A stretch of 64,000 bases of DNA from Sphingomicrobium flavum (GTDB lineage: Bacteria > Pseudomonadota > Alphaproteobacteria > Sphingomonadales > Sphingomonadaceae): contig NZ_CP102630.1 of assembly GCF_024721605.1 (NCBI RefSeq), forward strand, positions 1,674,001-1,738,000, read 5' to 3'. This document shows positions 1 through 64,000 of this stretch, piece by piece. Positions within the stretch are counted from its first letter, which is position 1. Each line of letters begins with the position of its first letter. The notes beneath the pieces are model-generated. The model was given only the letters and a program-made list of their open reading frames with translations, was not told the DNA's origin and searched no databases. A program made the translations under genes and the position numbers.

Positions 1-897
1 ATGCGCAAGGTCCCGCTGGCGCCCGACGTCGATGCCCGCACCATCGCGCGCGGCACGCCGGGCTTTTCGGGCGCCGACCTCGCCAACCTCGTCAACGAGG
101 CCGCGCTGATGGCGGCCCGCCGCGGCAAGCGCCTCGTCGCGATGAGCGAATTCGAAGACGCCAAGGACAAGGTCATGATGGGCGCGGAACGGCGCTCCAT
201 GGTGATGACCGAGGACGAGAAGAAGATGACCGCCTATCATGAAGCCGGTCATGCCATCGTCGCGGTCCATGAACCCGCATCCGATCCCATCCATAAGGCC
301 ACCATCATCCCGCGCGGCCGCGCTTTGGGCATGGTCATGCGCCTGCCCGAGCGGGACAATTACAGCTATCACCGTGACAAGATGCACGCCAACATGGCCG
401 TCGCAATGGGCGGGCGCGTCGCCGAGGAACTGATCTTCGGCTATGACAAGGTGTCCTCGGGTGCCTCGGGCGATATCCAGTACGCGACCAAGCTGGCGCG
501 TGACATGGTCACCCAGTGGGGCATGTCCGATGAAATGGGCCCGATCCAGTATGAGGAACAGCAGGGCGAGACCTTCCTTGGCTATTCGCAGAGCCAGGGC
601 ATGAATGTCAGCCAGGAAACCGCGCAGAAGATCGACAAGGAAATCCGCCGGTTGGTCGAGCAGGGCTATGACCGCGCAAAGCAGGTGCTGACCGACTATA
701 GTGAGGAACTGGAAACGCTGGCGCAGGCGCTGCTCGAATATGAGACGCTGTCGGGCGAAGAGATCACGACGCTGCTTGAAGGCGGCAATATCGATCGCGG
801 CGTGCCGACGGGTCCGTCGATCCCGGCCGCCGGCAGTTCGATCCCCAAGGCCAAGCGACCCAAGCCGGGCGGCATTGGCGGGCCCGCGACCGCCTAA
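1..897 (+). CDS. ftsH: ATP-dependent zinc metalloprotease FtsH, C-terminal part (5' end outside window)
   Basis: FtsH is a membrane-anchored AAA+ protease that extracts and degrades membrane proteins and short-lived regulators at the cytoplasmic face. This is the C-terminal 298 residues. The reading frame is open from the first base, and the first ATG is an internal methionine, because the transmembrane segments and Walker motifs of the family are missing upstream. Visible here are the end of the AAA module (the [15 protein letters not shown] helix at about residues 21-35) and the zinc site HEAGH at local residues 80-84. The third metal ligand is likely Asp158, in the [11 protein letters not shown] segment. 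The tail after about residue 265 is rich in Gly, Pro and Ser. The TAA stop overlaps the TAG stop of the convergent J-domain gene. The identification is very secure; only the start is unknown. Confidence 0.97.
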
Positions 898-3107
898 TCC
901 TGCGCGTCGCGCGCCGCGCGTTGCATTCGATAGATGGTCGCGGCCTGATCGGGGCCCAGCCCGATCATGACATCCAGCTCGGCGGCCTGTTCAACACAGT
1001 TGCGATAGGTCTGGGCATAGTTGGTTGGCGCCCCCGCCGGTGATGACGGCGTCGGATGCGCAGCCAGCAATGCCTCAAACACCTCCTCGCGTTTCGCCAG
1101 GAATTCGCTCGCCTCAGGAAGCTCGGCATCCTGCCGCTCCGCCTCATCGACCGGCCCGGCGGCGACGAGGCGCAGCGTCTGGCGAATCCATTCCTGACGC
1201 AGCTCATGGGGCATCTTGCCGTCGATCTCGAGGCCGCCCGTTGCGCAGCTGGCCGAAGACCGCCCCAGATCCTCGCGCAGCACGTCAAGGCGCATCGCCA
1301 GATAAGCATGCACCTGCTGGTTCGACGTCAGCGGCATCAGGCGCATCGCCTCGTCCTGCACGATCTCGTCAATGCGGTCGGCCACCCACCAGCGCGACTT
1401 GTCATTGTCCAGTTCGGCCAGCAGCGCATCGACCTGGCCGTAAAATTCGGGGTTGCTGGCCTGCATTTCGCGCATCAGCGCATGGGCATCGAGCGGCATA
1501 CGGCCAAGATCGCTGCTTTCGCTCAATCGCGTTTCCACGATGGCATCGCCCGCGGTGCCGATGCGGGCGTTGGCGCCATCCCTGTCCCCCAGCATCGAAA
1601 CCATCAAGAGGTTGGCGCCGACCAGCCCCAGCGCGACCACCAGGGGCAATAGCGCGCGATAGGTAAAATGCGAGATACCAAGCGCGGCAATCACGGCGAA
1701 TACGCTGACCACCTTACCAAGATGATCGCTGGCACCAAACCAGCCAAAGGCGAGATAGGCCGCCGCAATGGCCGCCAGCAGGAAGCTGCCCCGATCATTG
1801 GTGATCCGATCGAAGGCCACGCCCAGCATGGGGCGAAGTTTGGGAAGATTGGCGATCAGAAGCCATCCGACCGCGACCAGCATGGCGAGCTTTTCTAGCC
1901 CCATCTGCTTGCTACCCATGAGCAGGAAGGCCGTAGCGCCCAGCCCCAGCAGCGTGGTTGTAAAGCGATCGGGCGGCACCCCACTTTGTGATGCCGTGGC
2001 CCAGCGCAGGCCCCACAAGAGGCCCAGGGTCAGCGCCCAGATCAGCGATCCCGCCGCCCACGTCGCGGGGAGCAAGGCGACGATGATCGGGAGCGTCAGC
2101 CCGCCCAGCGCTAAGGCTGCGCTTGGCCAGCGATCCGGTGTGTACCGCTCGATCCGGGGCACAAGGAAACGCTGCAGGGCCAAATCGGCGAACAGGAAGG
2201 CGACCAGTAGCCCGGCCCAAAGCCATCGGCGATCACCGCTATCGCCCCACGCATTCAGCAGGAAGACCAGGCCAAAGCCCGCCAGCAGGCGCGCGACGAC
2301 GGCCGACACCCGCACCCGGTCCTTGGCCAATTCCTCGTCCCACCACGACATCTCGTTGGCGTCGAGGCTGTAGCGCAGCCCCGGATAGACGAAGCGGCAA
2401 TAATCCAAGAGGTCGGCAATCCCGTCGCGCTTCGCGGTGCGCGCATGATAGGGGCGCAGCCACCGGGGCAATTTGCCGGTCAGGATTTTCCAGGCTGGCG
2501 AGAGAGGATCATGCCCAGCTTCGAGCGAGGCGATCAAATTCCACTCGTCGAGCCGGTCGAGCACCCGCGCGATCGCCGGATCGGCGGGTTCTTCCTGTCC
2601 CCAGCGAAAGGCATCGTGCGCGCGCATGATGAGGCTGTCGCTGTGCGGCAGGTTGCGCACGATGATGGCGGCGACTTCGTGCTCGATTCCGGCACGCAGG
2701 TCGATCTCCTCGAGCGCAGGGTCCTGCAGCAACTGGTCGAGCGCGAAGCGCGCATCCTGCCGCGCGCTGGGTTTGCCGGTGCGCAGCAATTCCTCGATCT
2801 TGTCGAGGCGCCCGGCTACGCGCTGGCGCGCGGTCTGCACTTCGCCGCCGGCAGCGCCCCATGGCCCCTGTGCCGCGTCGGGTTCGACGGCAACTGTCGC
2901 GGGCGGCGGCTCTTCGAGCGGCGGCATGGCCGGCTGATAGGGGCGCCAATGCCCCTCGGTCAGCGCCTCATAAGCGGCGCGCACCTGCTTGAAATGTTCG
3001 GGATCGTCCTCGGGGTGGACCTCGCGCAGCTTGCGCGCATAGGCCCGGCGGATCGCCTTGGCGTCGGCGCCTTCTTCAAGGCCCAGAACCTCGAACGGGT
3101 TCTTCAC
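894..3107 (-). CDS. Membrane J-domain protein, probable co-chaperone of the adjacent HscC-type Hsp70
   Basis: This 737-residue protein starts with a J-domain (about residues 1-55) whose core reads [20 protein letters not shown] and then [14 protein letters not shown]. Where J proteins carry His-Pro-Asp, this one has His-Pro-Glu followed by Asp-Asp, so the Hsp70-stimulating tripeptide is altered. After a charged, Pro-rich linker come many hydrophobic segments at roughly residues 270-510, then a soluble C-terminal domain. The start ATG lies inside the end of the upstream hscC-like gene (ATGA overlap, 4 bp), which implies translational coupling and a dedicated chaperone/co-chaperone pair. E. coli has a comparable arrangement, in which HscC works with membrane-bound DjlC-type J proteins. 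Substrates are not known. The J-domain call is firm and the pairing is inferred from gene order. Confidence 0.85.
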
Positions 3108-4801
3108 AGGAAGCTGTCGCCTTCGATCTGGTCGAGCGCGGCCAGGAATTGTACCCGCGCTTCCTCGATGATCCGCGGATCCTGACTTTTCAGAGCCGCC
3201 GCGAACTGGTCGAGCAGGAACCCCACCTGTTCGCGGACGTGGCCGAGATGATTTTCGTAGCAGCGCTCGCCGCGTGCCAGCGCCGCCTTGTTCTCGCTCT
3301 CCTCGGCCGGATGAATCTTCAGCTTGGCAAGCTTGGCCCGCGTCTTTTCAAGGTCCGCCTCGTCCTCGAATTCGCTGTCATGGATGATCAGCTGCTGGCG
3401 ATGATCGGTGGCGGGGACATGGAAATCGACTTCGAGCAGGCCTGACACATCATAGGAAAATCGCACATCGACCCGCTGGCCTGCCGGCCCGCGCGGCATC
3501 GGCACCACCGCTTCGCCGATCATGATATTGTCGGAAACCTTGCGCGCCTCTCCCTGATAGATGCCGACATGGATTTCCTTCTGGTTGTCACGCATCGTCT
3601 CATAGCTTTCGACCCTGCTCGCGGGGATCACGGTCGATCGTTCGATGATCGGGGAGAAAATGCCGTCCTCATACTGATTGGCGCTCAGCTGGCGGCTCGT
3701 ATTGATGCCCAGCGAATAGGGGCAGACGTCGGTGACGACGACTTCCTTGAGCGCGCCATCGCGCGACTTGAGCCCCGCCTGTACCGCTGCACCCAGCGCC
3801 ACCGCCTCATCGGGATCGACATTGCTGTTGGGAAAGCGGCCGAACATGCGGGTAACCGCGCGGCGCACCAATGGCATTCGGGTCGCGCCGCCGATGAGGA
3901 TGATTTCATCGAGTTCGGCAGCGGCCAGCTTGGCATCCTTTACCGCGCGCAGCACCGGTTCGCGTAGCCGCTTGACCAGGGGCTCCGCGGCCTGTTCGAA
4001 CAAATCCTGGTCGAGGGGAAGGACATATTGCTCGTCCTTCCAGACGATCGTCATGTCGGTCGGCCCTTCGCTCAGCGCCCGGCGCGCTCGTTCGGCGGCC
4101 TCCAGGACCTTGGCATGGAGCGGGGTCTCGCCGATCGCCTTGGCCTTCCACGCCTCGGCGAATTTTTCGTTGGCCAGCGCGACCAGCACTTCGTTGAAGT
4201 CATCGCCGCCCAGGCGATTGTCGCCGGTCGACGATCGCACCTCGATGATGCCCTCGAAAATTTCGACCACCGACACGTCGAAGGTGCCGCCACCCAGATC
4301 GAAGACGAGATAGCGGCTCTCGGCATCGAGCTGGTGGATGCCATAAGCCATGGCGGCAGCGGTAGGCTCGTTAATCAGCCGCTCGACGTTGAGCCCCGCC
4401 AGCTGGCCCGCGCGCTTGGTCGCCTTGCGCTGCTTATCGTTAAAATAGGCTGGCACGGTGATCACTGCTTCCGTCACCTCCTCGCCCAGCGCCGCCTCGG
4501 CGTCTTCCTTGAGTTGGCGCAGCACCATCGCCGACAATTCCTCGGGCGAGAAACTCTTCTTGCCCAGTTTGGTCAGTCGCTCCGATCCCATGTATCGCTT
4601 GAAGCTGGTGGCCGTGCGGTCGGGGTGCGTCGCCATGCGTTCGCGCGCGGGCAGACCCACCAGAAAATCACCATCATCGGTCAGGCTGACCGCCGAGGGG
4701 GTCAGTCGATGACCCAGCCGGTTGGTGAGCAATTCGGGTTTGCCGTCACGAAAAACGGCCACCGCGCTGTTGGTGGTGCCAAGATCGATCCCGATGATCA
4801 T
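3104..4801 (-). CDS. hscC: Hsp70-family molecular chaperone, HscC type
   Basis: This ATP-dependent chaperone has 565 residues, clearly shorter than DnaK (about 630-640) and close to HscC (about 556). The nucleotide-binding domain is intact: the phosphate-1 loop IGIDLGTTNS is at residues 3-12, INEPTAAAMAYG in the middle, and the phosphate-2 loop VFDLGGGTFDVSVVE follows. ILIGGATRMPLVRR marks the adenosine motif. The substrate-binding domain (VCPYSLGI onward) is followed by a shortened helical lid. It is the first gene of a two-gene reverse operon with the J-domain protein, overlapping it by 4 bp. Canonical dnaK/dnaJ should lie elsewhere, so this is probably a specialised chaperone. DnaK is the alternative name, but the length and the partner gene argue against it. 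Confidence 0.9.
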   Translation of the reverse strand: MIIGIDLGTTNSAVAVFRDGKPELLTNRLGHRLTPSAVSLTDDGDFLVGLPARERMATHPDRTATSFKRYMGSERLTKLGKKSFSPEELSAMVLRQLKEDAEAALGEEVTEAVITVPAYFNDKQRKATKRAGQLAGLNVERLINEPTAAAMAYGIHQLDAESRYLVFDLGGGTFDVSVVEIFEGIIEVRSSTGDNRLGGDDFNEVLVALANEKFAEAWKAKAIGETPLHAKVLEAAERARRALSEGPTDMTIVWKDEQYVLPLDQDLFEQAAEPLVKRLREPVLRAVKDAKLAAAELDEIILIGGATRMPLVRRAVTRMFGRFPNSNVDPDEAVALGAAVQAGLKSRDGALKEVVVTDVCPYSLGINTSRQLSANQYEDGIFSPIIERSTVIPASRVESYETMRDNQKEIHVGIYQGEARKVSDNIMIGEAVVPMPRGPAGQRVDVRFSYDVSGLLEVDFHVPATDHRQQLIIHDSEFEDEADLEKTRAKLAKLKIHPAEESENKAALARGERCYENHLGHVREQVGFLLDQFAAALKSQDPRIIEEARVQFLAALDQIEGDSFL

Positions 4802-5003
4802 GCCGGTAAATCTGCCCCCGAAAACCTGTCAGATTCCCTTATTATCCGACCCGGCCCCGAGGGAAAGGGGGGAAAGGGTGTCGATTTGGCCACGGCGGCA
4901 ATCGGGGCATGTGCAGGATCATGGCGCGGGGCATGCGTTCAACCATCGTTCAGCCGCGATTGCCCCCTTTCGCGCCCGACCGACTTTCTGGGGAGAATCG
5001 ACG

Positions 5004-5384
5004 ATGCTGTTCCGACTGGCTGTATGTGCCGCCGCGCTGACCTGTGCGCCTGCCGCCTTTGCGCAGGATATGAACGCGCAGGAACTGTACGAGCGCGCCA
5101 CCAAGCTGAAGAAGAAAGGCCCGCTGGCCCTGCTATCGAGCGATGTGGGCGTCCTCAAGAAGGAGATTCAGGGAGCCGCGGCCGCATCCAAGGCGCAATA
5201 TGAGGCGGACAAGAAGGCCGGCCGCCAGACCCGCTACTGTCCGCCCAAGGGCGGACAGAGCATGACGTCCGATGAGTTGATGGCCGAACTGGCTGCCATT
5301 CCCGAAGCCGAGCGCAGGCGCATCAATTCGCAGGAATTCATGACGCGCGTGATCGCCAAGAAGTCGCCCTGCCGATCAGCTTAG
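5004..5384 (+). CDS. Small secreted protein with a Cys-containing C-terminal domain (Rap1a/Tai-like pattern)
   Basis: This 126-residue protein has a clear signal peptide (MLFRLAVCAAALTCAPAAFA, cleaved before QDMNAQ) and is therefore periplasmic. The ATG at 5004 was chosen because GGGGAGA lies just upstream and the signal peptide starts there, although the frame is open further upstream. The mature part begins with a Lys-rich helical stretch and ends with a block running from RYCPPKGG through a helix to KKSPC, which leaves two widely spaced cysteines able to form a disulfide. That Cys-Pro-Pro ... Pro-Cys layout resembles the Rap1a/Tai immunity fold, but this is a pattern resemblance only. It converges with the DUF3667 gene and overlaps it by 9 bp. 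The function is unknown. Confidence 0.75.
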   Translation: MLFRLAVCAAALTCAPAAFAQDMNAQELYERATKLKKKGPLALLSSDVGVLKKEIQGAAAASKAQYEADKKAGRQTRYCPPKGGQSMTSDELMAELAAIPEAERRRINSQEFMTRVIAKKSPCRSA

Positions 5385-6464
5385 AGCGCCCAGGGTGAAC
5401 ATCAATCCGACGAACAGGCCCAGCACGATCCAGCAGAAGAGGGCGAGCGCGAAGGTGCGCCACAATGCCGAAAAGCGCGACAGGCTGTAGGCGCCCTTCA
5501 ACTGCCGATACAGGTGGAAGGGCGCATAGAAGAGGGCGAACAGGATGCCGACACCTTCGGCGCCCAGCCAGGTCCACAAGCCGACATTGATCACCAGCAG
5601 CATCATGAAGCTGATCGAATAGGTGACGAACACCGCATGGTCGAACATGCGGAACCGGCGCGAGAAGGGGAAGAGCAGCCACATGAAAGGCAGCGAGAGC
5701 GGGATCAGCAGCCAGCTTAATTTATAGGCCTTGGTCTGCACCTTGTAGAGAAACAGCTTGGGGTTCCGCTCGACCTTGTCGAACGCCTTGCCGATATCGC
5801 CTAGCAGCCCATCGGCGTCCGAGGGGATGTCGGTCGTGATCCGCCCACCATTGGCACCTTCGGCAAGGACGCGCGGGCCGCCTTCCATCTCCTCAAGCTG
5901 GCGCTGCGCCGAACGCAGGCTGGCCTCCACCCCCGCCCGTGCTGCGGAAGCGCCGGGATAATCATCGTCGGCCATGTCATCGAGCGATTGCTCGAGATCG
6001 CTCACGCGCTCGCGCTGTTCCTCGATAGTTGCGGCGGGTTCGGTGTTGACGCCGGTAAGGGTCGTGTCCTCGATATCGCCGACCGAGACCACCAGCGCGA
6101 ACATGGCCACGACGGTGAACAGGTAGAAGGCAATCGGGCTGATGAAGCGCGCGCGCTGGCCCGCGACATAGCGCCGTGTCAGCTCGCCCGGGCGCCAGAA
6201 GAGCATCGGCAGAGTGTGCCAGAATTTGCCGTCGAGGTGCAGCACGCCATACATGATATCGTGCATCAGCCCGCCAAGCGTGCGGTGCAAATGCACTTTC
6301 TGCCCGCAATTGGTGCAATATCGGCCCGTCAGCGGCGCTGCGCAATTGAGGCATTCGCCCGGGCCCGGGATCGTCTCCCCGCCCTTGCCGTCGCTCACCG
6401 GCTCGACCGCACGGCCGATGAAGGCGCCTCCGGCGACTTCCGCTGCAGCTTCCACTTCGCTCAT
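5376..6464 (-). CDS. DUF3667 zinc-ribbon membrane protein
   Basis: This 362-residue protein begins with a zinc-ribbon, CLNCAAPLTGRYCTNCG (two Cys-x2-Cys pairs at about residues 38-56). It is followed by the family's typical block with LMHDIMYGVLHLDGKF and FWRPGELTRRYVAGQRARF, which leads into the first membrane helix. A soluble, partly coiled-coil insert (about residues 125-235, rich in Glu, Arg and Gln) separates that helix from three or four more hydrophobic segments at the C terminus. The family is DUF3667, an inner-membrane family without an established function. The gene is monocistronic on the reverse strand, divergent from nadD. The family assignment is good; the function is unknown. 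Confidence 0.8.
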   Translation of the reverse strand: MSEVEAAAEVAGGAFIGRAVEPVSDGKGGETIPGPGECLNCAAPLTGRYCTNCGQKVHLHRTLGGLMHDIMYGVLHLDGKFWHTLPMLFWRPGELTRRYVAGQRARFISPIAFYLFTVVAMFALVVSVGDIEDTTLTGVNTEPAATIEEQRERVSDLEQSLDDMADDDYPGASAARAGVEASLRSAQRQLEEMEGGPRVLAEGANGGRITTDIPSDADGLLGDIGKAFDKVERNPKLFLYKVQTKAYKLSWLLIPLSLPFMWLLFPFSRRFRMFDHAVFVTYSISFMMLLVINVGLWTWLGAEGVGILFALFYAPFHLYRQLKGAYSLSRFSALWRTFALALFCWIVLGLFVGLMFTLGALS

Positions 6465-6548
6465 CTTGCCTTCCCCAGCCCCGTATTAGGCCATTCATAC
6501 AGCAAGGCGGTAGCAACGGCAAAGTGCTGATGCTAGGCCATCTTCCAC

Positions 6549-7136
6549 ATGGCGCGCATCGGGCTTCTTGGCGGCAGCTTCAACCCTGCCCATATCGGCC
6601 ACCGCAAGGTGAGCCTTCATGCCCTGCGCGCGCTGGGCCTGGACGAGGTGTGGTGGCTGGTTTCTCCCGGAAATCCGCTCAAAGCGAAGAAGGGCATGGC
6701 ACCTTATGAAGCGCGCCTGGCTTCGGCCCGCCAGATGGCGGCGCGCGCGCCCATCAGGGCTTCGGATTTCGAGGTGAAGGCAGGCACGCGCTACACCGTC
6801 GATACCATCGCCGCGATCCGCAAACGCTATGACCAGCACGAGTTCATCTGGCTGATGGGCGAGGACACTGTTGCCCAATTTCACCAGTGGAAGGACTGGC
6901 GAAAACTGGCCAAGAGCGTTCCGATTGCAGTGCTGAACCGCCCGGGCTATAAGGACGATGCCCGTGCGGCGCGCGCAATGGGCTGGTTAAGGTGGTTTGT
7001 CCGCCCCTCGGCCAAGGCAAGTGAATGGACGGAATGGAGGCTTCCGGCGATCACGTTTCTGCGTCTACCGCCCGATCCGACATCCGCTACACGCTTGCGC
7101 GCGCTTAATCCCGATTGGCACAAGGATCCTGCATGA
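6549..7136 (+). CDS. nadD: Nicotinate-nucleotide adenylyltransferase
   Basis: NadD transfers AMP from ATP to nicotinic acid mononucleotide to make deamido-NAD, the penultimate step of NAD synthesis, in the cytoplasm. The 195-residue product opens with the nucleotidyltransferase signature GLLGGSFNPAHIGHR (residues 5-19, including the HxGH-like HIGH). It continues with VSPGNPLK, the region where the substrate binds in this family, and IWLMGEDTVAQFHQWKDWR. The C-terminal SATRLRALNPD corresponds to the ISSTxIR motif. The ATG at 6549 is the only start that leaves the N-terminal signature complete; no strong Shine-Dalgarno is seen. It is the first gene of the forward operon nadD-rsfS-rlmH-envC-ctpA-dsbB-coq7. 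Confidence 0.96.
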   Translation: MARIGLLGGSFNPAHIGHRKVSLHALRALGLDEVWWLVSPGNPLKAKKGMAPYEARLASARQMAARAPIRASDFEVKAGTRYTVDTIAAIRKRYDQHEFIWLMGEDTVAQFHQWKDWRKLAKSVPIAVLNRPGYKDDARAARAMGWLRWFVRPSAKASEWTEWRLPAITFLRLPPDPTSATRLRALNPDWHKDPA

Positions 7137-7172
7137 GGCCGGTTCGTTGCTGCCCTATGCGAAGGAAAAATC

Positions 7173-7580
7173 TTGGCTGAGACCCAAGCCGTGACCGACG
7201 AAGCCGCAAAGGCACCGCCCGCATCCGCTGAAGAAGTGGAGGCGCTGCACCGGCTCGTCCTCCAGTCGCTCGACGATGACAAGGCCGAAGAGGTTACCTC
7301 CATTCCGCTGGCCGGCAAAAGCTCGATCGCCGATCATATGGTGATCGCGTCGGGTCGCTCGTCGCGCCAGGTCGCTGCCATGGCCAACAAGCTGGCCGAG
7401 CGACTGAAGCGCGAACTGGGCCGCCATGTCCGCATCGAAGGCCTGCCGGTCGCCGACTGGGTGCTGGTCGATGCCGATGACATCATCATCCACCTGTTCC
7501 GCCCGGAAGTGCGCAGCTTCTACAATCTTGAGCGCATGTGGGCCTTCGGCGACGAGCCCAAATCGCCCGGCAACGCCTGA
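7173..7580 (+). CDS. rsfS: Ribosome silencing factor RsfS
   Basis: RsfS binds ribosomal protein uL14 on the large subunit and blocks subunit joining when nutrients are short. The 135-residue product has the family core from LHRLVLQSLDDDKAEEV through DHMVIASGRSSRQVAAMA to DWVLVDADDIIIHLF and RSFYNLERMW. The start is a TTG at 7173, preceded by GAAGGA at 7161-7166; no in-frame ATG upstream would fit between it and the nadD stop. It follows nadD directly, as in many bacteria, and precedes rlmH. Confidence 0.96.
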   Translation: MAETQAVTDEAAKAPPASAEEVEALHRLVLQSLDDDKAEEVTSIPLAGKSSIADHMVIASGRSSRQVAAMANKLAERLKRELGRHVRIEGLPVADWVLVDADDIIIHLFRPEVRSFYNLERMWAFGDEPKSPGNA

Positions 7581-7598
7581 TCCAAGGCGGGGGCGGCC

Positions 7599-8036
7599 AT
7601 GCAATTGCATATCGTCGCCCGCGGCAAGATCGGACGCTCCCCCGAAGCCGAGCTGGTCGATCGCTATCTCGAGCGCATCGCCTGGAAGACCAAGATCACC
7701 GAACTGCCCGATGAAGGCGGCAATATGCCGCCATCGGGCGAAGGCGTGGCTGCGCCCAGGACGGTGGTGCTCGACGAGAAGGGCAAGGCGCTCTCCTCAG
7801 TCAAGTTCGCGCAGATCCTGGGCCGTTGGCGCGACGAAGGCGTGCGCGAGGCGCGCTTCCTGATCGGCGCCGCCGATGGCCACACGCAGGACGTCATCGA
7901 CGATGCCGACCTGCTCCTGTCCTTCGGGCCTGCCACATGGCCGCACATGCTGTGCCGGGCGATGCTGGCCGAACAATTGTTCCGCGCCACCGCCATCTTG
8001 TCAGGCCACCCCTATCACCGTGAGGGGCGGCGATGA
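7599..8036 (+). CDS. rlmH: 23S rRNA (pseudouridine1915-N3)-methyltransferase RlmH
   Basis: RlmH is a SPOUT-class methyltransferase that methylates pseudouridine 1915 in helix 69 of 23S rRNA on the assembled 70S ribosome, using S-adenosylmethionine. The 145-residue product shows the trefoil-knot motifs: VVLDEKGKALSS, FLIGAADGHTQDV and LSFGPATWPHMLCRAMLAEQLFRA. It ends in the family's GHPYHREGRR tail. The conserved C-terminal Tyr-His-Arg used for catalysis and RNA contact is present. The stop overlaps the start of the envC-like gene by 4 bp (ATGA), which suggests coupled translation. Confidence 0.96.
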   Translation: MQLHIVARGKIGRSPEAELVDRYLERIAWKTKITELPDEGGNMPPSGEGVAAPRTVVLDEKGKALSSVKFAQILGRWRDEGVREARFLIGAADGHTQDVIDDADLLLSFGPATWPHMLCRAMLAEQLFRATAILSGHPYHREGRR

Positions 8037-9211
8037 GGGCACTCGCGCTCCTTTTGCTGCTGGGCGCAACCAGCGTCGCCGCGCAGGACAGCCGCCCGCC
8101 GAGCATCGAAGAACGCCTCGCCATCGTCCAGAAAGAGGCTGCGGCATCGGAGAACCGGGCCGCCGCCCTGCAGGCGCAGGCCGAAAAGGCGGGCAGCGAG
8201 GCCGAGCGGCTGGCCGCTGACCGCGCCGCTTTGGCGGAACGCATCGCTGCCGATGAAGCGCGGATCAGCGAGACCCAGCTGAAACTGGCCGCGCTGAAGG
8301 AAGAGCAAGCGGCGCAGGCCAAAAGGCTGGAGGCGCGCCGCGCACCGCTCGCCGGGCTGGTCGCGGGCATCGTCACCATGGATCGCCAGCCCCCGCTGCT
8401 GGCACTTGTCGACAGCGGTTCGGTCCGCGAAATGGTGCGCACCCAGGCGCTGATCGACAGCAGCCTTGCCGCCATCGAAGAACGCAGCGCCGACATCCGC
8501 GCCGAAACCCGACGCAGCAGGGATCTCGAACAGCGCGCGCGCGCCGAACTGGCCGAACTGGATCGCCGCGTCACCGCCCGCGATGAGGCCCGTCAGCGTT
8601 TCGCCGCGCGCGAAGCCGAGGCGCGCACCAGTGCCGCCGACCTGTTGGGCCAGGCCTTCGCGGCGCAGGGCGAAGCGCTGGCCGTTGCCGAAAATCTCGC
8701 CGAGTTGGCCGATACCGCCGAGCGCCGCCGCGAAAGCCGGGCGCAGGCACGCGCGCTGGCCCAATATGACGCCGCCCCTGCCCGGCCCGCCAACCTGTCG
8801 CGCACGGCAGGCGCACCGCACGCGCCTTTCGCCTACCGCCTGCCCGTCGATGCCCCCGTGCTGCGCGGTATGGGCAGCCTGACCGAAGGCGGCATGCGCG
8901 CGCGCGGCATCCGCTTCGATAGCCGCCGCGGCGCCAGCGTGATCGTGCCCGCCGATGGACGCATCGCTTATGCCGGGGCATTTCGCGGCTATGACGGGGT
9001 CGTCATCATCGATCATGGCGATGACTGGGCCAGCCTGATCACCGGTCTCGCCAGCCAATATGCCGAAGGCGACCGAATCAAGGCGGGCGCGCAGCTGGGA
9101 CGCGCCCTGGGACCCCTATCTGTCGAATTATGGGACAAAGGCGTCCCCCGTTCGCCCGCCCTCATCGCAGGTTCATCTAAAATCATGTCAAATCGCCGCC
9201 GCACGAGCTAA
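8033..9211 (+). CDS. envC: EnvC-like murein hydrolase activator (coiled coil plus degenerate LytM domain)
   Basis: This 392-residue periplasmic protein has a signal peptide ending near VAAQDSRP. Long Ala/Glu/Arg-rich coiled coils follow (about residues 25-130 and 140-245), and then a C-terminal M23/LytM domain (about 275-380). Active LytM enzymes need a metal site made of a His-x3-Asp and a His-x-His. Here the first segment reads RGIRFDSRRGASV and the last reads LSVELWDKGVPR, so the metal-binding histidines are missing and the domain should not be catalytic. That is the known condition of E. coli EnvC, which activates amidases at the division septum. The position between rlmH and ctpA is the standard alphaproteobacterial context. 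The role as amidase activator is inferred by family. Confidence 0.88.
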   Translation: MRALALLLLLGATSVAAQDSRPPSIEERLAIVQKEAAASENRAAALQAQAEKAGSEAERLAADRAALAERIAADEARISETQLKLAALKEEQAAQAKRLEARRAPLAGLVAGIVTMDRQPPLLALVDSGSVREMVRTQALIDSSLAAIEERSADIRAETRRSRDLEQRARAELAELDRRVTARDEARQRFAAREAEARTSAADLLGQAFAAQGEALAVAENLAELADTAERRRESRAQARALAQYDAAPARPANLSRTAGAPHAPFAYRLPVDAPVLRGMGSLTEGGMRARGIRFDSRRGASVIVPADGRIAYAGAFRGYDGVVIIDHGDDWASLITGLASQYAEGDRIKAGAQLGRALGPLSVELWDKGVPRSPALIAGSSKIMSNRRRTS

Positions 9212-9235
9212 GATCGCTCGCGAAAGGGATATCTG

Positions 9236-10582
9236 ATGAAAAAAGCCATTGCCCGCATCTTGCCGCCGCTCGCCGTGGTCGGGGCATTGAGCGCCGTGCC
9301 GATGACCAGCGCGACGCTGGCCGCGCAGGATGTGGATACCTATCGCGAGCTGGAGAACTTCCTCTCGGTCTTCCAGCGCGTGCGCGACAATTATGTCGAG
9401 GAAGTCGATGACAAGTCGCTCATCAAGGGCGCGATCGATGGCATGCTGGCCTCGCTCGATCCGCATTCCAGCTATGTGACCGCGTCCGATTTCGACAACA
9501 TGCGGCTGACCACCGATGGCAATTATGGCGGCCTCGGCCTTACCATCAGCCAGCGCGATGGCGCGATCGTGGTGATCGCCGCCTATGAAGACGGCCCCGC
9601 CGACAAGCAGGGTATCAAGCCCGGCGACTATATCACCCATGTCGGCGATGAACTGATTTTCGGCGCCTCGACCGACGAAGCCGCGCAGATGATGCGCGGC
9701 GAACCCGGCAGTGAAGTGAAGATCACCATCGTGCGCCCGGGTCGCGACAAGCCCATCGACTTCACCGTCGAGCGCGCGATCATCGAGCTCAAGCCCGTCA
9801 AATATGAAGTGCTGGGCGATATCGGCGTCATCAACATCAACAGCTTCTCCGCCGCCACCGGCGACGGGGTCGAGGAAGCGATCCGCGAAATCGACAAGAA
9901 GCTCGGCCGCAAGCCGATCGGCTATGTGCTCGACCTGCGCTCCAACCCTGGCGGATTGCTCGACCAGGCGGTCGAAGTGACCGATGCCTTCCTGGAAAAG
10001 GGCGAGATCGTGTCCGAACGCGGCCGCCGCAAGAATGATATCCAACGCTTCTTCGCCACCAGGGGCGATCTTGCCGAAGGGCGCCCGGTGATCGTGCTGA
10101 TCGATTCAGGCTCGGCCTCGGCGTCGGAAATCGTCGCCGGCGCGCTGCAGGATCATCGCCGCGCCGTGGTGATGGGCGAACGCAGCTTTGGCAAGGGCAG
10201 CGTGCAGACTGTCATCCAGACCGGTCCGGAAAGCGCGCTTCGCCTGACCACCGCGCGCTATTACACGCCTTCGGGCAAGTCCGTGCAGGCGGGCGGGATC
10301 GAACCCGATATTTCGGTGCCCCAGCTGTCCGACCCCGATTTCTTCGAACGCCCGCGCTTGCGGGAAGCCGATCTTCGCCGCCATCTGGTGGCGCAGGACA
10401 AGGTCGAGGACGAAGTGCTGGAAGATGACGGCCAGGATGTGGATCCGCGCTTCAGCATGACCGCCGAGGAACTGGAAAAGCAGGGGATCGAGGATTTCCA
10501 GCTCCATTATGCCGTGAAGACGCTTGAACGCGTGGCAGCGCTGCGGCCGCAGGGTGCGGCGCGCGGTGGCGCCCGTCGCTGA
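9236..10582 (+). CDS. ctpA: C-terminal processing peptidase, family S41
   Basis: This periplasmic serine protease trims the C termini of envelope proteins and often controls cell-wall hydrolases. The 448-residue product carries a signal peptide (about residues 1-30, ending TLAAQD), a PDZ domain (about 85-165, with GGLGLTISQRDG) and the S41 catalytic domain. The catalytic serine is predicted as Ser295 in SGSASASEIVAGAL and the general-base lysine as Lys320 in SFGKGSVQT; the 25-residue spacing is that of the family. The C-terminal tail is acidic, then basic. AAAGGGATAT gives a ribosome site at about 9223-9228. The stop TGA overlaps the ATG of the DsbB-like gene by one base. Confidence 0.95.
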   Translation: MKKAIARILPPLAVVGALSAVPMTSATLAAQDVDTYRELENFLSVFQRVRDNYVEEVDDKSLIKGAIDGMLASLDPHSSYVTASDFDNMRLTTDGNYGGLGLTISQRDGAIVVIAAYEDGPADKQGIKPGDYITHVGDELIFGASTDEAAQMMRGEPGSEVKITIVRPGRDKPIDFTVERAIIELKPVKYEVLGDIGVININSFSAATGDGVEEAIREIDKKLGRKPIGYVLDLRSNPGGLLDQAVEVTDAFLEKGEIVSERGRRKNDIQRFFATRGDLAEGRPVIVLIDSGSASASEIVAGALQDHRRAVVMGERSFGKGSVQTVIQTGPESALRLTTARYYTPSGKSVQAGGIEPDISVPQLSDPDFFERPRLREADLRRHLVAQDKVEDEVLEDDGQDVDPRFSMTAEELEKQGIEDFQLHYAVKTLERVAALRPQGAARGGARR

Positions 10583-11091
10583 TGCTGGCATCCAGCCAAC
10601 GTAAGGGGCTGCTGACCCCGGCCAATCTGCGCCTGCTGGCACTGCTGGTGCCGGTCGGCCTGCTCGGCGGGGCGATGGGATCGCAATATATTGGCGGCTT
10701 GGCGCCGTGCGAGATGTGCTATTGGCAGCGCTGGCCGCATGCTGCCGCCATCCTCCTCGCCCTCCTCGCTTTTTCCGCGCCTGCCCATATGCCGCGCGCG
10801 CGCCTATTCACGCTGCTGGCCGCGCTCGCCATCGCCATTTCCGGCCTCATCGGCGTCTATCATGTCGGCGTGGAACTGGACCTTTATGAAGGCATTACCA
10901 GCTGTGCTGCCGGTTCAGGCGCCACCAGCGTCGAAGACATCATGGCCGAAATCAACGGCGCGCCGCTGGTGCGCTGCGATGAAGTGCAATGGAGCTTCCT
11001 CGGCATTTCGATGGCGGGCTGGAATGCGCTCATTTCGCTCGGCACCGCGCTTGTCATCGCGCTGGGTCTGGGCAAGAAAGGCCGGCGATGA
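10582..11091 (+). CDS. dsbB: DsbB-family disulfide bond formation membrane protein
   Basis: The protein has 169 residues and four predicted membrane helices. The first periplasmic loop has the redox motif CEMC, inside LAPCEMCYWQRWPH, and the second loop holds a further cysteine pair (TSCAAGSG and LVRCDEV). DsbB re-oxidises DsbA-like proteins by passing electrons to quinone. Sphingomonads often carry this short form annotated simply as DsbB family. It lies between ctpA (1-base overlap) and coq7 (4-base ATGA overlap), so the three are probably co-translated. The link between quinone chemistry here and ubiquinone synthesis in the next gene may be fortuitous. DsbA-like proteins are encoded at 22.9-24.3 kb. 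Confidence 0.9.
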   Translation: MLASSQRKGLLTPANLRLLALLVPVGLLGGAMGSQYIGGLAPCEMCYWQRWPHAAAILLALLAFSAPAHMPRARLFTLLAALAIAISGLIGVYHVGVELDLYEGITSCAAGSGATSVEDIMAEINGAPLVRCDEVQWSFLGISMAGWNALISLGTALVIALGLGKKGRR

Positions 11092-11624
11092 GCGATTTCA
11101 AACCCGGCAGCGACACGGTCGACGTGGAGGCAATGATCCGCGTCGATCATGCCGGAGAATATGGCGCCACGCGCATCTATGCCGGCCAGCTCGCCGTGCT
11201 CGGCAACAAGGGCGCGACCGCGCATGAAGTCGCGCGCATGGCCGAACAGGAAAAGCGGCACCTCGAACGCTTCAACCAGCTGATCGCCGAGCGCGGGGTG
11301 CGCCCGACCTTGCTCCAGCCCTTCTGGGACGTGGCGGGCTTCACGCTGGGCGCGGCGACCGCGCTGATGGGCCCGCGCGCCGCAATGGCCTGCACCGACG
11401 CGGTCGAGACCGAAATCGACAAACATTATGCCGAGCAGCTGGAGCAGCTGGGCGATGCCGACCCGGAACTCAGCGCGGATATTGCCCGTTTCCGCGAAGA
11501 GGAACTGGAACATCGCGATACGGCGCGCGAACATGGATCGCAGGACGCGATGGCCTATCCGCTGCTGACCGGGGTGATTCGCCTTGGCTGCCGCGCGGCG
11601 ATCGCGGTCGCAAAAAGGATTTGA
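11088..11624 (+). CDS. coq7: Demethoxyubiquinone hydroxylase (COQ7 family)
   Basis: This di-iron enzyme carries out the last hydroxylation of ubiquinone synthesis, converting the demethoxy precursor at C6, at the inner face of the membrane. The 178-residue product has the two-fold repeated carboxylate/His pattern of the family: RVDHAGEYGA near the start, EQEKRHLERF, then ETEIDKHYAEQL and REEELEHRDTA. Hydrophobic stretches between them give membrane association. The ATG at 11088 was chosen because it overlaps the dsbB stop (ATGA) and starts the conserved domain; the frame is open upstream but out of context. It is the last gene of the nadD operon. Confidence 0.95.
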   Translation: MSDFKPGSDTVDVEAMIRVDHAGEYGATRIYAGQLAVLGNKGATAHEVARMAEQEKRHLERFNQLIAERGVRPTLLQPFWDVAGFTLGAATALMGPRAAMACTDAVETEIDKHYAEQLEQLGDADPELSADIARFREEELEHRDTAREHGSQDAMAYPLLTGVIRLGCRAAIAVAKRI

Positions 11625-11679
11625 CGCTGGCCGCAGAGCACCCCCGCCCTGCCCCCCGGCGAAGTGAAAGGAAGAGACG

Positions 11680-12072
11680 ATGTTGAAGATTGCGATGATG
11701 GGATTGGCCGGCACCCTTGCCGTTACCGCAATGGCGACTCCCGCCGCGGCGCAGCGTTCGCAGCAGAGCGAGATCATCGTCTTTGGCGACGACCCCTGTC
11801 CGCGTTCGACCGAGGACGAAATCGTCGTGTGTAAGCGCCTGGGCGAGGAAGAGCGCTTCCGCATCCCGCAGACGCTCCGCCGCACCGAAGAGCGGGTCGA
11901 GAATCAGAGCTGGTCGGCGCGTGCGCGCTTTCTCGAAAGCCAGAACGTCACCGGCATTCCGCAGTGCAGCGCGGTCGGCCCCGGTGCCGCCGATGGCTGC
12001 CTGCAAAAGGAAATCAACGATGCGTTCGCCAAGCGCGAACAGATCGACGATGATGAACGGGCGCCCGAATAA
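11680..12072 (+). CDS. Small secreted protein with two Cys-x10-Cys pairs (sphingomonad-type family)
   Basis: The 130-residue product has a signal peptide (about residues 1-24, ending PAAAQ) and a good ribosome site (GGAAGAGA). The mature protein contains a first cysteine pair, Cys40 and Cys51, in a block CPRSTEDEIVVC followed by RFRIP. A second pair near residues 94 and 105 lies in QCSAVGPGAADGCLQ. The same two blocks with identical Cys spacing recur in the gene at 60905-61261, so the two belong to one family. The function is unknown. The protein is predicted to be periplasmic with two disulfides. It stands alone behind the nadD operon and converges with the DUF885 gene. Confidence 0.8.
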   Translation: MLKIAMMGLAGTLAVTAMATPAAAQRSQQSEIIVFGDDPCPRSTEDEIVVCKRLGEEERFRIPQTLRRTEERVENQSWSARARFLESQNVTGIPQCSAVGPGAADGCLQKEINDAFAKREQIDDDERAPE

Positions 12073-12080
12073 GGCGCCCG
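12058..12080. terminator. Hairpin between convergent genes, possible bidirectional terminator
   Basis: An 8-bp perfect stem, CGGGCGCC paired with GGCGCCCG, encloses the 7-nt loop CGAATAA and spans the stop codon of the upstream gene. It lies between two convergent genes. There is no T-run on either side, so termination is plausible but not shown. Confidence 0.4.
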
Positions 12081-12087
12081 ATCGGGC

Positions 12088-13839
12088 CTACTGCGCGGCC
12101 TTGGTCGCTTCGACCCAGTCCATCACCTGACGTTCGAGCACGTCCAGCGGCACCGAGCCCTGGCCGAGCACGACGTCGTGGAAATCCTTCAGGCTGAAGG
12201 CATCGCCCAGTTCTTCGCTCGCACGTTTTCGCAATTCGCGGATCTTCAGTTCGCCAAGCTTGTAGGCCAGCGCTTGGCCCGGCCATGAGATATAGCGATT
12301 GACCTCGGCATCGATATTGGCGGGGCTCAATGCCGTATTATCCAGCATGAAATCGACCGCCCGCTGCTTGCTCCAGCCAAAGGCATGCAGCCCGGTATCG
12401 ACCACCAGCCGGTTGGCGCGCCACATTTCATAGCTCAGCCGCCCCATATCCTTGGCGGGCGTGTCATAGAGCCCCATTTCGATGCCAAGCCGCTCCGAAT
12501 AGAGCCCCCAGCCCTCCACAAAGGCGGTGAAGAAGGTGCCATTCTTGCGCCAGCGCGGCATGTCCAGTTCCTGCTGGATCGCAATCTGGTGATGATGGCC
12601 CGGCACCGCTTCATGCACTGACAAAGCGGGCACCTCCCATAGCGGGCGCTGGTCCAGCTTGGAGGTGTTCACATAATAGAAGCCGGCAATGCCATTTTCC
12701 GGGCTGCCCGGGCTGAAATAGGCCGTGGTCGTGCCCTCGGCGATCTCGGCCGGGATTTCCTTGATGCCGTAAGGCAGCCGCGGCAGATGGCCGAACAGGC
12801 TGGGCATCAGCCCATCGATCTTCTTGGTCTCGCGCGCCACATATTGCATCAGCTCTTCGGGCGTCTTGGCATAATATTTGGGATTGGTGCGCAGCTCCGC
12901 GATAAAGGCTTCTCGGCTGTCATAGCCCGCCGACTTGGCGACCGCTTCCATCTCGGCGCGGATGCGCGCCACCTCGTCCAGACCAATCTGGTGGATTTCC
13001 GCCGCGCTCAAATTCGTGGTCGTTTCCTCGCGGATGCGATGCTCATAATAAGCCAGCCCGTTGGGCAGCGCGGAAATGCCGACCGTCTCAGTGCAATGGG
13101 GCTGGTAATCGTCGCGATACCATTGGGCGTGCTTGGCATAGGCCCCGCGCACCGGCCCGTCGATCAGCGCTTCGGCGCGCTGCTGGAGCGATGCCCACTC
13201 CGCCGCACTCAACCGCGCCGGACGATCCTTGGTGAACGGGCCGTAGAGGCGGCTTTCCTTGGCATCCTCGGGAATGACGCCAGTGATCGTCCGCTCGACA
13301 TTGCCCAGCACCACGCATGGAAGGACATAGCCTTCATCCACCCCCTGCTGCGACACACTGAGCGCGGCATCGTTATAGGCCGGATAGGCCGCCAGCCGCT
13401 TGAGATAGTTTTCGTAATCCTGCGCGTCTTCCAGCGCCAATCCGTCGGCGATACCGGCAAAGCCCTGATGCCAGCCCGAATAGGTGGAAAACAGCATCAT
13501 GCGTTGACCGAAACTGTTGCCTTCCACCGCCCCGCGTAGCGAGCGCGCGAGGATCGCCTTGTTGACCTGGTCGGCGCTCGACAGACCGTCATCGTCGATG
13601 GCGTCCAGACGGGTAAGGAAAGCCGCAGCCTTGGCGGCCTGCCGGTCCTGCGCCTCAAGACTGAGATCGCCGAGCTTGTCATCATAGCCCTCGACGCCGA
13701 GCCCCGAGGCGAACACCGGGGCATTTTCCAGCACATCGGCCCAATATTCCTCGGTCAGCGCCTGGAAATCCTCGCTCGGCCCGGCGAGTGCGGGTGTGGC
13801 CAACATGGTCGCGGCGGCGAGAATGGCGAAGTGGCGCAT
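12088..13839 (-). CDS. DUF885 family secreted metallopeptidase-like protein
   Basis: This 583-residue protein has a signal peptide (MRHFAILAAATMLATPALAG). The start at 13839 is preceded by GGGAGA at nine bases. The longer frame up to 13911 lacks a signal peptide and was rejected. The DUF885 hallmark HEAVPGHHHQ lies in the last third, next to the downstream Glu/Tyr-rich segment FVEGWGLYSERLG. The His-Glu-x3-Gly-His-His layout and the distal Glu resemble a gluzincin-type zinc site, and the family is regarded as related to carboxypeptidases. It is probably a periplasmic peptidase that degrades peptides. It is a single gene, divergent from the radical-SAM gene. The substrate is unknown. Confidence 0.88.
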   Translation of the reverse strand: MRHFAILAAATMLATPALAGPSEDFQALTEEYWADVLENAPVFASGLGVEGYDDKLGDLSLEAQDRQAAKAAAFLTRLDAIDDDGLSSADQVNKAILARSLRGAVEGNSFGQRMMLFSTYSGWHQGFAGIADGLALEDAQDYENYLKRLAAYPAYNDAALSVSQQGVDEGYVLPCVVLGNVERTITGVIPEDAKESRLYGPFTKDRPARLSAAEWASLQQRAEALIDGPVRGAYAKHAQWYRDDYQPHCTETVGISALPNGLAYYEHRIREETTTNLSAAEIHQIGLDEVARIRAEMEAVAKSAGYDSREAFIAELRTNPKYYAKTPEELMQYVARETKKIDGLMPSLFGHLPRLPYGIKEIPAEIAEGTTTAYFSPGSPENGIAGFYYVNTSKLDQRPLWEVPALSVHEAVPGHHHQIAIQQELDMPRWRKNGTFFTAFVEGWGLYSERLGIEMGLYDTPAKDMGRLSYEMWRANRLVVDTGLHAFGWSKQRAVDFMLDNTALSPANIDAEVNRYISWPGQALAYKLGELKIRELRKRASEELGDAFSLKDFHDVVLGQGSVPLDVLERQVMDWVEATKAAQ

Positions 13840-13976
13840 AATGATGAGTCTCCCTGTCTGGCCGCGCAGGCTACTCGCCTCTCCCGCTTTGGCAAGCCGC
13901 ACTTCGACCAATGAATTTTCGCGCTATGTCGGGTCGCGGTCTTTCTTTCGTGGCGCGAAGAACGTAAAGTGAACAG

Positions 13977-15239
13977 ATGGCCCGCCTCGATACCCAGCAA
14001 AAGCTCGAAATTCTCGCCGATGCGGCGAAATATGACGCGTCCTGCGCCAGCAGCGGGTCGTCCAAGCGCGACAGCCGATCAGGCAAGGGCATGGGCTCGA
14101 CCGAAGGCATGGGCATCTGCCACGCTTATGCGCCCGACGGCCGCTGCATCAGCCTGCTCAAGATCCTGCTGACCAACAGCTGCATTTTCGATTGCCATTA
14201 TTGCATCAACCGCAAGAGCAGCAATGTCCGCCGCGCCCGCTTCACCGTCGATGAAGTGGTCCAGCTCACGCTCAATTTCTACAAGCGCAACTATATCGAG
14301 GGGCTGTTCCTCTCTTCGGGCATCATCCATTCGTCCAACTATACGATGGAGCAATTGGTCGAGGTCGCGCGCCAGCTGCGCGAGGTGCATGACTTTCGCG
14401 GCTATATCCATCTCAAGACCATCCCCGATGCCGATCCCGAGCTGGTGCGCCAGGCCGGTCTCCACGCCGATCGCGTGTCGATCAATGTCGAACTGCCCAC
14501 CCGTGAGGGGCTGACCCGGCTGGCGCCCGAAAAGGACGAAGCGCGCATCGAGGGCGCGATGAAGGCGACCAAGATCGACATTCTCGACGCCAAGGATGCA
14601 CGCAAGAAATATCGATCCGCCCCACGTTTTGCGCCCGGCGGCCAATCGACCCAGATGATCGTGGGCGCCGACGATGCCAATGACGGTGCGATCGTCACCC
14701 GCGCGCGCAGCCTTTACGACCGCTTCGGGCTGAGGCGCGTCTATTACAGCGCCTTTTCCCCCATTCCCGAGCCGAGCGCGGTGTTGCCCCTGAAACGCCC
14801 GCCGCTGATGCGCGAGCATCGCCTCTACCAATCCGACTGGCTGATGCGCTTTTACGGTTTTACCCCGCAAGAAGTGGTGGCGACCACCGACACTGCCGGC
14901 ATGCTGCCCCTCGACATCGACCCCAAGCTCGCCTTCGCGCTGAAATTCCGCGAACAATTCCCCGTCGACATCAACCGGGCCAGCCGCGAACAATTGTTGC
15001 GCGTGCCGGGGCTCGGCACCAAGGCGGTAGGGCGCATCCTGTCGGTCCGGCGCCACCGCTCGCTGCGGCTCGAGGATGTTGCTCGGTTGACGGTCTCGGT
15101 GAAGAAGATTCGTCCTTTCATCATCACGATCGACTGGCGTCCGACGCTCCTGACTGACCGCGCCGACCTCAAAAGCCTGGTCATGCCGCCGCCCGCACAG
15201 CTTGACCTGTTCACCGCTCCGATGGCCGCCGCCGCCTGA
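13977..15239 (+). CDS. Radical SAM protein of the UDG-linked putative DNA modification/repair family
   Basis: The 420-residue product has the radical-SAM iron-sulfur motif Cys69-x3-Cys73-x2-Cys76 (CIFDCHYC), preceded by GICHAYAPDGRCISLLK. A C-terminal helix-hairpin-helix, VDINRASREQLLRVPGLG (about residues 330-350), is a typical non-specific DNA-binding unit. This architecture matches the family known as putative DNA modification/repair radical SAM protein. It is nearly always found beside a protein joining a DUF4130-like domain to a uracil-DNA glycosylase, and that partner is at 15769-17223. Radical SAM enzymes make a 5'-deoxyadenosyl radical, so a radical-based change to a nucleobase is the obvious guess, but the reaction is unknown. 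The ATG at 13977 is the only good start. Confidence 0.9.
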   Translation: MARLDTQQKLEILADAAKYDASCASSGSSKRDSRSGKGMGSTEGMGICHAYAPDGRCISLLKILLTNSCIFDCHYCINRKSSNVRRARFTVDEVVQLTLNFYKRNYIEGLFLSSGIIHSSNYTMEQLVEVARQLREVHDFRGYIHLKTIPDADPELVRQAGLHADRVSINVELPTREGLTRLAPEKDEARIEGAMKATKIDILDAKDARKKYRSAPRFAPGGQSTQMIVGADDANDGAIVTRARSLYDRFGLRRVYYSAFSPIPEPSAVLPLKRPPLMREHRLYQSDWLMRFYGFTPQEVVATTDTAGMLPLDIDPKLAFALKFREQFPVDINRASREQLLRVPGLGTKAVGRILSVRRHRSLRLEDVARLTVSVKKIRPFIITIDWRPTLLTDRADLKSLVMPPPAQLDLFTAPMAAAA

Positions 15240-15285
15240 ACCAAGGGCTTTTCAGCGCGTTGTGTTGGGCAAAGGAGTATCGACT

Positions 15286-15765
15286 ATGACCGATCAGACG
15301 ATTTTCAAGCGCTTGAAGAAGGACCATGATGTCCACCGTGAATTGCTCGAAAATATCGAGCAGGCCAAGGGCGAACAGCGCGGCGCCCTGTTCAACAATT
15401 TCAGGATGGAAGTGACGGCGCACGCCGCGGCGGAAGAGGAAACGCTCTACGCCACCATGCTGCAAAAGCCCGACCTTCGCCATGACGGCCAGCATAGCGT
15501 CGCCGAGCATAAGGAGCTCGACGACCTGATGAGCGAGCTTGCAGAGATGGATCCTGCCAGCAGCGCCTGGAGCGAGAAGTTCAAGAAACTTCGTCACGAA
15601 TATGAGCATCATATCGACGAGGAAGAAGAAGAGATGTTCCCCGCCGCCGCCGAAGGGTTGAGCAAGGAAACCGAAGTCCAGCTCAAGAAGAAGTTCGAAG
15701 AGCGCAAGCCCGCGGAATATCAGCGCGCGCTCGAGGGCACCGATATGGATGACGATCGCGAATGA
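15286..15765 (+). CDS. Hemerythrin HHE-domain protein
   Basis: The 159-residue product is all-helical and carries the hemerythrin His/Glu ligand set: KKDHDVHREL, TAHAAAEEETLY, AEHKELDDLM and RHEYEHHIDEEEEEMFP. These bind a di-iron centre able to take up oxygen or reactive oxygen/nitrogen species. Start ATG 15286 has AAAGGAG eight bases upstream; the longer frame to 15202 runs into the preceding gene and was rejected. It sits between the radical-SAM gene and the UdgX fusion, with only three bases to the latter, so all three are probably co-transcribed. A stand-alone stress role is equally possible, but an iron/oxygen-sensing protein beside two Fe-S enzymes is suggestive. Confidence 0.9.
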   Translation: MTDQTIFKRLKKDHDVHRELLENIEQAKGEQRGALFNNFRMEVTAHAAAEEETLYATMLQKPDLRHDGQHSVAEHKELDDLMSELAEMDPASSAWSEKFKKLRHEYEHHIDEEEEEMFPAAAEGLSKETEVQLKKKFEERKPAEYQRALEGTDMDDDRE

Positions 15766-15768
15766 TAT

Positions 15769-17223
15769 ATGACAGGTGCGCCGGTGAGCGCTGAATATCG
15801 CATCACCCTAAGCGCACCTGACGATGTGACAGGATGGCGGGATGCCGCACGGTCTTTGCTGGCCGCGCGCGTCCCGCCTTCTTCCATTGTCTGGCAGGTC
15901 GAGGGCGAGGATGGCGACCTGTTTGGCGCCTCCGCGCTGCCCGCCAAAGGCAATGCCGATATCCGCGTCCCCAAGGCTTTCCTGCCGCTTGCCGCCACGG
16001 TCGTCTGCCACCGCGATCCCGAACGCTTCGCCTTGCTGTATGAGGCCCTTTGGCGGCTGCAGGATCAGCGCCAGATGCTGGAGGATCGAGCTGATCCGCT
16101 GGTCGCCCGTCTCTACGCCATGGAAAAGGAAGTGCGCCGCGATGCGCACAAGATGCACGCTTTCGTGCGTTTCCGCGAAGTGGAAGAGGCGGACGGCGCG
16201 GTGCGCATGGTCGCCTGGTTCGAGCCTGACAACCATATCGTGCGGCGCGAGGCGGGGTTCTTCATGCGCCGCTTCACCAATATGCGCTGGTCCATCCTGA
16301 CGCCCGACGTGTCGATCCACTGGGATGGCGAGACGCTGACCGAAGGGCCGGGTGCGACCCGCCGCGACGCCCCCGATGGCGATCCGGTCGAAGAGACGTG
16401 GAAGGCCTATTACAAGTCCATCTTCAACCCCGCGCGGGTGAAGGTGAAGGCGATGACCGCCGAAATGCCGCGCAAATATTGGAAAAACATGCCCGAAACC
16501 GCCGCCATCGGCGAATTGCTGGCCAGCGCCCAAGCGCGCGAGTCGGCGATGATCGAGCGCAGCGCCGCCATTCCCGCTTCAGCGACTGCGCCTGCGCCTC
16601 TATCTTCCCGCCCCACCAATGTGGAAGCGGCGTGGGAAGCCTTGCGCGCTGAGGCCATGCAATGCACCCGCTGCGACCTCCACTGCCATGCCACCCAGAC
16701 CGTCTTTGGCGAGGGACCGCTATCGCCGCGCCTCTTCATCGTCGGTGAGCAGCCGGGCGACCAGGAGGATCTGGCTGGCCGTCCTTTCGTCGGCCCCGCC
16801 GGCCAGCTTCTGGACGAGGCCATGGCCCAAGCCGGCATTGATCGCGCCGCATGCTACGTCACCAATGCGGTCAAGCATTTCAAATTTGTCCAGCGCGGCA
16901 AGCGCCGGATCCATGACAAGCCCAATGTGGGGGAGATCAAGGCCTGCAATTGGTGGCTGGACCGCGAGCGCGAGTTGATCCGCCCGCCCCTCACCCTTGC
17001 GCTGGGCGCCAGCGCGGCGCGGGCGCTGACGGGCAAGGCGGTGACGATTTCCAGGGTGCGCGGCACCGCGCTGACGCTACCCGATGGCGGCGAATGCTGG
17101 GTAACGGTGCATCCAAGCTATCTGCTCCGCCTGCCTGACGAGGAAGCGGCACGCCGCGAGCGGGCACTGTTCGTTGAGGATCTGCGCCGCGCCGGGGCAC
17201 GCGCCGCCGCGCTTGCCGCCTAG
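15769..17223 (+). CDS. DUF4130-like domain fused to UdgX-type uracil-DNA glycosylase
   Basis: This 484-residue fusion has two parts. Residues 1 to about 270 form the domain found next to the UDG-linked radical SAM protein (DUF4130/SAM_7-link). Residues about 285-480 form a family-4-like uracil-DNA glycosylase. In that half, motif A is GEQPGDQED (326-334) and motif B is HPSYLLR (448-454). Between them is the loop KRRIH (378-382), which is diagnostic of UdgX. In characterised UdgX the histidine of that loop attacks the sugar after uracil removal and leaves the enzyme covalently bound to DNA; the equivalent here is His382. Cys299, Cys302 and Cys393 are probable Fe-S ligands. It is the last gene of the radical-SAM/hemerythrin cluster. 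Confidence 0.9.
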   Translation: MTGAPVSAEYRITLSAPDDVTGWRDAARSLLAARVPPSSIVWQVEGEDGDLFGASALPAKGNADIRVPKAFLPLAATVVCHRDPERFALLYEALWRLQDQRQMLEDRADPLVARLYAMEKEVRRDAHKMHAFVRFREVEEADGAVRMVAWFEPDNHIVRREAGFFMRRFTNMRWSILTPDVSIHWDGETLTEGPGATRRDAPDGDPVEETWKAYYKSIFNPARVKVKAMTAEMPRKYWKNMPETAAIGELLASAQARESAMIERSAAIPASATAPAPLSSRPTNVEAAWEALRAEAMQCTRCDLHCHATQTVFGEGPLSPRLFIVGEQPGDQEDLAGRPFVGPAGQLLDEAMAQAGIDRAACYVTNAVKHFKFVQRGKRRIHDKPNVGEIKACNWWLDRERELIRPPLTLALGASAARALTGKAVTISRVRGTALTLPDGGECWVTVHPSYLLRLPDEEAARRERALFVEDLRRAGARAAALAA

Positions 17224-19373
17224 AGCGAGAAACGCAGCGTCGCGCGCACCTTGCGATCGGCGATGGGATAGAGGTTGGCGTCGTTATAGGCGCCGCCAAT
17301 GCCATCCTCGCCCAGCAAATTCTCGACATTGATCTGCAGCGCGACATTGTCGCTGACATTGTAGAAGGCCGCGGCATCCACCAGCGTATAGCCGTCCACC
17401 ACCACCTCGTTCGAAATCGAGGCGAAGATGTCGCTCTGGTGGCTCACGCCAAGGCCAAGCCCGAAGCGGTCATTGAAATCATAGCGACCCCACATGGCGG
17501 CGGTGAAATCGGGGACATAGGGCACAGCCCGACCCGCAGGCGCTTCGTTGGTGTCGCGGCGGATTTCCGCATCCTGGATCGACACCCCGCCCGACAGCGA
17601 CAATTTGCCGATCTTGCCCGACACGTCGAATTCCACGCCTTCGCTGCGCTGTGCCCCGGTGATCACCACATCGCCCGTTAGCGGATCGACCGCACGGGTA
17701 TTTTCGCGATCGAGGCGATAGGCGGCGATCGACAGGTCGAGCCCCTGTGCCACGCGCCACTTGACGCCCACTTCGCTATTGGTGAAACGTTCGGGCTTGA
17801 GCGCCGCGGTGGTGGGGCTCAGGCTGTTGAACTGGTCGCCCGACTGGGGCAGCCAGCTGCGGCTCCAGCTGGCATAGAGGCTGATATCCTCATTGGGCTT
17901 GTAGACGAGGCCGAGGCGCGGGCTCCACAGGCTGTCCGACCGTTCCAGATCGCTGCCGCCGATGAAATCCTGCACGCGAACATCGATCCAGTCGTGGCGG
18001 ATGCCCGCAATCACGTCGACCGTCTCGCCGAAAGAGAAGAGGTTCTGCGCATAAACGCCGATGGCATCGACATCGGTCGTCGCATTGCGCTCGCCCGAAC
18101 CGCCCCGGAAGGTGATGGCCGGGATGACGAAGGGATCATCAAGCGCAATGAAGGCTTCGCGGCCATTGGCGCTCTTCTGGTCGGCGGGCAGCGTATCGAA
18201 AAAGCCGCGAAGCCGCGCCACCTCGGTGTCCTGGATGGCGGTGTCCACGCCCACCAGCAGCTGGTGCTCGACCCCGCCGGTGGCAAAGCGGGCGATCAGG
18301 TCATTCTGCCAAAGGAAATTGGTGCGGTAGGTCGAATCCTCATAGGCGCTGATGAGCACGCTTTCGACATCATCGACATTGGTGACGGGGCCGGAGGGCA
18401 GCGCATTGCGATAGAGCTTGTCATAATCGCCGTAGAGTGCGCGCGAGGTAAAGCTCAGCGCATCGCTGAACTCATGGTCCAGACGCGCATCGATCACATG
18501 TTTGGAAAAGAAGGTGCGGTTGACCCCGCGAATGCCGAAGAAGGTTTCGTCATAGCCTTCGACCGCGCGCGCCGGGTTGTCGATGGTACCGTCGAATGCA
18601 GGCGGGATGCCGCGATCCACATCGCGCTCGTCATCGGCATATTCATAGCCGATATTGAGCTCGGTCGCCGCGCCGATCTGCCAGCGTAGGGTCGGGTTGA
18701 TGGCGAAGCGCTCGCCCTCGATATCGCGAAAATCGTCGATCCGCTCATAGGTCGCGTTCAGGCGGCCATCGACATTGCCCGAAAGCGGACTGTTGAGGTC
18801 GACCTCGATGAAGCCCGCACCCTCGCTGTCGATCGACACGCCACCGGCCAGATATTGATCGGCGAAGGGTCGCTTGATGACGCGGTTGACGATCCCGCCG
18901 CCGCCGCCGCGCCCGAAGATCAGCGCGTTGGGGCCCTTGAGGACTTCCAGCCGCTCGACATTGTAGAGGCCGCGATAATGCTGGACATCATCGCGCAGCC
19001 CATCGGTGAAGAAGTCGGCGGTGGTGAGCTGGCCGCGCACGGCAAGCTGGTCGCGATGCCCCTCGCCCGCATTCATGGTGACGCCCGGCACGAAGCGGAT
19101 GGCATCGGCGATCGAACGCATCGCCTGGTCGGCAATCTGTTCGCCGGTCACGACAGCAACCGCATGGGGGGTGTCGTTGAGGTCGATGTCGAGCTTGGTC
19201 GGGGTGCCCCCATCGCGGCTCGAATAGCCATCGCGAACGCCGGTAATGATGATCGGCTCGGCGCCATCCTCGGCGATTTCAACGCCTTCCAGCTCGGCGG
19301 CGAAGGCGGCCTGCGGCAATACCAGCATGGATGTGGCGAGCAGCACGATACGGGCGCTCTGGCGGATCAACAC
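17220..19373 (-). CDS. TonB-dependent siderophore receptor
   Basis: This outer-membrane receptor has 717 residues, with a signal peptide (about 1-26, ending AAFAAEL). A plug domain (about 55-165) contains the TonB-dependent signatures PHAVAVVTGEQIADQ and VERLEVLKGPNALIFGRGGGGG. A 22-strand barrel follows, ending in the expected terminal aromatic (RATLRFSL). The plug and barrel motifs fit the catecholate/Fiu-FepA-like siderophore class (RLGLVYKPNEDISLYASWSRSW). A 19-bp palindrome that fits a Fur box lies 45-63 bp upstream of the start, so expression is probably iron-repressed. The exact ligand is unknown. It converges with the UdgX gene and overlaps it by 4 bp. Confidence 0.92.
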   Translation of the reverse strand: MLIRQSARIVLLATSMLVLPQAAFAAELEGVEIAEDGAEPIIITGVRDGYSSRDGGTPTKLDIDLNDTPHAVAVVTGEQIADQAMRSIADAIRFVPGVTMNAGEGHRDQLAVRGQLTTADFFTDGLRDDVQHYRGLYNVERLEVLKGPNALIFGRGGGGGIVNRVIKRPFADQYLAGGVSIDSEGAGFIEVDLNSPLSGNVDGRLNATYERIDDFRDIEGERFAINPTLRWQIGAATELNIGYEYADDERDVDRGIPPAFDGTIDNPARAVEGYDETFFGIRGVNRTFFSKHVIDARLDHEFSDALSFTSRALYGDYDKLYRNALPSGPVTNVDDVESVLISAYEDSTYRTNFLWQNDLIARFATGGVEHQLLVGVDTAIQDTEVARLRGFFDTLPADQKSANGREAFIALDDPFVIPAITFRGGSGERNATTDVDAIGVYAQNLFSFGETVDVIAGIRHDWIDVRVQDFIGGSDLERSDSLWSPRLGLVYKPNEDISLYASWSRSWLPQSGDQFNSLSPTTAALKPERFTNSEVGVKWRVAQGLDLSIAAYRLDRENTRAVDPLTGDVVITGAQRSEGVEFDVSGKIGKLSLSGGVSIQDAEIRRDTNEAPAGRAVPYVPDFTAAMWGRYDFNDRFGLGLGVSHQSDIFASISNEVVVDGYTLVDAAAFYNVSDNVALQINVENLLGEDGIGGAYNDANLYPIADRKVRATLRFSL

Positions 19374-19417
19374 GAAAACTTCCCTCCCAATGATGAGTCG
19401 AGGGACGTATTAGTGTT

Positions 19418-19436
19418 ATTGAAAATCATTCGCAAT
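19418..19436 (-). promoter_or_regulatory. Putative Fur box upstream of the siderophore receptor
   Basis: The 19-bp sequence is an inverted repeat, ATTG-aa-AAT-c-ATT-cg-CAAT. Seven of nine base pairs match around a central C, and the layout matches the 19-bp Fur consensus seen in many proteobacteria. It lies 45-63 bp before the receptor start, which is a normal promoter position. Iron regulation is inferred. Confidence 0.7.
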
Positions 19437-19449
19437 AGCGAAACGATGA

Positions 19450-22400
19450 TTATTCGGCGGCAATCAGCTCCTCTGCCGTGCCCAGATCGACCGAGACCAA
19501 GCGGCTCACCCCCTGCTCGATCATGGTCACGCCGTAGAGCCGGTCCATCCGGCTCATCGTCACCGCATTATGGGTGACGATCATGTAGCGCGTGTCGGTC
19601 TCCCGGTTCATCCGGTCGAGCAGGTCGCAGAAACGCTCCACATTGGTATCATCCAGCGGCGCATCGACTTCGTCGAGCACGCAGATGGGCGCCGGATTGG
19701 TAAGGAACAGGCCGAAGATCAGCGCCACTGCGGTCAGCGCCTGCTCGCCCCCTGACAGGAGCGTCAGCGCCGCCAGTTTCTTGCCCGGCGGCTGCGCCAT
19801 GATTTCCAGCCCCGCTTCTAGCGGGTCGTCGCTATCGATCAGTTCCAGATGCGCCTTGCCGCCGCCAAACAGGGTGGTGAACAGGCTCTTGAAATGCTCG
19901 TTCACCTCTTCGAACGCGGCGAGCAGGCGGGTGCGCCCTTCGCGATTGAGATGACCGATCGAACCGCGCAGGCGGGAGATGGCTTCTTCCAGCTCCTCCT
20001 TCTCTTCGACATTGGTCGCCTGGTTTTCCTCCAGCTCCTTCAATTCCTGTTCGGCCACCAGATTGACCGGGCCGATCCGCTCGCGGTCGGCGACCAGCTT
20101 GTCATGGTCGGCCTTTTCGACATCGGCGGCGTGGAGATGGTCGAGGTCGAAGTCGAAGCGCTGGGGCAGCATGTTGGGCTGGCATTCGAACGTCTCGACC
20201 GACAGGCGCTGGAAATCGGCGCGGCGCGCTTCGGCGGCTTCGGCGCGCGCCAATTGCCCGGCCCGCCGCTCGCGCGCGCTGGCAAAGGCTTCGCCCGCAT
20301 CGTGCAGCACGCTTTCCGCCGCTCGCAGCGCCTCGGCCATCTGCGCTTCCAATGCGCTGGCCTTGCTGATCGCCGCCTCGCCCTCACCCGCTTCCTTTTC
20401 GAAGCCGACAATCTGCGCCTTCAGCGCCTCGGGCTTGTCCTCCAGTTCCTCGCGTTCCTCGGCATAGCGAGCGGCGCGCTCGGCGGTCTCTTCCAGCCGC
20501 TTTTCGGCATCGCGCGCACGGGTGCGCCAATCGCCCTGTTCCTTGCCCGCCGCAGCATGACGCTCGCGCGCCGCCTGCATTTCGCGTTGCCGCGTGGCGG
20601 CGGCAGCGCGTTCCTCGGCGACCTTCTGCCCGGCCTTGCCAGCCGCAGAGCGGGCCGCGCGGATTTCATCGGCCAGCACTTCGCCCTTGGGCAACTTGTC
20701 GATGCTGCCCCGCGCTTCCTTGCGCGCTTCCTCGGCGGCCTGGACCAGCGGCTTCAGTTCGTCGCGGCGCTGCGCGATGGTTTCGCGCCGGCTCGCCATG
20801 CGTTCGATCGCGGTGCGCGCCTGGTCCGCCGCGCGCCCCGCTTCGCGAGCGCGCTTTTCGGCATCGGCCAGCGCCTGGCGGGAAATTTCATTATCGGTGC
20901 GCGCATCATCGACCGCCTTCGACGCTTCGCTGCGCAGATCCTCGGCGCCCTCGACCGCCGACAGCAACCCAGGCAATTCCTTCTTGAGATCGTCCAGCCG
21001 GTTGACCCGCATCAGCCGCTCGGCCGCCGCCGCGCCGCCTTCTTCGGCGACGAAGCCGTCCCAGCGTCGCATCCTGCCATCGCGCGTCACCAGCCGCTGC
21101 CCGGCTTTGAGCGCTTGCCCCTCGTCGCGGTCCACAACTGCAACCATGGCAAGGCGGCGGCGCAGCTCTACCGGCGCTTCGACCCGCGCCGCCAGCGGCA
21201 CCAGCCCGTCGGCCAGCTTGGGATCATCGCCCGCGCCCGGATCCTGCCAGCGCCGCTTGGCATCGCCGCCCAGATCGGCCTCGATATCATCGCCCAGCGC
21301 GGCAGCCAGCGCCTGCTCATAGCCGGGTGCAGCCTTGAGGCCCGCAATCGCGCCCTTGCCGCCCTGGTCGAGCGCGGCCTTCAGCGCATTCAATTCGCTT
21401 TGCGTCGCCGACAGCGCGGCCTTGGCCTCGCCCACTGCCGCCTCGGCCACCTCGCGCTGCTCGACTGCCGCCAACCGGCGCTTCTCGGCGGCCTGGATAT
21501 CGTCTTCCGCCCTGGCGGCATCGCGCGCAGCAGCAGCAGCCTCCTTTTCGGCCGCGTCGAGCGCGTCATGTTCCTTGCTGCCATCGCCAATCTCGGCAGC
21601 CTGGGCATCGACCCTTCCCAGCTCGGCCTTGACCCGCGCCACCTGCGCCTCGGCTGATTCCAATGAGGCTTCGGCAACGCGCCGTTCCGCCCGCATCGCC
21701 GCATCCTTGGCCAGCAATTCGGCCAAATCGGCCTCCGCCTCGCGCGCTGCCTTTTCCGCCGCGCCCAGCAATTCGGCGCTGCGACCGGCCTCGGCTTCCG
21801 CCGTCTCCAGCCTCTTTTCGATGGAAGCGCGCTCTTCATCCAGCGCGGCAATGGCCTTGGCGGCATCTTCCCTGAGCGCCTGTTCGCGCGCGGTTTCCGC
21901 GGCCAGCGCAGCTTCGCCCCGCTGCAATTCCTCCAGCCGCCGCACCGCCGTGCCATGTTCAGCCCGCGCGGTCGCCAGCCGATGCGCCATTTCATGGCCT
22001 GCCGATCGCGCATTGACGGCATCGTCGCGCGCGGTTGCCAGCGCCTTGGCGGCCTCGGCTTGCAAGCCAGCGGCCTCTTTGCGCTTCAATTCCAGCTCGC
22101 CGACCTGGCGGGCCGCAGCCTCGGCCTCTTCCTTGGCCTTTTTCGCAGCGCGGTCGGCATCGCGCCATTGCGCCACGATCTGCCGCGCTTCGGCCAATTT
22201 GATCTGTTCGGACAGCAGGCGATAGCGCTCCGCCGCGCGCGCCTGCCGCTTGAGCGCCGCCGCGCGCGCCGCCTGTTCGCCCAGCAGATGATCGAGCCGT
22301 TCGAGGTTGGTTTCGGCCGCGCGCAATTTCTGTTCAGCATCCTTGCGCCGCTGGTGCAGGCCCGAAATGCCCGCCGCTTCTTCCAGCATCTTGCGCCGTT

Positions 22401-22866
22401 CGGCGGGTTTGGCGGCGATGACCTGGCCGATCTTGCCCTGGCTGACGAGCGCGGGTGAATGCGCCCCGGTCGCCGCATCGGCGAAGAGCAGCGCCACGTC
22501 CTTGGCGCGCACGTCGCGCCCGTTGATGCGATAGGCACTGCCCGCGCCGCGCTCGATCCGGCGCGTGACCTCGGTCTCGCCCGCATCCTCGCCGGCTTCC
22601 TCGGGAGAGCGTTCAATGAGCAGCGAGACTTCGGCAAAATCGCGCGAAGGGCGCGCTTCGGTGCCGGCGAAGATGACGTCTTCCATGCCGCCACCGCGTA
22701 GCGATTTGGGGCTGCCTTCGCCCATCACCCAGCGGATCGCTTCCAGCAGGTTGGATTTGCCGCAGCCGTTGGGGCCGACCACACCGGTCAGGCCCTTTTC
22801 GATTCGCAGTTCGGACGGTTCGACGAAGCTTTTGAAGCCGCTGAGTTTCAGCCGCCTAAACTTCAT
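19450..22866 (-). CDS. smc: Chromosome segregation protein SMC
   Basis: SMC is the ATPase that compacts and separates sister chromosomes. The 1138-residue length is typical. The N-terminal head has FKSFVEPSELRIEKGLTGVV and the Walker A GPNGCGKSN. Long coiled-coil arms (about residues 170-500 and 650-920), extremely rich in Ala/Glu/Arg/Lys, flank the hinge, which contains GYEQALAAALGDDIEADL. The C-terminal head has the ABC signature LTLLSGGEQALTAVAL and the Walker B PICVLDEVDAPLDD. It is the last gene of the reverse operon dciA-dsbA-dsbA-smc. Long open frames on the opposite strand are by-products of its codon bias. Confidence 0.97.
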   Translation of the reverse strand: MKFRRLKLSGFKSFVEPSELRIEKGLTGVVGPNGCGKSNLLEAIRWVMGEGSPKSLRGGGMEDVIFAGTEARPSRDFAEVSLLIERSPEEAGEDAGETEVTRRIERGAGSAYRINGRDVRAKDVALLFADAATGAHSPALVSQGKIGQVIAAKPAERRKMLEEAAGISGLHQRRKDAEQKLRAAETNLERLDHLLGEQAARAAALKRQARAAERYRLLSEQIKLAEARQIVAQWRDADRAAKKAKEEAEAAARQVGELELKRKEAAGLQAEAAKALATARDDAVNARSAGHEMAHRLATARAEHGTAVRRLEELQRGEAALAAETAREQALREDAAKAIAALDEERASIEKRLETAEAEAGRSAELLGAAEKAAREAEADLAELLAKDAAMRAERRVAEASLESAEAQVARVKAELGRVDAQAAEIGDGSKEHDALDAAEKEAAAAARDAARAEDDIQAAEKRRLAAVEQREVAEAAVGEAKAALSATQSELNALKAALDQGGKGAIAGLKAAPGYEQALAAALGDDIEADLGGDAKRRWQDPGAGDDPKLADGLVPLAARVEAPVELRRRLAMVAVVDRDEGQALKAGQRLVTRDGRMRRWDGFVAEEGGAAAAERLMRVNRLDDLKKELPGLLSAVEGAEDLRSEASKAVDDARTDNEISRQALADAEKRAREAGRAADQARTAIERMASRRETIAQRRDELKPLVQAAEEARKEARGSIDKLPKGEVLADEIRAARSAAGKAGQKVAEERAAAATRQREMQAARERHAAAGKEQGDWRTRARDAEKRLEETAERAARYAEEREELEDKPEALKAQIVGFEKEAGEGEAAISKASALEAQMAEALRAAESVLHDAGEAFASARERRAGQLARAEAAEARRADFQRLSVETFECQPNMLPQRFDFDLDHLHAADVEKADHDKLVADRERIGPVNLVAEQELKELEENQATNVEEKEELEEAISRLRGSIGHLNREGRTRLLAAFEEVNEHFKSLFTTLFGGGKAHLELIDSDDPLEAGLEIMAQPPGKKLAALTLLSGGEQALTAVALIFGLFLTNPAPICVLDEVDAPLDDTNVERFCDLLDRMNRETDTRYMIVTHNAVTMSRMDRLYGVTMIEQGVSRLVSVDLGTAEELIAAE

Positions 22867-22896
22867 GCCTTCCGCCCCTCCCCCAAAAACGAATCG

Positions 22897-23577
22897 CTAT
22901 TCGGCCAAAGCCTTGTCGATCAAGGGTTTGAGGCTAGCCCAGTCATGGACCGCGACCAAGCCGTCATTAATGGAAAAAGTGGGCGTGCCGTTGACGCCGG
23001 CAGTTCGCGCGGCCTTGGCCATGCGATCGAGCGCCATGGCGGTGGTCATGTCGTTGGCGCAGGCCGTGATCGCGGCGCGGTCGCCACCACCCACCAGAAC
23101 CCCGTCGATCCCGCCCACACTCACCAGGCCCATCACGTCGTTGCGGCTGGCCAGCGTCTCAAGCAATGCGCGATCGGCCGTCTGGAAGGCATTGATCCAG
23201 TCACCTTGGCTGCCCAGCAGGCTGGCCGTCACTTCGAAATAGCGATCGGTGCCGACGCAGCGGCTGGCGGTGGCGGCAATCAGGTCCACTACGTTCAGGG
23301 GAAAGTTGCGCATCTCCAGCGACACCTGCCCGGTGGCGACATAATCGCGCACCAAGGCAGGCATGCCGGCCTGGTGGAAGGTGGCGCAATGACCGCAGGT
23401 CAGCGACACATATTCCACCAGCCGGACGGGCGCGTCGGGATTGCCCATCAGATAGCCGCCGGCCTCGGTCACCTTCACCGTGCCGGTCCAGTCGGCTGCT
23501 GCCGCTTTCTGGGCAACCGCCGGCGTCGGCGCCAGCGGCAGCGCCAGCGCCATCAACAGGGCAATGCGTTTCATCAT
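22897..23577 (-). CDS. DsbA-family periplasmic thioredoxin-like protein (second of a tandem pair)
   Basis: This 226-residue thioredoxin-fold protein has a signal peptide (MKRIALLMALALPLAPTPAVAQ) and the active-site motif CGHC in VEYVSLTCGHCATFH. The cis-proline segment NGTPTFSIN is near the C terminus. The start ATG (23577) overlaps the stop of the upstream paralogue (ATGA); a second ATG follows directly. A much longer open frame running to 24264 reads the paralogue out of frame and is not a real N terminus. It is probably a disulfide oxidoreductase of the envelope, re-oxidised by a DsbB-like protein such as that at 10.6 kb. It lies in an operon with smc. Confidence 0.92.
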   Translation of the reverse strand: MMKRIALLMALALPLAPTPAVAQKAAAADWTGTVKVTEAGGYLMGNPDAPVRLVEYVSLTCGHCATFHQAGMPALVRDYVATGQVSLEMRNFPLNVVDLIAATASRCVGTDRYFEVTASLLGSQGDWINAFQTADRALLETLASRNDVMGLVSVGGIDGVLVGGGDRAAITACANDMTTAMALDRMAKAARTAGVNGTPTFSINDGLVAVHDWASLKPLIDKALAE

Positions 23578-24317
23578 TCCTCGCCGACAGCCCGTTTCAG
23601 ATAAGGCTCGACGCTGGTCCATTGGGCATCGGCGTCCAGCTTCACTCCATTGAGGATGAAGGTCGGGGTGCCGATCTGGCCATAGTCCTGGGTCGCAGTG
23701 CTGCGCATCTCGACAAGGTCGGTCGCCTTTTGCTCGTCCATCAGGCAGGCCTCCACCTCGGCGCGCGGCACACCGCGCTGCGAAGCAAAGGTGATGAGGC
23801 CGGCTGCTTCGGCGACCGCCTTGTTGCGCTCGTTTTCGGGCAGCGCCTCGATCGCCGCGCCTTGCGAGGCAAGCTGGGTGCGCGCCTGCATGAACCACTG
23901 TTCCTGGCTCTGGAACAAGGCATGGGTGATCGGGAACATCCGGGCTTCGCCCGCGCAGCGGGCCACGATGGCGGCGACCATGTCGACCGGATCGCGCACC
24001 AGCTGGCGATATTCGTAGGACACGCGCCCGGTCTTGACGTAATTTTCCACCAGCGGCTCGGTGCCGGTCTGGTCGAACAATGCGCAGGCCGGGCAGGTAT
24101 AGCTGGCATATTCGACCAGTTTGACCGGCGCATCGGGGTTGCCCATCAGGAAGCCGCCGGCTTCGGTCTTCACGACCATTTCGCTCCAGTCGCCGCCATC
24201 GGGGGCTGCGACCGCTTCGACCGGCGCATCGGCGACTGGCGGTTCGCCGCCGCCCGATCCGCACGCTGCGAGGGCCATGACCGCGCTGGCGGTCAGCATC
24301 ATCTTGATCTTGCTCAT
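23574..24317 (-). CDS. DsbA-family lipoprotein (first of a tandem pair)
   Basis: This 247-residue thioredoxin-fold protein is probably a lipoprotein: the N terminus ends in VMALAACGSGGG, with a lipobox Cys at about residue 19. The active-site motif is CPAC in VEYASYTCPACALFD, and the cis-proline segment is GQIGTPTFILNG. It shares a near-identical pre-motif block, GNPDAPVKLVEY, with its downstream neighbour (GNPDAPVRLVEY), so the two arose by tandem duplication. The active-site dipeptide differs (Pro-Ala versus Gly-His), which normally shifts redox potential, so the two may have distinct jobs. It overlaps the genes on both sides by 4 bp. Confidence 0.92.
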   Translation of the reverse strand: MSKIKMMLTASAVMALAACGSGGGEPPVADAPVEAVAAPDGGDWSEMVVKTEAGGFLMGNPDAPVKLVEYASYTCPACALFDQTGTEPLVENYVKTGRVSYEYRQLVRDPVDMVAAIVARCAGEARMFPITHALFQSQEQWFMQARTQLASQGAAIEALPENERNKAVAEAAGLITFASQRGVPRAEVEACLMDEQKATDLVEMRSTATQDYGQIGTPTFILNGVKLDADAQWTSVEPYLKRAVGEE

Positions 24318-24883
24318 TGGTCGTTGTCTCTCCGTTTGGAAATCGGGTCGGTCAGCTTGCCGACGGGAATGATGGTGGGCTTACCCGCACTATTCTCCAG
24401 ACCTGCGGCCATGGATTCAAGTAGGGTTCGCAATTCAGGGTCGGCAATCTCCCGCAGCCCTTCGCCAATTTCCTTTGGCACCGGCCGGGGCGCGGGGCGC
24501 ATCGGCGCCTTCTTGCGGGCGGGAACTTTCCCCTGCCTGAATACCACCTTGGAAATCGCGCCATAGCCGAAAAAGGCATTCACCTTTTCTATGATCATTG
24601 GCGCCAGGTGCTGGATCAGCGGGGCATGGGCGCTTTCCACCAGCAGCGTCAGCGTGCCGCCGGCCTTGTGCCCCTGCGGGAATTTGATCGATTCGGGCAG
24701 CGACACCCTGGCATAGCGCTCGCCCACGATTTCGCCCCAGCGGTGGACTACCGCGCCCTGCACGAAGCCGAAGCGCTTGAAGGCCATGCCGCCAATATCG
24801 GCAACAAGATCGCCCGCGCGCCGGACCTTGCCGATGCGATCAGCGTCCTTTTTGGGACGGGGAGTGCGCGGGGATTTTGCCAT
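24314..24883 (-). CDS. dciA: DUF721 / DciA-like protein
   Basis: DciA-like (DUF721) proteins help load the replicative helicase DnaB in bacteria that lack DnaC. The 189-residue product has a basic N-terminal tail (MAKSPRTPRPKKDADR). The DUF721 core follows: WGEIVGERYARVSLPESIKF, then LTLLVESAHAPLIQHLAPMI and VNAFFGYGAISKVVF. The C terminus is low-complexity, rich in Pro, Arg and Lys. A start six codons upstream (24901) is also possible. It is the first gene of the reverse operon with the DsbA pair and smc, and is divergent from mutY, a common alphaproteobacterial arrangement. Family membership is good; the helicase role is inferred. Confidence 0.8.
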   Translation of the reverse strand: MAKSPRTPRPKKDADRIGKVRRAGDLVADIGGMAFKRFGFVQGAVVHRWGEIVGERYARVSLPESIKFPQGHKAGGTLTLLVESAHAPLIQHLAPMIIEKVNAFFGYGAISKVVFRQGKVPARKKAPMRPAPRPVPKEIGEGLREIADPELRTLLESMAAGLENSAGKPTIIPVGKLTDPISKRRDNDQ

Positions 24884-24928
24884 GAGCGCAGACCATGCCA
24901 TAGCGGGGCCGTGCCCGCCAATCTCCAA

Positions 24929-25930
24929 ATGAAATTGCTCGATCATTATTCGACCAATGCACGCGCCCTGCCTTGGCGCCACCCGCCCGGCCATGACGGT
25001 CCGCGCGATCCCTATCCGATCTGGCTGTCGGAAATCATGCTGCAGCAGACCACTGTGGCGACCGTCACTCCGCGCTTCGAGCGCTTCCTCCAAAAATGGC
25101 CGAGCGTCGAGGGGCTGGCCGCGGCCCCGCTGGAAGAGTTGCTGGGCGAATGGGCGGGCCTTGGCTATTATGCGCGCGCCCGCAACCTCCATGGTTGCGC
25201 GGTGAAAGTGGCAGAAATCGGTGGCTTCCCATCAAGCGAGGCGGCACTCCGCCAATTGCCCGGCATCGGCGATTATACCGCCGCCGCCATCGCTGCGATC
25301 GCCTTTGGCGAGGATGCGGTGGTGATCGACACCAATGTCGAACGCGTCGTCGCGCGCCTCCACGCCATCGATCGTCCTATCAAAGATGTGCGCCCGCAAA
25401 TCCGCACACTGGCAGGCGAACTATACGCAGGCGTGCCGTCGGGCGAGATGGCGCAGGCGCTGATGGATCTGGGCGCCACCATCTGCCGCCCCAAGAATCC
25501 TAAATGCGAGGCCTGCCCCATTGCGGATGACTGCAAGGCCTATGCCTCAGGCAATCCGCAAGCCTTCCCGCCCCGGCCTGCCAAGGCAAAACGGCCCGAG
25601 CGGCACGGCATCGCCTGGTGGATCGAGCTGGACGGCCAGCTCTTCCTCACCCGCCGCGCCGATAAAGGCATGCTGGGCGGCATGGCCGCCTTGCCGGGGC
25701 CGGACTGGCAGGATGGCGAAGCGCCGCCTTCCCCGCTGCCCGCGATCCGCCATGTCTTCACCCATTTCGCGCTGACCTTGAGGATCGAACAGCGGTCCCA
25801 GCCGCCCGCGAATCTGGAAGGCTGGTGGCATCCGCTGGACCGGCTGGAAGAGGCCGGATTGCCGACGCTCTATCGCAAGGCCGCCGATGCGATGCTGGCC
25901 CAGCGCAAAGAAGCACCGCTCCATGCTTGA
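24929..25930 (+). CDS. mutY: A/G-specific adenine glycosylase MutY
   Basis: MutY removes adenine mispaired with 8-oxoguanine. The 333-residue product has the catalytic-domain signatures LSEIMLQQTTVATV and the helix-hairpin-helix LPGIGDYTAAAIAAIAFG, with the catalytic aspartate in VVIDTNVERV. The Fe-S cluster motif Cys-x6-Cys-x2-Cys-x5-Cys is in CRPKNPKCEACPIADDC. The C terminus holds the NUDIX-like 8-oxoG recognition domain (RRADKGMLGGMAALPG). Start choice is uncertain: ATG 24929 begins close to the conserved core, and a GTG at 24911 would add six residues, closer to the family's usual N terminus. It is divergent from dciA. Confidence 0.95.
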   Translation: MKLLDHYSTNARALPWRHPPGHDGPRDPYPIWLSEIMLQQTTVATVTPRFERFLQKWPSVEGLAAAPLEELLGEWAGLGYYARARNLHGCAVKVAEIGGFPSSEAALRQLPGIGDYTAAAIAAIAFGEDAVVIDTNVERVVARLHAIDRPIKDVRPQIRTLAGELYAGVPSGEMAQALMDLGATICRPKNPKCEACPIADDCKAYASGNPQAFPPRPAKAKRPERHGIAWWIELDGQLFLTRRADKGMLGGMAALPGPDWQDGEAPPSPLPAIRHVFTHFALTLRIEQRSQPPANLEGWWHPLDRLEEAGLPTLYRKAADAMLAQRKEAPLHA

Positions 25931-25992
25931 AAGACGCCGCCGCACCCCGTAAAGGGCGGGCCAACCATCATCTAGACGACTTCGGGAAATCC

Positions 25993-26661
25993 ATGGATAA
26001 TCGCAGCAATACCATCGCCGGCTGGGTTCTTTTCGCTGGTATCGTGGCCCTTGGAGCCATCATCGTCACGGGCGAATATTTCGACCACGAACTCGACAGC
26101 TGCGAGAGCGGTGATGGCTATTGCCCGAGCTATGTTGCGGACGCCACCGGAACCCCCGCGGACTCCGGCGAACCCGAACAGCCGATCGCTTTCTACCTCG
26201 CCACCGCCGATGCTGCGCGCGGTGAAAAGGCCTTTGCCCAGTGCAAGGCATGCCATGCCATCGCGCCCGGCGGTGCCAACGGCATCGGCCCCAATCTTTA
26301 TGACACGATGGGCAAGCCGATTGCCGGTCATGCCGGTTTTGCCTATTCGTCCGCGCTTTCGGGCATTGGCGGCACCTGGGGCTGGGACAATATGAGCGAC
26401 TGGCTCGCCTCGCCCAGCGGTTTCGCATCGGGCACGGCGATGAAATTTGCCGGCATCAAGGATCCGCAGAACCGCGCCGACATGCTGCTTTACTTGAACC
26501 AGATGAGCGCCAGCCCGCTGGCCGTTCCCCCGCCCCCGCCGCCGGCTGAGGAAGGCGAAGACGCCGCAGTGCCTGAGGATCAGGTCGGCGTGCTGGAAGA
26601 AGGCACCGGCAATGTGGTTGAATCGGTCGACGGCGGCGTCGACGTCCCCGAAGCCGAATAA
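25993..26661 (+). CDS. Membrane-anchored c-type cytochrome
   Basis: The 222-residue protein has one N-terminal membrane anchor (WVLFAGIVALGAIIVTGEYF), a linker, and then one cytochrome c domain. The heme-binding motif is CKACH, inside FAQCKACHAIAPGGANGIGP. The likely axial methionine is in GTAMKFAGIKDPQNRADMLLYL. The C-terminal tail after about residue 170 is a run of prolines followed by acidic residues. The arrangement resembles CycM/cytochrome c552-type carriers that pass electrons between the bc1 complex and terminal oxidase on the periplasmic side. A weak ribosome site precedes the ATG. The stop overlaps the next ATG by one base (TAATG). Confidence 0.92.
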   Translation: MDNRSNTIAGWVLFAGIVALGAIIVTGEYFDHELDSCESGDGYCPSYVADATGTPADSGEPEQPIAFYLATADAARGEKAFAQCKACHAIAPGGANGIGPNLYDTMGKPIAGHAGFAYSSALSGIGGTWGWDNMSDWLASPSGFASGTAMKFAGIKDPQNRADMLLYLNQMSASPLAVPPPPPPAEEGEDAAVPEDQVGVLEEGTGNVVESVDGGVDVPEAE

Positions 26662-27137
26662 TGCACCGGGCAGGCGACCGGAACGCACCCACGGTCGCCG
26701 CCTATATCGACAGCGTTGACGATGGGCGTCGGGAAGATTTCCGCGCACTCATCGGCAAGATGCGCAGCCTCGTCCCCGATGGTTATGATGAGGCGATGAC
26801 CTGGGGTTTCCCGACGTGGGAGGTCCCGCTCGACGTCTCGGGCCCGACCTACAACAAGAAGCCGCTGATGTTCGCCGCGCTCGCCGCGCAGAAGAACCAT
26901 ATCGGCCTTTACATCATGTGCGCCTATATGACCGAAGACCGCAAGGCCGCGCTGATCGATGCGCATATCAAGGCCGGCAAGGCGCTCGACATGGGCAAAA
27001 GCTGCATCCGCTTCCAGAATGAAGACGAGATCGAGTGGGACGCGGTAGCGGCCGCTATGGCGATCGACCCGGCCAGCTTCGCCGAGCACGCCAAGGCCGA
27101 GCGCGAGGCGGCGCTCGGCAAGAACAAGCGCGCCTAG
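26661..27137 (+). CDS. DUF1801 domain protein
   Basis: This 158-residue soluble protein belongs to the DUF1801 (YdhG/Fra-like) fold. The family core is visible as APTVAAYIDSVDDGRRED, then EAMTWGFPTWEV, and then KNHIGLYIMCAYMT. Some relatives bind iron or act as putative iron chaperones, but the function is not established here. It directly follows the cytochrome c gene with a one-base stop/start overlap and converges with the LOG-family gene, overlapping it by 4 bp. The first dozen residues are not conserved-looking, and translation could begin slightly later. Confidence 0.85.
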   Translation: MHRAGDRNAPTVAAYIDSVDDGRREDFRALIGKMRSLVPDGYDEAMTWGFPTWEVPLDVSGPTYNKKPLMFAALAAQKNHIGLYIMCAYMTEDRKAALIDAHIKAGKALDMGKSCIRFQNEDEIEWDAVAAAMAIDPASFAEHAKAEREAALGKNKRA

Positions 27138-28015
27138 ACGTCCATCCGGTCGCACGCGTCATAGACGCGGCACACTTCGGCCCAGGCTTCCTCGGCGGTC
27201 TCGCACCATGTGATGAGGTCCAGATCTTCCTTGGAAATGGTGCCTTCCAGCGCCAGTGCCTCCAGATCGACCACCTTGTCCCAAAATTCTTCCTTGCCGA
27301 ACAGCAGCACCGGAATGCGCCGCACCTTGCCGGTCTGGATAAGGGTCAGAAGCTCGAACATTTCATCGAAGGTGCCGAACCCGCCGGGGAAGACCGCGAC
27401 GGCGCGGGCGCGCATCAGGAAATGCATCTTGCGAAGCGCGAAATAGTGAAACTGAAAGCTCAGATCCGGAGTGATATAGGCGTTGGGCAATTGTTCGTGC
27501 GGGAGCACGATGTTGAGCCCGATGCTCTCCTTGCCCTCATCATGCGCGCCGCGATTGGCCGCTTCCATGAAGCTTGGTCCACCCCCCGACGTCACGACGA
27601 AATGGCGTTGCCCATCCTCGTCCACCGGGAAGCGGCTGGCGATCCGCGCCAGCTTGCGCGCTTCGTCATAATAGCGTGACTTGGCGACCAGCCGCTCGGC
27701 CACGCGACGGTCCCAGTCGGTCTTGGCGTTGGCAAGCTTCTCCTGCGCCTTGGCAGGTTCAGGCACACGCGCGGACCCGTACACGACGAACAGCGAAGCG
27801 ATCTTGGCCTCGTTCATCAGCAATTCGGGCTTCAATAATTCCAGCTGGAAACGCACCGGGCGCAGGTCGTCGCGCAGCAAGAAGTCAGTATCCTGGAAAG
27901 CCAGCTTATAGGCTTCGCTCTCGGTCTGCGGGGAGGAACTGACATGGCTGGCAGCGGCGGCATCGGTTTTAGAGGAGGGAAAAACCGGATCGGATGGATT
28001 ATGTTTATCGGACAT
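27134..28015 (-). CDS. LOG-family (TIGR00730) nucleotide 5'-monophosphate nucleosidase-like protein
   Basis: The 293-residue product has a Rossmann-like core. VVTSGGGPSFMEAANRGAHD binds phosphate in this family, and the signature PGGFGTFDEMFE is the catalytic/dimer motif of LOG-type enzymes that cleave ribose 5-phosphate from nucleoside monophosphates, including cytokinin ribotides. An N-terminal extension of about 80 residues is low in conservation and rich in Ser, Asp and Ala. It lies downstream of creD on the reverse strand. A perfect 10-bp hairpin ends one base before its ATG, which may affect translation. The substrate is not predictable from the sequence. Confidence 0.87.
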   Translation of the reverse strand: MSDKHNPSDPVFPSSKTDAAAASHVSSSPQTESEAYKLAFQDTDFLLRDDLRPVRFQLELLKPELLMNEAKIASLFVVYGSARVPEPAKAQEKLANAKTDWDRRVAERLVAKSRYYDEARKLARIASRFPVDEDGQRHFVVTSGGGPSFMEAANRGAHDEGKESIGLNIVLPHEQLPNAYITPDLSFQFHYFALRKMHFLMRARAVAVFPGGFGTFDEMFELLTLIQTGKVRRIPVLLFGKEEFWDKVVDLEALALEGTISKEDLDLITWCETAEEAWAEVCRVYDACDRMDV

Positions 28016-28039
28016 GGGGAGCGGGATTACCCGCTCCCC
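28016..28039 (-). promoter_or_regulatory. Perfect hairpin abutting the LOG-family start codon
   Basis: A 10-bp perfect stem (GGGGAGCGGG with CCCGCTCCCC, 4-nt loop) ends directly before the ATG at 28015. On the mRNA the only purine-rich Shine-Dalgarno-like stretch is in the 5' arm, so folding would hide it or bring it close to the start. No T-run follows, so a terminator is unlikely. The function is inferred. Confidence 0.55.
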
Positions 28040-28071
28040 ATGAGGTTGGCTAGGCTTTTGGGGGGTTTGCC

Positions 28072-29457
28072 TCAGCCAGCCTCGACCGGCGCCTCGCTCT
28101 GGCTCCAGTCAAGATTGCGGGTCGCGTACATCACCGCCGCCAGCGCCGCGAACAGCATCAGCGATCCGATGAGGAGCGACAGGTTTTCCAGCCCCAGTAG
28201 AATATAGAGCGCGGCATAGAGCAAGCCGAGCAATCCGCCGATCGCCAGAGCGGGCCGCCACCCGCCAAGGATGGCCTTGCTGTAGAGCGTCACCAGCCCC
28301 GCAATCGCCGTGGAAGCCACCACATAGGCCGCGGCAAAGCCGATGATTTCGGCAAAAGCCAGCAGCAGGACGAAGAACAACACCAGCGCCGCGCCGACCA
28401 GCAGATAGACCACCGGCGAGACGCGCTTGCCGCCCACCACGTCGAACATCAGCAGCGCCAGGAAGGTGAAGCCGATATGGAGGAAGCCATATTTTGCCGC
28501 GCGGTCGACCTGCGAATATAGATCCACCGGCTCGATCAGGCTGACGACGGCAGACTGTTCGGCATTGATCATCCGGCCCTCATAGCTTTCCACCGGCATC
28601 GGGCTGTCGGCCCGGCGCGCCGTCTCGGTCGAGACCAGCGAGCGACCCAGCGCCAGATTGCCGATGCTGTAGGTGGCGGTGAAGCCGTCGGCGCCAATAT
28701 CATGATCGGGCAGATAGGCCCCGCTGAAGCTGGGATGCGGCCAGGACGAACGCACCGTCCAGGTCGTATTGCCCGCATCGGGATCGAGCGCGACCAGCCC
28801 ATTTCCTTTCAGGCCAAAGCTGAAACCGGTCTCGAGAGCGCCCTCCTCCAGCGCCGAAGCATCGGCAAAGGCGAAGAAACCGGCACCGCCATCACTGCCA
28901 TAGCCCGGCTGCAGCGCCAGCTTCTCGCCGCCCAGCGTGACTTCGGGATTGGCCCCCAGCCCCTTGGGGTCGCTGATCGCGAAGCGCAGTTCGGCGCGGT
29001 CATATTCGATCCGCTCGGGGTCCACATCATAACGCTGCAAATCATCGGGCAGTGCAAAACGCGCGCTGCCGGATAATGCGGCTTCATAGACGATCACCTC
29101 ATAGATGGACCGTTCGCGCTTGCCCGGCTCCAGGCTGGTATCGAGCTCCATGGTCTGGGGCGACAAGGTGAAGTGACGGCGCACGGTGCGAGTGACGCTG
29201 CGCTGCTGGCCGTCTTCGGTCACCACGTCCACGCTGTCGACCAGATAGGGCAAGACCAGCACCGGACCGGCCAGCCGCTGCGGTCCGCCCCAGCCCTCGG
29301 CGATCGAAGCCTGAGCGGTCTGCGATTCACCCTGGCGGTCATAGACCATGGCCCAGGTCATGAAGAGCGGGATGATCAGCATGATGCCGACCAATACGGC
29401 CACCGCCAGCTTCTGACCTGGCGTTCGTCCGCCCTCGTCACCACGCAATAGACCCAT
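28072..29457 (-). CDS. creD: Inner-membrane protein CreD
   Basis: CreD is an inner-membrane protein linked to envelope stress and, in several proteobacteria, to CreBC/BlrAB signalling and beta-lactam response. The 461-residue product has an N-terminal membrane helix (VAVLVGIMLIIPLFMTWAMV) and a large periplasmic domain (RRHFTLSPQTMELDTSLEPG, GLVALDPDAGNTTW). A block of five to six C-terminal helices follows, beginning YGFLHIGFTFLALLMFDVV, which is the family's most conserved part. An AGGAAGG site lies upstream of the ATG. Two imperfect 29-bp direct repeats lie 25-82 bp upstream. No creBC genes are seen nearby; a B3 beta-lactamase lies about 8 kb away. Confidence 0.93.
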   Translation of the reverse strand: MGLLRGDEGGRTPGQKLAVAVLVGIMLIIPLFMTWAMVYDRQGESQTAQASIAEGWGGPQRLAGPVLVLPYLVDSVDVVTEDGQQRSVTRTVRRHFTLSPQTMELDTSLEPGKRERSIYEVIVYEAALSGSARFALPDDLQRYDVDPERIEYDRAELRFAISDPKGLGANPEVTLGGEKLALQPGYGSDGGAGFFAFADASALEEGALETGFSFGLKGNGLVALDPDAGNTTWTVRSSWPHPSFSGAYLPDHDIGADGFTATYSIGNLALGRSLVSTETARRADSPMPVESYEGRMINAEQSAVVSLIEPVDLYSQVDRAAKYGFLHIGFTFLALLMFDVVGGKRVSPVVYLLVGAALVLFFVLLLAFAEIIGFAAAYVVASTAIAGLVTLYSKAILGGWRPALAIGGLLGLLYAALYILLGLENLSLLIGSLMLFAALAAVMYATRNLDWSQSEAPVEAG

Positions 29458-29481
29458 GTCACATCCTTCCTGTTAAACGGT

Positions 29482-29539
29482 TCGTCGATGAAAATGCACG
29501 TTTCAACGACTCGTCTACAGAAATGCACAGTTCATCGTC
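29482..29539 (-). promoter_or_regulatory. Two adjacent 29-bp direct repeats upstream of creD, candidate operator
   Basis: The units 29482-29510 and 29511-29539 abut exactly and agree at about 21 of 29 positions. They share TCGTC at the left end, AAATGCAC in the middle and TTCA near the right end. They lie 25-82 bp before the creD start, overlapping where its promoter should be. The E. coli cre tag (two TTCAC separated by six bases) is not present. Binding of a regulator is inferred. Confidence 0.55.
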
Positions 29540-29589
29540 AACCCACCTGCGACGAATGGCAGCGGGAAGGCGGTTTTTTGGCTGGGATG

Positions 29590-30078
29590 TCAGGAAAGCT
29601 GGGCGCGCAGCCCTTCATCGTCATCGACCAGCTGGGCGCGCTGCGCGGGCGTGAGCAAGGCGCACTGCTCCTCGGACTGGCCGAACAGGGAATAGCGATT
29701 GCGCGCGATATGGCCGTAGACCCAGTCGCGGACAAAGCGCGGGATGATCTTGAAGACCTTGCCCACCCTGAACCAGCCACCAAGAATATCGGCGAGCCGG
29801 AAAAAGCCGTCCGTCTTCATATGCGTGCCGTCATCGGCGATCAGGATATAGCTGCTGTCGAGCGGCAGGCCGTAATGATTGTAGATCGCTTCGCCGAGCG
29901 ACGACTGGGCCGACAGGAAGCGGACCTTATGCTCATGATCATACCGCATGATAAAGGCCGCGCCGCTCGAACACAGCACGCAATGCCCGTCGAACACGAA
30001 GACCGGATGGGGGCTGGAAAGCTGGCGCTTGCCGCAAAGGTGCAAGTCAGCGCTCGAATCGGAAGAAACGCGCCGCAT
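29590..30078 (-). CDS. DCC-family (DUF393) thiol-disulfide oxidoreductase-like protein
   Basis: The family motif is VFVFDGHCVLCSSGA, a Asp-x-x-Cys-x-x-Cys redox-like motif near the N terminus of a thioredoxin-like fold. Further conserved pieces are VRFLSAQSSLGEAI, SYILIADDGTH and GGWFRVGKVFKIIPRFVRDWVY. The start is uncertain. ATG 30078 is used here, but a TTG at 30045, two bases after the upstream gene's stop, would give a more typical 151-residue protein; an ATG at 30108 also exists. It follows the amidohydrolase on the reverse strand and precedes creD's control region. The reaction is unknown for the family. Confidence 0.8.
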   Translation of the reverse strand: MRRVSSDSSADLHLCGKRQLSSPHPVFVFDGHCVLCSSGAAFIMRYDHEHKVRFLSAQSSLGEAIYNHYGLPLDSSYILIADDGTHMKTDGFFRLADILGGWFRVGKVFKIIPRFVRDWVYGHIARNRYSLFGQSEEQCALLTPAQRAQLVDDDEGLRAQLS

Positions 30079-30994
30079 TGTCGTAGTAGATGCCTTGTCG
30101 ATGAGCATCGGTGAGCACGTCCAAGCGCTCCAGCCTATCGATGATTATAGCCGGGTCATTATTGTCAGTCGCGAACATCACCCTGTCGATCAGTCCTTCC
30201 TCAACGAAGCGCTGCACGCCCATCATGTGTGATTCCTCATCCCACAGGGCATTGAGCACGCTCATGTCTGCATAGACTCCGGGATAATCCTTCAGCAGTT
30301 GCACTGTTGCATCCAGATAGTTTTCTGCGCCCGGCGCAGCCGGAAACGGAAAACCAACATGCTGCAGCACCAGCCGCATTTCCGGATATTTCTGAAGCAC
30401 GGGCCGCCACAGGTCTGGATCACCCATGCGCCCATCAAAGTCAGGGCAACAGCCTTCGAACCGTCGAGGTCCAAGCTTTGGCGGTGGTCCAGCATTGGTG
30501 TGCGAGAGGACCGGCACGTCATATTTGATTGCCAGCGCGAAATAGGGATCGAGCCGTGGATCCGACGGCGCGATCGGGAAATAGGTTGTTGGCAATTCGC
30601 CAATAAGACCGATCCGGCCAGCCTGGAGCTCACTTTCCAGCCAGCCAAGGTCGGGCCAACCCTCGGCGTCATCAAAGCAGAAAAGCTGCTCTGCGGTCAG
30701 AGGAGGGCACGGCATCATCGGTCCAGCAATAACGCGACCCGGTAGGCCCGATGGCCAATGGTCCAGATCATCGCGGGAAGTGATGAATAGCGTCGTGCCG
30801 ACAATATTGTGCGCCCTCATCTGCGCAATGCGCTCATCGCGCGCTGCCGCATCGTCGCTAAGCTGCCAGCTGGCATGATAATGGGCGTCGAAGATTTTCG
30901 GTTTCGCCGAGGCATTGCCAGATGACACCGACGCACAGCCGGCTAGGCAAAGGATGCATGCGGAGACCATCAATACTCGAAAGTCCGCCGCCAT
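30047..30994 (-). CDS. Amidohydrolase-family lipoprotein
   Basis: The 315-residue product begins with a lipoprotein signal ending ILCLAGCASV. It then shows a TIM-barrel amidohydrolase 2-like pattern: the metal-type motif FDAHYHASW, VPVLSHTNAGPP, MRLVLQHVGFPFP, and FATDNNDPAI near the C terminus, with a likely metal or catalytic Asp. The substrate is unknown. Its bases are less GC-rich and its codon use less biased than in its neighbours, which suggests a later arrival. It lies exactly where sdhB would be expected after sdhA. The overlap with the next gene depends on that gene's start. Confidence 0.82.
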   Translation of the reverse strand: MAADFRVLMVSACILCLAGCASVSSGNASAKPKIFDAHYHASWQLSDDAAARDERIAQMRAHNIVGTTLFITSRDDLDHWPSGLPGRVIAGPMMPCPPLTAEQLFCFDDAEGWPDLGWLESELQAGRIGLIGELPTTYFPIAPSDPRLDPYFALAIKYDVPVLSHTNAGPPPKLGPRRFEGCCPDFDGRMGDPDLWRPVLQKYPEMRLVLQHVGFPFPAAPGAENYLDATVQLLKDYPGVYADMSVLNALWDEESHMMGVQRFVEEGLIDRVMFATDNNDPAIIIDRLERLDVLTDAHRQGIYYDNAARFFRFER

Positions 30995-31018
30995 TTTCCA
31001 TCTCCTTTTACGCTTGCT

Positions 31019-32818
31019 TTAGTACACCCGCTTCTTCGGCTCGATATAGTCGATGCTGTCGGTCAGCGTATAATCATGGACCGGGCGGTAATCGATCTTC
31101 ACGTCGCCGCCTTTGCCGCCCCAGCCATCGACCCAGACGAGGCTGTGCTTCATCCAGTTCGCATCGTCGCGGTCGGGATAATCCTCGTGCATGTGCGCGC
31201 CGCGGCTTTCCTTTCGGTTGGCGGCCAGATGGATGGTCGCCTTGGCCTGGACCAGCAGATTGTCGAGCTCGAGCGTTTCGATGAGATCGCTATTCCAGAT
31301 GAGGCTGCGGTCGGACACCGACACGTCCTTCATCGTCTCGTAAATCTTGTCGACCTTGGCGGCGCCTTCGGCCAGCGTGCGCTCGGTGCGGAAGACGGCG
31401 CAATCGGCCTGCATCGTCTTCTGCATGTCGAGGCGGATGTCGGCGGTGCGACGATCGCCCTTGGCATGGCGGAAATGGTCGAGCCGCTCGAGCGAGAGGG
31501 CCGCCGCATCGTCGCGAAGCTGCGGGGTCGCCGCATTGGGCTTGATGATCTCGGCAAGGCGCAGGCCCGCCGCGCGCCCGAACACGACCAGATCAATGAG
31601 GCTGTTCGAGCCCAGGCGATTGGCACCGTGGACGGAGACGCAGGCCGCTTCGCCGACCGCGAACAGGCCGGGCACCACGCTATCGGGATTGCCATCCTTC
31701 AGGGTGACGACTTCGCCATGATAATTGGTCGGGATGCCGCCCATATTATAATGGACGGTCGGCACCACCGGGATCGGCTTGCGGGTGAGATCGACGCCCG
31801 CGAAAATCTTGGCGGTTTCGGTGATGCCAGGCAGTCGTTCGCCCAGCACCTTGGCATCGATATGGTCGAGGTGGAGATAGATATGATCCTTCTCCTCGCC
31901 CACGCCGCGCCCTTCGCGAATTTCCATCGCCATCGAACGTGACACCACGTCGCGGCTGGCGAGATCCTTGGCGGAGGGCGCATAGCGTTCCATGAAGCGC
32001 TCGCCCTCGGCATTGGTGAGATAGCCACCCTCGCCGCGCGCGCCTTCGGTGATCAGCACGCCCGCGCCGTAAATGCCGGTGGGGTGAAACTGGACGAATT
32101 CCATGTCCTGCAGCGGCAGGCCGGCGCGCAGCACCATCGCATTGCCATCGCCCGTGCAGGTATGGGCCGAAGTCGCCGAATAATAGGCACGGCCATAGCC
32201 GCCGGTCGCCAGCACGACGGCTTGGGCACGGAAGCGATGGATCGACCCGTCATCGAGGCACAAGGCCACGATGCCGCGGCACACCCCATCTTCCATGATC
32301 AGGTCGAGCGCGAAATATTCGATGAAGAAGTCGGCGTCATATTTGAGGCTCTGCTGGTAGAGCGTGTGCAGCATGGCATGGCCGGTCCGGTCGGCCGCCG
32401 CGCAGGTGCGCTGCGCTGCCGGGCCTTCGCCCATATTCTGGGTCATGCCGCCAAAGGCGCGCTGGTAGATCTTGCCTTCCTCGGTGCGGCTGAACGGCAT
32501 GCCGGCATGTTCCAGCTCATAAACCGCCGCCGGTGCCTCACGGCACAGATATTCGATGGCGTCCTGGTCGCCCAGCCAGTCCGAACCCTTGACGGTATCG
32601 TACATATGCCAGGTCCAGTGATCGGGGCCCATATTGCCAAGGCTTGCGGCGATCCCGCCCTGCGCCGCCACGGTATGCGAACGCGTCGGGAAGACCTTGG
32701 TGACGCAGGCCGTCTTCAGCCCCTTTTCCGCCGCGCCCATGGTGGCGCGCAGGCCCGACCCGCCCGCCCCGACGACGACGACGTCATAGACATGGTCGAT
32801 AATCTTGTAGCTGCTCAT
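31019..32818 (-). CDS. sdhA: Succinate dehydrogenase flavoprotein subunit
   Basis: SdhA oxidises succinate to fumarate and passes electrons to the iron-sulfur subunit. The 599-residue product has the FAD-binding [19 protein letters not shown], the flavin-attachment His in [11 protein letters not shown], and the catalytic block [38 protein letters not shown] follows, and the C terminus has the family's [19 protein letters not shown]. The start at 32818 (MSSYKIIDH) is seven bases after the sdhD stop. It is the third gene of sdhC-sdhD-sdhA, and no sdhB follows in this window. Confidence 0.97.
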
Positions 32819-32825
32819 GATGGGG

Positions 32826-33215
32826 TCAGGCTCCGAATGCGATTTTGGCAAGGCTGAACAGCGCAAGGCTCGCGCCCGCGATCGCCGCCATGGTCAGGAT
32901 GAAGTGAAAGGCGATGCGATTGCCTTCGGCATGGACATAATCGTCGACGACGGTCTTCATGCCATCAAGGCCGTGGATGAAGGCGGTGATGACGAACAGC
33001 GCCATCGGTACCGCGCCCAGCGGCTGGGACAGGAATTCCTTCATCGTCGCTTGGCTCAGATCGGGCAGCATGACCAGCGAGGCGATCAGCCAGACCGACA
33101 GCAGCACCAGCGCCACGCTGGTAAAGCGCTCGCTCAGCCAATGTTCGCCGCCATGACCGGCAGCCCCCAGCCCGCGAACTTTGGCGAGCGGCGTCGCGCT
33201 CTTGCCCCGGCTCAT
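32826..33215 (-). CDS. sdhD: Succinate dehydrogenase membrane anchor subunit
   Basis: This 129-residue membrane protein has three helices and the SdhD pattern, including [20 protein letters not shown] and [18 protein letters not shown]. The latter contains the His-x2-Gly and Asp-Asp-Tyr residues used in heme and quinone binding. It overlaps sdhC by 4 bp and lies eight bases upstream of sdhA. It forms the quinone-binding membrane part of complex II with SdhC. Confidence 0.94.
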
Positions 33216-33601
33216 GCGAAGCCTCCCTTCATCAGCGCGATGGTGACGATGGTCATCAGCACCGAGGCCACGATGGTCATGATCGACCAGAATTTGTTGG
33301 TGTTGAGCTCATAGCCCGCACCGATATCGAGCACGAGGTGGCGCAAGCCCGAGAAGAGATGTTGCCAGAAGGCCCAGGTCAGGCCGATCAGGAAGATCTG
33401 CCCGATCAGATGCCCGGTGACGAAGCTGAAGGTTTCATAGCCCGCTTCATTGCCCGCCAGCGCCAACAGCCACCAGGTCAACAGCGCCAGCCCGCCAATG
33501 GTGATCGCGCTGCCCGTCATGCGGTGCAGGATGGAGACCAGCATGTGCGGCCCCCAGGTATAGATGCCGAGATGCGGCGAGAGTGGGCGTTGGTTGTTCA
33601 T
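33212..33601 (-). CDS. sdhC: Succinate dehydrogenase cytochrome b556 subunit
   Basis: This 129-residue, three-helix protein has the SdhC signature RPLSPHLGIYTWGPHM, followed by SILHRMTGSAITIG, and the heme-ligand segment FSGLRHLVLDIGAGYE. The second of two adjacent ATGs is taken as the start because the AGGA site would otherwise touch the initiation codon. It is the first gene of the reverse sdhCDA operon. Confidence 0.94.
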   Translation of the reverse strand: MNNQRPLSPHLGIYTWGPHMLVSILHRMTGSAITIGGLALLTWWLLALAGNEAGYETFSFVTGHLIGQIFLIGLTWAFWQHLFSGLRHLVLDIGAGYELNTNKFWSIMTIVASVLMTIVTIALMKGGFA

Positions 33602-33716
33602 CATGTCCTCATGGGCACGCAAAAAAGTGTTGGCGGACGCTTAGGCGGTGCGGCGGTGAGAGGCAAGGCGGCCTTCGTGCCAGGATGGTCAAAAATCCGG
33701 CATGGATAACCCGCCC

Positions 33717-33724
33717 TTAACCAT
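33717..33724 (+). promoter_or_regulatory. CtrA-type half-site TTAACCAT upstream of the first chemoreceptor
   Basis: The sequence TTAACCAT is the usual half-site of the alphaproteobacterial cell-cycle regulator CtrA, which often controls motility and chemotaxis genes. It lies 50 bp before the likely start at 33774. No second, correctly spaced TTAA half is present, so it is a weak candidate. Confidence 0.35.
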
Positions 33725-33773
33725 TTTTCGCCATGAGGGAGGCCAGACCAAGTGTGTGAAGGCCAATATTTCG

Positions 33774-35120
33774 ATGAGCATGACGATCCGCGACGACAAT
33801 CTGGAGCCCTATGACCTGGCCCGTGGCCTGCGCCATTACGACCCGCAGGGCGGACTTGCCGTGCGCGCTGCCGATCTGTGGACCCGGATTCGCGACCATG
33901 CCCAGTCGATGGCCCACGCTTATTGGGTCTCCTACATCAACGCGCCCGACAGCGGCATGGAATGGGTCGAAAGCAAGATTGACGGCTATGTCGACAATAT
34001 CTTGCCCTATCTCGAGCAGAAATATGGTCATCTGGGTGAGGCTGGCTGGCACGAACAGGCAGGCAAATATGTTGCCCATGCAGTGAGCGACGGCGTCAGC
34101 CTGTCCACCCTGCTGGCCGGCATCGCCGCCGAAACCGAGGCCGCTCATAGCGCCATCAGCCAGATCTCCGCCGATGAGGAAGAGCGCACCCGCCTCCACC
34201 GCACGCTCTCGCAGATCCAGTCGATCGAGGTCGATGCCTCGATCCATCACGCCATTTCGATCACGCGCCAAATCACCGAAGCCGAACAGGCCGAGCAGGT
34301 CGGCCAGTTCAACGACCAGGTCATGACCGTCGCTCAGGATTTCAGCGCCGAAAGCGACACGCTGCGCAGCCAGTCCTCGCAGACCGCCAGTGCTGCACGC
34401 GGCATGCTGGGCAAGACCAGCGAAGTCGCCGCTGCCGCCGAACAGTCCGCCACCGCGATGCGCGAGGCTGCCCAGACCGCCGCAGGCCTCATTCGCGCTA
34501 TCGAAGATGCGCGGGGCCAGGTCGAAAGCGCTGCCGATGTCGCTGCCCGCGCTGGCGAGGAAGCCAGCCAGGCGGTGAAGGTGAGCCAGGATCTGTCGGG
34601 CCATGTGGAGGCCATCGAAAGCATCCTCGGCCTCATCCGCGACATTGCCGGACAGACCAACCTGCTCGCCCTCAACGCCACCATCGAAGCGGCGCGCGCA
34701 GGCGATGCCGGTCGCGGGTTCGCGGTCGTCGCGCAGGAAGTGAAGAGCCTCGCTTCGCAGACCGCTCGCGCCACGGACGACATCACCACCAAGATCACCG
34801 CCATCATGGCCTCGACCAAGCAGACGGTCGATAGCAACGCCTCCATCAAGACCACGGTCGAAGAGGTCCAGCTGTCCGCCGACCGCATCCGTCACGCGAT
34901 GGAGCAGCAGGCGCAGACCGTCACCACCATCACCGCCGCCGTCGACGAAACCGCGCTCGCCGCCGATTCCATGAGCAGCACCATCGCCGCCATCCGCGCC
35001 GAAACCGAACAGGTCGCGCATGACATTGACGGGGTGGAACAGGGCTTTGGCCGCTTCTCCGACCAGATCGCCCGTTTCCGCGACACCACCAAGAATTTCA
35101 TCTCGCGCTTCGCCGCCTGA
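33774..35120 (+). CDS. Soluble methyl-accepting chemotaxis protein, tandem copy 1
   Basis: This 448-residue chemoreceptor has no membrane segment, so it is cytoplasmic. Residues 1 to about 185 form an all-helical sensory domain (for example [20 protein letters not shown] and [17 protein letters not shown]) that may be globin-sensor-like; no heme histidine can be assigned with confidence. The signalling part follows, with the family hairpin tip [20 protein letters not shown] and [20 protein letters not shown], which contacts CheA/CheW. Start ATG 33774 was preferred over 33702 because AAGG lies upstream and the possible CtrA site would otherwise be coding. The signalling half is almost identical in DNA to the next gene. 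Confidence 0.92.
34395..35017 (+). repeat. Near-identical chemoreceptor signalling segment, copy 1
   Basis: This segment aligns without gaps to 35699-36321 at an offset of exactly 1304 bp. In the inner part (34561-35017) I see only two differences in 457 bp, both silent. The left part is less conserved. Sequence before and after the block is clearly different between the copies. Confidence 0.9.
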
Positions 35121-35134
35121 GGAAGGATCAGATC

Positions 35135-36424
35135 ATGGCCAACAAGCAGAATGCCGTCACCCGCCTGAGCGAGGCGCAGATTGCCAATCGGCTCGAAGCC
35201 TATGGCAAGGACGATCATTTTGAGATTGGCCGTGCGCTCTTGTGGGAAAAGGGCGGCGAGGTCGTCGAGCAGGTCATTACCGACCGCTTCGGCAAGGAAA
35301 GCGCCCTGCGTGCGCGCAGCGAATATGGCCAACCCTTCAATCGCGAATGGATCGAAACCGTCGCCGCGCGCGGGGTCGAAACCTATCTGGGCGACGAAAG
35401 CGTCCCCCACCTCAACTTCACCCGCGCGCAGGCAGTCGGCGACATGATCAACGCCATGTGCGATCATTTTGCCGACGATCCCGAACTGCGCGCGCGCCTG
35501 GTCTCCGCCATCGTCCAGAAGGCGCTCTATTCGACCGACATCATGCTCGCCCAGATTGCCGTGTGCGAAGCGCGCGAAGCCGCCCAGCTGCGCGGCGAAC
35601 ATGGCAAGGCCTTCCAGGCCGAGGTCGAAAACTGGACCCGCGACGCGTCCGATAAAGCCAAGAATGTGCTCGATCGCGCAAACCATAGCGCGGGCGCCGC
35701 GCGCGGCATGCTGGGCAAGACCAGCGAAGTCGCCGCCGCTGCCGAACAGTCCGCCACCGCGATGCGCGAAGCGGCCCAGACCGCCGCCGGCCTGATCCGC
35801 GCCATCGAAGATGCACGCTCGCAGGTCGAAGGCGCTGCCGATGTCGCTGCCCGCGCCGGCGAGGAAGCCAGCCAGGCGGTGAAGGTGAGCCAGGATCTGT
35901 CGGGCCATGTGGAGGCCATCGAAAGCATCCTCGGCCTCATCCGCGACATTGCCGGACAGACCAACCTGCTCGCCCTCAACGCCACCATCGAAGCGGCGCG
36001 CGCAGGCGATGCCGGTCGCGGGTTCGCGGTCGTCGCGCAGGAAGTGAAGAGCCTCGCTTCGCAGACCGCTCGCGCCACGGACGACATCACCACCAAGATC
36101 ACCGCCATCATGGCCTCGACCAAGCAGACGGTCGATAGCAACGCCTCCATCAAGACCACGGTCGAAGAGGTCCAGCTGTCCGCTGACCGCATCCGTCACG
36201 CGATGGAGCAGCAGGCGCAGACCGTCACCACCATCACCGCCGCCGTCGATGAAACCGCGCTCGCCGCCGATTCCATGAGCAGCACCATCGCCGCCATCCG
36301 CGCCGAAACCGAACAGGTCGCCAACGAGATTGACGGGGTCGAAGTCGACTTCCGTGATTTCTCGCAGCAGATCGAACAATTCAGCCACGCCTCCAACCTG
36401 TTCGCGGCCAACGTCGCCGCTTAG
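35135..36424 (+). CDS. Soluble methyl-accepting chemotaxis protein, tandem copy 2
   Basis: This 429-residue cytoplasmic chemoreceptor has a different all-helical sensory domain at residues 1 to about 185. It includes [39 protein letters not shown] and [20 protein letters not shown]. The helix order recalls globin-coupled sensors, but heme binding cannot be decided. The signalling half duplicates copy 1. The C terminus differs again ([20 protein letters not shown]). A good GGAAGGA site precedes the ATG, 14 bp after the first receptor's stop, so the two are likely co-transcribed. Different inputs would feed an identical output module. Confidence 0.92.
35699..36321 (+). repeat. Near-identical chemoreceptor signalling segment, copy 2
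   Basis: This is the partner of the block at 34395-35017, in the same orientation. Identity drops abruptly after position 36321, where the two receptors' C-terminal ends diverge. Confidence 0.9.
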
Positions 36425-36462
36425 GCCTTTTCGCGCCGCGCCCACGGGCGTAGGCAGGGGGC

Positions 36463-37170
36463 ATGAACATCCTTCTGACCGGCGCGAGCCGGGGCATTGG
36501 CGCAGCCACTTACGCCGCCCTCAAGCAAAGCGGCCACAAGGTCGTCGGCCAGTCCACCAAGGGCGGCAATGGCCTGATCGCCGCCGATTTCACCGATCCC
36601 GCCGCGCCAGCCAAACTTTGGGGCCAGGCCTTCGACGCGCTGGGCGAGCGGATCGACGTCCTCATCAACAATGCCGGTGTGTTCGAGCCTGTCGCCGACA
36701 ATGCCGGTGACGATGAATGGCATGCGGCCTGGAACCGTACGCTCACCATCAACCTGCAGGCCAGCGCGGACCTTTGCCGCCTCGCACTCGCTGAATTCAG
36801 GTCGCACGACCCTGCCGGTGGCCGCATCGTCAATGTCGCCAGTAGAGCCGCCTATCGCGGCGACAGCGCCCAGCATTGGCATTATGCCGCATCCAAGGGC
36901 GGGATGGTGGCGATGACCAAGTCGATCGCGCGCGCTTATGCGGCTGAAAATGTCCTCGCCTTCGCGGTTTGCCCCGGCTTCACCATGACCGGCATGGCCG
37001 AAGACTATCTCGACAGCCGCGGCGGCGAGAAGCTGCTCGCCGACATCCCGCTGGGCCGCGTCGCATCCGCCGAAGAAGTGGCCGGAACCATTCGCTGGCT
37101 CGCCACCGAAGCCCCCGCCAGCGCCACCGGCGCAGTGCTAGACGTCAACGGAGCCAGCTATGTCCGCTAA
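36463..37170 (+). CDS. SDR-family NAD(P)-dependent oxidoreductase
   Basis: The 235-residue product is a classical short-chain dehydrogenase/reductase. The cofactor motif is TGASRGIGAAT (residues 6-16), the NNAG motif is in VLINNAGVF, and the catalytic Tyr-x3-Lys is in WHYAASKGGMVAMTKS. The Ser is in VNVASRAAYRG. CPGFTMTGMAEDYL follows the catalytic helix. The substrate is unknown. The stop lies 11 bp inside the next gene, so it is probably co-transcribed with the metallo-beta-lactamase, although a functional link is not obvious. Confidence 0.92.
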   Translation: MNILLTGASRGIGAATYAALKQSGHKVVGQSTKGGNGLIAADFTDPAAPAKLWGQAFDALGERIDVLINNAGVFEPVADNAGDDEWHAAWNRTLTINLQASADLCRLALAEFRSHDPAGGRIVNVASRAAYRGDSAQHWHYAASKGGMVAMTKSIARAYAAENVLAFAVCPGFTMTGMAEDYLDSRGGEKLLADIPLGRVASAEEVAGTIRWLATEAPASATGAVLDVNGASYVR

Positions 37171-38083
37171 ATTCGCCGCCCCGCTGCTCGCCCTTGCGCT
37201 GGGCGCATGCGCTGCCACCATCCCGATCCAGAAAACACCGCGCCAGCTCGAAAAGCCCATCGCTCCCATCGACGAGGCCGGCCCGCTCTTCGCCTCGACC
37301 TGCGAGGATTGGGACGAATGGGACAAGCCGGCCTATCCCGTGCGCATCCACGGCAACACCTTCCTGGTCGGCACTTGCGGCATCGCCTCGGTCCTGATCA
37401 CCGGCACCAACGGCCACATCCTGATCGACAGCGGGACGGAGGCGGGCGCGGACCTGGTGCTGCGCAACATCCGGCGCCTCGGCTTCGACCCGGCCGACAT
37501 CAAGGTGCTGCTCCACAGCCACGAACATCATGACCATGTCGGCGGCATGGCCCGCCTCCAGCAGGTCACGGGCGCAGAGCTCTATGCCAGCGCCGATGCG
37601 GCCAAGGCGTTTGAAAGCGGCCTGCCCATTTCCTCCGATCCGCAGGCCGGCATGCACGAGCCCTTCCCCATCGCCCGCGTCGATCGCGTGATTGCCGGCG
37701 GCGACACCATCCGCGTCGGCAACCTTGCCCTCACCGCCATTGCCACCCCTGGCCATAGCCCGGGCGCCCTGAGCTGGCATTGGGGCAGCTGCGAGGGCGC
37801 CGAATGCAACCGCATCGTCTACGCCGACAGCCTCTCGCCCGTCAGCGCCGATGCCTACAAGTTCAGCGATCATCCCGAATATCTGACCGACTATCGCGCC
37901 AGCCTGACGCGGATCGAAGCAGTACCCTGCGACATCCTCATCACCCCCCACCCCTCGGCCAGCAACATGCTCGACCGCATGGCCGGCCGCTCCCCCTGGA
38001 TCGACAGCGAAGCCTGCGAAAATTATGCCGAAGCGCTGCGCGAACGGTTGGAAGAGCGGGTCAAGAAGGAGCAAGGCGAATGA
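37160..38083 (+). CDS. Subclass B3 metallo-beta-lactamase
   Basis: The 307-residue product has an export signal ending ALGACAAT; the Leu-Gly-Ala-Cys could be a lipobox, which would make it a lipoprotein. The zinc site is complete: His121-x-His123-x-Asp125-His126 (in LLHSHEHHDHVGG), His199 (TPGHSPGALSW) and His264 (ITPHPS). This is the B3 set (standard His116/His118/Asp120/His121/His196/His263). The family hydrolyses beta-lactams, often including carbapenems, in the periplasm; activity here is inferred. Glyoxalase II-type hydrolases share HxHxDH but lack this spacing and the signal. Environmental sphingomonads commonly carry intrinsic B3 enzymes. It overlaps the SDR gene by 11 bp. Confidence 0.9.
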   Translation: MSAKFAAPLLALALGACAATIPIQKTPRQLEKPIAPIDEAGPLFASTCEDWDEWDKPAYPVRIHGNTFLVGTCGIASVLITGTNGHILIDSGTEAGADLVLRNIRRLGFDPADIKVLLHSHEHHDHVGGMARLQQVTGAELYASADAAKAFESGLPISSDPQAGMHEPFPIARVDRVIAGGDTIRVGNLALTAIATPGHSPGALSWHWGSCEGAECNRIVYADSLSPVSADAYKFSDHPEYLTDYRASLTRIEAVPCDILITPHPSASNMLDRMAGRSPWIDSEACENYAEALRERLEERVKKEQGE

Positions 38084-38115
38084 CACCTACTCCCGTCATT
38101 CCCGCCCTCCCTTCC

Positions 38116-38146
38116 GTCATTCCCGCGAAGGCGGGAATCCCGCTTC
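38116..38146. repeat. Left inverted repeat flanking the GIY-YIG gene
   Basis: This 31-bp element contains the hairpin ATTCCCGC-gaag-GCGGGAAT. It is the reverse complement of 38455-38485 except for two positions that pair with each other in the stem. A partial copy (GTCATTCCCGC) precedes it at 38095-38105. The core fits the ATTCCC-N8-GGGAAT pattern of the Neisseria dRS3 repeat. Confidence 0.9.
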
Positions 38147-38165
38147 TTCCCGCCAACGCCGCCCA

Positions 38166-38456
38166 ATGAACAAAGGCGGCTGGGTCTATATGCTCGCGGA
38201 TCGTTATCGCGGCACGATCTACACCGGCGTCACCGCCAACCTCCCTGCCCGCATCCATACCCACCGCACTAACCCGCAAGGCTTCGTCGCGCGTTATGGC
38301 CTCGACCGTCTCGTCATGGCCGAATGGCATGACGACATTAGCGACGCCATCGCGCGGGAAAAGGCGATCAAGAAATGGAAACGTTCCTGGAAGATCAGAC
38401 TGATCGAGGAGCAAAACCCCGATTGGCTTGACCGCTTCGAGACGATCAACGCATGA
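38166..38456 (+). CDS. GIY-YIG nuclease-domain protein
   Basis: The 96-residue, stand-alone GIY-YIG domain has VYMLADRYRGTIYTGVTANL (the GIY...YIG strands, here VYM and YTG). Arg is in ARIHTHRTN, with the His/Glu region VMAEWHDDISDAIAREKAIK. The helix KKWKRSWKIRLIEEQNPDW is typical of the UvrC/YhbQ-like small group. The ATG at 38166 starts the domain cleanly. The gene is bracketed by 31-bp inverted repeats, one of which begins inside its own stop codon, so gene and repeats form a compact unit. Small GIY-YIG proteins of this type have no settled function. Confidence 0.9.
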   Translation: MNKGGWVYMLADRYRGTIYTGVTANLPARIHTHRTNPQGFVARYGLDRLVMAEWHDDISDAIAREKAIKKWKRSWKIRLIEEQNPDWLDRFETINA

Positions 38457-38485
38457 AGCGGGATGCCCGCCTTCGCGGGCATGAC
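38455..38485. repeat. Right inverted repeat flanking the GIY-YIG gene
   Basis: This is the inverted partner of 38116-38146, with 29 of 31 bases identical after reversal. The hairpin is ATGCCCGC-cttc-GCGGGCAT. It starts within the TGA stop of the GIY-YIG gene and ends 17 bp before the prmA start. Confidence 0.9.
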
Positions 38486-38502
38486 GAAGGGTGGTTGAGG
38501 AT

Positions 38503-39411
38503 ATGAGCTGGCGCGTCACCGTCAATTGCACCAAGGCCGAGGCCGAGAAGATCAGCGTGGAGGGCGATGCCATCTTCACCGATCATGAATCGCCCCCCGT
38601 ACTGGTCGCCGACGAGCCCGATCCGACCAAGCCCGACGAATGGCGCCTGCACGCATATTTCGACCATGAGCCAAGCTGGGAGGAGCTGAAACTGCTCGAG
38701 CGGCTCGCCAGGGATAGCGACCCGCAGCTCGAGCGCATGGACGATTCCACCGACTGGGTCAGCCTCAGCCAGTCGGGCCTCGAGCCCATTCGCGCCGGCC
38801 GCTTCTTCGTCCACACCCCGATGCACCACAGCCAGCGCCCCGACGAGACGGTGAATTTCGAGATCGACGCAGGCCTCGCCTTCGGCACCGGCCAGCACGC
38901 CACCACCAAGGGCTGCCTCGAAGCGCTGGACCGGCTCGAACAAGCCGGCCGCCACTATAGCAACGTCGCCGATATCGGCACCGGCACCGGCCTCCTCGCC
39001 TTCGCCGCGCTGAAGCTGTGGCCGGACGCCAAGGCCATCGCCACCGATATCGACCCCGTCGCCGTTGCGGTGAGCGAGGAAAATGCGCTGATCAACACTA
39101 TCCCGATCGGGCATGGCGCAGGCGAACTGCTGCTCGCCACCGCCGATGGCATGCAGCACCCGATGCTCGAAGCCCGCGCCCCCTTCGACCTCCTCATCGC
39201 CAACATCCTCGCCGGGCCGCTAAAGGAACTCGCCCCCAGCTTCGCCGCCAGCCTAGCCGACAAGGCCACCGTCGTCCTCGCCGGACTCCTCGACACCCAG
39301 GCCGAAGACGTCATCGCGGCCTATGAGGCGCAGGGGCTTAGTGTGGCGGAAGCGGGGGAAGGAGAGTGGCGGGTGCTGGTGTTGGAAAGGGTTAGCCTAG
39401 GCCTAGCGTGA
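38503..39411 (+). CDS. prmA: Ribosomal protein L11 methyltransferase
   Basis: PrmA trimethylates lysines of ribosomal protein L11 with S-adenosylmethionine. The 302-residue product has the substrate-contact N-terminal domain and the family block IDAGLAFGTGQHATTKGCLE, then SAM motif I VADIGTGTGLLAFAA. The catalytic region FDLLIANILAGPLKELAP holds the Asn-Ile-Leu motif. ATG 38503 has GAGGA directly upstream. The C terminus converges with, and overlaps by 20 bp, the small lipoprotein gene. Confidence 0.94.
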   Translation: MSWRVTVNCTKAEAEKISVEGDAIFTDHESPPVLVADEPDPTKPDEWRLHAYFDHEPSWEELKLLERLARDSDPQLERMDDSTDWVSLSQSGLEPIRAGRFFVHTPMHHSQRPDETVNFEIDAGLAFGTGQHATTKGCLEALDRLEQAGRHYSNVADIGTGTGLLAFAALKLWPDAKAIATDIDPVAVAVSEENALINTIPIGHGAGELLLATADGMQHPMLEARAPFDLLIANILAGPLKELAPSFAASLADKATVVLAGLLDTQAEDVIAAYEAQGLSVAEAGEGEWRVLVLERVSLGLA

Positions 39412-39727
39412 TCTCTGAGCGCAAATCGCAGCGATAGAGCTGCACTACTCGATAATGACTCACGCTTCCTTTGCCGAACTGGACAAAGATGCAGCGCTCG
39501 CGATCAGCGTCCTCGAACCAGTAATTAGACACGAGTTCTGAGTTCTCCGATCTATCGAGAGTGAAATCGCGTTGATCTGTCGCCGCGAAGCGCAACGCAT
39601 GATTTTCCATGCAGGTCTCGGTCGGTTTGGAACAGCGTTCGATCAATTCTCGCGCACCATCGGCGCTATTCGGAGCACCGCTGCACGCAGCGAGTAATGA
39701 CACCGACGCGAGGAGCAAAACCCTCAC
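39392..39727 (-). CDS. Small lipoprotein, unknown function
   Basis: This 111-residue protein starts at a GTG that overlaps the stop of the gene before it (GTGA). The signal ends in a lipobox, LLAACSGAP. The mature part holds several cysteines (ERCSKPTETCMENH, RERCIFVQ, YRCDLRS) and no recognised domain. The sequence is distinctly less GC-rich than prmA or ligA. It is the distal member of three small genes stacked behind ligA. Confidence 0.65.
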   Translation of the reverse strand: MRVLLLASVSLLAACSGAPNSADGARELIERCSKPTETCMENHALRFAATDQRDFTLDRSENSELVSNYWFEDADRERCIFVQFGKGSVSHYRVVQLYRCDLRSEITLGLG

Positions 39728-39745
39728 CCCTTCGCCACCTCGGCA
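39724..39745 (-). repeat. ligA 3'-end-like repeat, copy 3
   Basis: This 22-bp copy encodes the last residues (AEVAKG, stop) of the gene at 39724-40101. It agrees with the true ligA terminus at 40392-40413 in 19 of 22 bases and in the same reading frame (LigA ends AEVARG). Confidence 0.75.
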
Positions 39746-40101
39746 ACGTGTTCACCCTCTACGCGCTCAAGCTTCTCCGGCCAGAATAGCCCGAGCAGCG
39801 CTGGTAAAAGAAAAACTATATCCGAGAGATGCACGGTGATGTCCTCGGTAATCACATACAGCGGATACCAGCGGAAATTCACAAACATGAGCAGGACAAG
39901 CGCCTGCCACAGTCCTGCATTGCCGAGCCGACGGAAGGTGACGACAATCAGCAAGATAGCAAAATAGATTGCCACCAGAATCGCTGCCCAGCCGCCTGTT
40001 GATAAGAAATCGCTGAGAATGGCCGCTCCATAGCATGCCACAAAATAAGCGAGCGCTCTCGGACGATACCAGCGACGATCATAATCTTGATATTGGTCCA
40101 T
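39724..40101 (-). CDS. Small integral membrane protein, unknown function
   Basis: This 125-residue protein has three to four hydrophobic segments: ALAYFVACYGAAILSDFL, AAILVAIYFAILLIVVTF, LWQALVLLMFVNF and DIVFLLPALLGLFW. No family is recognised. Its last six residues (AEVAKG) copy the LigA C terminus. The ATG at 40101 has AAGG and GAAGGGG upstream, the latter being part of repeat copy 2. Base composition is lower in GC than the neighbours. Confidence 0.65.
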   Translation of the reverse strand: MDQYQDYDRRWYRPRALAYFVACYGAAILSDFLSTGGWAAILVAIYFAILLIVVTFRRLGNAGLWQALVLLMFVNFRWYPLYVITEDITVHLSDIVFLLPALLGLFWPEKLERVEGEHVAEVAKG

Positions 40102-40106
40102 TCGCC

Positions 40107-40128
40107 TTACCCCTTCGCCACCTCGACC
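40107..40128 (-). repeat. ligA 3'-end-like repeat, copy 2
   Basis: This 22-bp copy lies in the gap between two small genes and agrees with the ligA terminus in 20 of 22 bases, including the TAA. It does not end any gene here, so it looks like a remnant or target duplication. Confidence 0.75.
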
Positions 40129-40137
40129 GAGCATGCT

Positions 40138-40389
40138 TCAGCGCGCATCGCGATGAACAAGCCGCCCATCGCGTAACACAAACGTCGATTCATCGCCGCG
40201 CGCACGAATGTTCTGCATCGCCATCTTGCGACATTCATGCTCGCGATTGACGCGGATGGCGACGAGGCGGCGAACTTCGGGATCAGCTAAGATGAGATCA
40301 TGCGCTTCAAAGATGCTAACACCGAACTTTTCCCGCGTGCGTTTCACCAGCTGGATCCAGTCGCTATTCTTAAAATCGAAGCGCGTCAT
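40138..40389 (-). CDS. Small soluble protein, unknown function
   Basis: This 83-residue protein begins at an ATG two bases after the ligA stop (TAA-cg-ATG), so it is probably translated by reinitiation. It is charged, with the segments MTRFDFKNSDWIQLVKRTR and EAHDLILADPEVRRLVAIRV. It shows no signal peptide, membrane helix or recognised motif. It is the first of the three small genes stacked behind ligA. Codon use is atypical for the region. Confidence 0.6.
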   Translation of the reverse strand: MTRFDFKNSDWIQLVKRTREKFGVSIFEAHDLILADPEVRRLVAIRVNREHECRKMAMQNIRARGDESTFVLRDGRLVHRDAR

Positions 40390-40391
40390 CG

Positions 40392-44083
<3,692 letters not shown>

Positions 44084-44090
44084 TTATGGA

Positions 44091-44867
44091 TTAGCTCTGC
44101 GGCGCGTGCCGCTGGATCAGCCGGTAGCTGCGCTCATACCATTTGCTGTCGGGATAGTTGGCGCCCAGCACCGCAGCGGTCTTCTGCGCTTCGGCGGGCA
44201 CGCCCAGTGCCAGATAGCTTTCGACCAGTCGGTGCAGCGCTTCGGGCGCGTGGCTGGTGGTCTGGTAATTGTCGACCACGTTGCGGAACCGCATCGTGGC
44301 GGGCAGCCAATTGCGCTGCTGCTGGTAGAAACGCCCGACCTCCATCTCCTTGCCGGCAAGGTGATCGTTGATGAGGTCCAGCTTCAGGCGCGCATCGGCG
44401 GCGTAGCGGGTGTTGGGATGGCGGCGCACCAGCGTGGTGAAGGCGTCTCGCGCCTGTTCGCTGATCCGCTGGTCGCGCTGGATGTCCTCGATCTGCTGAT
44501 AATAGGACATGGCGATGATATAGGTCGCGTAGGGCGCGTCCTTGTTGCCCGGATGGACGGTCAGGAAGCGCTGCGCCGCGCCGACCGATTCGATATATTC
44601 CTTGCCCATATAATGCGAGAAGGCACCCATCAGCTGTGCCCGGCGGGCCCAGATCGAATAGGGATGCTGGCGCTCCACCTCGAGGAACAGCAGCGCCGCG
44701 CGCTTCCATTCGCCGCGATCGGCGCTTTGCTTGGCCAGGCTGTAGAGCGTGCTGACATCGCGCGCGACATATTGGGTGTCGAGCTGGTTATCGAGCGACT
44801 TGGCACAGCCGGAAAGGCCCAGCATGGCGACGGAGACGAGCGCAAGAGTGCGAAACTTCATGGACAT
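44091..44867 (-). CDS. bamD: Outer membrane protein assembly factor BamD
   Basis: BamD is the essential lipoprotein of the BAM complex that inserts beta-barrels into the outer membrane. The 258-residue product has a lipobox (MLGLSGCAKS) and TPR repeats: LAKQSADRGEWKRAALLFLE, IIAMSYYQQIEDIQRDQR, and RRHPNTRYAADARLKLDLIN, the last being typical of BamD. ATG 44867 is chosen because AAGGA sits eight bases upstream; the frame continues to 44912 without support. It precedes recN. Confidence 0.95.
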   Translation of the reverse strand: MSMKFRTLALVSVAMLGLSGCAKSLDNQLDTQYVARDVSTLYSLAKQSADRGEWKRAALLFLEVERQHPYSIWARRAQLMGAFSHYMGKEYIESVGAAQRFLTVHPGNKDAPYATYIIAMSYYQQIEDIQRDQRISEQARDAFTTLVRRHPNTRYAADARLKLDLINDHLAGKEMEVGRFYQQQRNWLPATMRFRNVVDNYQTTSHAPEALHRLVESYLALGVPAEAQKTAAVLGANYPDSKWYERSYRLIQRHAPQS

Positions 44868-44930
44868 GGGGGCTATCCTTAACCAGCGCGATGGCGCTTG
44901 CAAAGTATTCAAACGTGTCGGCGGCTCGGT

Positions 44931-45896
44931 TTAACCGCCGACAGTCTCATTCTGCGGGCGCATTCCGGGCTCGACCGCATCGTCGGTGACAAAGCTGTCG
45001 GGGGTCACGCCAAGGAACACCAGCAGCGGCGCCGAGATATAGATCGACGAATAGGTCCCGATGAACAGCCCCAGGAAGATGCAGATCGTCAGGCCGAAAA
45101 TCACCTCCGGACCGAAGATCAGCAACGCCCCGATCGCCAGCAGCAGCGCTACCGAGGTCGCGATGGTGCGGCTGAGCGTCTCGTTGAGGCTGAGGTTGAT
45201 CAGCGGGATGATGCCCATCTTGCGGAACTTGCGCAGATTTTCGCGGATGCGGTCATAGATGACCACCGTATCGTTGAGCGTATAGCCCACCACCGTCAGG
45301 AAGGCCGCGACGATGTTGAGGTCGACCTCCAGCTGGGTAAAACTGAAAAAGGCTAACAGCAGACCGATATCGTGGAACAGCGTCGCCAGCGCGCCTACCC
45401 CGAACTGCCATTCGAAGCGGAACCAGATATAGGTTGCGATCCCCATCATCGCGAACAGCAGCGACAGCGTGCCGTCCATCGCCAGCTCTTCGGACACATT
45501 GCCCGATACCGACTGGCCGCTGCCTACTTCGACGCCGGGATATTCGTTGGTGAGCATGTTGCGAAGTTCGGTCACCACCTGCGCTGCAGCCTCTTCGGGC
45601 CCGTCGGGCCGCGGCAGGCGGATCTGGTAGCGTGTGTCGCTGCCAAATTCCTGGATCGACGCATCGCCTGCGCCGAGCCCGGTCACCTTGGCGCGCAATT
45701 GTTCGATATCGACCGGCTCTTCGAAATCGGCCTGCACCGTCTGTCCGCCGACAAAATCGATGCCCAGGTTGAGGCCGTGGGTGAAGGTGTAGCCGTAGCC
45801 GAACACCGCCAAGGCCATCGTCACGATGATGGCAAGCTTGCGCCATTTCATGAAATCGATGTTCGTATTGTCGGGAACGAGTTTGATAAGTTTCAT
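44931..45896 (-). CDS. secF: Protein translocase subunit SecF
   Basis: SecF, with SecD, uses the proton gradient to pull exported proteins through SecYEG. The 321-residue product has the conserved start FMKWRKLAIIVTMALAVFG, then the GIDFVGGQTVQ periplasmic turn. Six membrane helices include DIGLLLAFFSFTQLEVDLNI and GYTLNDTVVIYDRIRENLRK, then SLNETLSRTIATSVALLLAIG. It is 16 bp downstream of secD. Confidence 0.97.
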   Translation of the reverse strand: MKLIKLVPDNTNIDFMKWRKLAIIVTMALAVFGYGYTFTHGLNLGIDFVGGQTVQADFEEPVDIEQLRAKVTGLGAGDASIQEFGSDTRYQIRLPRPDGPEEAAAQVVTELRNMLTNEYPGVEVGSGQSVSGNVSEELAMDGTLSLLFAMMGIATYIWFRFEWQFGVGALATLFHDIGLLLAFFSFTQLEVDLNIVAAFLTVVGYTLNDTVVIYDRIRENLRKFRKMGIIPLINLSLNETLSRTIATSVALLLAIGALLIFGPEVIFGLTICIFLGLFIGTYSSIYISAPLLVFLGVTPDSFVTDDAVEPGMRPQNETVGG

Positions 45897-45912
45897 ATGT
45901 CTGTCGATCCCG

Positions 45913-47490
45913 TCAGATGTTGATCGTCTTGGGCCGCTTGGCCTTGACCCACAGCGCGACCAGCATTCGCGTGAAGTTCACGGCGGTCCAGACCGAGGTG
46001 ATGATGCCGATCAGCAGCACCACGGCGAACCCGCGAATGGGGCCCGAACCGAAATAGAACATCAGCGCGGCGGCGATGGTATTGGTGATATTGGCGTCGA
46101 AAATCGCGGTCTTGGCTTCGTCATAGCCATGCTCGATCGCATCGACGATCTTGCGCCCGCGTCTCAATTCCTCACGGATGCGCTCGTTGATGAGCACGTT
46201 GGCGTCGACCGCCGCACCGATGGTCAGCACGAAGCCGGCGATCCCCGGCAAGGTCAGCGTGGCGTTGAAGATGGCCATCACCGCCAGGATCAGGAAGGCG
46301 TTGGCGACCAGGGCGGCATTGGCATAGAAGCCGAAGCGGCCATAGGTCATCATCATGTAGATCAGCACCGCCAGCGTGGCGATGATCGAGGCCTTGGCCC
46401 CCTTCTCAATCGAATCCTTCCCGAGCTCACCGGAAATCGAATATTCCTGGATCACGTTCAGTTTCACCGGCAGCTTGCCCGATGACAGGCTGATGGCCAG
46501 CTGGTTGGCGCTTTCCACCGTGAAATTGCCGGTAATCTGGCCGCTGCCGCCCAGGATCGGCGAGATGATCGTCGGCGCCGACAGGACCTGGTTGTCGAGG
46601 ACGATGGCGAACTGCTTGCCGACATTCTGCTGGGTCACCTGGCCAAAGCGCTGGGCGCCCAGGCTGTTGAACTTGAAGGCGATGGCGGGGCGGCTATTCT
46701 CGTCATAGCTCTGGTTCGCACTGATCAGCTGGTCGCCCGACACGATGACACGGCGCTGCAGCGAAATCTGCCCGCCATCGACCATCGGAAAGGTCTCGCA
46801 AAGCGCGTTGAGGACGATCCCGCTCGAACCCTGGTCTTCGCACAACAGGCGAAACTCCAGCCGCGCGGTCTGGCCGATCAGCTCTTTCAATTCCTCGGGA
46901 TTTTCAACGCCCGGCACCTGGACCTCAACCCGGTCGACCCCCTGCGTGCGCACCGTGATTTCCTTGGTGCCGTTGGGGTCGATACGCCGGCGCACGACAT
47001 CGCGCGCCACGGTCACGGCACTCTGCAATGCCTGCTCGTTGCCGCTGTCGGTCGGGGTCATCACGATTTCGGTCGAATTGACGACCCGCACATCCCAGTC
47101 GCGCGCGCCGGTCAGCTGGACCGGCTGGCTCAGGCGGCGCAGCCGTTCGACCGCTGCGTCCAGCCGGGTGGGATCGCTGACCATGAAGCTGACGCGCCCG
47201 CCGCTGGAGGCAATATCGCTGGTCTGGATGCCCTCGTCCTGCATCGCGGTGCGGACTTCTTCGGCCATATTCTGGTAGCGCTGGCGCATCAGATCGGCCG
47301 TATCGGCTTCGAGCAGCAGATAGCTGCCGCCGGCAAGGTCGAGGCCGAGATTGATGGTCGCCTGGGGTAGCGGCTCGGGCCAATAGGCCGCGCGCTGCGC
47401 CGGGGACATCAGGCTGGGGATGGACAGGAAGATCCCGGCCAGGATTACCAGCCAGATACCCAGCACCTTCCCCTTGGAAAAGTCGAGCAT
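45913..47490 (-). CDS. secD: Protein translocase subunit SecD
   Basis: The 525-residue product has an N-terminal helix, then LGLDLAGGSYLLLEAD, and a large periplasmic domain with VRTQGVDRVEVQVPGVENPE. The C-terminal membrane block contains GFVLTIGAAVDANVLINERI and REELRRGRKIVDAIEHGYDE. Its ATG overlaps the yajC stop by one base. yajC-secD-secF form one operon. Confidence 0.97.
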   Translation of the reverse strand: MLDFSKGKVLGIWLVILAGIFLSIPSLMSPAQRAAYWPEPLPQATINLGLDLAGGSYLLLEADTADLMRQRYQNMAEEVRTAMQDEGIQTSDIASSGGRVSFMVSDPTRLDAAVERLRRLSQPVQLTGARDWDVRVVNSTEIVMTPTDSGNEQALQSAVTVARDVVRRRIDPNGTKEITVRTQGVDRVEVQVPGVENPEELKELIGQTARLEFRLLCEDQGSSGIVLNALCETFPMVDGGQISLQRRVIVSGDQLISANQSYDENSRPAIAFKFNSLGAQRFGQVTQQNVGKQFAIVLDNQVLSAPTIISPILGGSGQITGNFTVESANQLAISLSSGKLPVKLNVIQEYSISGELGKDSIEKGAKASIIATLAVLIYMMMTYGRFGFYANAALVANAFLILAVMAIFNATLTLPGIAGFVLTIGAAVDANVLINERIREELRRGRKIVDAIEHGYDEAKTAIFDANITNTIAAALMFYFGSGPIRGFAVVLLIGIITSVWTAVNFTRMLVALWVKAKRPKTINI

Positions 47491-47831
47491 TAGTCGTTGG
47501 CCGGCTTGGCGGTCTTGGGATCGATCACGCCCGACAGCGTGGATTTGAGCGCCATGACCCGCACACCATTGGCAATTTCGATTTCGACCTCGTCGTCGGT
47601 GACCTTGGTGATCTTGCCGATCAGCCCGCCGCCGGTGACGACCTTGTCATTCTTCTTGACCGCATTGATGGTCGCCTGATGCTCCTTCATGCGCTTCTGC
47701 TGCGGACGGATCAGCAGGAACCAGAAGATCACGAAGATCAGCAGCAGCGGGAACATCTGCACGAAGAAGCTTGCCCCTGCAGAAGGCGCCGCAGCGCCAA
47801 GCGTCAGGGCGATAAGGGTCGAAAGGGTCAT
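47490..47831 (-). CDS. yajC: Preprotein translocase subunit YajC
   Basis: This 113-residue protein has one membrane helix (FFVQMFPLLLIFVIFWFLLI), then the family signature RPQQKRMKEHQATINAVKKN and DKVVTGGGLIGKI. YajC accompanies SecDF in the translocase. The start at 47831 follows an AAAGAG site; the frame is open upstream but runs through unlikely sequence. Confidence 0.95.
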   Translation of the reverse strand: MTLSTLIALTLGAAAPSAGASFFVQMFPLLLIFVIFWFLLIRPQQKRMKEHQATINAVKKNDKVVTGGGLIGKITKVTDDEVEIEIANGVRVMALKSTLSGVIDPKTAKPAND

Positions 47832-48005
47832 GAAAATCTCTTTGCTCTGGCCCCTCGCGCATGGGCGCGATGGCATGTCCGTATCTATCGGGCCGAGCGC
47901 CTATCACGCCCACCCCCGCTCTTACAAGCATCTGGTGCTTGCATGCACGGCGTTCAATGGCTAGAGGCGCAGCCCTGCCCGGACACCCATAAGTCCGGTC
48001 ACGGT

Positions 48006-48085
<80 letters not shown>

Positions 48086-48174
48086 TTTCCGCCTCGCAAG
48101 AAATAACCGCCCACCGGGCGGAGCGGGAACGGTTGGCGCTTTTATCCGACGCTGATTTCTGACAGGCTCGCCGC

Positions 48175-48870
48175 ATGGCCCGCCGCAAGACTTCCCCCAC
48201 CCGCAAGCTCGTGTGGCGCAGCCTGCTCGTGCTGCTGGCGATTCCCTTGATCTACCTTCTGTTCGCCGGCATCGGCTCGCTCATCCCCATGAACAGCGAC
48301 TGGGAGGAGCCCGACGAAGGCGTCACCATCTATATCGCCAATAATGGCGTGCATCTGGATTTGGTCGTGCCAACACGCGTGCAGGGACTCGACTGGTCCA
48401 AGGACTTCCTGCCCACCGACATCGGCAATCCCGCTGCCTTCGGGTCGGACTGGGTCATGATCGGCGCGGGCGACAAGGCGGTCTATCTCGACACCCCCAC
48501 CTGGGGCGACCTGACCGTAAAGACCGCCTTCAACGCCGCCACGCAGGGCGACCGCGTGATGCATGTCCAGTGGGTCACCAACCCCCAAGGCTGGACCCAG
48601 GCCGAACTGCGCCTGCGCCCAGAGGAATATCGCCGCCTCTACGCCGCGATGCGCTCCACTTTCAGCCTGTCCGACGGCAAGCCCGTCCAGCTCGATCATC
48701 CGGGCTATTTCGGCAGCGATGCCTTTTATGAAGGGCTGGGCAGTTTCACGCTCACCAACACCTGCAACCAGTGGGTCGCCAGCCGCCTGCGCATCGCGGG
48801 CGTGGAAACCAGCCTGTGGAGCCCGCTCGCCCAGGGCCTCCCCTGGCGCTACCGAACTCCTCCCCGCTAG
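48175..48870 (+). CDS. DUF2459 (TIGR02117) membrane-anchored protein
   Basis: This 231-residue protein has one N-terminal membrane helix ([20 protein letters not shown]). The family motifs are [15 protein letters not shown], then [19 protein letters not shown], and [17 protein letters not shown]. The protein is probably anchored in the inner membrane facing the periplasm; its function is unknown. The conserved Cys in TCNQW recalls papain-like NlpC/P60 relatives, but this is speculation. The last residues (RYRTPPR) are encoded by the start of a palindromic repeat cluster, which also supplies the stop. Confidence 0.85.
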
Positions 48871-48972
48871 CGGGGAGGGGCACCATCCGCAGGATGGTGG
48901 AGGGGGCTAAGAGACTGCCATCACCGCCCCTCCACCGCCTATCGGCGGTCCCCCTCCCCATCAATGGGGAGG
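48859..48972. repeat. Cluster of palindromic units between DUF2459 gene and hslU
   Basis: About 114 bp are built from several hairpins: a perfect 20-bp palindrome at 48859-48878 (CCTCCCCGCT and its complement), an ACCATCC/GGATGGT hairpin, an ACCGCC/GGCGGT hairpin, and a final CTCCCC/GGGGAG hairpin. The pieces GGAGGGGGC and GCCCCTCC pair across the middle. It resembles BIME-like intergenic repeats and may also end transcription of both converging genes. Confidence 0.85.
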
Positions 48973-48973
48973 A

Positions 48974-50308
48974 TTAGAGCACGTAGCGCGACAGGTCGGT
49001 ATTGCCGGCGATGCCCGACAATTGCTGCTCGACGAAGGCCGCATCCACCTTCACCGTCTCGCCGGCCCGATCCTCTGCCTCGAAGCTGATATCCTCGAGC
49101 AGCTTTTCCATCACCGTCTGCAAGCGCCGCGCGCCGATATTCTCGACCGTTTCATTCACCTCGGCGGCGATGCGCGCCAGCGCCTCTATCCCCTCATCGG
49201 TGAATTCCACGGCGACATCCTCGGTGCCCAGCAGCGCGCGATACTGATCGGTCAGGCTGGCGCGCGTATCCTTGAGGATGGCAACAAAGTCTTCCTGCGT
49301 CAGCGCGCGGAGCTCCACGCGGATCGGCAGGCGCCCCTGCAATTCGGGCAGCATGTCCGATGGCTTGGCGACGTGAAACGCGCCCGAGGCAATGAACAGG
49401 ATATGGTCGGTCTTCAATGGCCCATATTTGGTCGACACCGTCGTGCCCTCGATCAGCGGCAACAGGTCGCGCTGCACGCCCTCGCGGCTCACCGACCCGC
49501 CGCGCACATCGCTCACCGCAATCTTGTCGATCTCGTCGAGGAAAACGATGCCATTGGCCTCGGCATCCTCCAGCGCGACGCGGTTCACATCATCCATGTC
49601 GAGGCGCTTGTCGGCCTCTTCCTCGACCAGCCGGTCGAATGCCGCGCGCACCTTCAGCTTACGCTTCTTCTTGGGCGCACCGCCGCCCAGCTTGCTCATC
49701 ATGTCGGACAGGTTGATCATGCCGATCCCGCCCTGCCCGTTCATGTCGAAAGGCATGGAGGGTGCTTCGGTCACCTCGATCTCGACTTCGGCGCTGTCCA
49801 ATGCGCCTTCTTCCAGCCGCCGCAAGAAGCTCTGCCGCGTCGCTTCGCTCGATCCCTTGCCCGTCAGCGCGTCGAGCAATTGCTCGATCGCCGCTTCCTC
49901 TGCCGCCGCGCGCACCTTTTCGCGCCGCCGGTCACGCTCAAGCCGCACCGCTTCCTCCACCAGGTCGCGGGCGATCTGCTCCACATCGCGGCCGACATAG
50001 CCAACCTCGGTGAACTTGGTCGCCTCGATCTTGACGAAGGGCGCATCGGCAAGCTTGGCCAGCCGCCTTGAAATCTCGGTCTTGCCGCAACCGGTCGGCC
50101 CGATCATCAGGATATTCTTGGGCGTGACCTCGGCCTTCAACTCATCCGAAAGCTGCTGGCGGCGCCAACGGTTGCGCAGCGCCACGGCCACCGCCTTCTT
50201 GGCGTCCTTCTGGCCGATAATATGTTCATCCAATGCGGCCACGATGGCCTTGGGCGTCAACGGGTCAGATCCTTCGCGGACCATCTGGAAATTCTGGTTC
50301 ATGGCCAA
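48974..50308 (-). CDS. hslU: ATP-dependent protease ATPase subunit HslU
   Basis: HslU is the AAA+ unfoldase that feeds the HslV peptidase. The 444-residue product has [20 protein letters not shown], Walker [18 protein letters not shown], the pore motif [16 protein letters not shown], and the inserted I-domain (about residues 110-230). Walker B is [14 protein letters not shown], and the C terminus ends in SRYVL, whose tail docks into HslV. The start may be 50308 or two codons later. Unusually, one gene separates it from hslV. Confidence 0.96.
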
Positions 50309-50333
50309 AAGGTGGGGAGCCCCCCTGCCCGCT

Positions 50334-51419
50334 TCAAGCCGAGCAGCTATCCGCGTTCAAGCGCTGGTGCGAGGCGAGGATCGAGGCGATTGCGCGCACC
50401 GTCGGCTCGGCGCGCTCCGCCCCGCGCTCGAACGTCCCGCCAAGGATGATGCCGTCGGCGCGCGGGAACATGTAGCCCGCGCTCAGCGAATAGGCATAAT
50501 CGATCGCCGGATCGGGCGGCAGGATGGCAAGCTGCCCGCGCATCGGCACCAGCCCCGCATCGCCGACCAGTTCGCGCGCGCCCAGCCCCGTGCAGTTGAA
50601 CACCAGCCGTTCCTCCAGCGCCGCCATCTCCTCGCGCCCCGAAAGCTTGCGCACCCTGATCTTTCCGCCCGCCGCCAGCACATCCGCCATCAGCTGCGAC
50701 AGGTAACGCGGCGTCTCCACATACATGGTGCGATAGCGCTGCATGTCGGGCAGCGGGAAGGGATTGTCCGCCCCGCGCACCTCGGCAAAGTCGGGATAAT
50801 AAGGCATCATCCATTCGGGCGGCCGCCGCCCCGATTGCTGGTAGGTGTCATGCCAGGCAATGCCATATTTGACCGGATCGAGCGCAGAAAAGCGCTGCCA
50901 GCTGATCGCCATCGCCGCGCGATATTGGGCACGCCAGCCATCGCTGACCGCGCCGCCGCGATAATGGCTGGCCGGATGGATCTGCCCGCCCGCAACCCAG
51001 CTGGTCGTCGCCTCGGGCAGCTTGTCGGTATAGATGGTGACCGCGATGCCCCGCTCCTGCAGCAGCCGCGCGGTCGTCAGCCCCATCACGCCTGCGCCCA
51101 GCACCGCCGCCGCACTGCGCAGCGCGATACTGCCCAGATCGACCGCCAGTTCGGACGATCCCCAGCTCAGCGTAATCCCCGCCCCGCCATGCCCGTAATT
51201 ATGGACCAGCAACTGCCCTTCGCCCAACGGCTCGGAGGCCACGACAAAGCCCGCCTCGCGGTAAGGCCGCAGCCCCGCCACCGTGCGCAGCACCCGGTCG
51301 GGCCGCACGTCGAGGCGCGGCAGGCACAGCATCTGCCGCACCGGCGCGCGCGGCACCGTGGCGCAGCCGGCCACCAGGCCAGCCGATAAGGAGGTTGCGA
51401 TAAAGGCGCGGCGATCCAT
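50334..51419 (-). CDS. FAD-dependent oxidoreductase (D-amino-acid-oxidase-like) with Tat/lipoprotein signal
   Basis: The 361-residue product starts [20 protein letters not shown]. It contains a Tat-like Arg-Arg-x-Phe and a lipobox (VAGC), so it may be exported folded with its flavin and lipidated. The FAD-binding motif is [17 protein letters not shown] at about residues 105-120. Further DAO-like pieces are [29 protein letters not shown] and [11 protein letters not shown] near the C terminus. The substrate is unknown, with a D-amino acid or related amine likely. It lies between hslV and hslU in the same direction. Confidence 0.87.
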
Positions 51420-51434
51420 GCCGCAAAGGCTAGA

Positions 51435-51977
51435 CTAAACCGTCTCGATCGTCAGCCGGTCATTGGTGAAGACGCAGACTTCAGCGGCGATTCCCATCGC
51501 CCGCTTGGCCAGCACTTCGGGATCATCCTCATATTCATCGAGCGCGCGCGCCGCGGCCAGCGCATAATTGCCGCCCGAACCAATCGCGGTGATCCCGCCT
51601 TCGGGTTCCAGCACATCGCCATTGCCGGTGATGACCAGCAGGCTGTCCTTGTCGGCCACGATCATCATGGCTTCCAAATTGCGCAGATATTTGTCGGTCC
51701 GCCAATCCTTGGCCAGCTCGACCGCGGCGCGCAGCAATTTGCCCGAATGCGCCTCCAGCTTGGTCTCCAGCCGTTCGAACAGGGTGAAGGCATCCGCCGT
51801 CGCGCCCGCAAAGCCGCCGATCACCTTGCCATCCTTGCCAAGGCGGCGGACCTTGGTGGCGTTCGGCTTGATCACCGTATTGCCAAGGCTGACCTGCCCG
51901 TCACCGGCAATAACGGTCCTGCCCTTCTTCTTGACCCCGAGGATCGTCGTTCCGTGAAACTGTTCCATTGCGCCCAT
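51435..51977 (-). CDS. hslV: ATP-dependent protease peptidase subunit HslV
   Basis: HslV is the proteasome-like threonine peptidase of the HslUV complex. The 180-residue product begins [15 protein letters not shown], with the catalytic N-terminal threonine exposed after removal of a short propeptide before [20 protein letters not shown] and [20 protein letters not shown] are the family core, and [13 protein letters not shown] lies near the C terminus. ATG 51968 is an alternative start. It is two positions upstream of hslU in the same direction. Confidence 0.96.
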
Positions 51978-52004
51978 GTGGGGAACGGAAGTGACGCGCG
52001 CAAG

Positions 52005-52919
52005 TCAGACCAGCCGCCGCCTCAAAAAGTCCACCACATCCTCCAGCACCGGAGTGTCCTTGCGAAACAGCGGGCTGAAGCTTTTGACGAGGTCGCTATG
52101 GCTGGCGCCCTGGTAGATTTTCAGCTCCGCCGCGCCGCCCGCCTCGCTGATCGCACGCGCCAGTTGCTGCGAATTGCGCGCGCGCACCGTAATGTCGCTG
52201 CGCCCGTGCAGCAGCAGCATGGGCGGGCCGTCGCCCCGCGCATAGGTGATGGGCTGCGTCTCTTCAGGCCGCGGCCACTCGCCCATCGCCGCGATCGGGC
52301 GCGGATCCTTGAAAGGCAGGAAGTTGGTGGGCGCCGATAGCAGCACCGCAGCGCGGATCACCTGCTCGCTCAGCCCCACATCGCGCAGATAGCGCCGATC
52401 CAGCGCCAGCAGCCCGGCCAGATGCCCGCCCGCGCTATGCCCGGCCACCGCAATGCGATCGGGATCGCCGCCAAAGCCGGTGACATGGCTGCGCAGCCAT
52501 TTCATCGCCAGCGCGCCATCCTCGACAAAGGCCGGGAATTGGTGCTGCGGCGCCAAGCGGTAATCGGCCAGCACTGCCAGGAAACCCGCCGCCGCCAGCG
52601 CCCGACCGACAAAGGCATATTCGGTGCGATCGCCCGTCACCCAGCCGCCGCCATAGAAAAACAGCACGACCGGCAACGGCCCCTCATGATCCTCCTTGGG
52701 CGCCCAGATATCCAGCCGCTGGCGCGGGTCGGGCCCATAGGCCGCGCCCGCCACCATATGGCGCATCTTGTCGCCCTTCATGCGGCTGCCGAAATCGAGC
52801 AGCGAGACCGGCGACAGGCCGATCCGCTCCAGCCCCCAGACCAGCTTTTCCCCGCCAATGCGCGCGCGCCGTGCGGCCCGTTTCGCCTTGCGGGTCACCT
52901 GCTGTCTGCGGGTCAGCAC
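52005..52919 (-). CDS. Alpha/beta-hydrolase, carboxylesterase of the HSL type
   Basis: The 304-residue product has the oxyanion motif VVLFFYGGGWVTGD (Tyr replaces the His of the usual HGGG), the nucleophile elbow GHSAGGHLAGLLALD, the Asp segment PPMLLLHGRSDITVRA, and the His segment YQGASHSDLVKSF. The N-terminal stretch is strongly basic. It is probably a short-chain esterase; the substrate is unknown. Its start abuts the stop of the holin gene (1-base overlap). Confidence 0.88.
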   Translation of the reverse strand: MLTRRQQVTRKAKRAARRARIGGEKLVWGLERIGLSPVSLLDFGSRMKGDKMRHMVAGAAYGPDPRQRLDIWAPKEDHEGPLPVVLFFYGGGWVTGDRTEYAFVGRALAAAGFLAVLADYRLAPQHQFPAFVEDGALAMKWLRSHVTGFGGDPDRIAVAGHSAGGHLAGLLALDRRYLRDVGLSEQVIRAAVLLSAPTNFLPFKDPRPIAAMGEWPRPEETQPITYARGDGPPMLLLHGRSDITVRARNSQQLARAISEAGGAAELKIYQGASHSDLVKSFSPLFRKDTPVLEDVVDFLRRRLV

Positions 52920-53332
52920 TAGCGTTCCACTCCCTTCACCTTGCCATAGGTCCGCGCGGCCGTGTAGCCGAGATAGCCCGTTCCGAAGAGGGCATATAGG
53001 CTTTCAGGGATTCCGCGCAAATAGGCCGTCATCCCGGTCGAAATGCCCAGCGCCACTTCGGGCTCGAACGCCGCGATGAAGCCCATCGGGATGGCGAACA
53101 GGATCAGCGTGTACATCACATACATGAAGCTGGGCCGCGCCCGGCTGGTCCAGGGATCGGCGGACTGCGCCTCGGCGATGATCGCGGAAAGTTGCAGGTT
53201 CAGCTCTTCCAGTTCCTGCCGACCCTGCATCTCGATCAGCTCCAGCTTGGCGTGGTTGCGCGCTTCCTTGTCGGGGATCAATTTGTCCAGCAGCTTGGAT
53301 ACCGGCCCGATCAGTGCGTCAATGATGCCCAT
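52919..53332 (-). CDS. Holin-family membrane protein (3TM type)
   Basis: This 137-residue protein has a charged, helical N terminus (LIPDKEARNHAKLELIEMQG). Two or three membrane segments follow (MYVMYTLILFAIPMGFIAAF and ESLYALFGTGYLGYTAARTY), and the family motif SRARPSFMYVMY lies between. This matches the Holin_3TM family, which makes the membrane holes that release endolysins in phages and gene transfer agents. It is preceded by the GH108 endolysin gene in the same direction, the classical lysis pair. Confidence 0.85.
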   Translation of the reverse strand: MGIIDALIGPVSKLLDKLIPDKEARNHAKLELIEMQGRQELEELNLQLSAIIAEAQSADPWTSRARPSFMYVMYTLILFAIPMGFIAAFEPEVALGISTGMTAYLRGIPESLYALFGTGYLGYTAARTYGKVKGVER

Positions 53333-53376
53333 ATAATCTCCTCTTCTCGATTTTTCGTCACAATTGGTGCGGGGTG

Positions 53377-53967
53377 TCAGCCGAGCTGCCCCAGCCGGTT
53401 GGCCAGCCAGCCATAAAGGAAGGCCTCATTGGCCGGTCGCCGCTCGGCGAGGCGCAGATAGCGCTCGCCCTGCAAGGCCTCGAGCGCGCGCAGCAGCACC
53501 GTCTCCCCGCCCTGCCGGCCGCGCACCGCCAGATACGCATCGAGCGCTGCCAGCGTCTTGGGACCCACCTTCCCGTCGGGCGTCAGGTCGTCATAATCCT
53601 TGCCGTTGCGATTGAGCGCGGTCAGCGCGCGCTGCAGAAAGGTCACCGCCACCGCCGGGCCCATATTGACCCCGGTGTCGAACAGCTCGGCGGCAATGCG
53701 CGGCAGCCGCAGGGCGATGTCGTCAAATTTGGGCCGCAGCCAGAACAGCCGCTTGTAAATGTCGACCGCCTCGCCGCGCGGGAAGACTCGCATCGCGCCC
53801 ACATAGCCATGCTGGCGCGCCACCGCCTCGGTAATGCCGAACCGCGTCGGCCCGCCGCGATCGGCGGGATGGTCGACATAGCCCCCCTCGCGCTCGATCA
53901 CTGCCTCGACCAGTCCCTGCGCCAACACATCGCCCGTCGGCTCTTCACCCATATCCTGCCTTGTCAC
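53377..53967 (-). CDS. GH108 endolysin (N-acetylmuramidase) with peptidoglycan-binding domain
   Basis: The 196-residue product has the GH108 motif EREGGYVDHPADRGGPTRFG, with the catalytic glutamate. RLFWLRPKFDDI and AELFDTGVNMGPAVAVTFL follow, and then a C-terminal peptidoglycan-binding region (DLTPDGKVGPKTLAALDAYL). No signal peptide is visible, so export would depend on the neighbouring holin. The start is a GTG with GGGAGG five bases upstream, preferred over the internal ATG at 53952. The role, prophage remnant or gene-transfer-agent lysis, is not settled. Confidence 0.9.
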   Translation of the reverse strand: MTRQDMGEEPTGDVLAQGLVEAVIEREGGYVDHPADRGGPTRFGITEAVARQHGYVGAMRVFPRGEAVDIYKRLFWLRPKFDDIALRLPRIAAELFDTGVNMGPAVAVTFLQRALTALNRNGKDYDDLTPDGKVGPKTLAALDAYLAVRGRQGGETVLLRALEALQGERYLRLAERRPANEAFLYGWLANRLGQLG

Positions 53968-54001
53968 ATTTGCCTCCCACTCCCCCGAGTCGTCGCAGTG
54001 C

Positions 54002-54048
54002 TAACCTATATGGTTATCTGTAGGACAGCGTTTTTTACCGATCAGTAA
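54002..54048. promoter_or_regulatory. Two palindromes in the divergent gap between endolysin and M20 peptidase genes
   Basis: One is TAACC-tatat-GGTTA (54002-54016), a perfect 5-bp inverted repeat. The other is TTACCGATCAGTAA (54035-54048), palindromic at 12 of 14 positions. Both lie in the 118-bp gap between divergent genes, a normal place for operators. The binding protein is unknown. Confidence 0.45.
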
Positions 54049-54085
54049 GATTGCGGTCCGGCGCGCTTGCTTCTAGCTTTCTGCC

Positions 54086-55399
54086 ATGACCCTGCGCCTC
54101 CTCCTCGCGCTCAGCGCGCTTCTTTTCGCTCTCCCCGCCGCCGCCCAATTATCCGCGCCCGAACAGCGCATGATCGATACGGTCGCGGCCGAACAGCAGC
54201 GCACGCTCGACCTGCTCGAAAGGCTGGTCGAGCAGAATAGCGGCACCATGAACCATGAGGGCGTGCGCGAAGTCGGCCGCATCATGGCCGCCGAGTTCGA
54301 GGCAATCGGCTTTACGACCCAATGGGTCGAAGCCCCTGGCACCGACCGCGCCGGCCACCTCGTCGCCCGCCATGAAGGCAGCGCCACCGGCCAGCGCCTC
54401 CTCCTCATCGGCCATCTCGATACCGTCTTCGAGCCCGACAGCCCCTTCCAGTCCTTCACCATCGAAGGCGACAAGGCGATTGGCCCTGGCGTCGGCGACA
54501 ATAAGGGCGGCATCACCGTCATGATCGCCGCGCTGCGCGCCATGCAGGCCGCCGGAACGCTCGCCGATGCCAACATCATCGCCGTCCTGACCGGCGATGA
54601 GGAAGATGCGGGCGAACCCGTCGCCGCTGCCCGCGCCGTGCTGGTCGCCGCCGCCGAGGTCAGCGACATCGCGCTCGATTATGAAGGCCTATCGCGCGGC
54701 GACGATGGTGAGGATATGGGCAGCATCGCGCGGCGTTCCTCCTCCGCCTGGACGCTCGAGGTGCGCGCCGACAGCGGTCATTCGAGCGGCGTCTTCTCCG
54801 AAGCCCGCGGCTATGGCGCCATCTTCGAGGCTGCGCGCATCATCGATGAATATCGCCGCGTCCTGCGCCTCGCCGAACCCGAGCTGACCTTCAATGTCGG
54901 CCTCATCGCTGGCGGCGAGGAAGCGGCGCTGGACACCGACAAGATCCGCGCCACTGCCCGCGGCAAGACCAACATCATCGCCCCCATCGCGCTGGCGCGC
55001 GGCGATCTGCGCGCCATCGACCAGGGTCAGATCGACCGCACCATCGCACGCATGCAGGCCATCACCGCCCAGTCGCTGCCCGGCACCAGCGCAAGCCTCA
55101 GCTTTGATCCGGTCACCTATCCGCCGATGGCGCCGACCGCCGCCAACCAGGCGCTGCTCGACCGGCTGAACATGGTCAATGCCGATCTCGGCCTCGCCGC
55201 CATGGCCCCGCTCGACCCGATGAAGCGCGGCGCCGCCGATATCAGCTTCGTCGCCCACCTGGTCCCCGGCATCAATGGCATGGGCGCGCTGGGCGAAGGC
55301 AGCCATGCGCCGGGCGAGAGCGTGGATATCCCCGCCCTGTGGCGGCAGGCCAATCGCGCTGCCATCCTGATGACCCGGCTGACCGCCGAGCCGCGCTAG
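54086..55399 (+). CDS. Secreted M20-family metallopeptidase (glutamate carboxypeptidase-like)
   Basis: The 437-residue product has a signal peptide (MTLRLLLALSALLFALPAAA). The M20 metal ligands are the His-x-Asp of LLLIGHLDTVFEP, the Asp of IGPGVGDNKGGITVM, the catalytic Glu and ligand Glu of LTGDEEDAGEP, and His late in the chain (VAHLVPGINGMGALGEGSHA). A lid/dimerisation domain (about residues 205-330) includes SGHSSGVFSEARGYGAIFEA. It resembles carboxypeptidase G2-type enzymes. The substrate is unknown. It converges with the gene at 55396, overlapping by 4 bp. Confidence 0.9.
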   Translation: MTLRLLLALSALLFALPAAAQLSAPEQRMIDTVAAEQQRTLDLLERLVEQNSGTMNHEGVREVGRIMAAEFEAIGFTTQWVEAPGTDRAGHLVARHEGSATGQRLLLIGHLDTVFEPDSPFQSFTIEGDKAIGPGVGDNKGGITVMIAALRAMQAAGTLADANIIAVLTGDEEDAGEPVAAARAVLVAAAEVSDIALDYEGLSRGDDGEDMGSIARRSSSAWTLEVRADSGHSSGVFSEARGYGAIFEAARIIDEYRRVLRLAEPELTFNVGLIAGGEEAALDTDKIRATARGKTNIIAPIALARGDLRAIDQGQIDRTIARMQAITAQSLPGTSASLSFDPVTYPPMAPTAANQALLDRLNMVNADLGLAAMAPLDPMKRGAADISFVAHLVPGINGMGALGEGSHAPGESVDIPALWRQANRAAILMTRLTAEPR

Positions 55400-56019
55400 G
55401 CCCGGGCAATCGCCTCCAGCCGCTGATGGAAATCCAGCGCGCTCGCACCGCCAATCTTCATCTCATGGGTGAGTGGCTGACCAAAATCGACGAACTGGTC
55501 GAGCGCCTTGCGCGCATATTCCCGCGCTTGATCGTCCGCCCCGCCAATTGCCGCAAGGATTAGCGCCTTCGCGCCCAGCGCCTGTGCATTGGTATTGACC
55601 AGCGGGCTGCCCGAAAATTTCTCCAGAATGGCGAGCGCTTCGTCATAGGCATCCTCCACCTCAAACATCGCCGCGACAAAGCAGAGGTCGAGCGCTGCCG
55701 AGGTGAAAATCCCGCCCTGCTGCGCCTGCCGCTCCATCGCCGCGCGATAATGGTCGAGCACAGCCTCCACGTTGCCCAGTTGCAGATTGGCAAAGGCGCG
55801 GGCCATCTCGATGCGTGGATCGATAAAACCAGCCTCGCTTTCGGCTTGCGCCCGGTCAGCCAGCTCCAGCGCGACCTCGGGATGGTGGGGCCAGATCAGG
55901 TTCGCCTGGATCGTAAGATATTGCGCTTTCTGGGTGCGTGACTTGGCGAGCTTTTCCTCGAAGATTGCCGCGCCTTCTCCCGTCCAGACGGTCTGCCGAT
56001 ACCAATCATCCGAGGCCAT
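55396..56019 (-). CDS. Cytoplasmic helical-repeat protein, unknown function
   Basis: This 207-residue protein is entirely helical, with TPR-like spacing: LTIQANLIWPHHPEVALELA, ARAFANLQLGNVEAVLDHYR, VAAMFEVEDAYDEALAILEK, and GAKALILAAIGGADDQAREY. There is no signal peptide. ATG 56019 has GGAGG seven bases upstream; the frame is open six codons further but without a ribosome site. TPR-type proteins usually mediate protein contacts. No specific family was recognised. Confidence 0.7.
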   Translation of the reverse strand: MASDDWYRQTVWTGEGAAIFEEKLAKSRTQKAQYLTIQANLIWPHHPEVALELADRAQAESEAGFIDPRIEMARAFANLQLGNVEAVLDHYRAAMERQAQQGGIFTSAALDLCFVAAMFEVEDAYDEALAILEKFSGSPLVNTNAQALGAKALILAAIGGADDQAREYARKALDQFVDFGQPLTHEMKIGGASALDFHQRLEAIARA

Positions 56020-56158
56020 CACCCATCCTCCGTTCAAGATCCACTGACATTGCGGTCAATTGTGGCTTTTGAGTCACTTGTGTTGCCCTCTCAGGCGGGG
56101 CAAAACCATGCCATTGTTTCAGCCCGCCTGCAAAGGCGGCACCCAGGAGAGACTATCT

Positions 56159-58024
56159 ATGACCAAGACCCGCCTTCTCGCCGGCAGCCTTCTGGCCGGC
56201 GCCGCCATGGTCGCGCTTCCTTCGGCCGCATCGGCCCAGCGCATCGACCGTATCGTCGCTTTCGGGGACAGCTATGCCGATGACGGTAACCTGTTCCAAA
56301 TCATCGGTGTCGATCCGATCACCACCGGCGCCTACACGACCGGTCGTTTTTCGGGCGGATCCAATTACATCGATAGCGTGGGCGGCCGGCTTGGCGTGCC
56401 GATCGACAATTTCGCCATTGGCGGTGCGCTGGCATCGGGTGGCAACACCAATTCGGGCGCTATCCTGCCCCCGCTCGGCATTCCGGGCTTCCCGACCGAA
56501 GTTGGCGCCTTCCTGTCGGGCGGCGGCGGCGTCTTCCCGAGCGTCAGCGGCACCTTCGATGAAAACGACCTGCTTATGGTCTCGATCGGCGGCAACGACG
56601 CGCGCTTCTACCAGCAAAATGGCGGCAGCCTCGCGGGCGCCGCAGCGGCCGGGCAGGCCTCGGCAGCAGCCGGTTCGGCCGGGCTCGATGCGCTGGTGGC
56701 AGCCGGCGCGCGCAACATCAGTTTCCTTGCCGGCAACACCGCCTTCCTTCCCGAAGTCAATTTCGATCCGGATCCCGATGCCTTCGAAGTGCGCAACGCC
56801 TATTCGACGGCCTTCCTCGCCGACATGCGCCAGACCCTGGGCGGCTATGCCGCCGATGGCGTGATGGTCCATTATCTTGATGCTACGGTAATCACCGAAG
56901 TGGTGATGGCGAACATGGCCGAATTCGGTCTGGTCGGCTTTGCCTGCCCGCCCGACACGACGTGCATCGTCTCGCAGACCACCGCCAACCAGTATTTCGT
57001 CTATTTCGACCAGCTGCACGCCACCAGCCGCGGCTTCGACATCATCGGTCAATATGTGCTCAAGCAGCTTGAAGCCCCGCTGACCATTGCGGCATCCTCC
57101 GAACTCGCCATGGACAATGCCCGCGCCTTTGGCCGGGTCCTCACCAATCGCGGCGATGTCGGCGCCCCGCGCGATGGCGACATGTCCGAAGGGCTCAGCA
57201 TCTTCGTCGGCGGCGACGGCTTCAGCCGCAACACGCCCATCACGATGACGCAGGACGCCATGGAAATCCGTTCAACCGGTGTCAGCGCCGGCCTGCAATA
57301 TGGCTTTGGCAACGGCACCATCGGCCTGGTCGGTCGCTATTCGATGCCGCAGGCCAACTATGTCGGCGGCAGCGCCGAGGCCGAGGCCACCAGCCTCCAG
57401 ATCGGCGCTTTCGGCAGCTTCGCCATGGGCCCCGTCTTCGCGCAGGGTTATGTCGGTTTCGGCAGCGACGATCATGAAGCTGAACGCGAAGGCGTGGAAA
57501 TGATCGAAGCCATCGAACGCGAAGCCGATTTCGACGGCGATCATGTCGTTGCCGGCGCCAAGCTTGGCTATCTTGCCAATATCGGCAAGTTCCGCATCGG
57601 CCCGGTCGCCGCGCTCGATTATGCCACCGTCGATGTCGACGGCTATACCGAAAGCGGCGATCCCGCGCTCAACCTCATCGTCGATGATATCGACTATTCC
57701 TCGCTGCGCGGTTCGCTCGGCCTGGAACTGCGCGGTGATTTTGCGGGCGGCGGCGTGCAGGTGCGGCCCTATGCGGCCTTCACCCTGGAAAAGGAACTGG
57801 ATGGCGATGGCCGCATCTTCTCCTTCAGCCAGACTACCAGCCCCGAAATCGTCAACAGCTGGGATGTCGGCGATGCTGATGACAGCATCTATACCCGCCT
57901 CGCGGGCGGCTTCTCGGCGCAGATTGCAGGCCAGCTGCGCCTCGACGTTTCGGGCACCACCACATTCGGCAAGGATGATGGTAACGAGACGGCGGCCAAT
58001 GTGGCGCTGAAGCTCGGCTTCTGA
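56159..58024 (+). CDS. GDSL lipase/esterase autotransporter
   Basis: This 621-residue outer-membrane protein has a signal peptide (MTKTRLLAGSLLAGAAMVAL ... SAAQ). The SGNH/GDSL domain has the catalytic Ser in VAFGDSYADDGNL, the Gly/Asn block MVSIGGNDARFY, and the Asp/His pair in YFDQLHATSRG. It is followed by a C-terminal autotransporter beta-barrel (about residues 340-621) ending in the expected aromatic, ALKLGF. AGGAGA precedes the ATG. A strong terminator follows. It is probably a surface-bound esterase; the substrate is unknown. Confidence 0.93.
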   Translation: MTKTRLLAGSLLAGAAMVALPSAASAQRIDRIVAFGDSYADDGNLFQIIGVDPITTGAYTTGRFSGGSNYIDSVGGRLGVPIDNFAIGGALASGGNTNSGAILPPLGIPGFPTEVGAFLSGGGGVFPSVSGTFDENDLLMVSIGGNDARFYQQNGGSLAGAAAAGQASAAAGSAGLDALVAAGARNISFLAGNTAFLPEVNFDPDPDAFEVRNAYSTAFLADMRQTLGGYAADGVMVHYLDATVITEVVMANMAEFGLVGFACPPDTTCIVSQTTANQYFVYFDQLHATSRGFDIIGQYVLKQLEAPLTIAASSELAMDNARAFGRVLTNRGDVGAPRDGDMSEGLSIFVGGDGFSRNTPITMTQDAMEIRSTGVSAGLQYGFGNGTIGLVGRYSMPQANYVGGSAEAEATSLQIGAFGSFAMGPVFAQGYVGFGSDDHEAEREGVEMIEAIEREADFDGDHVVAGAKLGYLANIGKFRIGPVAALDYATVDVDGYTESGDPALNLIVDDIDYSSLRGSLGLELRGDFAGGGVQVRPYAAFTLEKELDGDGRIFSFSQTTSPEIVNSWDVGDADDSIYTRLAGGFSAQIAGQLRLDVSGTTTFGKDDGNETAANVALKLGF

Positions 58025-58048
58025 CGTACGAAGGTGACGGCAAAGAAG

Positions 58049-58082
58049 GGGGCGGCGCTGAAATGGCGCCGCCCCTTTTTTT
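58049..58082 (+). terminator. Intrinsic terminator after the GDSL autotransporter gene
   Basis: A 10-bp perfect GC stem (GGGGCGGCGC with GCGCCGCCCC), a 7-nt loop and a following run of seven T make a textbook intrinsic terminator 24 bp after the stop codon. Confidence 0.92.
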
Positions 58083-58110
58083 GTGCCCCGATGCGGGCTA
58101 ACCCTTGCCG

Positions 58111-59649
58111 ATGGATGCTGAAACCAAGACCGCAGATGCGGCCGCCGACAAGCCCAACCCCCATGCCAGCGAGGGGCTGAAGATCATCGCGCTCGCCCGC
58201 CAATGGTGGCGGCGCAACATGGTCAAGGCGGTCGACCAGCTGGATGCCATCCGCCGCACCAAGGAAGAATGCGGCATGGACGGCCGCTATATTTTCATGA
58301 CCGCCATGTCGGCGGGGATCGCCGTCCTCGGCCTTATCCTCTCCAGCCCCGCCGTCGTCATCGGCGCCATGCTGCTGTCACCGCTGATGGGGCCCATCAT
58401 CGGGGCGGGCTTCGCGCTGGCGATCTGGGATACCAAATGGCTGCGCGAAAGCGGGCGCACCCTCTTCTGGGGTGTAATCGCCGCCATCGCTTTATCCGCG
58501 CTCATCAGCTGGATGAGCCCCATTCAGACCATCACCAGCGAAATTGCCGGGCGCACTCGGCCCAGCCTGCTCGACCTCGCGGTTGCGCTCTTTTCCGGGT
58601 TGGCGGGCTCTTATGCCATGATCAAGGGGCGGCACGGCACGATCGTCGGGGTCGCCATCGCGGTCGCCTTGATGCCCCCGCTCGCAGTCGTCGGTTTCGG
58701 GCTCGCCACCGTCAACTGGACGGTCTTCGGCGGCGCCTTGATGCTGTTCATCACCAACCTTGTCACCATCGCCGCCACCTCGGCGGTGATGGCGCGCCTC
58801 TATGGTTTCCGCACCACCTTGTCGAAAAAGCGCGGCGCTCTGCAATCGGTGATCATCGCGGGCGCGCTCATCCTGCTCGCCATCCCGCTTTATTATTCGC
58901 TCGGGCAGATCGCCTATGAGGCGCGCGCCACCCGCGCCGCCAACCAGGTGCTGACCGCCCAGTTCGACAGCCGCGCGCGCTTTGAATCGATCCAGGTCGA
59001 TACCGATAGCGATCCGGTCAGCATCACCGCTGCGGTCTTCACCCCAGATTATCGCCGCGACGCGGCGTCCGATGCCGAACAATTGCTCGCCGCCCAGCTT
59101 GGCCGCCCGGTTGCAGTGCAGATCGAACAGTTCCGCGTGCCCGTGAACAGCGCGGCAGCCGAAACCGCCGAACTCAACGCCGCACGCAACCGCCAGCAGG
59201 CCGAAGCCGCCCAGCGCAGCGTCGAAATGCTGACCGACAAGCTGGCATTGGTGGCCGGGGTCGAGCAGGATGCCGTCATCGTCGATCGCGACAAGCGGCT
59301 CGCCCTCGTCCGCGCGACACCCATCGAAGGCGCCAGCCTGGCCGCCTATCGCGTGTTCGAAACCCGCATCGGCCGCACCGCGCCCGATTGGACGGTCGAA
59401 CTGGTCCCGCCCGCGCGACCGCTCCCCAACGTGGCGTTCGATGCCGAGGGCAACGCCGATGAAAATGCGATCGCGATCATTGCCTGGGCCGGACAGCGCG
59501 TGCGGGCGCCGATCCTGCTGTCGGGGACGGCGGACAATATCGAGACGGTGCGCGAAGCCCTCGCCGCCGCGGGTTTCACCAGCGTGCGGGCAAACGAGAC
59601 ACGCGGCACCGGCGTCACCGCCGCCTGGGTCGCCCCCGACGCAATCTAG
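58111..59649 (+). CDS. DUF389 family membrane protein
   Basis: The 512-residue product has a soluble N terminus, then several helices including MTAMSAGIAVLGLILSSPAV, followed by VIGAMLLSPLMGPIIGAGFA. The latter matches the DUF389 core. Further helices are RTLFWGVIAAIALSALISWM, GTIVGVAIAVALMPPLAVVG and SVIIAGALILLAIPLYYSLG. The C-terminal half (from about residue 270) is soluble with a coiled coil (AELNAARNRQQAEAAQRSVE). A TTG at 58105 would add two residues. The function is unknown. Confidence 0.88.
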   Translation: MDAETKTADAAADKPNPHASEGLKIIALARQWWRRNMVKAVDQLDAIRRTKEECGMDGRYIFMTAMSAGIAVLGLILSSPAVVIGAMLLSPLMGPIIGAGFALAIWDTKWLRESGRTLFWGVIAAIALSALISWMSPIQTITSEIAGRTRPSLLDLAVALFSGLAGSYAMIKGRHGTIVGVAIAVALMPPLAVVGFGLATVNWTVFGGALMLFITNLVTIAATSAVMARLYGFRTTLSKKRGALQSVIIAGALILLAIPLYYSLGQIAYEARATRAANQVLTAQFDSRARFESIQVDTDSDPVSITAAVFTPDYRRDAASDAEQLLAAQLGRPVAVQIEQFRVPVNSAAAETAELNAARNRQQAEAAQRSVEMLTDKLALVAGVEQDAVIVDRDKRLALVRATPIEGASLAAYRVFETRIGRTAPDWTVELVPPARPLPNVAFDAEGNADENAIAIIAWAGQRVRAPILLSGTADNIETVREALAAAGFTSVRANETRGTGVTAAWVAPDAI

Positions 59650-60284
59650 CTGGCGGGCGCGTCTTCGACAGGCGCGTCTTGCTCGCTATCGCTGTCGCTA
59701 TCAGCAGCCTGGCTCGACGGCGCATTGGCCCCGCAGGAATCGAAGACCGAGCGTACCGCATCGGAGGCATCGACCTGCAGCGTCTGGGCGCCCGACAGGC
59801 TGACATTGACCAGCCCGATCCCGCCAAAGGTATCGTCGAGGCTGTCGAGCAGATTGCCGGGATCCACATTGGCGGTCCAGTTGGCCGCGCCGCCCGCCTC
59901 TTCCAGCACCGCGACCGGCAGCGATGCCGATGAGCCGTTCCCGCTGACCCGCAAGGTTCCGACGCCCGTCTCACGATCACCCTGGGCATAATGGGTGATC
60001 ACCAGCTGCGGCTGGTCGTCATCGGCATTGCAGCGGATCGACAGGCGCGGATCGGCGTCCGGCGGCTGGCCCTGCGGGCCCCAGATGACGGCGTTGGCAG
60101 GCTCGTCCACCAGCCATGCAAAGCGCAGGCCCGGCGTGCCGCCTTCAGTGGCCGCCGCCGCATTGGCGAGCTCGCTCGGGCTCGGCAGCGTATCCAGCTC
60201 GTCGAGCGCATTATCGTCAATGGGTTCGACGCGGGCGCAGGCGCCAAGCGCCATGAGGGCGGTGCAGATGAGAAATTTGTTCAT
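59646..60284 (-). CDS. Lipoprotein of unknown function
   Basis: The 212-residue product begins MNKFLICTALMALGACARVE, with a clear lipobox (LGAC). The mature part contains RFAWLVDEPANAVIWGPQGQ, a segment with LSIRCNADDDQPQLVITHYA, and beta-rich sequence. It ends in an acidic, Ser/Asp-rich tail (SDSDSEQDAPVEDAPAS). No catalytic motif is evident. It converges with the DUF389 gene (4-bp overlap) and is divergent from the small membrane protein at 60448. Confidence 0.75.
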   Translation of the reverse strand: MNKFLICTALMALGACARVEPIDDNALDELDTLPSPSELANAAAATEGGTPGLRFAWLVDEPANAVIWGPQGQPPDADPRLSIRCNADDDQPQLVITHYAQGDRETGVGTLRVSGNGSSASLPVAVLEEAGGAANWTANVDPGNLLDSLDDTFGGIGLVNVSLSGAQTLQVDASDAVRSVFDSCGANAPSSQAADSDSDSEQDAPVEDAPAS

Positions 60285-60447
60285 GCCATCCAATCTAATG
60301 CGCCGCAGCGAAAGGGAAAGGGTTTATGGTCGCTTCACGCCAACCGCGTCCCGACCACCGCCGGCCATCATCACTATTTCGGCCAATGCTTGCCGCAACG
60401 GCCCGGTCAGGATTATGCTGCACCCCGTCAAAAAGGGGGAGGCAATC

Positions 60448-60882
60448 ATGACAACAACGAACAAGGCGCCCTGGCATCTGTGGGTGATCGGGCTCGCGGC
60501 GCTGCTGTTCAACGCCGGGGGCGCATTTCATTATGTGATGACCAAGACGCGCAATGCCGATTTCATCGAGCAGATGCCAGCAGGCGCGATCGAATATTAT
60601 GAAGGCTTTCCCATCTGGATGGACATGGCCTGGGCTATCGCCATCTGGTTTGCGGTTGCCGGGGCGCTCCTCCTGCTGGTGCGCAAGGCTTGGGCTGCTC
60701 CCGTCTTCCTGATCGCTTTCCTCGCCTATCTGGTCAGTTCCTTTTACACCTTTGCGCTGGGCGCGCCGCCCGCCGAGATGATGACGACCAACAACATGCT
60801 CTTTTCTGTCGGCATCGGGCTGCAGCTCCTGCTGCTCACGCTCTACAGCCGCGCCATGGCCGCAAGAGGCGTGTTGAAATAG
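60448..60882 (+). CDS. Small four-helix integral membrane protein
   Basis: The 144-residue product has four hydrophobic helices: WVIGLAALLFNAGGAFHYVM, MAWAIAIWFAVAGALLLLV, APVFLIAFLAYLVSSFYTF and MLFSVGIGLQLLLLTLYSR. GGGGGAGG directly precedes the ATG, which fixes the start despite an open frame upstream. No family assignment is certain. It is monocistronic. Confidence 0.75.
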   Translation: MTTTNKAPWHLWVIGLAALLFNAGGAFHYVMTKTRNADFIEQMPAGAIEYYEGFPIWMDMAWAIAIWFAVAGALLLLVRKAWAAPVFLIAFLAYLVSSFYTFALGAPPAEMMTTNNMLFSVGIGLQLLLLTLYSRAMAARGVLK

Positions 60883-60904
60883 ACCGGCAAGGACGGGGCT
60901 GCGC

Positions 60905-61261
60905 TCAGTAGGCCAGCCCCTTCTCCTGCCTGTTGTCTTTCCATTCCTCGAACATGCAGCCCTGCCAGCCTTCGGGGCCGACGGCGGTGCAATATCCCAT
61001 AAAGTCCATCGGATCGCCCTCGATCCACGACATGCGCTCCTGGATCACGCTAAGGTCACCCTTGTCGTTCACCACCGGGCGCTGCCTGAACGGTTTGGCA
61101 ATGCGATAGCGACTGTCGCGCTCGGGCGCGCAGATGATGATCTCCTCCCCCTTCTCCTCGCTGCACGTGCTGGTGCGAAGCTGCGGGCCGTGGGCCGGGG
61201 GCGCTGGGGGCGCTGGCAGGCTGAGGTTGGCATCCTGAATGCCCGCGATCAGGGCGATCAT
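60905..61261 (-). CDS. Small secreted protein with two Cys-x10-Cys pairs (paralogue of 11680-12072)
   Basis: This 118-residue protein has a short hydrophobic N terminus (MIALIAGIQDANLSL), a Pro-rich linker, and two cysteine blocks: CSEEKGEEIIIC followed by RYRI, and YCTAVGPEGWQGCMF. Cys spacing in each block is the same as in the protein at 11680-12072, and the flanking residues match (EEIIIC versus DEIVVC; CTAVGP versus CSAVGP). The start is uncertain; a GTG at 61270 would add three residues and lengthen the signal. The longer frame to 61477 runs over the TetR gene and was rejected. The function is unknown. Confidence 0.7.
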   Translation of the reverse strand: MIALIAGIQDANLSLPAPPAPPAHGPQLRTSTCSEEKGEEIIICAPERDSRYRIAKPFRQRPVVNDKGDLSVIQERMSWIEGDPMDFMGYCTAVGPEGWQGCMFEEWKDNRQEKGLAY

Positions 61262-61311
61262 CGCAATCACGGCTCTTTCATGCGCCCAAATCCTCCGCCT
61301 GCCAATCCCAC

Positions 61312-61327
61312 TTGATTGATCATTCAA
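61312..61327. promoter_or_regulatory. Palindromic operator candidate before the TetR gene
   Basis: The 16-bp sequence TTGATTGATCATTCAA is palindromic at 14 of 16 positions around TGATCA and lies 22 bp upstream of the TetR start. The form is typical for TetR-family operators, which are commonly self-regulated. It may also serve the divergent secreted-protein gene. Confidence 0.7.
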
Positions 61328-61348
61328 CCAAATGCTAACCAATGCGTC

Positions 61349-61945
61349 ATGAAGAAGTCGACTCATGACATCATCGTCGAAGCAGCCCGCGAACTGTTCT
61401 GGGAAAAGGGCTATAACAGCACCTCGATTGCCGATCTTCTCTCCCGCACCCAGCTCCACTCGGGCAGCCTCTATCATTATTTTCCGGGCAAGCAGGACGT
61501 GCTGGTCGCAGTACTCGAAAGCTATCGTGACGGGATCAAGGAAGGCTTGCTCGACTATGCCTGGACCGGCGTGGATGATCCGATCGAGAAGATCTGGGCG
61601 CTATTGAACGGCTATCGCATGATGATGGTGACCAGCGATTTCGCCCATGGCTGCCCGATCGGCAATCTGGCGCTGGAAATTTCCGAGCCCGATCCCAAGG
61701 TGCGCGAATTGATCGCCGCCAATTTCTCCAACTGGGTGGCCGCCGTCGAGGGCTGTCTTGAAGAAGCATCCGAACGTTTCCCGCCCGATCTCGACAAGCG
61801 CGCGCTCGCCGAAATGATCCTGACCGTCATGGAAGGCGGCATCATGCAGGCGCGCACCCATCGCGATATCGGCCTGTTCGATCGCAATATCTCTGTACTG
61901 CGTTCCCATCTCGACATGCTGATGAACCAGAAGATCGCCGCCTGA
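61349..61945 (+). CDS. TetR-family transcriptional regulator
   Basis: The 198-residue product has an N-terminal helix-turn-helix (ARELFWEKGYNSTSIADLLS, then GSLYHYFPGKQDVLVAVLES), the classic TetR DNA-binding block. The ligand-binding C-terminal domain includes FAHGCPIGNLALEISEPDP. The Cys-Pro-Ile-Gly-Asn-Leu segment is typical of the TetR C-terminal family whose members sense small reactive molecules. The start at 61349 leaves the palindrome outside the gene. The next two genes follow closely and are likely co-regulated. Confidence 0.93.
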   Translation: MKKSTHDIIVEAARELFWEKGYNSTSIADLLSRTQLHSGSLYHYFPGKQDVLVAVLESYRDGIKEGLLDYAWTGVDDPIEKIWALLNGYRMMMVTSDFAHGCPIGNLALEISEPDPKVRELIAANFSNWVAAVEGCLEEASERFPPDLDKRALAEMILTVMEGGIMQARTHRDIGLFDRNISVLRSHLDMLMNQKIAA

Positions 61946-61974
61946 AGGGGCGGCTCTAACAAGGGGGAATATCT

Positions 61975-62364
61975 ATGGAAATCAATTGGATCGCAGTGCT
62001 CGTAGCATCGGTCAGCGCCTTCATCCTCGGCGGTATCTGGTATGGCCCGCTGTTCGGCAAGAAATGGATGGAGCTCGTCGGCATGACCGAGGAGAAGATA
62101 AAGGACGGCAATATGGCCATGATCTATGGTCCGGTGCTAATCATCAACATCTTCGCCTGCGCGACTTTTTCAATGTTCCTCGGCAATGAAATCGACTGGC
62201 AAACAGGTGCGCTCTATGGCTTTACTGCCGGCCTGTTCTGGGTCGCCGGTGCCTTTGGTGTGCAATATCTGTTCGAACGCCGACCGCTCAGCCTGTGGCT
62301 GATTAATGGCGGCTACAACATAGTACAATTCACGCTGTTCGGCGCCATCCTGGCGGGGCTGTAA
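61975..62364 (+). CDS. DUF1761 membrane protein
   Basis: The 129-residue product has four membrane helices. The family motif is INWIAVLVASVSAFILGGIW, then YGPLFGKKWMEL, with FTAGLFWVAGAFGVQYLFE and the C-terminal SLWLINGGYNIVQFTLFGAI. AAGGGGGAA precedes the ATG by six to seven bases. It follows the TetR gene by 29 bp and is probably in the same operon. The function is unknown. Confidence 0.9.
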   Translation: MEINWIAVLVASVSAFILGGIWYGPLFGKKWMELVGMTEEKIKDGNMAMIYGPVLIINIFACATFSMFLGNEIDWQTGALYGFTAGLFWVAGAFGVQYLFERRPLSLWLINGGYNIVQFTLFGAILAGL

Positions 62365-62365
62365 A

Positions 62366-62950
62366 ATGAAGCGCGCCCTCCTCTCTCTCGCCGCCGCCCT
62401 GCTTGTTCCCACGCTCGCCAGCGCGCAGCCTGCCAGCGAAGTGGTGAAGGGCGAAGATAGCCAGCTCTTCCTCAAGCAGGTGATCGTCCTCGACACCGAC
62501 CTCGATACCGCCTGGGCCATGTATACCAGTAGCGAGGGCGCCAGCCGCTGGATGGCGCCGCAGGTCGAAGTAGATTTGAAGCCCGGCGGCACCATCCGCT
62601 CGCAATATGACCCCAACGCCAGCATCGACGATCCCGGCACGGTGAGCGTCACCATCGTCAATTATGCGCCACGCACGCTGCTGACGCTGCAGGCCGATCT
62701 CTCCCAGGTGGGCGAGGCCGAGTGGCTCACGCCCGAGGTGCGCGCCGCCGCCGACCAGCTGTACAATGTCATCCTGTTTGAAGCCGTGGACACTCGCCGC
62801 ACGCGCATCACCAGTTGGGGCATCGGCTATCGGGACGCCCCCGGTTGGGAGAAGATGATAGGCTTCTTCACCGTTGCCAACGGATGGACACTAGGCGAAC
62901 TGCGAAAAGCGGTCGCCGCATTGCCGGCTCCGGAAGAGCCTCAGCATTGA
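62366..62950 (+). CDS. Secreted SRPBCC/AHSA1-like protein
   Basis: The 194-residue product has a signal peptide (MKRALLSLAAALLVPTLASA) and a START/SRPBCC-type fold: KQVIVLDTDLDTAWAMYTSS, GASRWMAPQVEVDLKPGG, VTIVNYAPRTLLTLQADL, and GWEKMIGFFTVANGWTLGEL. AHSA1-like domains usually bind hydrophobic ligands or chaperone partners and are rarely secreted. It begins one base after the DUF1761 stop, so the two are co-translated and probably controlled by the upstream TetR protein. Confidence 0.85.
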   Translation: MKRALLSLAAALLVPTLASAQPASEVVKGEDSQLFLKQVIVLDTDLDTAWAMYTSSEGASRWMAPQVEVDLKPGGTIRSQYDPNASIDDPGTVSVTIVNYAPRTLLTLQADLSQVGEAEWLTPEVRAAADQLYNVILFEAVDTRRTRITSWGIGYRDAPGWEKMIGFFTVANGWTLGELRKAVAALPAPEEPQH

Positions 62951-62957
62951 CGCCTGA

Positions 62958-64000
62958 TCAGCGCGCCCGAATGAAGGCCCTGACGTCGCGCGACAGCGCT
63001 TCGCGATCCTCGTCGCGCACATACATCATGTGCCCCGCATGATAATATTTCAGCTCGACCCGGTCCTGCGGAATGCCGAAGCGGTTCAGTGAATATTCGG
63101 CCCCGAAGAAGGGCGTCGCAAAATCATAATAGCCCTGCGCGTTGAACAGCCTCAGCCCCGAATTTTCGCGCATCGCCTTGCCGATGAGCGGCGCCACGTT
63201 GAGATAGGCGTTGCGCCCGCCGCCCAGCGTCCAGTTCCAATGCTGTCCGGGCTCGCGCCCGATCGACTGATATTGGCGATCGGTCACAAACCCCAACCCC
63301 TCGCGTGCCCAGCTGTTGATTGCCGCGGTATAGCCCGCATCGATGCCATAGAAGCTGGGATCATTGTCGGGCGTCTCGCCAGCGCGGTCATAATCCACGC
63401 CGGTATAGCGTGCATCGAGCCGCCCGATGGTCAGCCCGCGATCGCGCAGCAATTCCTTGTAGAAGCGACCGCTCGTCACCCGCAAATCGGCCTGCTCCAG
63501 ATATGTTTCGGACAGGCCGGTCAGCCGCGACAACTCCGCCCGCACGCTGGCCCTCTCGGCCGCCGGCAAATCCTGTCCCTTCAGTAGCGCGGTGGCAAAG
63601 GGCCCGATCGCGAACTGCCGCGCTTCCTCGCTGATCGCCTCGACCGAAGTGGCCTGCACCTTGCCATGATAAAAGGCCGCCGCCGCCATGTTGGGCAGTG
63701 TCATCACATAGGCCATCTCGTTGCCTGGCGTGGGTTCGCGCGCGGCAAAATCGAGGATGGTCGAAATCAGGATCAGCCCGTTCAAGGACACATCGTTGAA
63801 AGTCCCGCCTTCCAGCTCATCCACCACCATCGCGGTGCGCGTCGTGCCATAGCTTTCGCCGCCCAGATATTTGGGGCTGTTCCAGCGGCCATTGTCGTTG
63901 ATCCAGCGCCGGATCACTTCGGCCACCGCGCGTGCATCCTCACGCAGGCCATAATATTTCTTGGGATCGGCCCCCTCGGTCAGATAGCTGAACCCCGTCC
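62958..64000 (-). CDS. Serine carboxypeptidase, family S10, N terminus beyond window
   Basis: The reading frame is open to the right edge of the window, so the N terminus is missing. The frame there reads TGFSYLTEGADPKKYYGLRE, which precedes the helix AVAEVIRRWINDNGRW. The catalytic serine is in LGGESYGTTR, the Asp in GYYDFATPFFGAEY, and the His in KYYHAGHMMYVR. These are the S10 triad motifs. Bacterial S10 enzymes are secreted and remove C-terminal residues from peptides. The GTG at 63924-63926 that starts a shorter frame is internal. Confidence 0.92.
   Translation of the reverse strand, partial: TGFSYLTEGADPKKYYGLREDARAVAEVIRRWINDNGRWNSPKYLGGESYGTTRTAMVVDELEGGTFNDVSLNGLILISTILDFAAREPTPGNEMAYVMTLPNMAAAAFYHGKVQATSVEAISEEARQFAIGPFATALLKGQDLPAAERASVRAELSRLTGLSETYLEQADLRVTSGRFYKELLRDRGLTIGRLDARYTGVDYDRAGETPDNDPSFYGIDAGYTAAINSWAREGLGFVTDRQYQSIGREPGQHWNWTLGGGRNAYLNVAPLIGKAMRENSGLRLFNAQGYYDFATPFFGAEYSLNRFGIPQDRVELKYYHAGHMMYVRDEDREALSRDVRAFIRAR

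Follow-up and report, generated by a model that had tools for sequence, protein, structure and literature searches.

What does a radical SAM enzyme (rSAM) encoded with a DUF4130-UdgX fusion do, and does a hemerythrin gene lying between the two take part in its chemistry? Both questions are raised by a locus in the window, the 64,000-nucleotide stretch of Sphingomicrobium flavum DNA analysed here. The original prediction described the locus as a candidate DNA repair or modification module; in one reading the rSAM carries out a radical reaction on DNA and UdgX marks or excises the product, with the hemerythrin as a source or sensor of oxygen or iron. Our analysis favors a module that is induced by SOS, recruited by the clamp and processes lesions in alliance with translesion synthesis, to which insertion of the hemerythrin would have added a general-stress input; we give this reading a probability of about one half.

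Gene content of the locus

The three genes were found at the predicted coordinates, all on the plus strand, with gaps of 46 bp (rSAM to hemerythrin) and 3 bp (hemerythrin to DUF4130-UdgX) in the ORF listing (Table 1). The mechanical ORF of the hemerythrin opens earlier, at a TTG. Profile searches agreed with the predicted families: the rSAM scored 562.4 bits against TIGR03916 (NCBIfam, cut-off 343.5), the hemerythrin 59 bits against PF01814, and the fusion 219 bits against TIGR03915 and 322 bits against TIGR03914 (UdgX). The curated cut-offs of TIGR03916, TIGR03915 and TIGR03914 were exceeded by all three domains, and HHH models matched the rSAM with scores under their cut-offs. Radical SAM and DUF4130-UdgX form an already known, uncharacterised pair, as the original prediction noted, with DUF4130-UdgX regularly sharing the operon of the rSAM; the three domains are common to the NCBIfam set and the window locus, which has the hemerythrin in addition. 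TIGR03916 was also found in Caulobacter crescentus, a control genome. Within the open-access literature searched, no paper joined UdgX with radical SAM, no function was assigned to the rSAM/DUF4130/UdgX set and no activity was reported for the TIGR03916 rSAM or DUF4130. Matches to the rSAM occurred in 10 phage and 158 plasmid records, with identities of at most 77% among the matches listed. On one Parabacteroides plasmid, queC and queF lie near the rSAM locus (a single annotated record).

Table 1. Features of the locus (window coordinates)
Feature	Position	Strand	Detail	Basis
LexA (SOS) box, GAAC-N7-GAAC (GAACGTAAAGTGAAC)	13960..13974	+	2 bp before rSAM ATG
Radical SAM enzyme (rSAM), TIGR03916, rSAM_link_UDG	13977..15239	+	420 aa ORF	profile match
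Candidate auxiliary cluster ligands	14043..14147	+	C23, C48, C57	invariance
CX3CX2C radical SAM motif	14181..14204	+	C69, C73, C76	invariant in alignments
QLDLF, beta-clamp-binding-like motif	15198..15212	+	rSAM residues 408-412	motif conservation
EcfG-like promoter, TGAAC-N16-CGTT	15237..15261	+	one -35 mismatch; -35 overlaps rSAM TGA stop
Hemerythrin (HHE) protein	15286..15765	+	159 aa counted from ATG	profile match
DUF4130-UdgX fusion	15769..17223	+	484 aa ORF; DUF4130 residues ~16-244 (TIGR03915), UdgX residues ~247-474 (TIGR03914)	profile matches
UdgX motif A, GEQPG	16744..16758	+	fusion residues 326-330	sequence read
UdgX R-loop, KRRIH, with covalent His	16900..16914	+	fusion residues 378-382	sequence read

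The DUF4130-UdgX fusion

In the available text of one account, UdgX is defined by the GEQPG motif A and the covalent histidine of the R-loop, and its physiological role is described as largely unknown (PMC10359453). The window fusion carries both marks together with a third, HPSYLLR. Among the fusions longer than 400 aa, GEQPG was present in 66/67 and the pattern K[RK][RK][IVLFM]H in 61/67. Foldseek matched the UdgX fold to 8iil (E 2.3e-21) and 6ajo (E 3.0e-21), and nearly all of the best 50 matches of the fusion were UDG-superfamily proteins; a profile search of DUF4130 against solved structures gave nothing convincing (best E 0.89). UdgX of Mycobacterium smegmatis (6ail, 6ajo) shares the KRRIH R-loop, GEQPG and HPSxLLR with the window UdgX, to which both structures align at 48-49% identity in Foldseek. 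In contrast to the M. smegmatis protein, the window UdgX sits behind DUF4130 in a LexA-box operon, and its activity is predicted.

A LexA box upstream of the operon

The box before the rSAM gene is a perfect match, in reverse complement, to GTTC-N7-GTTC, given as the alphaproteobacterial LexA motif in the available text of PMC8565304. A box in either orientation was located within 200 bp upstream of 85/87 and 77/80 rSAM genes in two samples that overlap and are related, against 99 box matches in 795,507 bases of loci L062-L169. The lexA gene of the window genome (967366-968019) has a box just upstream (967336-967350), and boxes also precede recA and a gene taken for imuA, 2.3 kb before dnaE2; this putative imuA had no family match in the profile search. 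GAAC-N7-GAAC was not enriched across the window genome (30 matches versus 47 for the backward control). Judged by its sequence, the gene cluster would seem to respond to DNA damage by induction. A two-gene operon of COG1573 and COG4277, the latter of which we take to be the TIGR03916 rSAM, likewise combines a UDG-family gene with a partner under LexA, whereas the window operon has a hemerythrin and an internal promoter inserted. SOS regulation of the COG1573-COG4277 operon has been published, with Caulobacter and Verrucomicrobia reports cited, and the available text of that account makes no mention of DUF4130, a clamp motif or hemerythrin (PMC8565304).

Cysteines, fold and clamp-like tail of the radical SAM enzyme

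The CX3CX2C motif was invariant in 81/81 alphaproteobacterial rSAM sequences and also in more distant homologues. C23, C48 and C57 were invariant in the same 81/81 sequences, the window copy among them, and were kept in 5/6 more distant homologues, being missing from the Gemmatirosa homologue; the protein has no cysteines beyond these and the three of CX3CX2C. Perhaps C23, C48 and C57 could carry a second Fe-S cluster. Foldseek matches of the rSAM (E<=0.001) included HydE, HydG, BioB, LIAS and MiaB among the best 50 of 75; SplB was not among these 50, in what is a generic list. No SplB family model matched the rSAM in NCBIfam or Pfam at E<=1e-3, where the NCBIfam match was TIGR03916 only and the Pfam matches were generic radical SAM, Fer4_12 and HHH only.

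A clamp-like motif was found at the rSAM C-terminus in 79/81 sequences by a loose pattern, drawn up with the sequences already in view, and in 69/81 by a strict one, the motif itself being short. Conservation across the rSAM alignment was 100% for Q, 90% and 99% for the two L positions and 90% for F. QLDLF resembles the consensus of beta-clamp-binding motifs and is a putative docking site. Among the seven rows with distant homologues the strict pattern matched only two, one of them the window rSAM. The tail that holds QLDLF (residues 408-420) had a pLDDT below 50 in the AlphaFold2 model (pLDDT 81.5 for the rSAM), in keeping with flexibility. No QL[SD]LF or QLSLP motif was detected in the fusions (0/49) or the hemerythrins (0/20).

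Placement beside the ImuB-DnaE2 mutasome

In 18/174 loci the rSAM and DUF4130-UdgX genes have an imuB-like gene on one side and dnaE2 on the other, all on one strand; the count leaves out L260, where the arrangement is divergent. At the imuB-like/dnaE2 loci DnaE2 was named and Y-family domains were found; at L206 the start of dnaE2 overlaps the stop codon of the fusion. This shared locus, the LexA box and putative recruitment by a clamp motif (QLPLWG is an ImuB example in the available text of PMC10421592) liken the module to the ImuA-ImuB-DnaE2 mutasome. However, rSAM and UdgX are not polymerases, and the dnaE2 of the window genome is located elsewhere. The clamp-like motif, the three extra cysteines and the imuB-dnaE2 placement were not met in the open-access literature searched.

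The hemerythrin: protein, distribution and promoter

H14, H17, H46, E50, H70, H75, H109 and E113 were invariant in 20 hemerythrin homologues, and H14, H46, E50, H75, H109 and E113 would be the iron ligands, judging from the family. The only solved structure related at E<=0.01 was 6q09 (E 1.2e-9), the M. kansasii HLP, which has the HHE fold and conserved ligands in common with the window protein at weak sequence similarity (PMC8913304, available text). Single-domain hemerythrins are di-iron proteins with catalase/NO or Fe-S-protective roles reported in the text available to us; the role of the window hemerythrin is predicted. C. jejuni HerA/HerB, of the same HHE type, offer a precedent for Fe-S protection (PMC4257069, available text). 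Most likely the di-iron site would scavenge peroxide, NO or oxygen and protect Fe-S clusters, standing outside the chemistry. In G116 the hemerythrin is followed by UdgX and no rSAM exceeded the cut-off in the genome; the hemerythrin there has outlived the rSAM, which counts against protection of the rSAM.

A close hemerythrin (E<1e-30) was present in 20/61 genus genomes, in every case (20/20) in the rSAM locus and on the same strand. Such linkage exceeds chance. Of the 49 genus rSAM loci, 20 contain the hemerythrin and 29 lack it. Gaps between hemerythrin and fusion were -1 to 25 nt in 20/20 genus loci; some were larger in other genera, three with inserts of ~2.2 kb. In G015 the hemerythrin lies ~1.5 kb away within the rSAM locus, with an inserted gene between. 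Unrelated genes fill the slot between rSAM and DUF4130 in hemerythrin-less members and in some hemerythrin-containing loci. By tblastn the hemerythrin was missing from 70/80 named loci, including L250-L279, 30 loci all from other families; at L247, counted among the 70, the opposite strand carries an ORF distantly resembling hemerythrin. In the order sample, 30/30 linked hemerythrins were downstream of the rSAM on the same strand, and 69/115 close copies were not near a listed rSAM (44 on the rSAM's contig and 25 on other contigs, in genomes that are partly draft), so that part of what the original prediction had named as refuting it, hemerythrins at unrelated places in relatives, was observed for some of the copies. 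Of 18 fetched copies not near rSAM, 16 were not beside UdgX; the exceptions were G116 and G234, the latter with hemerythrin, DUF4130 and UdgX together, apart from rSAM. A quick rSAM tree with 86 rows shows 11 gains or losses of the hemerythrin. The hemerythrin-containing loci are related and not independent. Linked genus hemerythrins were 39-74% identical to the window copy. COQ7-like, TonB receptor and SMC flanks (named by eye), conserved in much of the genus, were considered as partners and read as background synteny. The hemerythrin is an optional addition, confined to one family in the samples and often located elsewhere in relatives.

The EcfG consensus is GGAAC-N16-CGTT with an almost invariant AAC triplet (PMC7083833, available text). 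With one mismatch allowed, an EcfG-like promoter preceded 19/20 hemerythrins of the genus (shuffle mean 1.4), compared with 3/29 hemerythrin-less slots (shuffle mean 2.0) and 3/47 regions upstream of rSAM (shuffle mean 3.75). Exact promoters were identified at 11/18 free hemerythrin copies (shuffle mean 0.07) and at 0/39 linked copies; 37 linked copies had a promoter with one mismatch; by our reading, the AAC triplet is broken in 10/37 and the -35 of roughly a dozen falls within coding sequence. NepR, a marker of the general stress response, was found in the window genome. Where hemerythrins lie apart from rSAM, no SOS box occurred in the 400 bp preceding them (0/20 loci), so a link of the hemerythrin to SOS seems limited to the operon. 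We propose that the EcfG-type promoter arrived with the hemerythrin, so that hemerythrin and DUF4130-UdgX would also be made under general stress; judging from the -10, the transcript would begin near 15268.

Alternative explanations

The hemerythrin may be a hitch-hiker, a general-stress gene in an insertion-tolerant slot that is inherited with the locus but functionally unconnected with rSAM and UdgX. Unrelated genes in the slot, conserved COQ7-like, TonB receptor and SMC flanks, the 69/115 unlinked copies and the 11 changes on the tree all fit this account, which we regard as credible, if somewhat doubtful. It sits less well with the uniform orientation of the 30/30 linked copies, with a linkage that survives at 39-74% identity and in loci for which no such flanks were detected, with the hemerythrin staying beside UdgX in G116 and G234, and with the tight gaps to the fusion in 20/20 genus loci, larger as these are in some other genera. 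At the other extreme, the original prediction took the hemerythrin into the radical reaction on DNA itself, as supplier or sensor of oxygen or iron. Adjacency and co-orientation of the genes speak for it, but nothing we found points to such a role: the hemerythrin is absent from 29/49 genus and 70/80 named loci and has a putative EcfG-like promoter of its own, and oxygen supply fits badly with radical SAM chemistry, which is generally anaerobic. Since operons without hemerythrin and unlinked copies exist, we dropped it as the main reading and hold it to be the least probable explanation of all.

Two further alternatives concern the rSAM. Direct reversal of the spore photoproduct lyase kind, with the rSAM repairing a pyrimidine photoproduct, UdgX taking leftover uracil and no translesion partnership, is compatible with SOS regulation through UV damage, but seems unlikely. 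The rSAM has three extra invariant cysteines, of which we know no equivalent in SplB; SplB is missing from the best 50 of 75 Foldseek matches, generic as that list is; the window genome has a separate PA0069-family gene, presumably SplB-like, adjoining a box of its own; and the imuB-dnaE2 placement would be left without explanation. A DNA modification system, in which an altered base would be produced by rSAM and DUF4130 for UdgX to read, accords with the NCBIfam name of TIGR03916, 'putative DNA modification/repair radical SAM protein', and with the Parabacteroides queC and queF. However, those neighbors are limited to one annotated record, and repair fits the LexA box and clamp-like motif better, making modification very improbable.

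Proposed mechanism and implications

The repair part of the original prediction gained support from the LexA box, the clamp-like motif, the UdgX signature and the placement beside dnaE2 in relatives; its hemerythrin part came out weaker. These sequence features support a predicted DNA repair role of the cluster, and a radical reaction on DNA by the rSAM is plausible. If the locus is an SOS-induced module allied to translesion synthesis, the LexA box would put the operon under SOS control, and the putative docking of the rSAM on the beta clamp through QLDLF would bring it, upon damage, to stalled forks, where ImuB-DnaE2 also acts. There its 5'-deoxyadenosyl radical may attack a base lesion, reversing or trimming it; a second Fe-S cluster at C23/C48/C57 perhaps takes part, and DUF4130 would present the DNA. 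UdgX would excise uracil or a uracil-like product and may remain covalently attached to the abasic site, protecting it until bypass or recombination takes place. The hemerythrin, restricted to one family, would be an accessory whose general-stress gene entered between rSAM and DUF4130-UdgX.

A more specific version is tentative, and we think it rather unlikely: the rSAM would be a clamp-tethered ImuB-DnaE2 accessory that edits lesions at the fork with a second, N-terminal Fe-S cluster, DUF4130-UdgX would cap uracil or abasic sites, and the sphingomonad hemerythrin would have rewired an SOS-only module to general stress. Should this be true, lesion bypass would include radical chemistry at the fork. 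The clamp-like motif, the dnaE2 loci and the SOS and general-stress-like promoters make the role of the rSAM/DUF4130/UdgX set experimentally approachable.

Composition of the three-gene cluster

ORF analysis returned the three genes of the original prediction in the same order, on the same strand and with the same gaps of 46 and 3 bp (see table). Family model searches agreed with their assignment: the first gene matched the radical SAM model TIGR03916 (562 bits), the second (hem) carried one hemerythrin domain, and the third matched TIGR03915 then TIGR03914, that is, DUF4130 fused to UdgX. The UdgX half retains GEQPG and KRRIH, given in the available text of PMC10359453 as marks of covalent uracil-capturing UdgX, and in a predicted model it was matched by Foldseek to M. 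smegmatis UdgX, suggesting a like fold. The K[RK][RK]xH R-loop pattern was missing from 6 of 67 DUF4130-UdgX fusions (loci L203, L206, L218, L230, L234 and L235), which may have lost covalent capture or may be cut or out of frame. At locus L096 (genome G028) the fusion frame was 373 aa and UdgX was matched only by its C-terminal part, downstream, which suggests a frameshift or assembly error. Radical SAM matches were found in 158 of 72,556 plasmid records, most commonly from Phaeobacter (58 records); on a Parabacteroides plasmid (L280), queC and queF lay near the radical SAM gene and a stand-alone TIGR03915.

Coordinates of the genes and predicted sites
Feature	Position	Strand	Remark
LexA-type box, GAACGTAAAGTGAAC	window 13960-13974		GAAC-N7-GAAC; 2 bases before the rSAM start codon
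Radical SAM gene (rSAM)	window 13977-15239	+	
Candidate hem promoter, TGAAC-N16-CGTT	window 15237-15261		one mismatch to GGAAC-N16-CGTT; -35 uses the rSAM stop codon
hem	window 15286-15765	+	
DUF4130-UdgX fusion	window 15769-17223	+	
dnaE2	own genome 160670-164044		distant from the rSAM operon
Site adjoining the start of a PA0069-family radical SAM gene (L180)	own genome 856032-856046		GAAC-N7-GAAC

Conserved features of the radical SAM enzyme

Besides CX3CX2C, residues C23, C48 and C57 were invariant in 81/81 rSAM sequences and kept in five of six more distant homologues (Parabacteroides, Acinetobacter, Acetoanaerobium, Cupriavidus and a gut phage contig); the Gemmatirosa homologue lacked the three. 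Three cysteines ahead of the radical motif are reminiscent of LipA and MiaB, both of which appeared in the Foldseek list for the rSAM model, a list spanning many kinds of radical SAM barrel. Residues 23-47 were poorly modelled, so a second cluster on these cysteines is only a proposal.

Analysis of the C-terminus revealed an island of Q (100%), L (90%), any residue, L (99%) and F (90%) in the 81 sequences, with conservation of at most 53% at positions 405-407 and 413-420 and of 91% at P404. A loose form of this clamp-like pattern, composed after the sequences had been seen, occurred in 79/81 and the strict form QLxL[FL] in 69/81; QLELF and QLDLF were the most frequent versions in three overlapping sequence sets. 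The bacterial beta-clamp consensus is QL[SD]LF. Residues 408-420 were modelled at pLDDT <50. The clamp motif of ImuB is QLPLWG (available text of PMC10421592).

SOS box and mutagenesis genes

On the opposite strand the window box reads GTTC-N7-GTTC, the LexA motif of Alphaproteobacteria (PMC8565304, available text). A box of this type, in either orientation, lay within 200 bp upstream of 85 of the 87 rSAM genes with sufficient upstream sequence (window counted), and within the same distance in 77/80 named alphaproteobacterial rSAM loci; the two samples overlap and their members are related. Loci L062-L169 together held 99 matches in 795,507 bases, so a chance match in about 200 bp is rare. Across the whole own genome (one contig, 2.34 Mb) the bare motif was not enriched, with 30 matches versus 47 for the backward control. 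The 30 nevertheless include sites before lexA and recA, and another before a gene without a family match, read as imuA because it lies just ahead of dnaE2. Since a PA0069-family gene also adjoins such a site, this second radical SAM enzyme may belong to the SOS regulon. We take COG4277 to be the TIGR03916 enzyme. If so, the window operon would share SOS regulation with the UDG operon COG1573-COG4277, for which it is already published (PMC8565304, whose available text cites Verrucomicrobia and Caulobacter reports).

Among 174 fetched rSAM loci, a set whose members are related and in part from the same organisms, 18 showed the one-strand order imuB-like, rSAM, DUF4130-UdgX, dnaE2. These 18 comprised eight from named Erythrobacteraceae, three from Novosphingobium, three from unplaced Sphingomonadales and four from other genomes of the window's family. 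DnaE2 was identified by NF004225 (1385 bits), and the ImuB-like gene by IMS, IMS_C and DUF6504 domains. At L206 the stop codon of the fusion and the start codon of dnaE2 share one base. Outside the 18, imuB-like and dnaE2 are divergent beside rSAM at L260, and three further loci, two on short contigs, show just one of the two genes. In PMC3765255, DUF4130 is predicted to be an enzyme of mutagenesis that is linked to UDGs and to radical SAM proteins of the SplB-like kind; no description of this gene order was found in the available text.

Distribution and candidate promoter of the hemerythrin gene

In the genus sample, hem was present in 20 of 49 rSAM loci, with all 20 copies inside the locus, and was absent from all 12 genomes without rSAM, some of them incomplete. 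The order sample (296 genomes) held 115 close copies (E<1e-40): 30 lay within 6 kb of rSAM, all downstream on the same strand; 69 lay elsewhere with rSAM among the listed matches (44 same contig, 25 another); and 16 were in genomes without rSAM among the matches listed, which is not proof of absence. Such unlinked copies in relatives count in part against the original prediction, and so does the absence of hem from the other 29 of the 49 genus loci. Of 210 class-sample genomes, only three had matches to both genes under the thresholds applied; in two of these, from the window's family, the genes were linked, and in the third they were not. Among 80 named loci, 10 had hem (five Sphingomonas, two Stakelama, one Sphingobium, two unplaced bins), genera that form one family in the genome database used, with Sphingobium in its own family at NCBI. 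A profile search contributed a single further case, a distant hemerythrin-like ORF of Hephaestia (L247) that lies on the opposite strand. The linked label required 8 changes on the hem tree, and hem presence 11 on a quick rSAM tree, 4 of them forced by strong branches; these counts suggest early arrival and repeated loss.

The strongest rival is that hem hitch-hikes in the locus. The gap between rSAM and DUF4130 is an insertion-tolerant spot, repeatedly filled by unrelated genes (L064, L065, L073, L082, L083, L097, L106, L108, L111, L116, L125, L128; by eye OmpW-like, glycosidase-like on the other strand, aldo-keto reductase-like, and beta-helix plus cytochrome-like), and the outer flanks are also conserved in much of the genus, so the position of hem by itself proves little. 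Against hitch-hiking, two genomes keep hem with UdgX apart from rSAM: in G116 hem precedes UdgX, DUF4130 is missing from the locus and the genome has no rSAM match above the cut-off, and in G234 hem directly adjoins a downstream DUF4130-UdgX, rSAM being on another contig. The other 16 of 18 fetched unlinked order-sample copies had no UdgX beside them.

Promoter searches were compared with the general-stress consensus of the sphingomonad Sphingopyxis granuli, GGAAC-N16-CGTT with AAC nearly invariant (PMC7083833, available text). Exact GGAAC-N16-18-GTT preceded 11/18 free hem genes (0.07 expected from shuffles), and a form with at most one mismatch 16/18 (1.55 expected). Linked hem genes had the one-mismatch form in 37/39 (3.0 expected) and the exact form in 0/39; AAC was kept in 27 of the 37 and broken in 10, and in about a dozen the -35 lay within coding sequence. 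Genus controls gave 19/20 for hem+ loci (1.4 expected; 17/20 versus 1.5 when measured from the rSAM stop), 3/29 for the hem-less gap (2.0), 4/29 ahead of the fusion where hem is missing (1.9) and 3/47 upstream of rSAM (3.75). NepR is present in the own genome. With 3 bp between hem and the fusion, transcription from the predicted hem promoter should extend into the fusion as well, which the arrangements in G116 and G234 (both with GAAAC-type versions of the motif) fit.

Taken together, the sequences support control by DNA damage, a radical SAM enzyme that is putatively DNA-binding and carries a clamp-like motif, and a UdgX whose capture site is intact; we infer the lesion, the radical chemistry, the DUF4130 role and the job of hem. 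Hemerythrin may protect Fe-S clusters, for which the available text of PMC4257069 gives a precedent in C. jejuni; protection of rSAM alone is disfavoured because hem outlives rSAM in G116.
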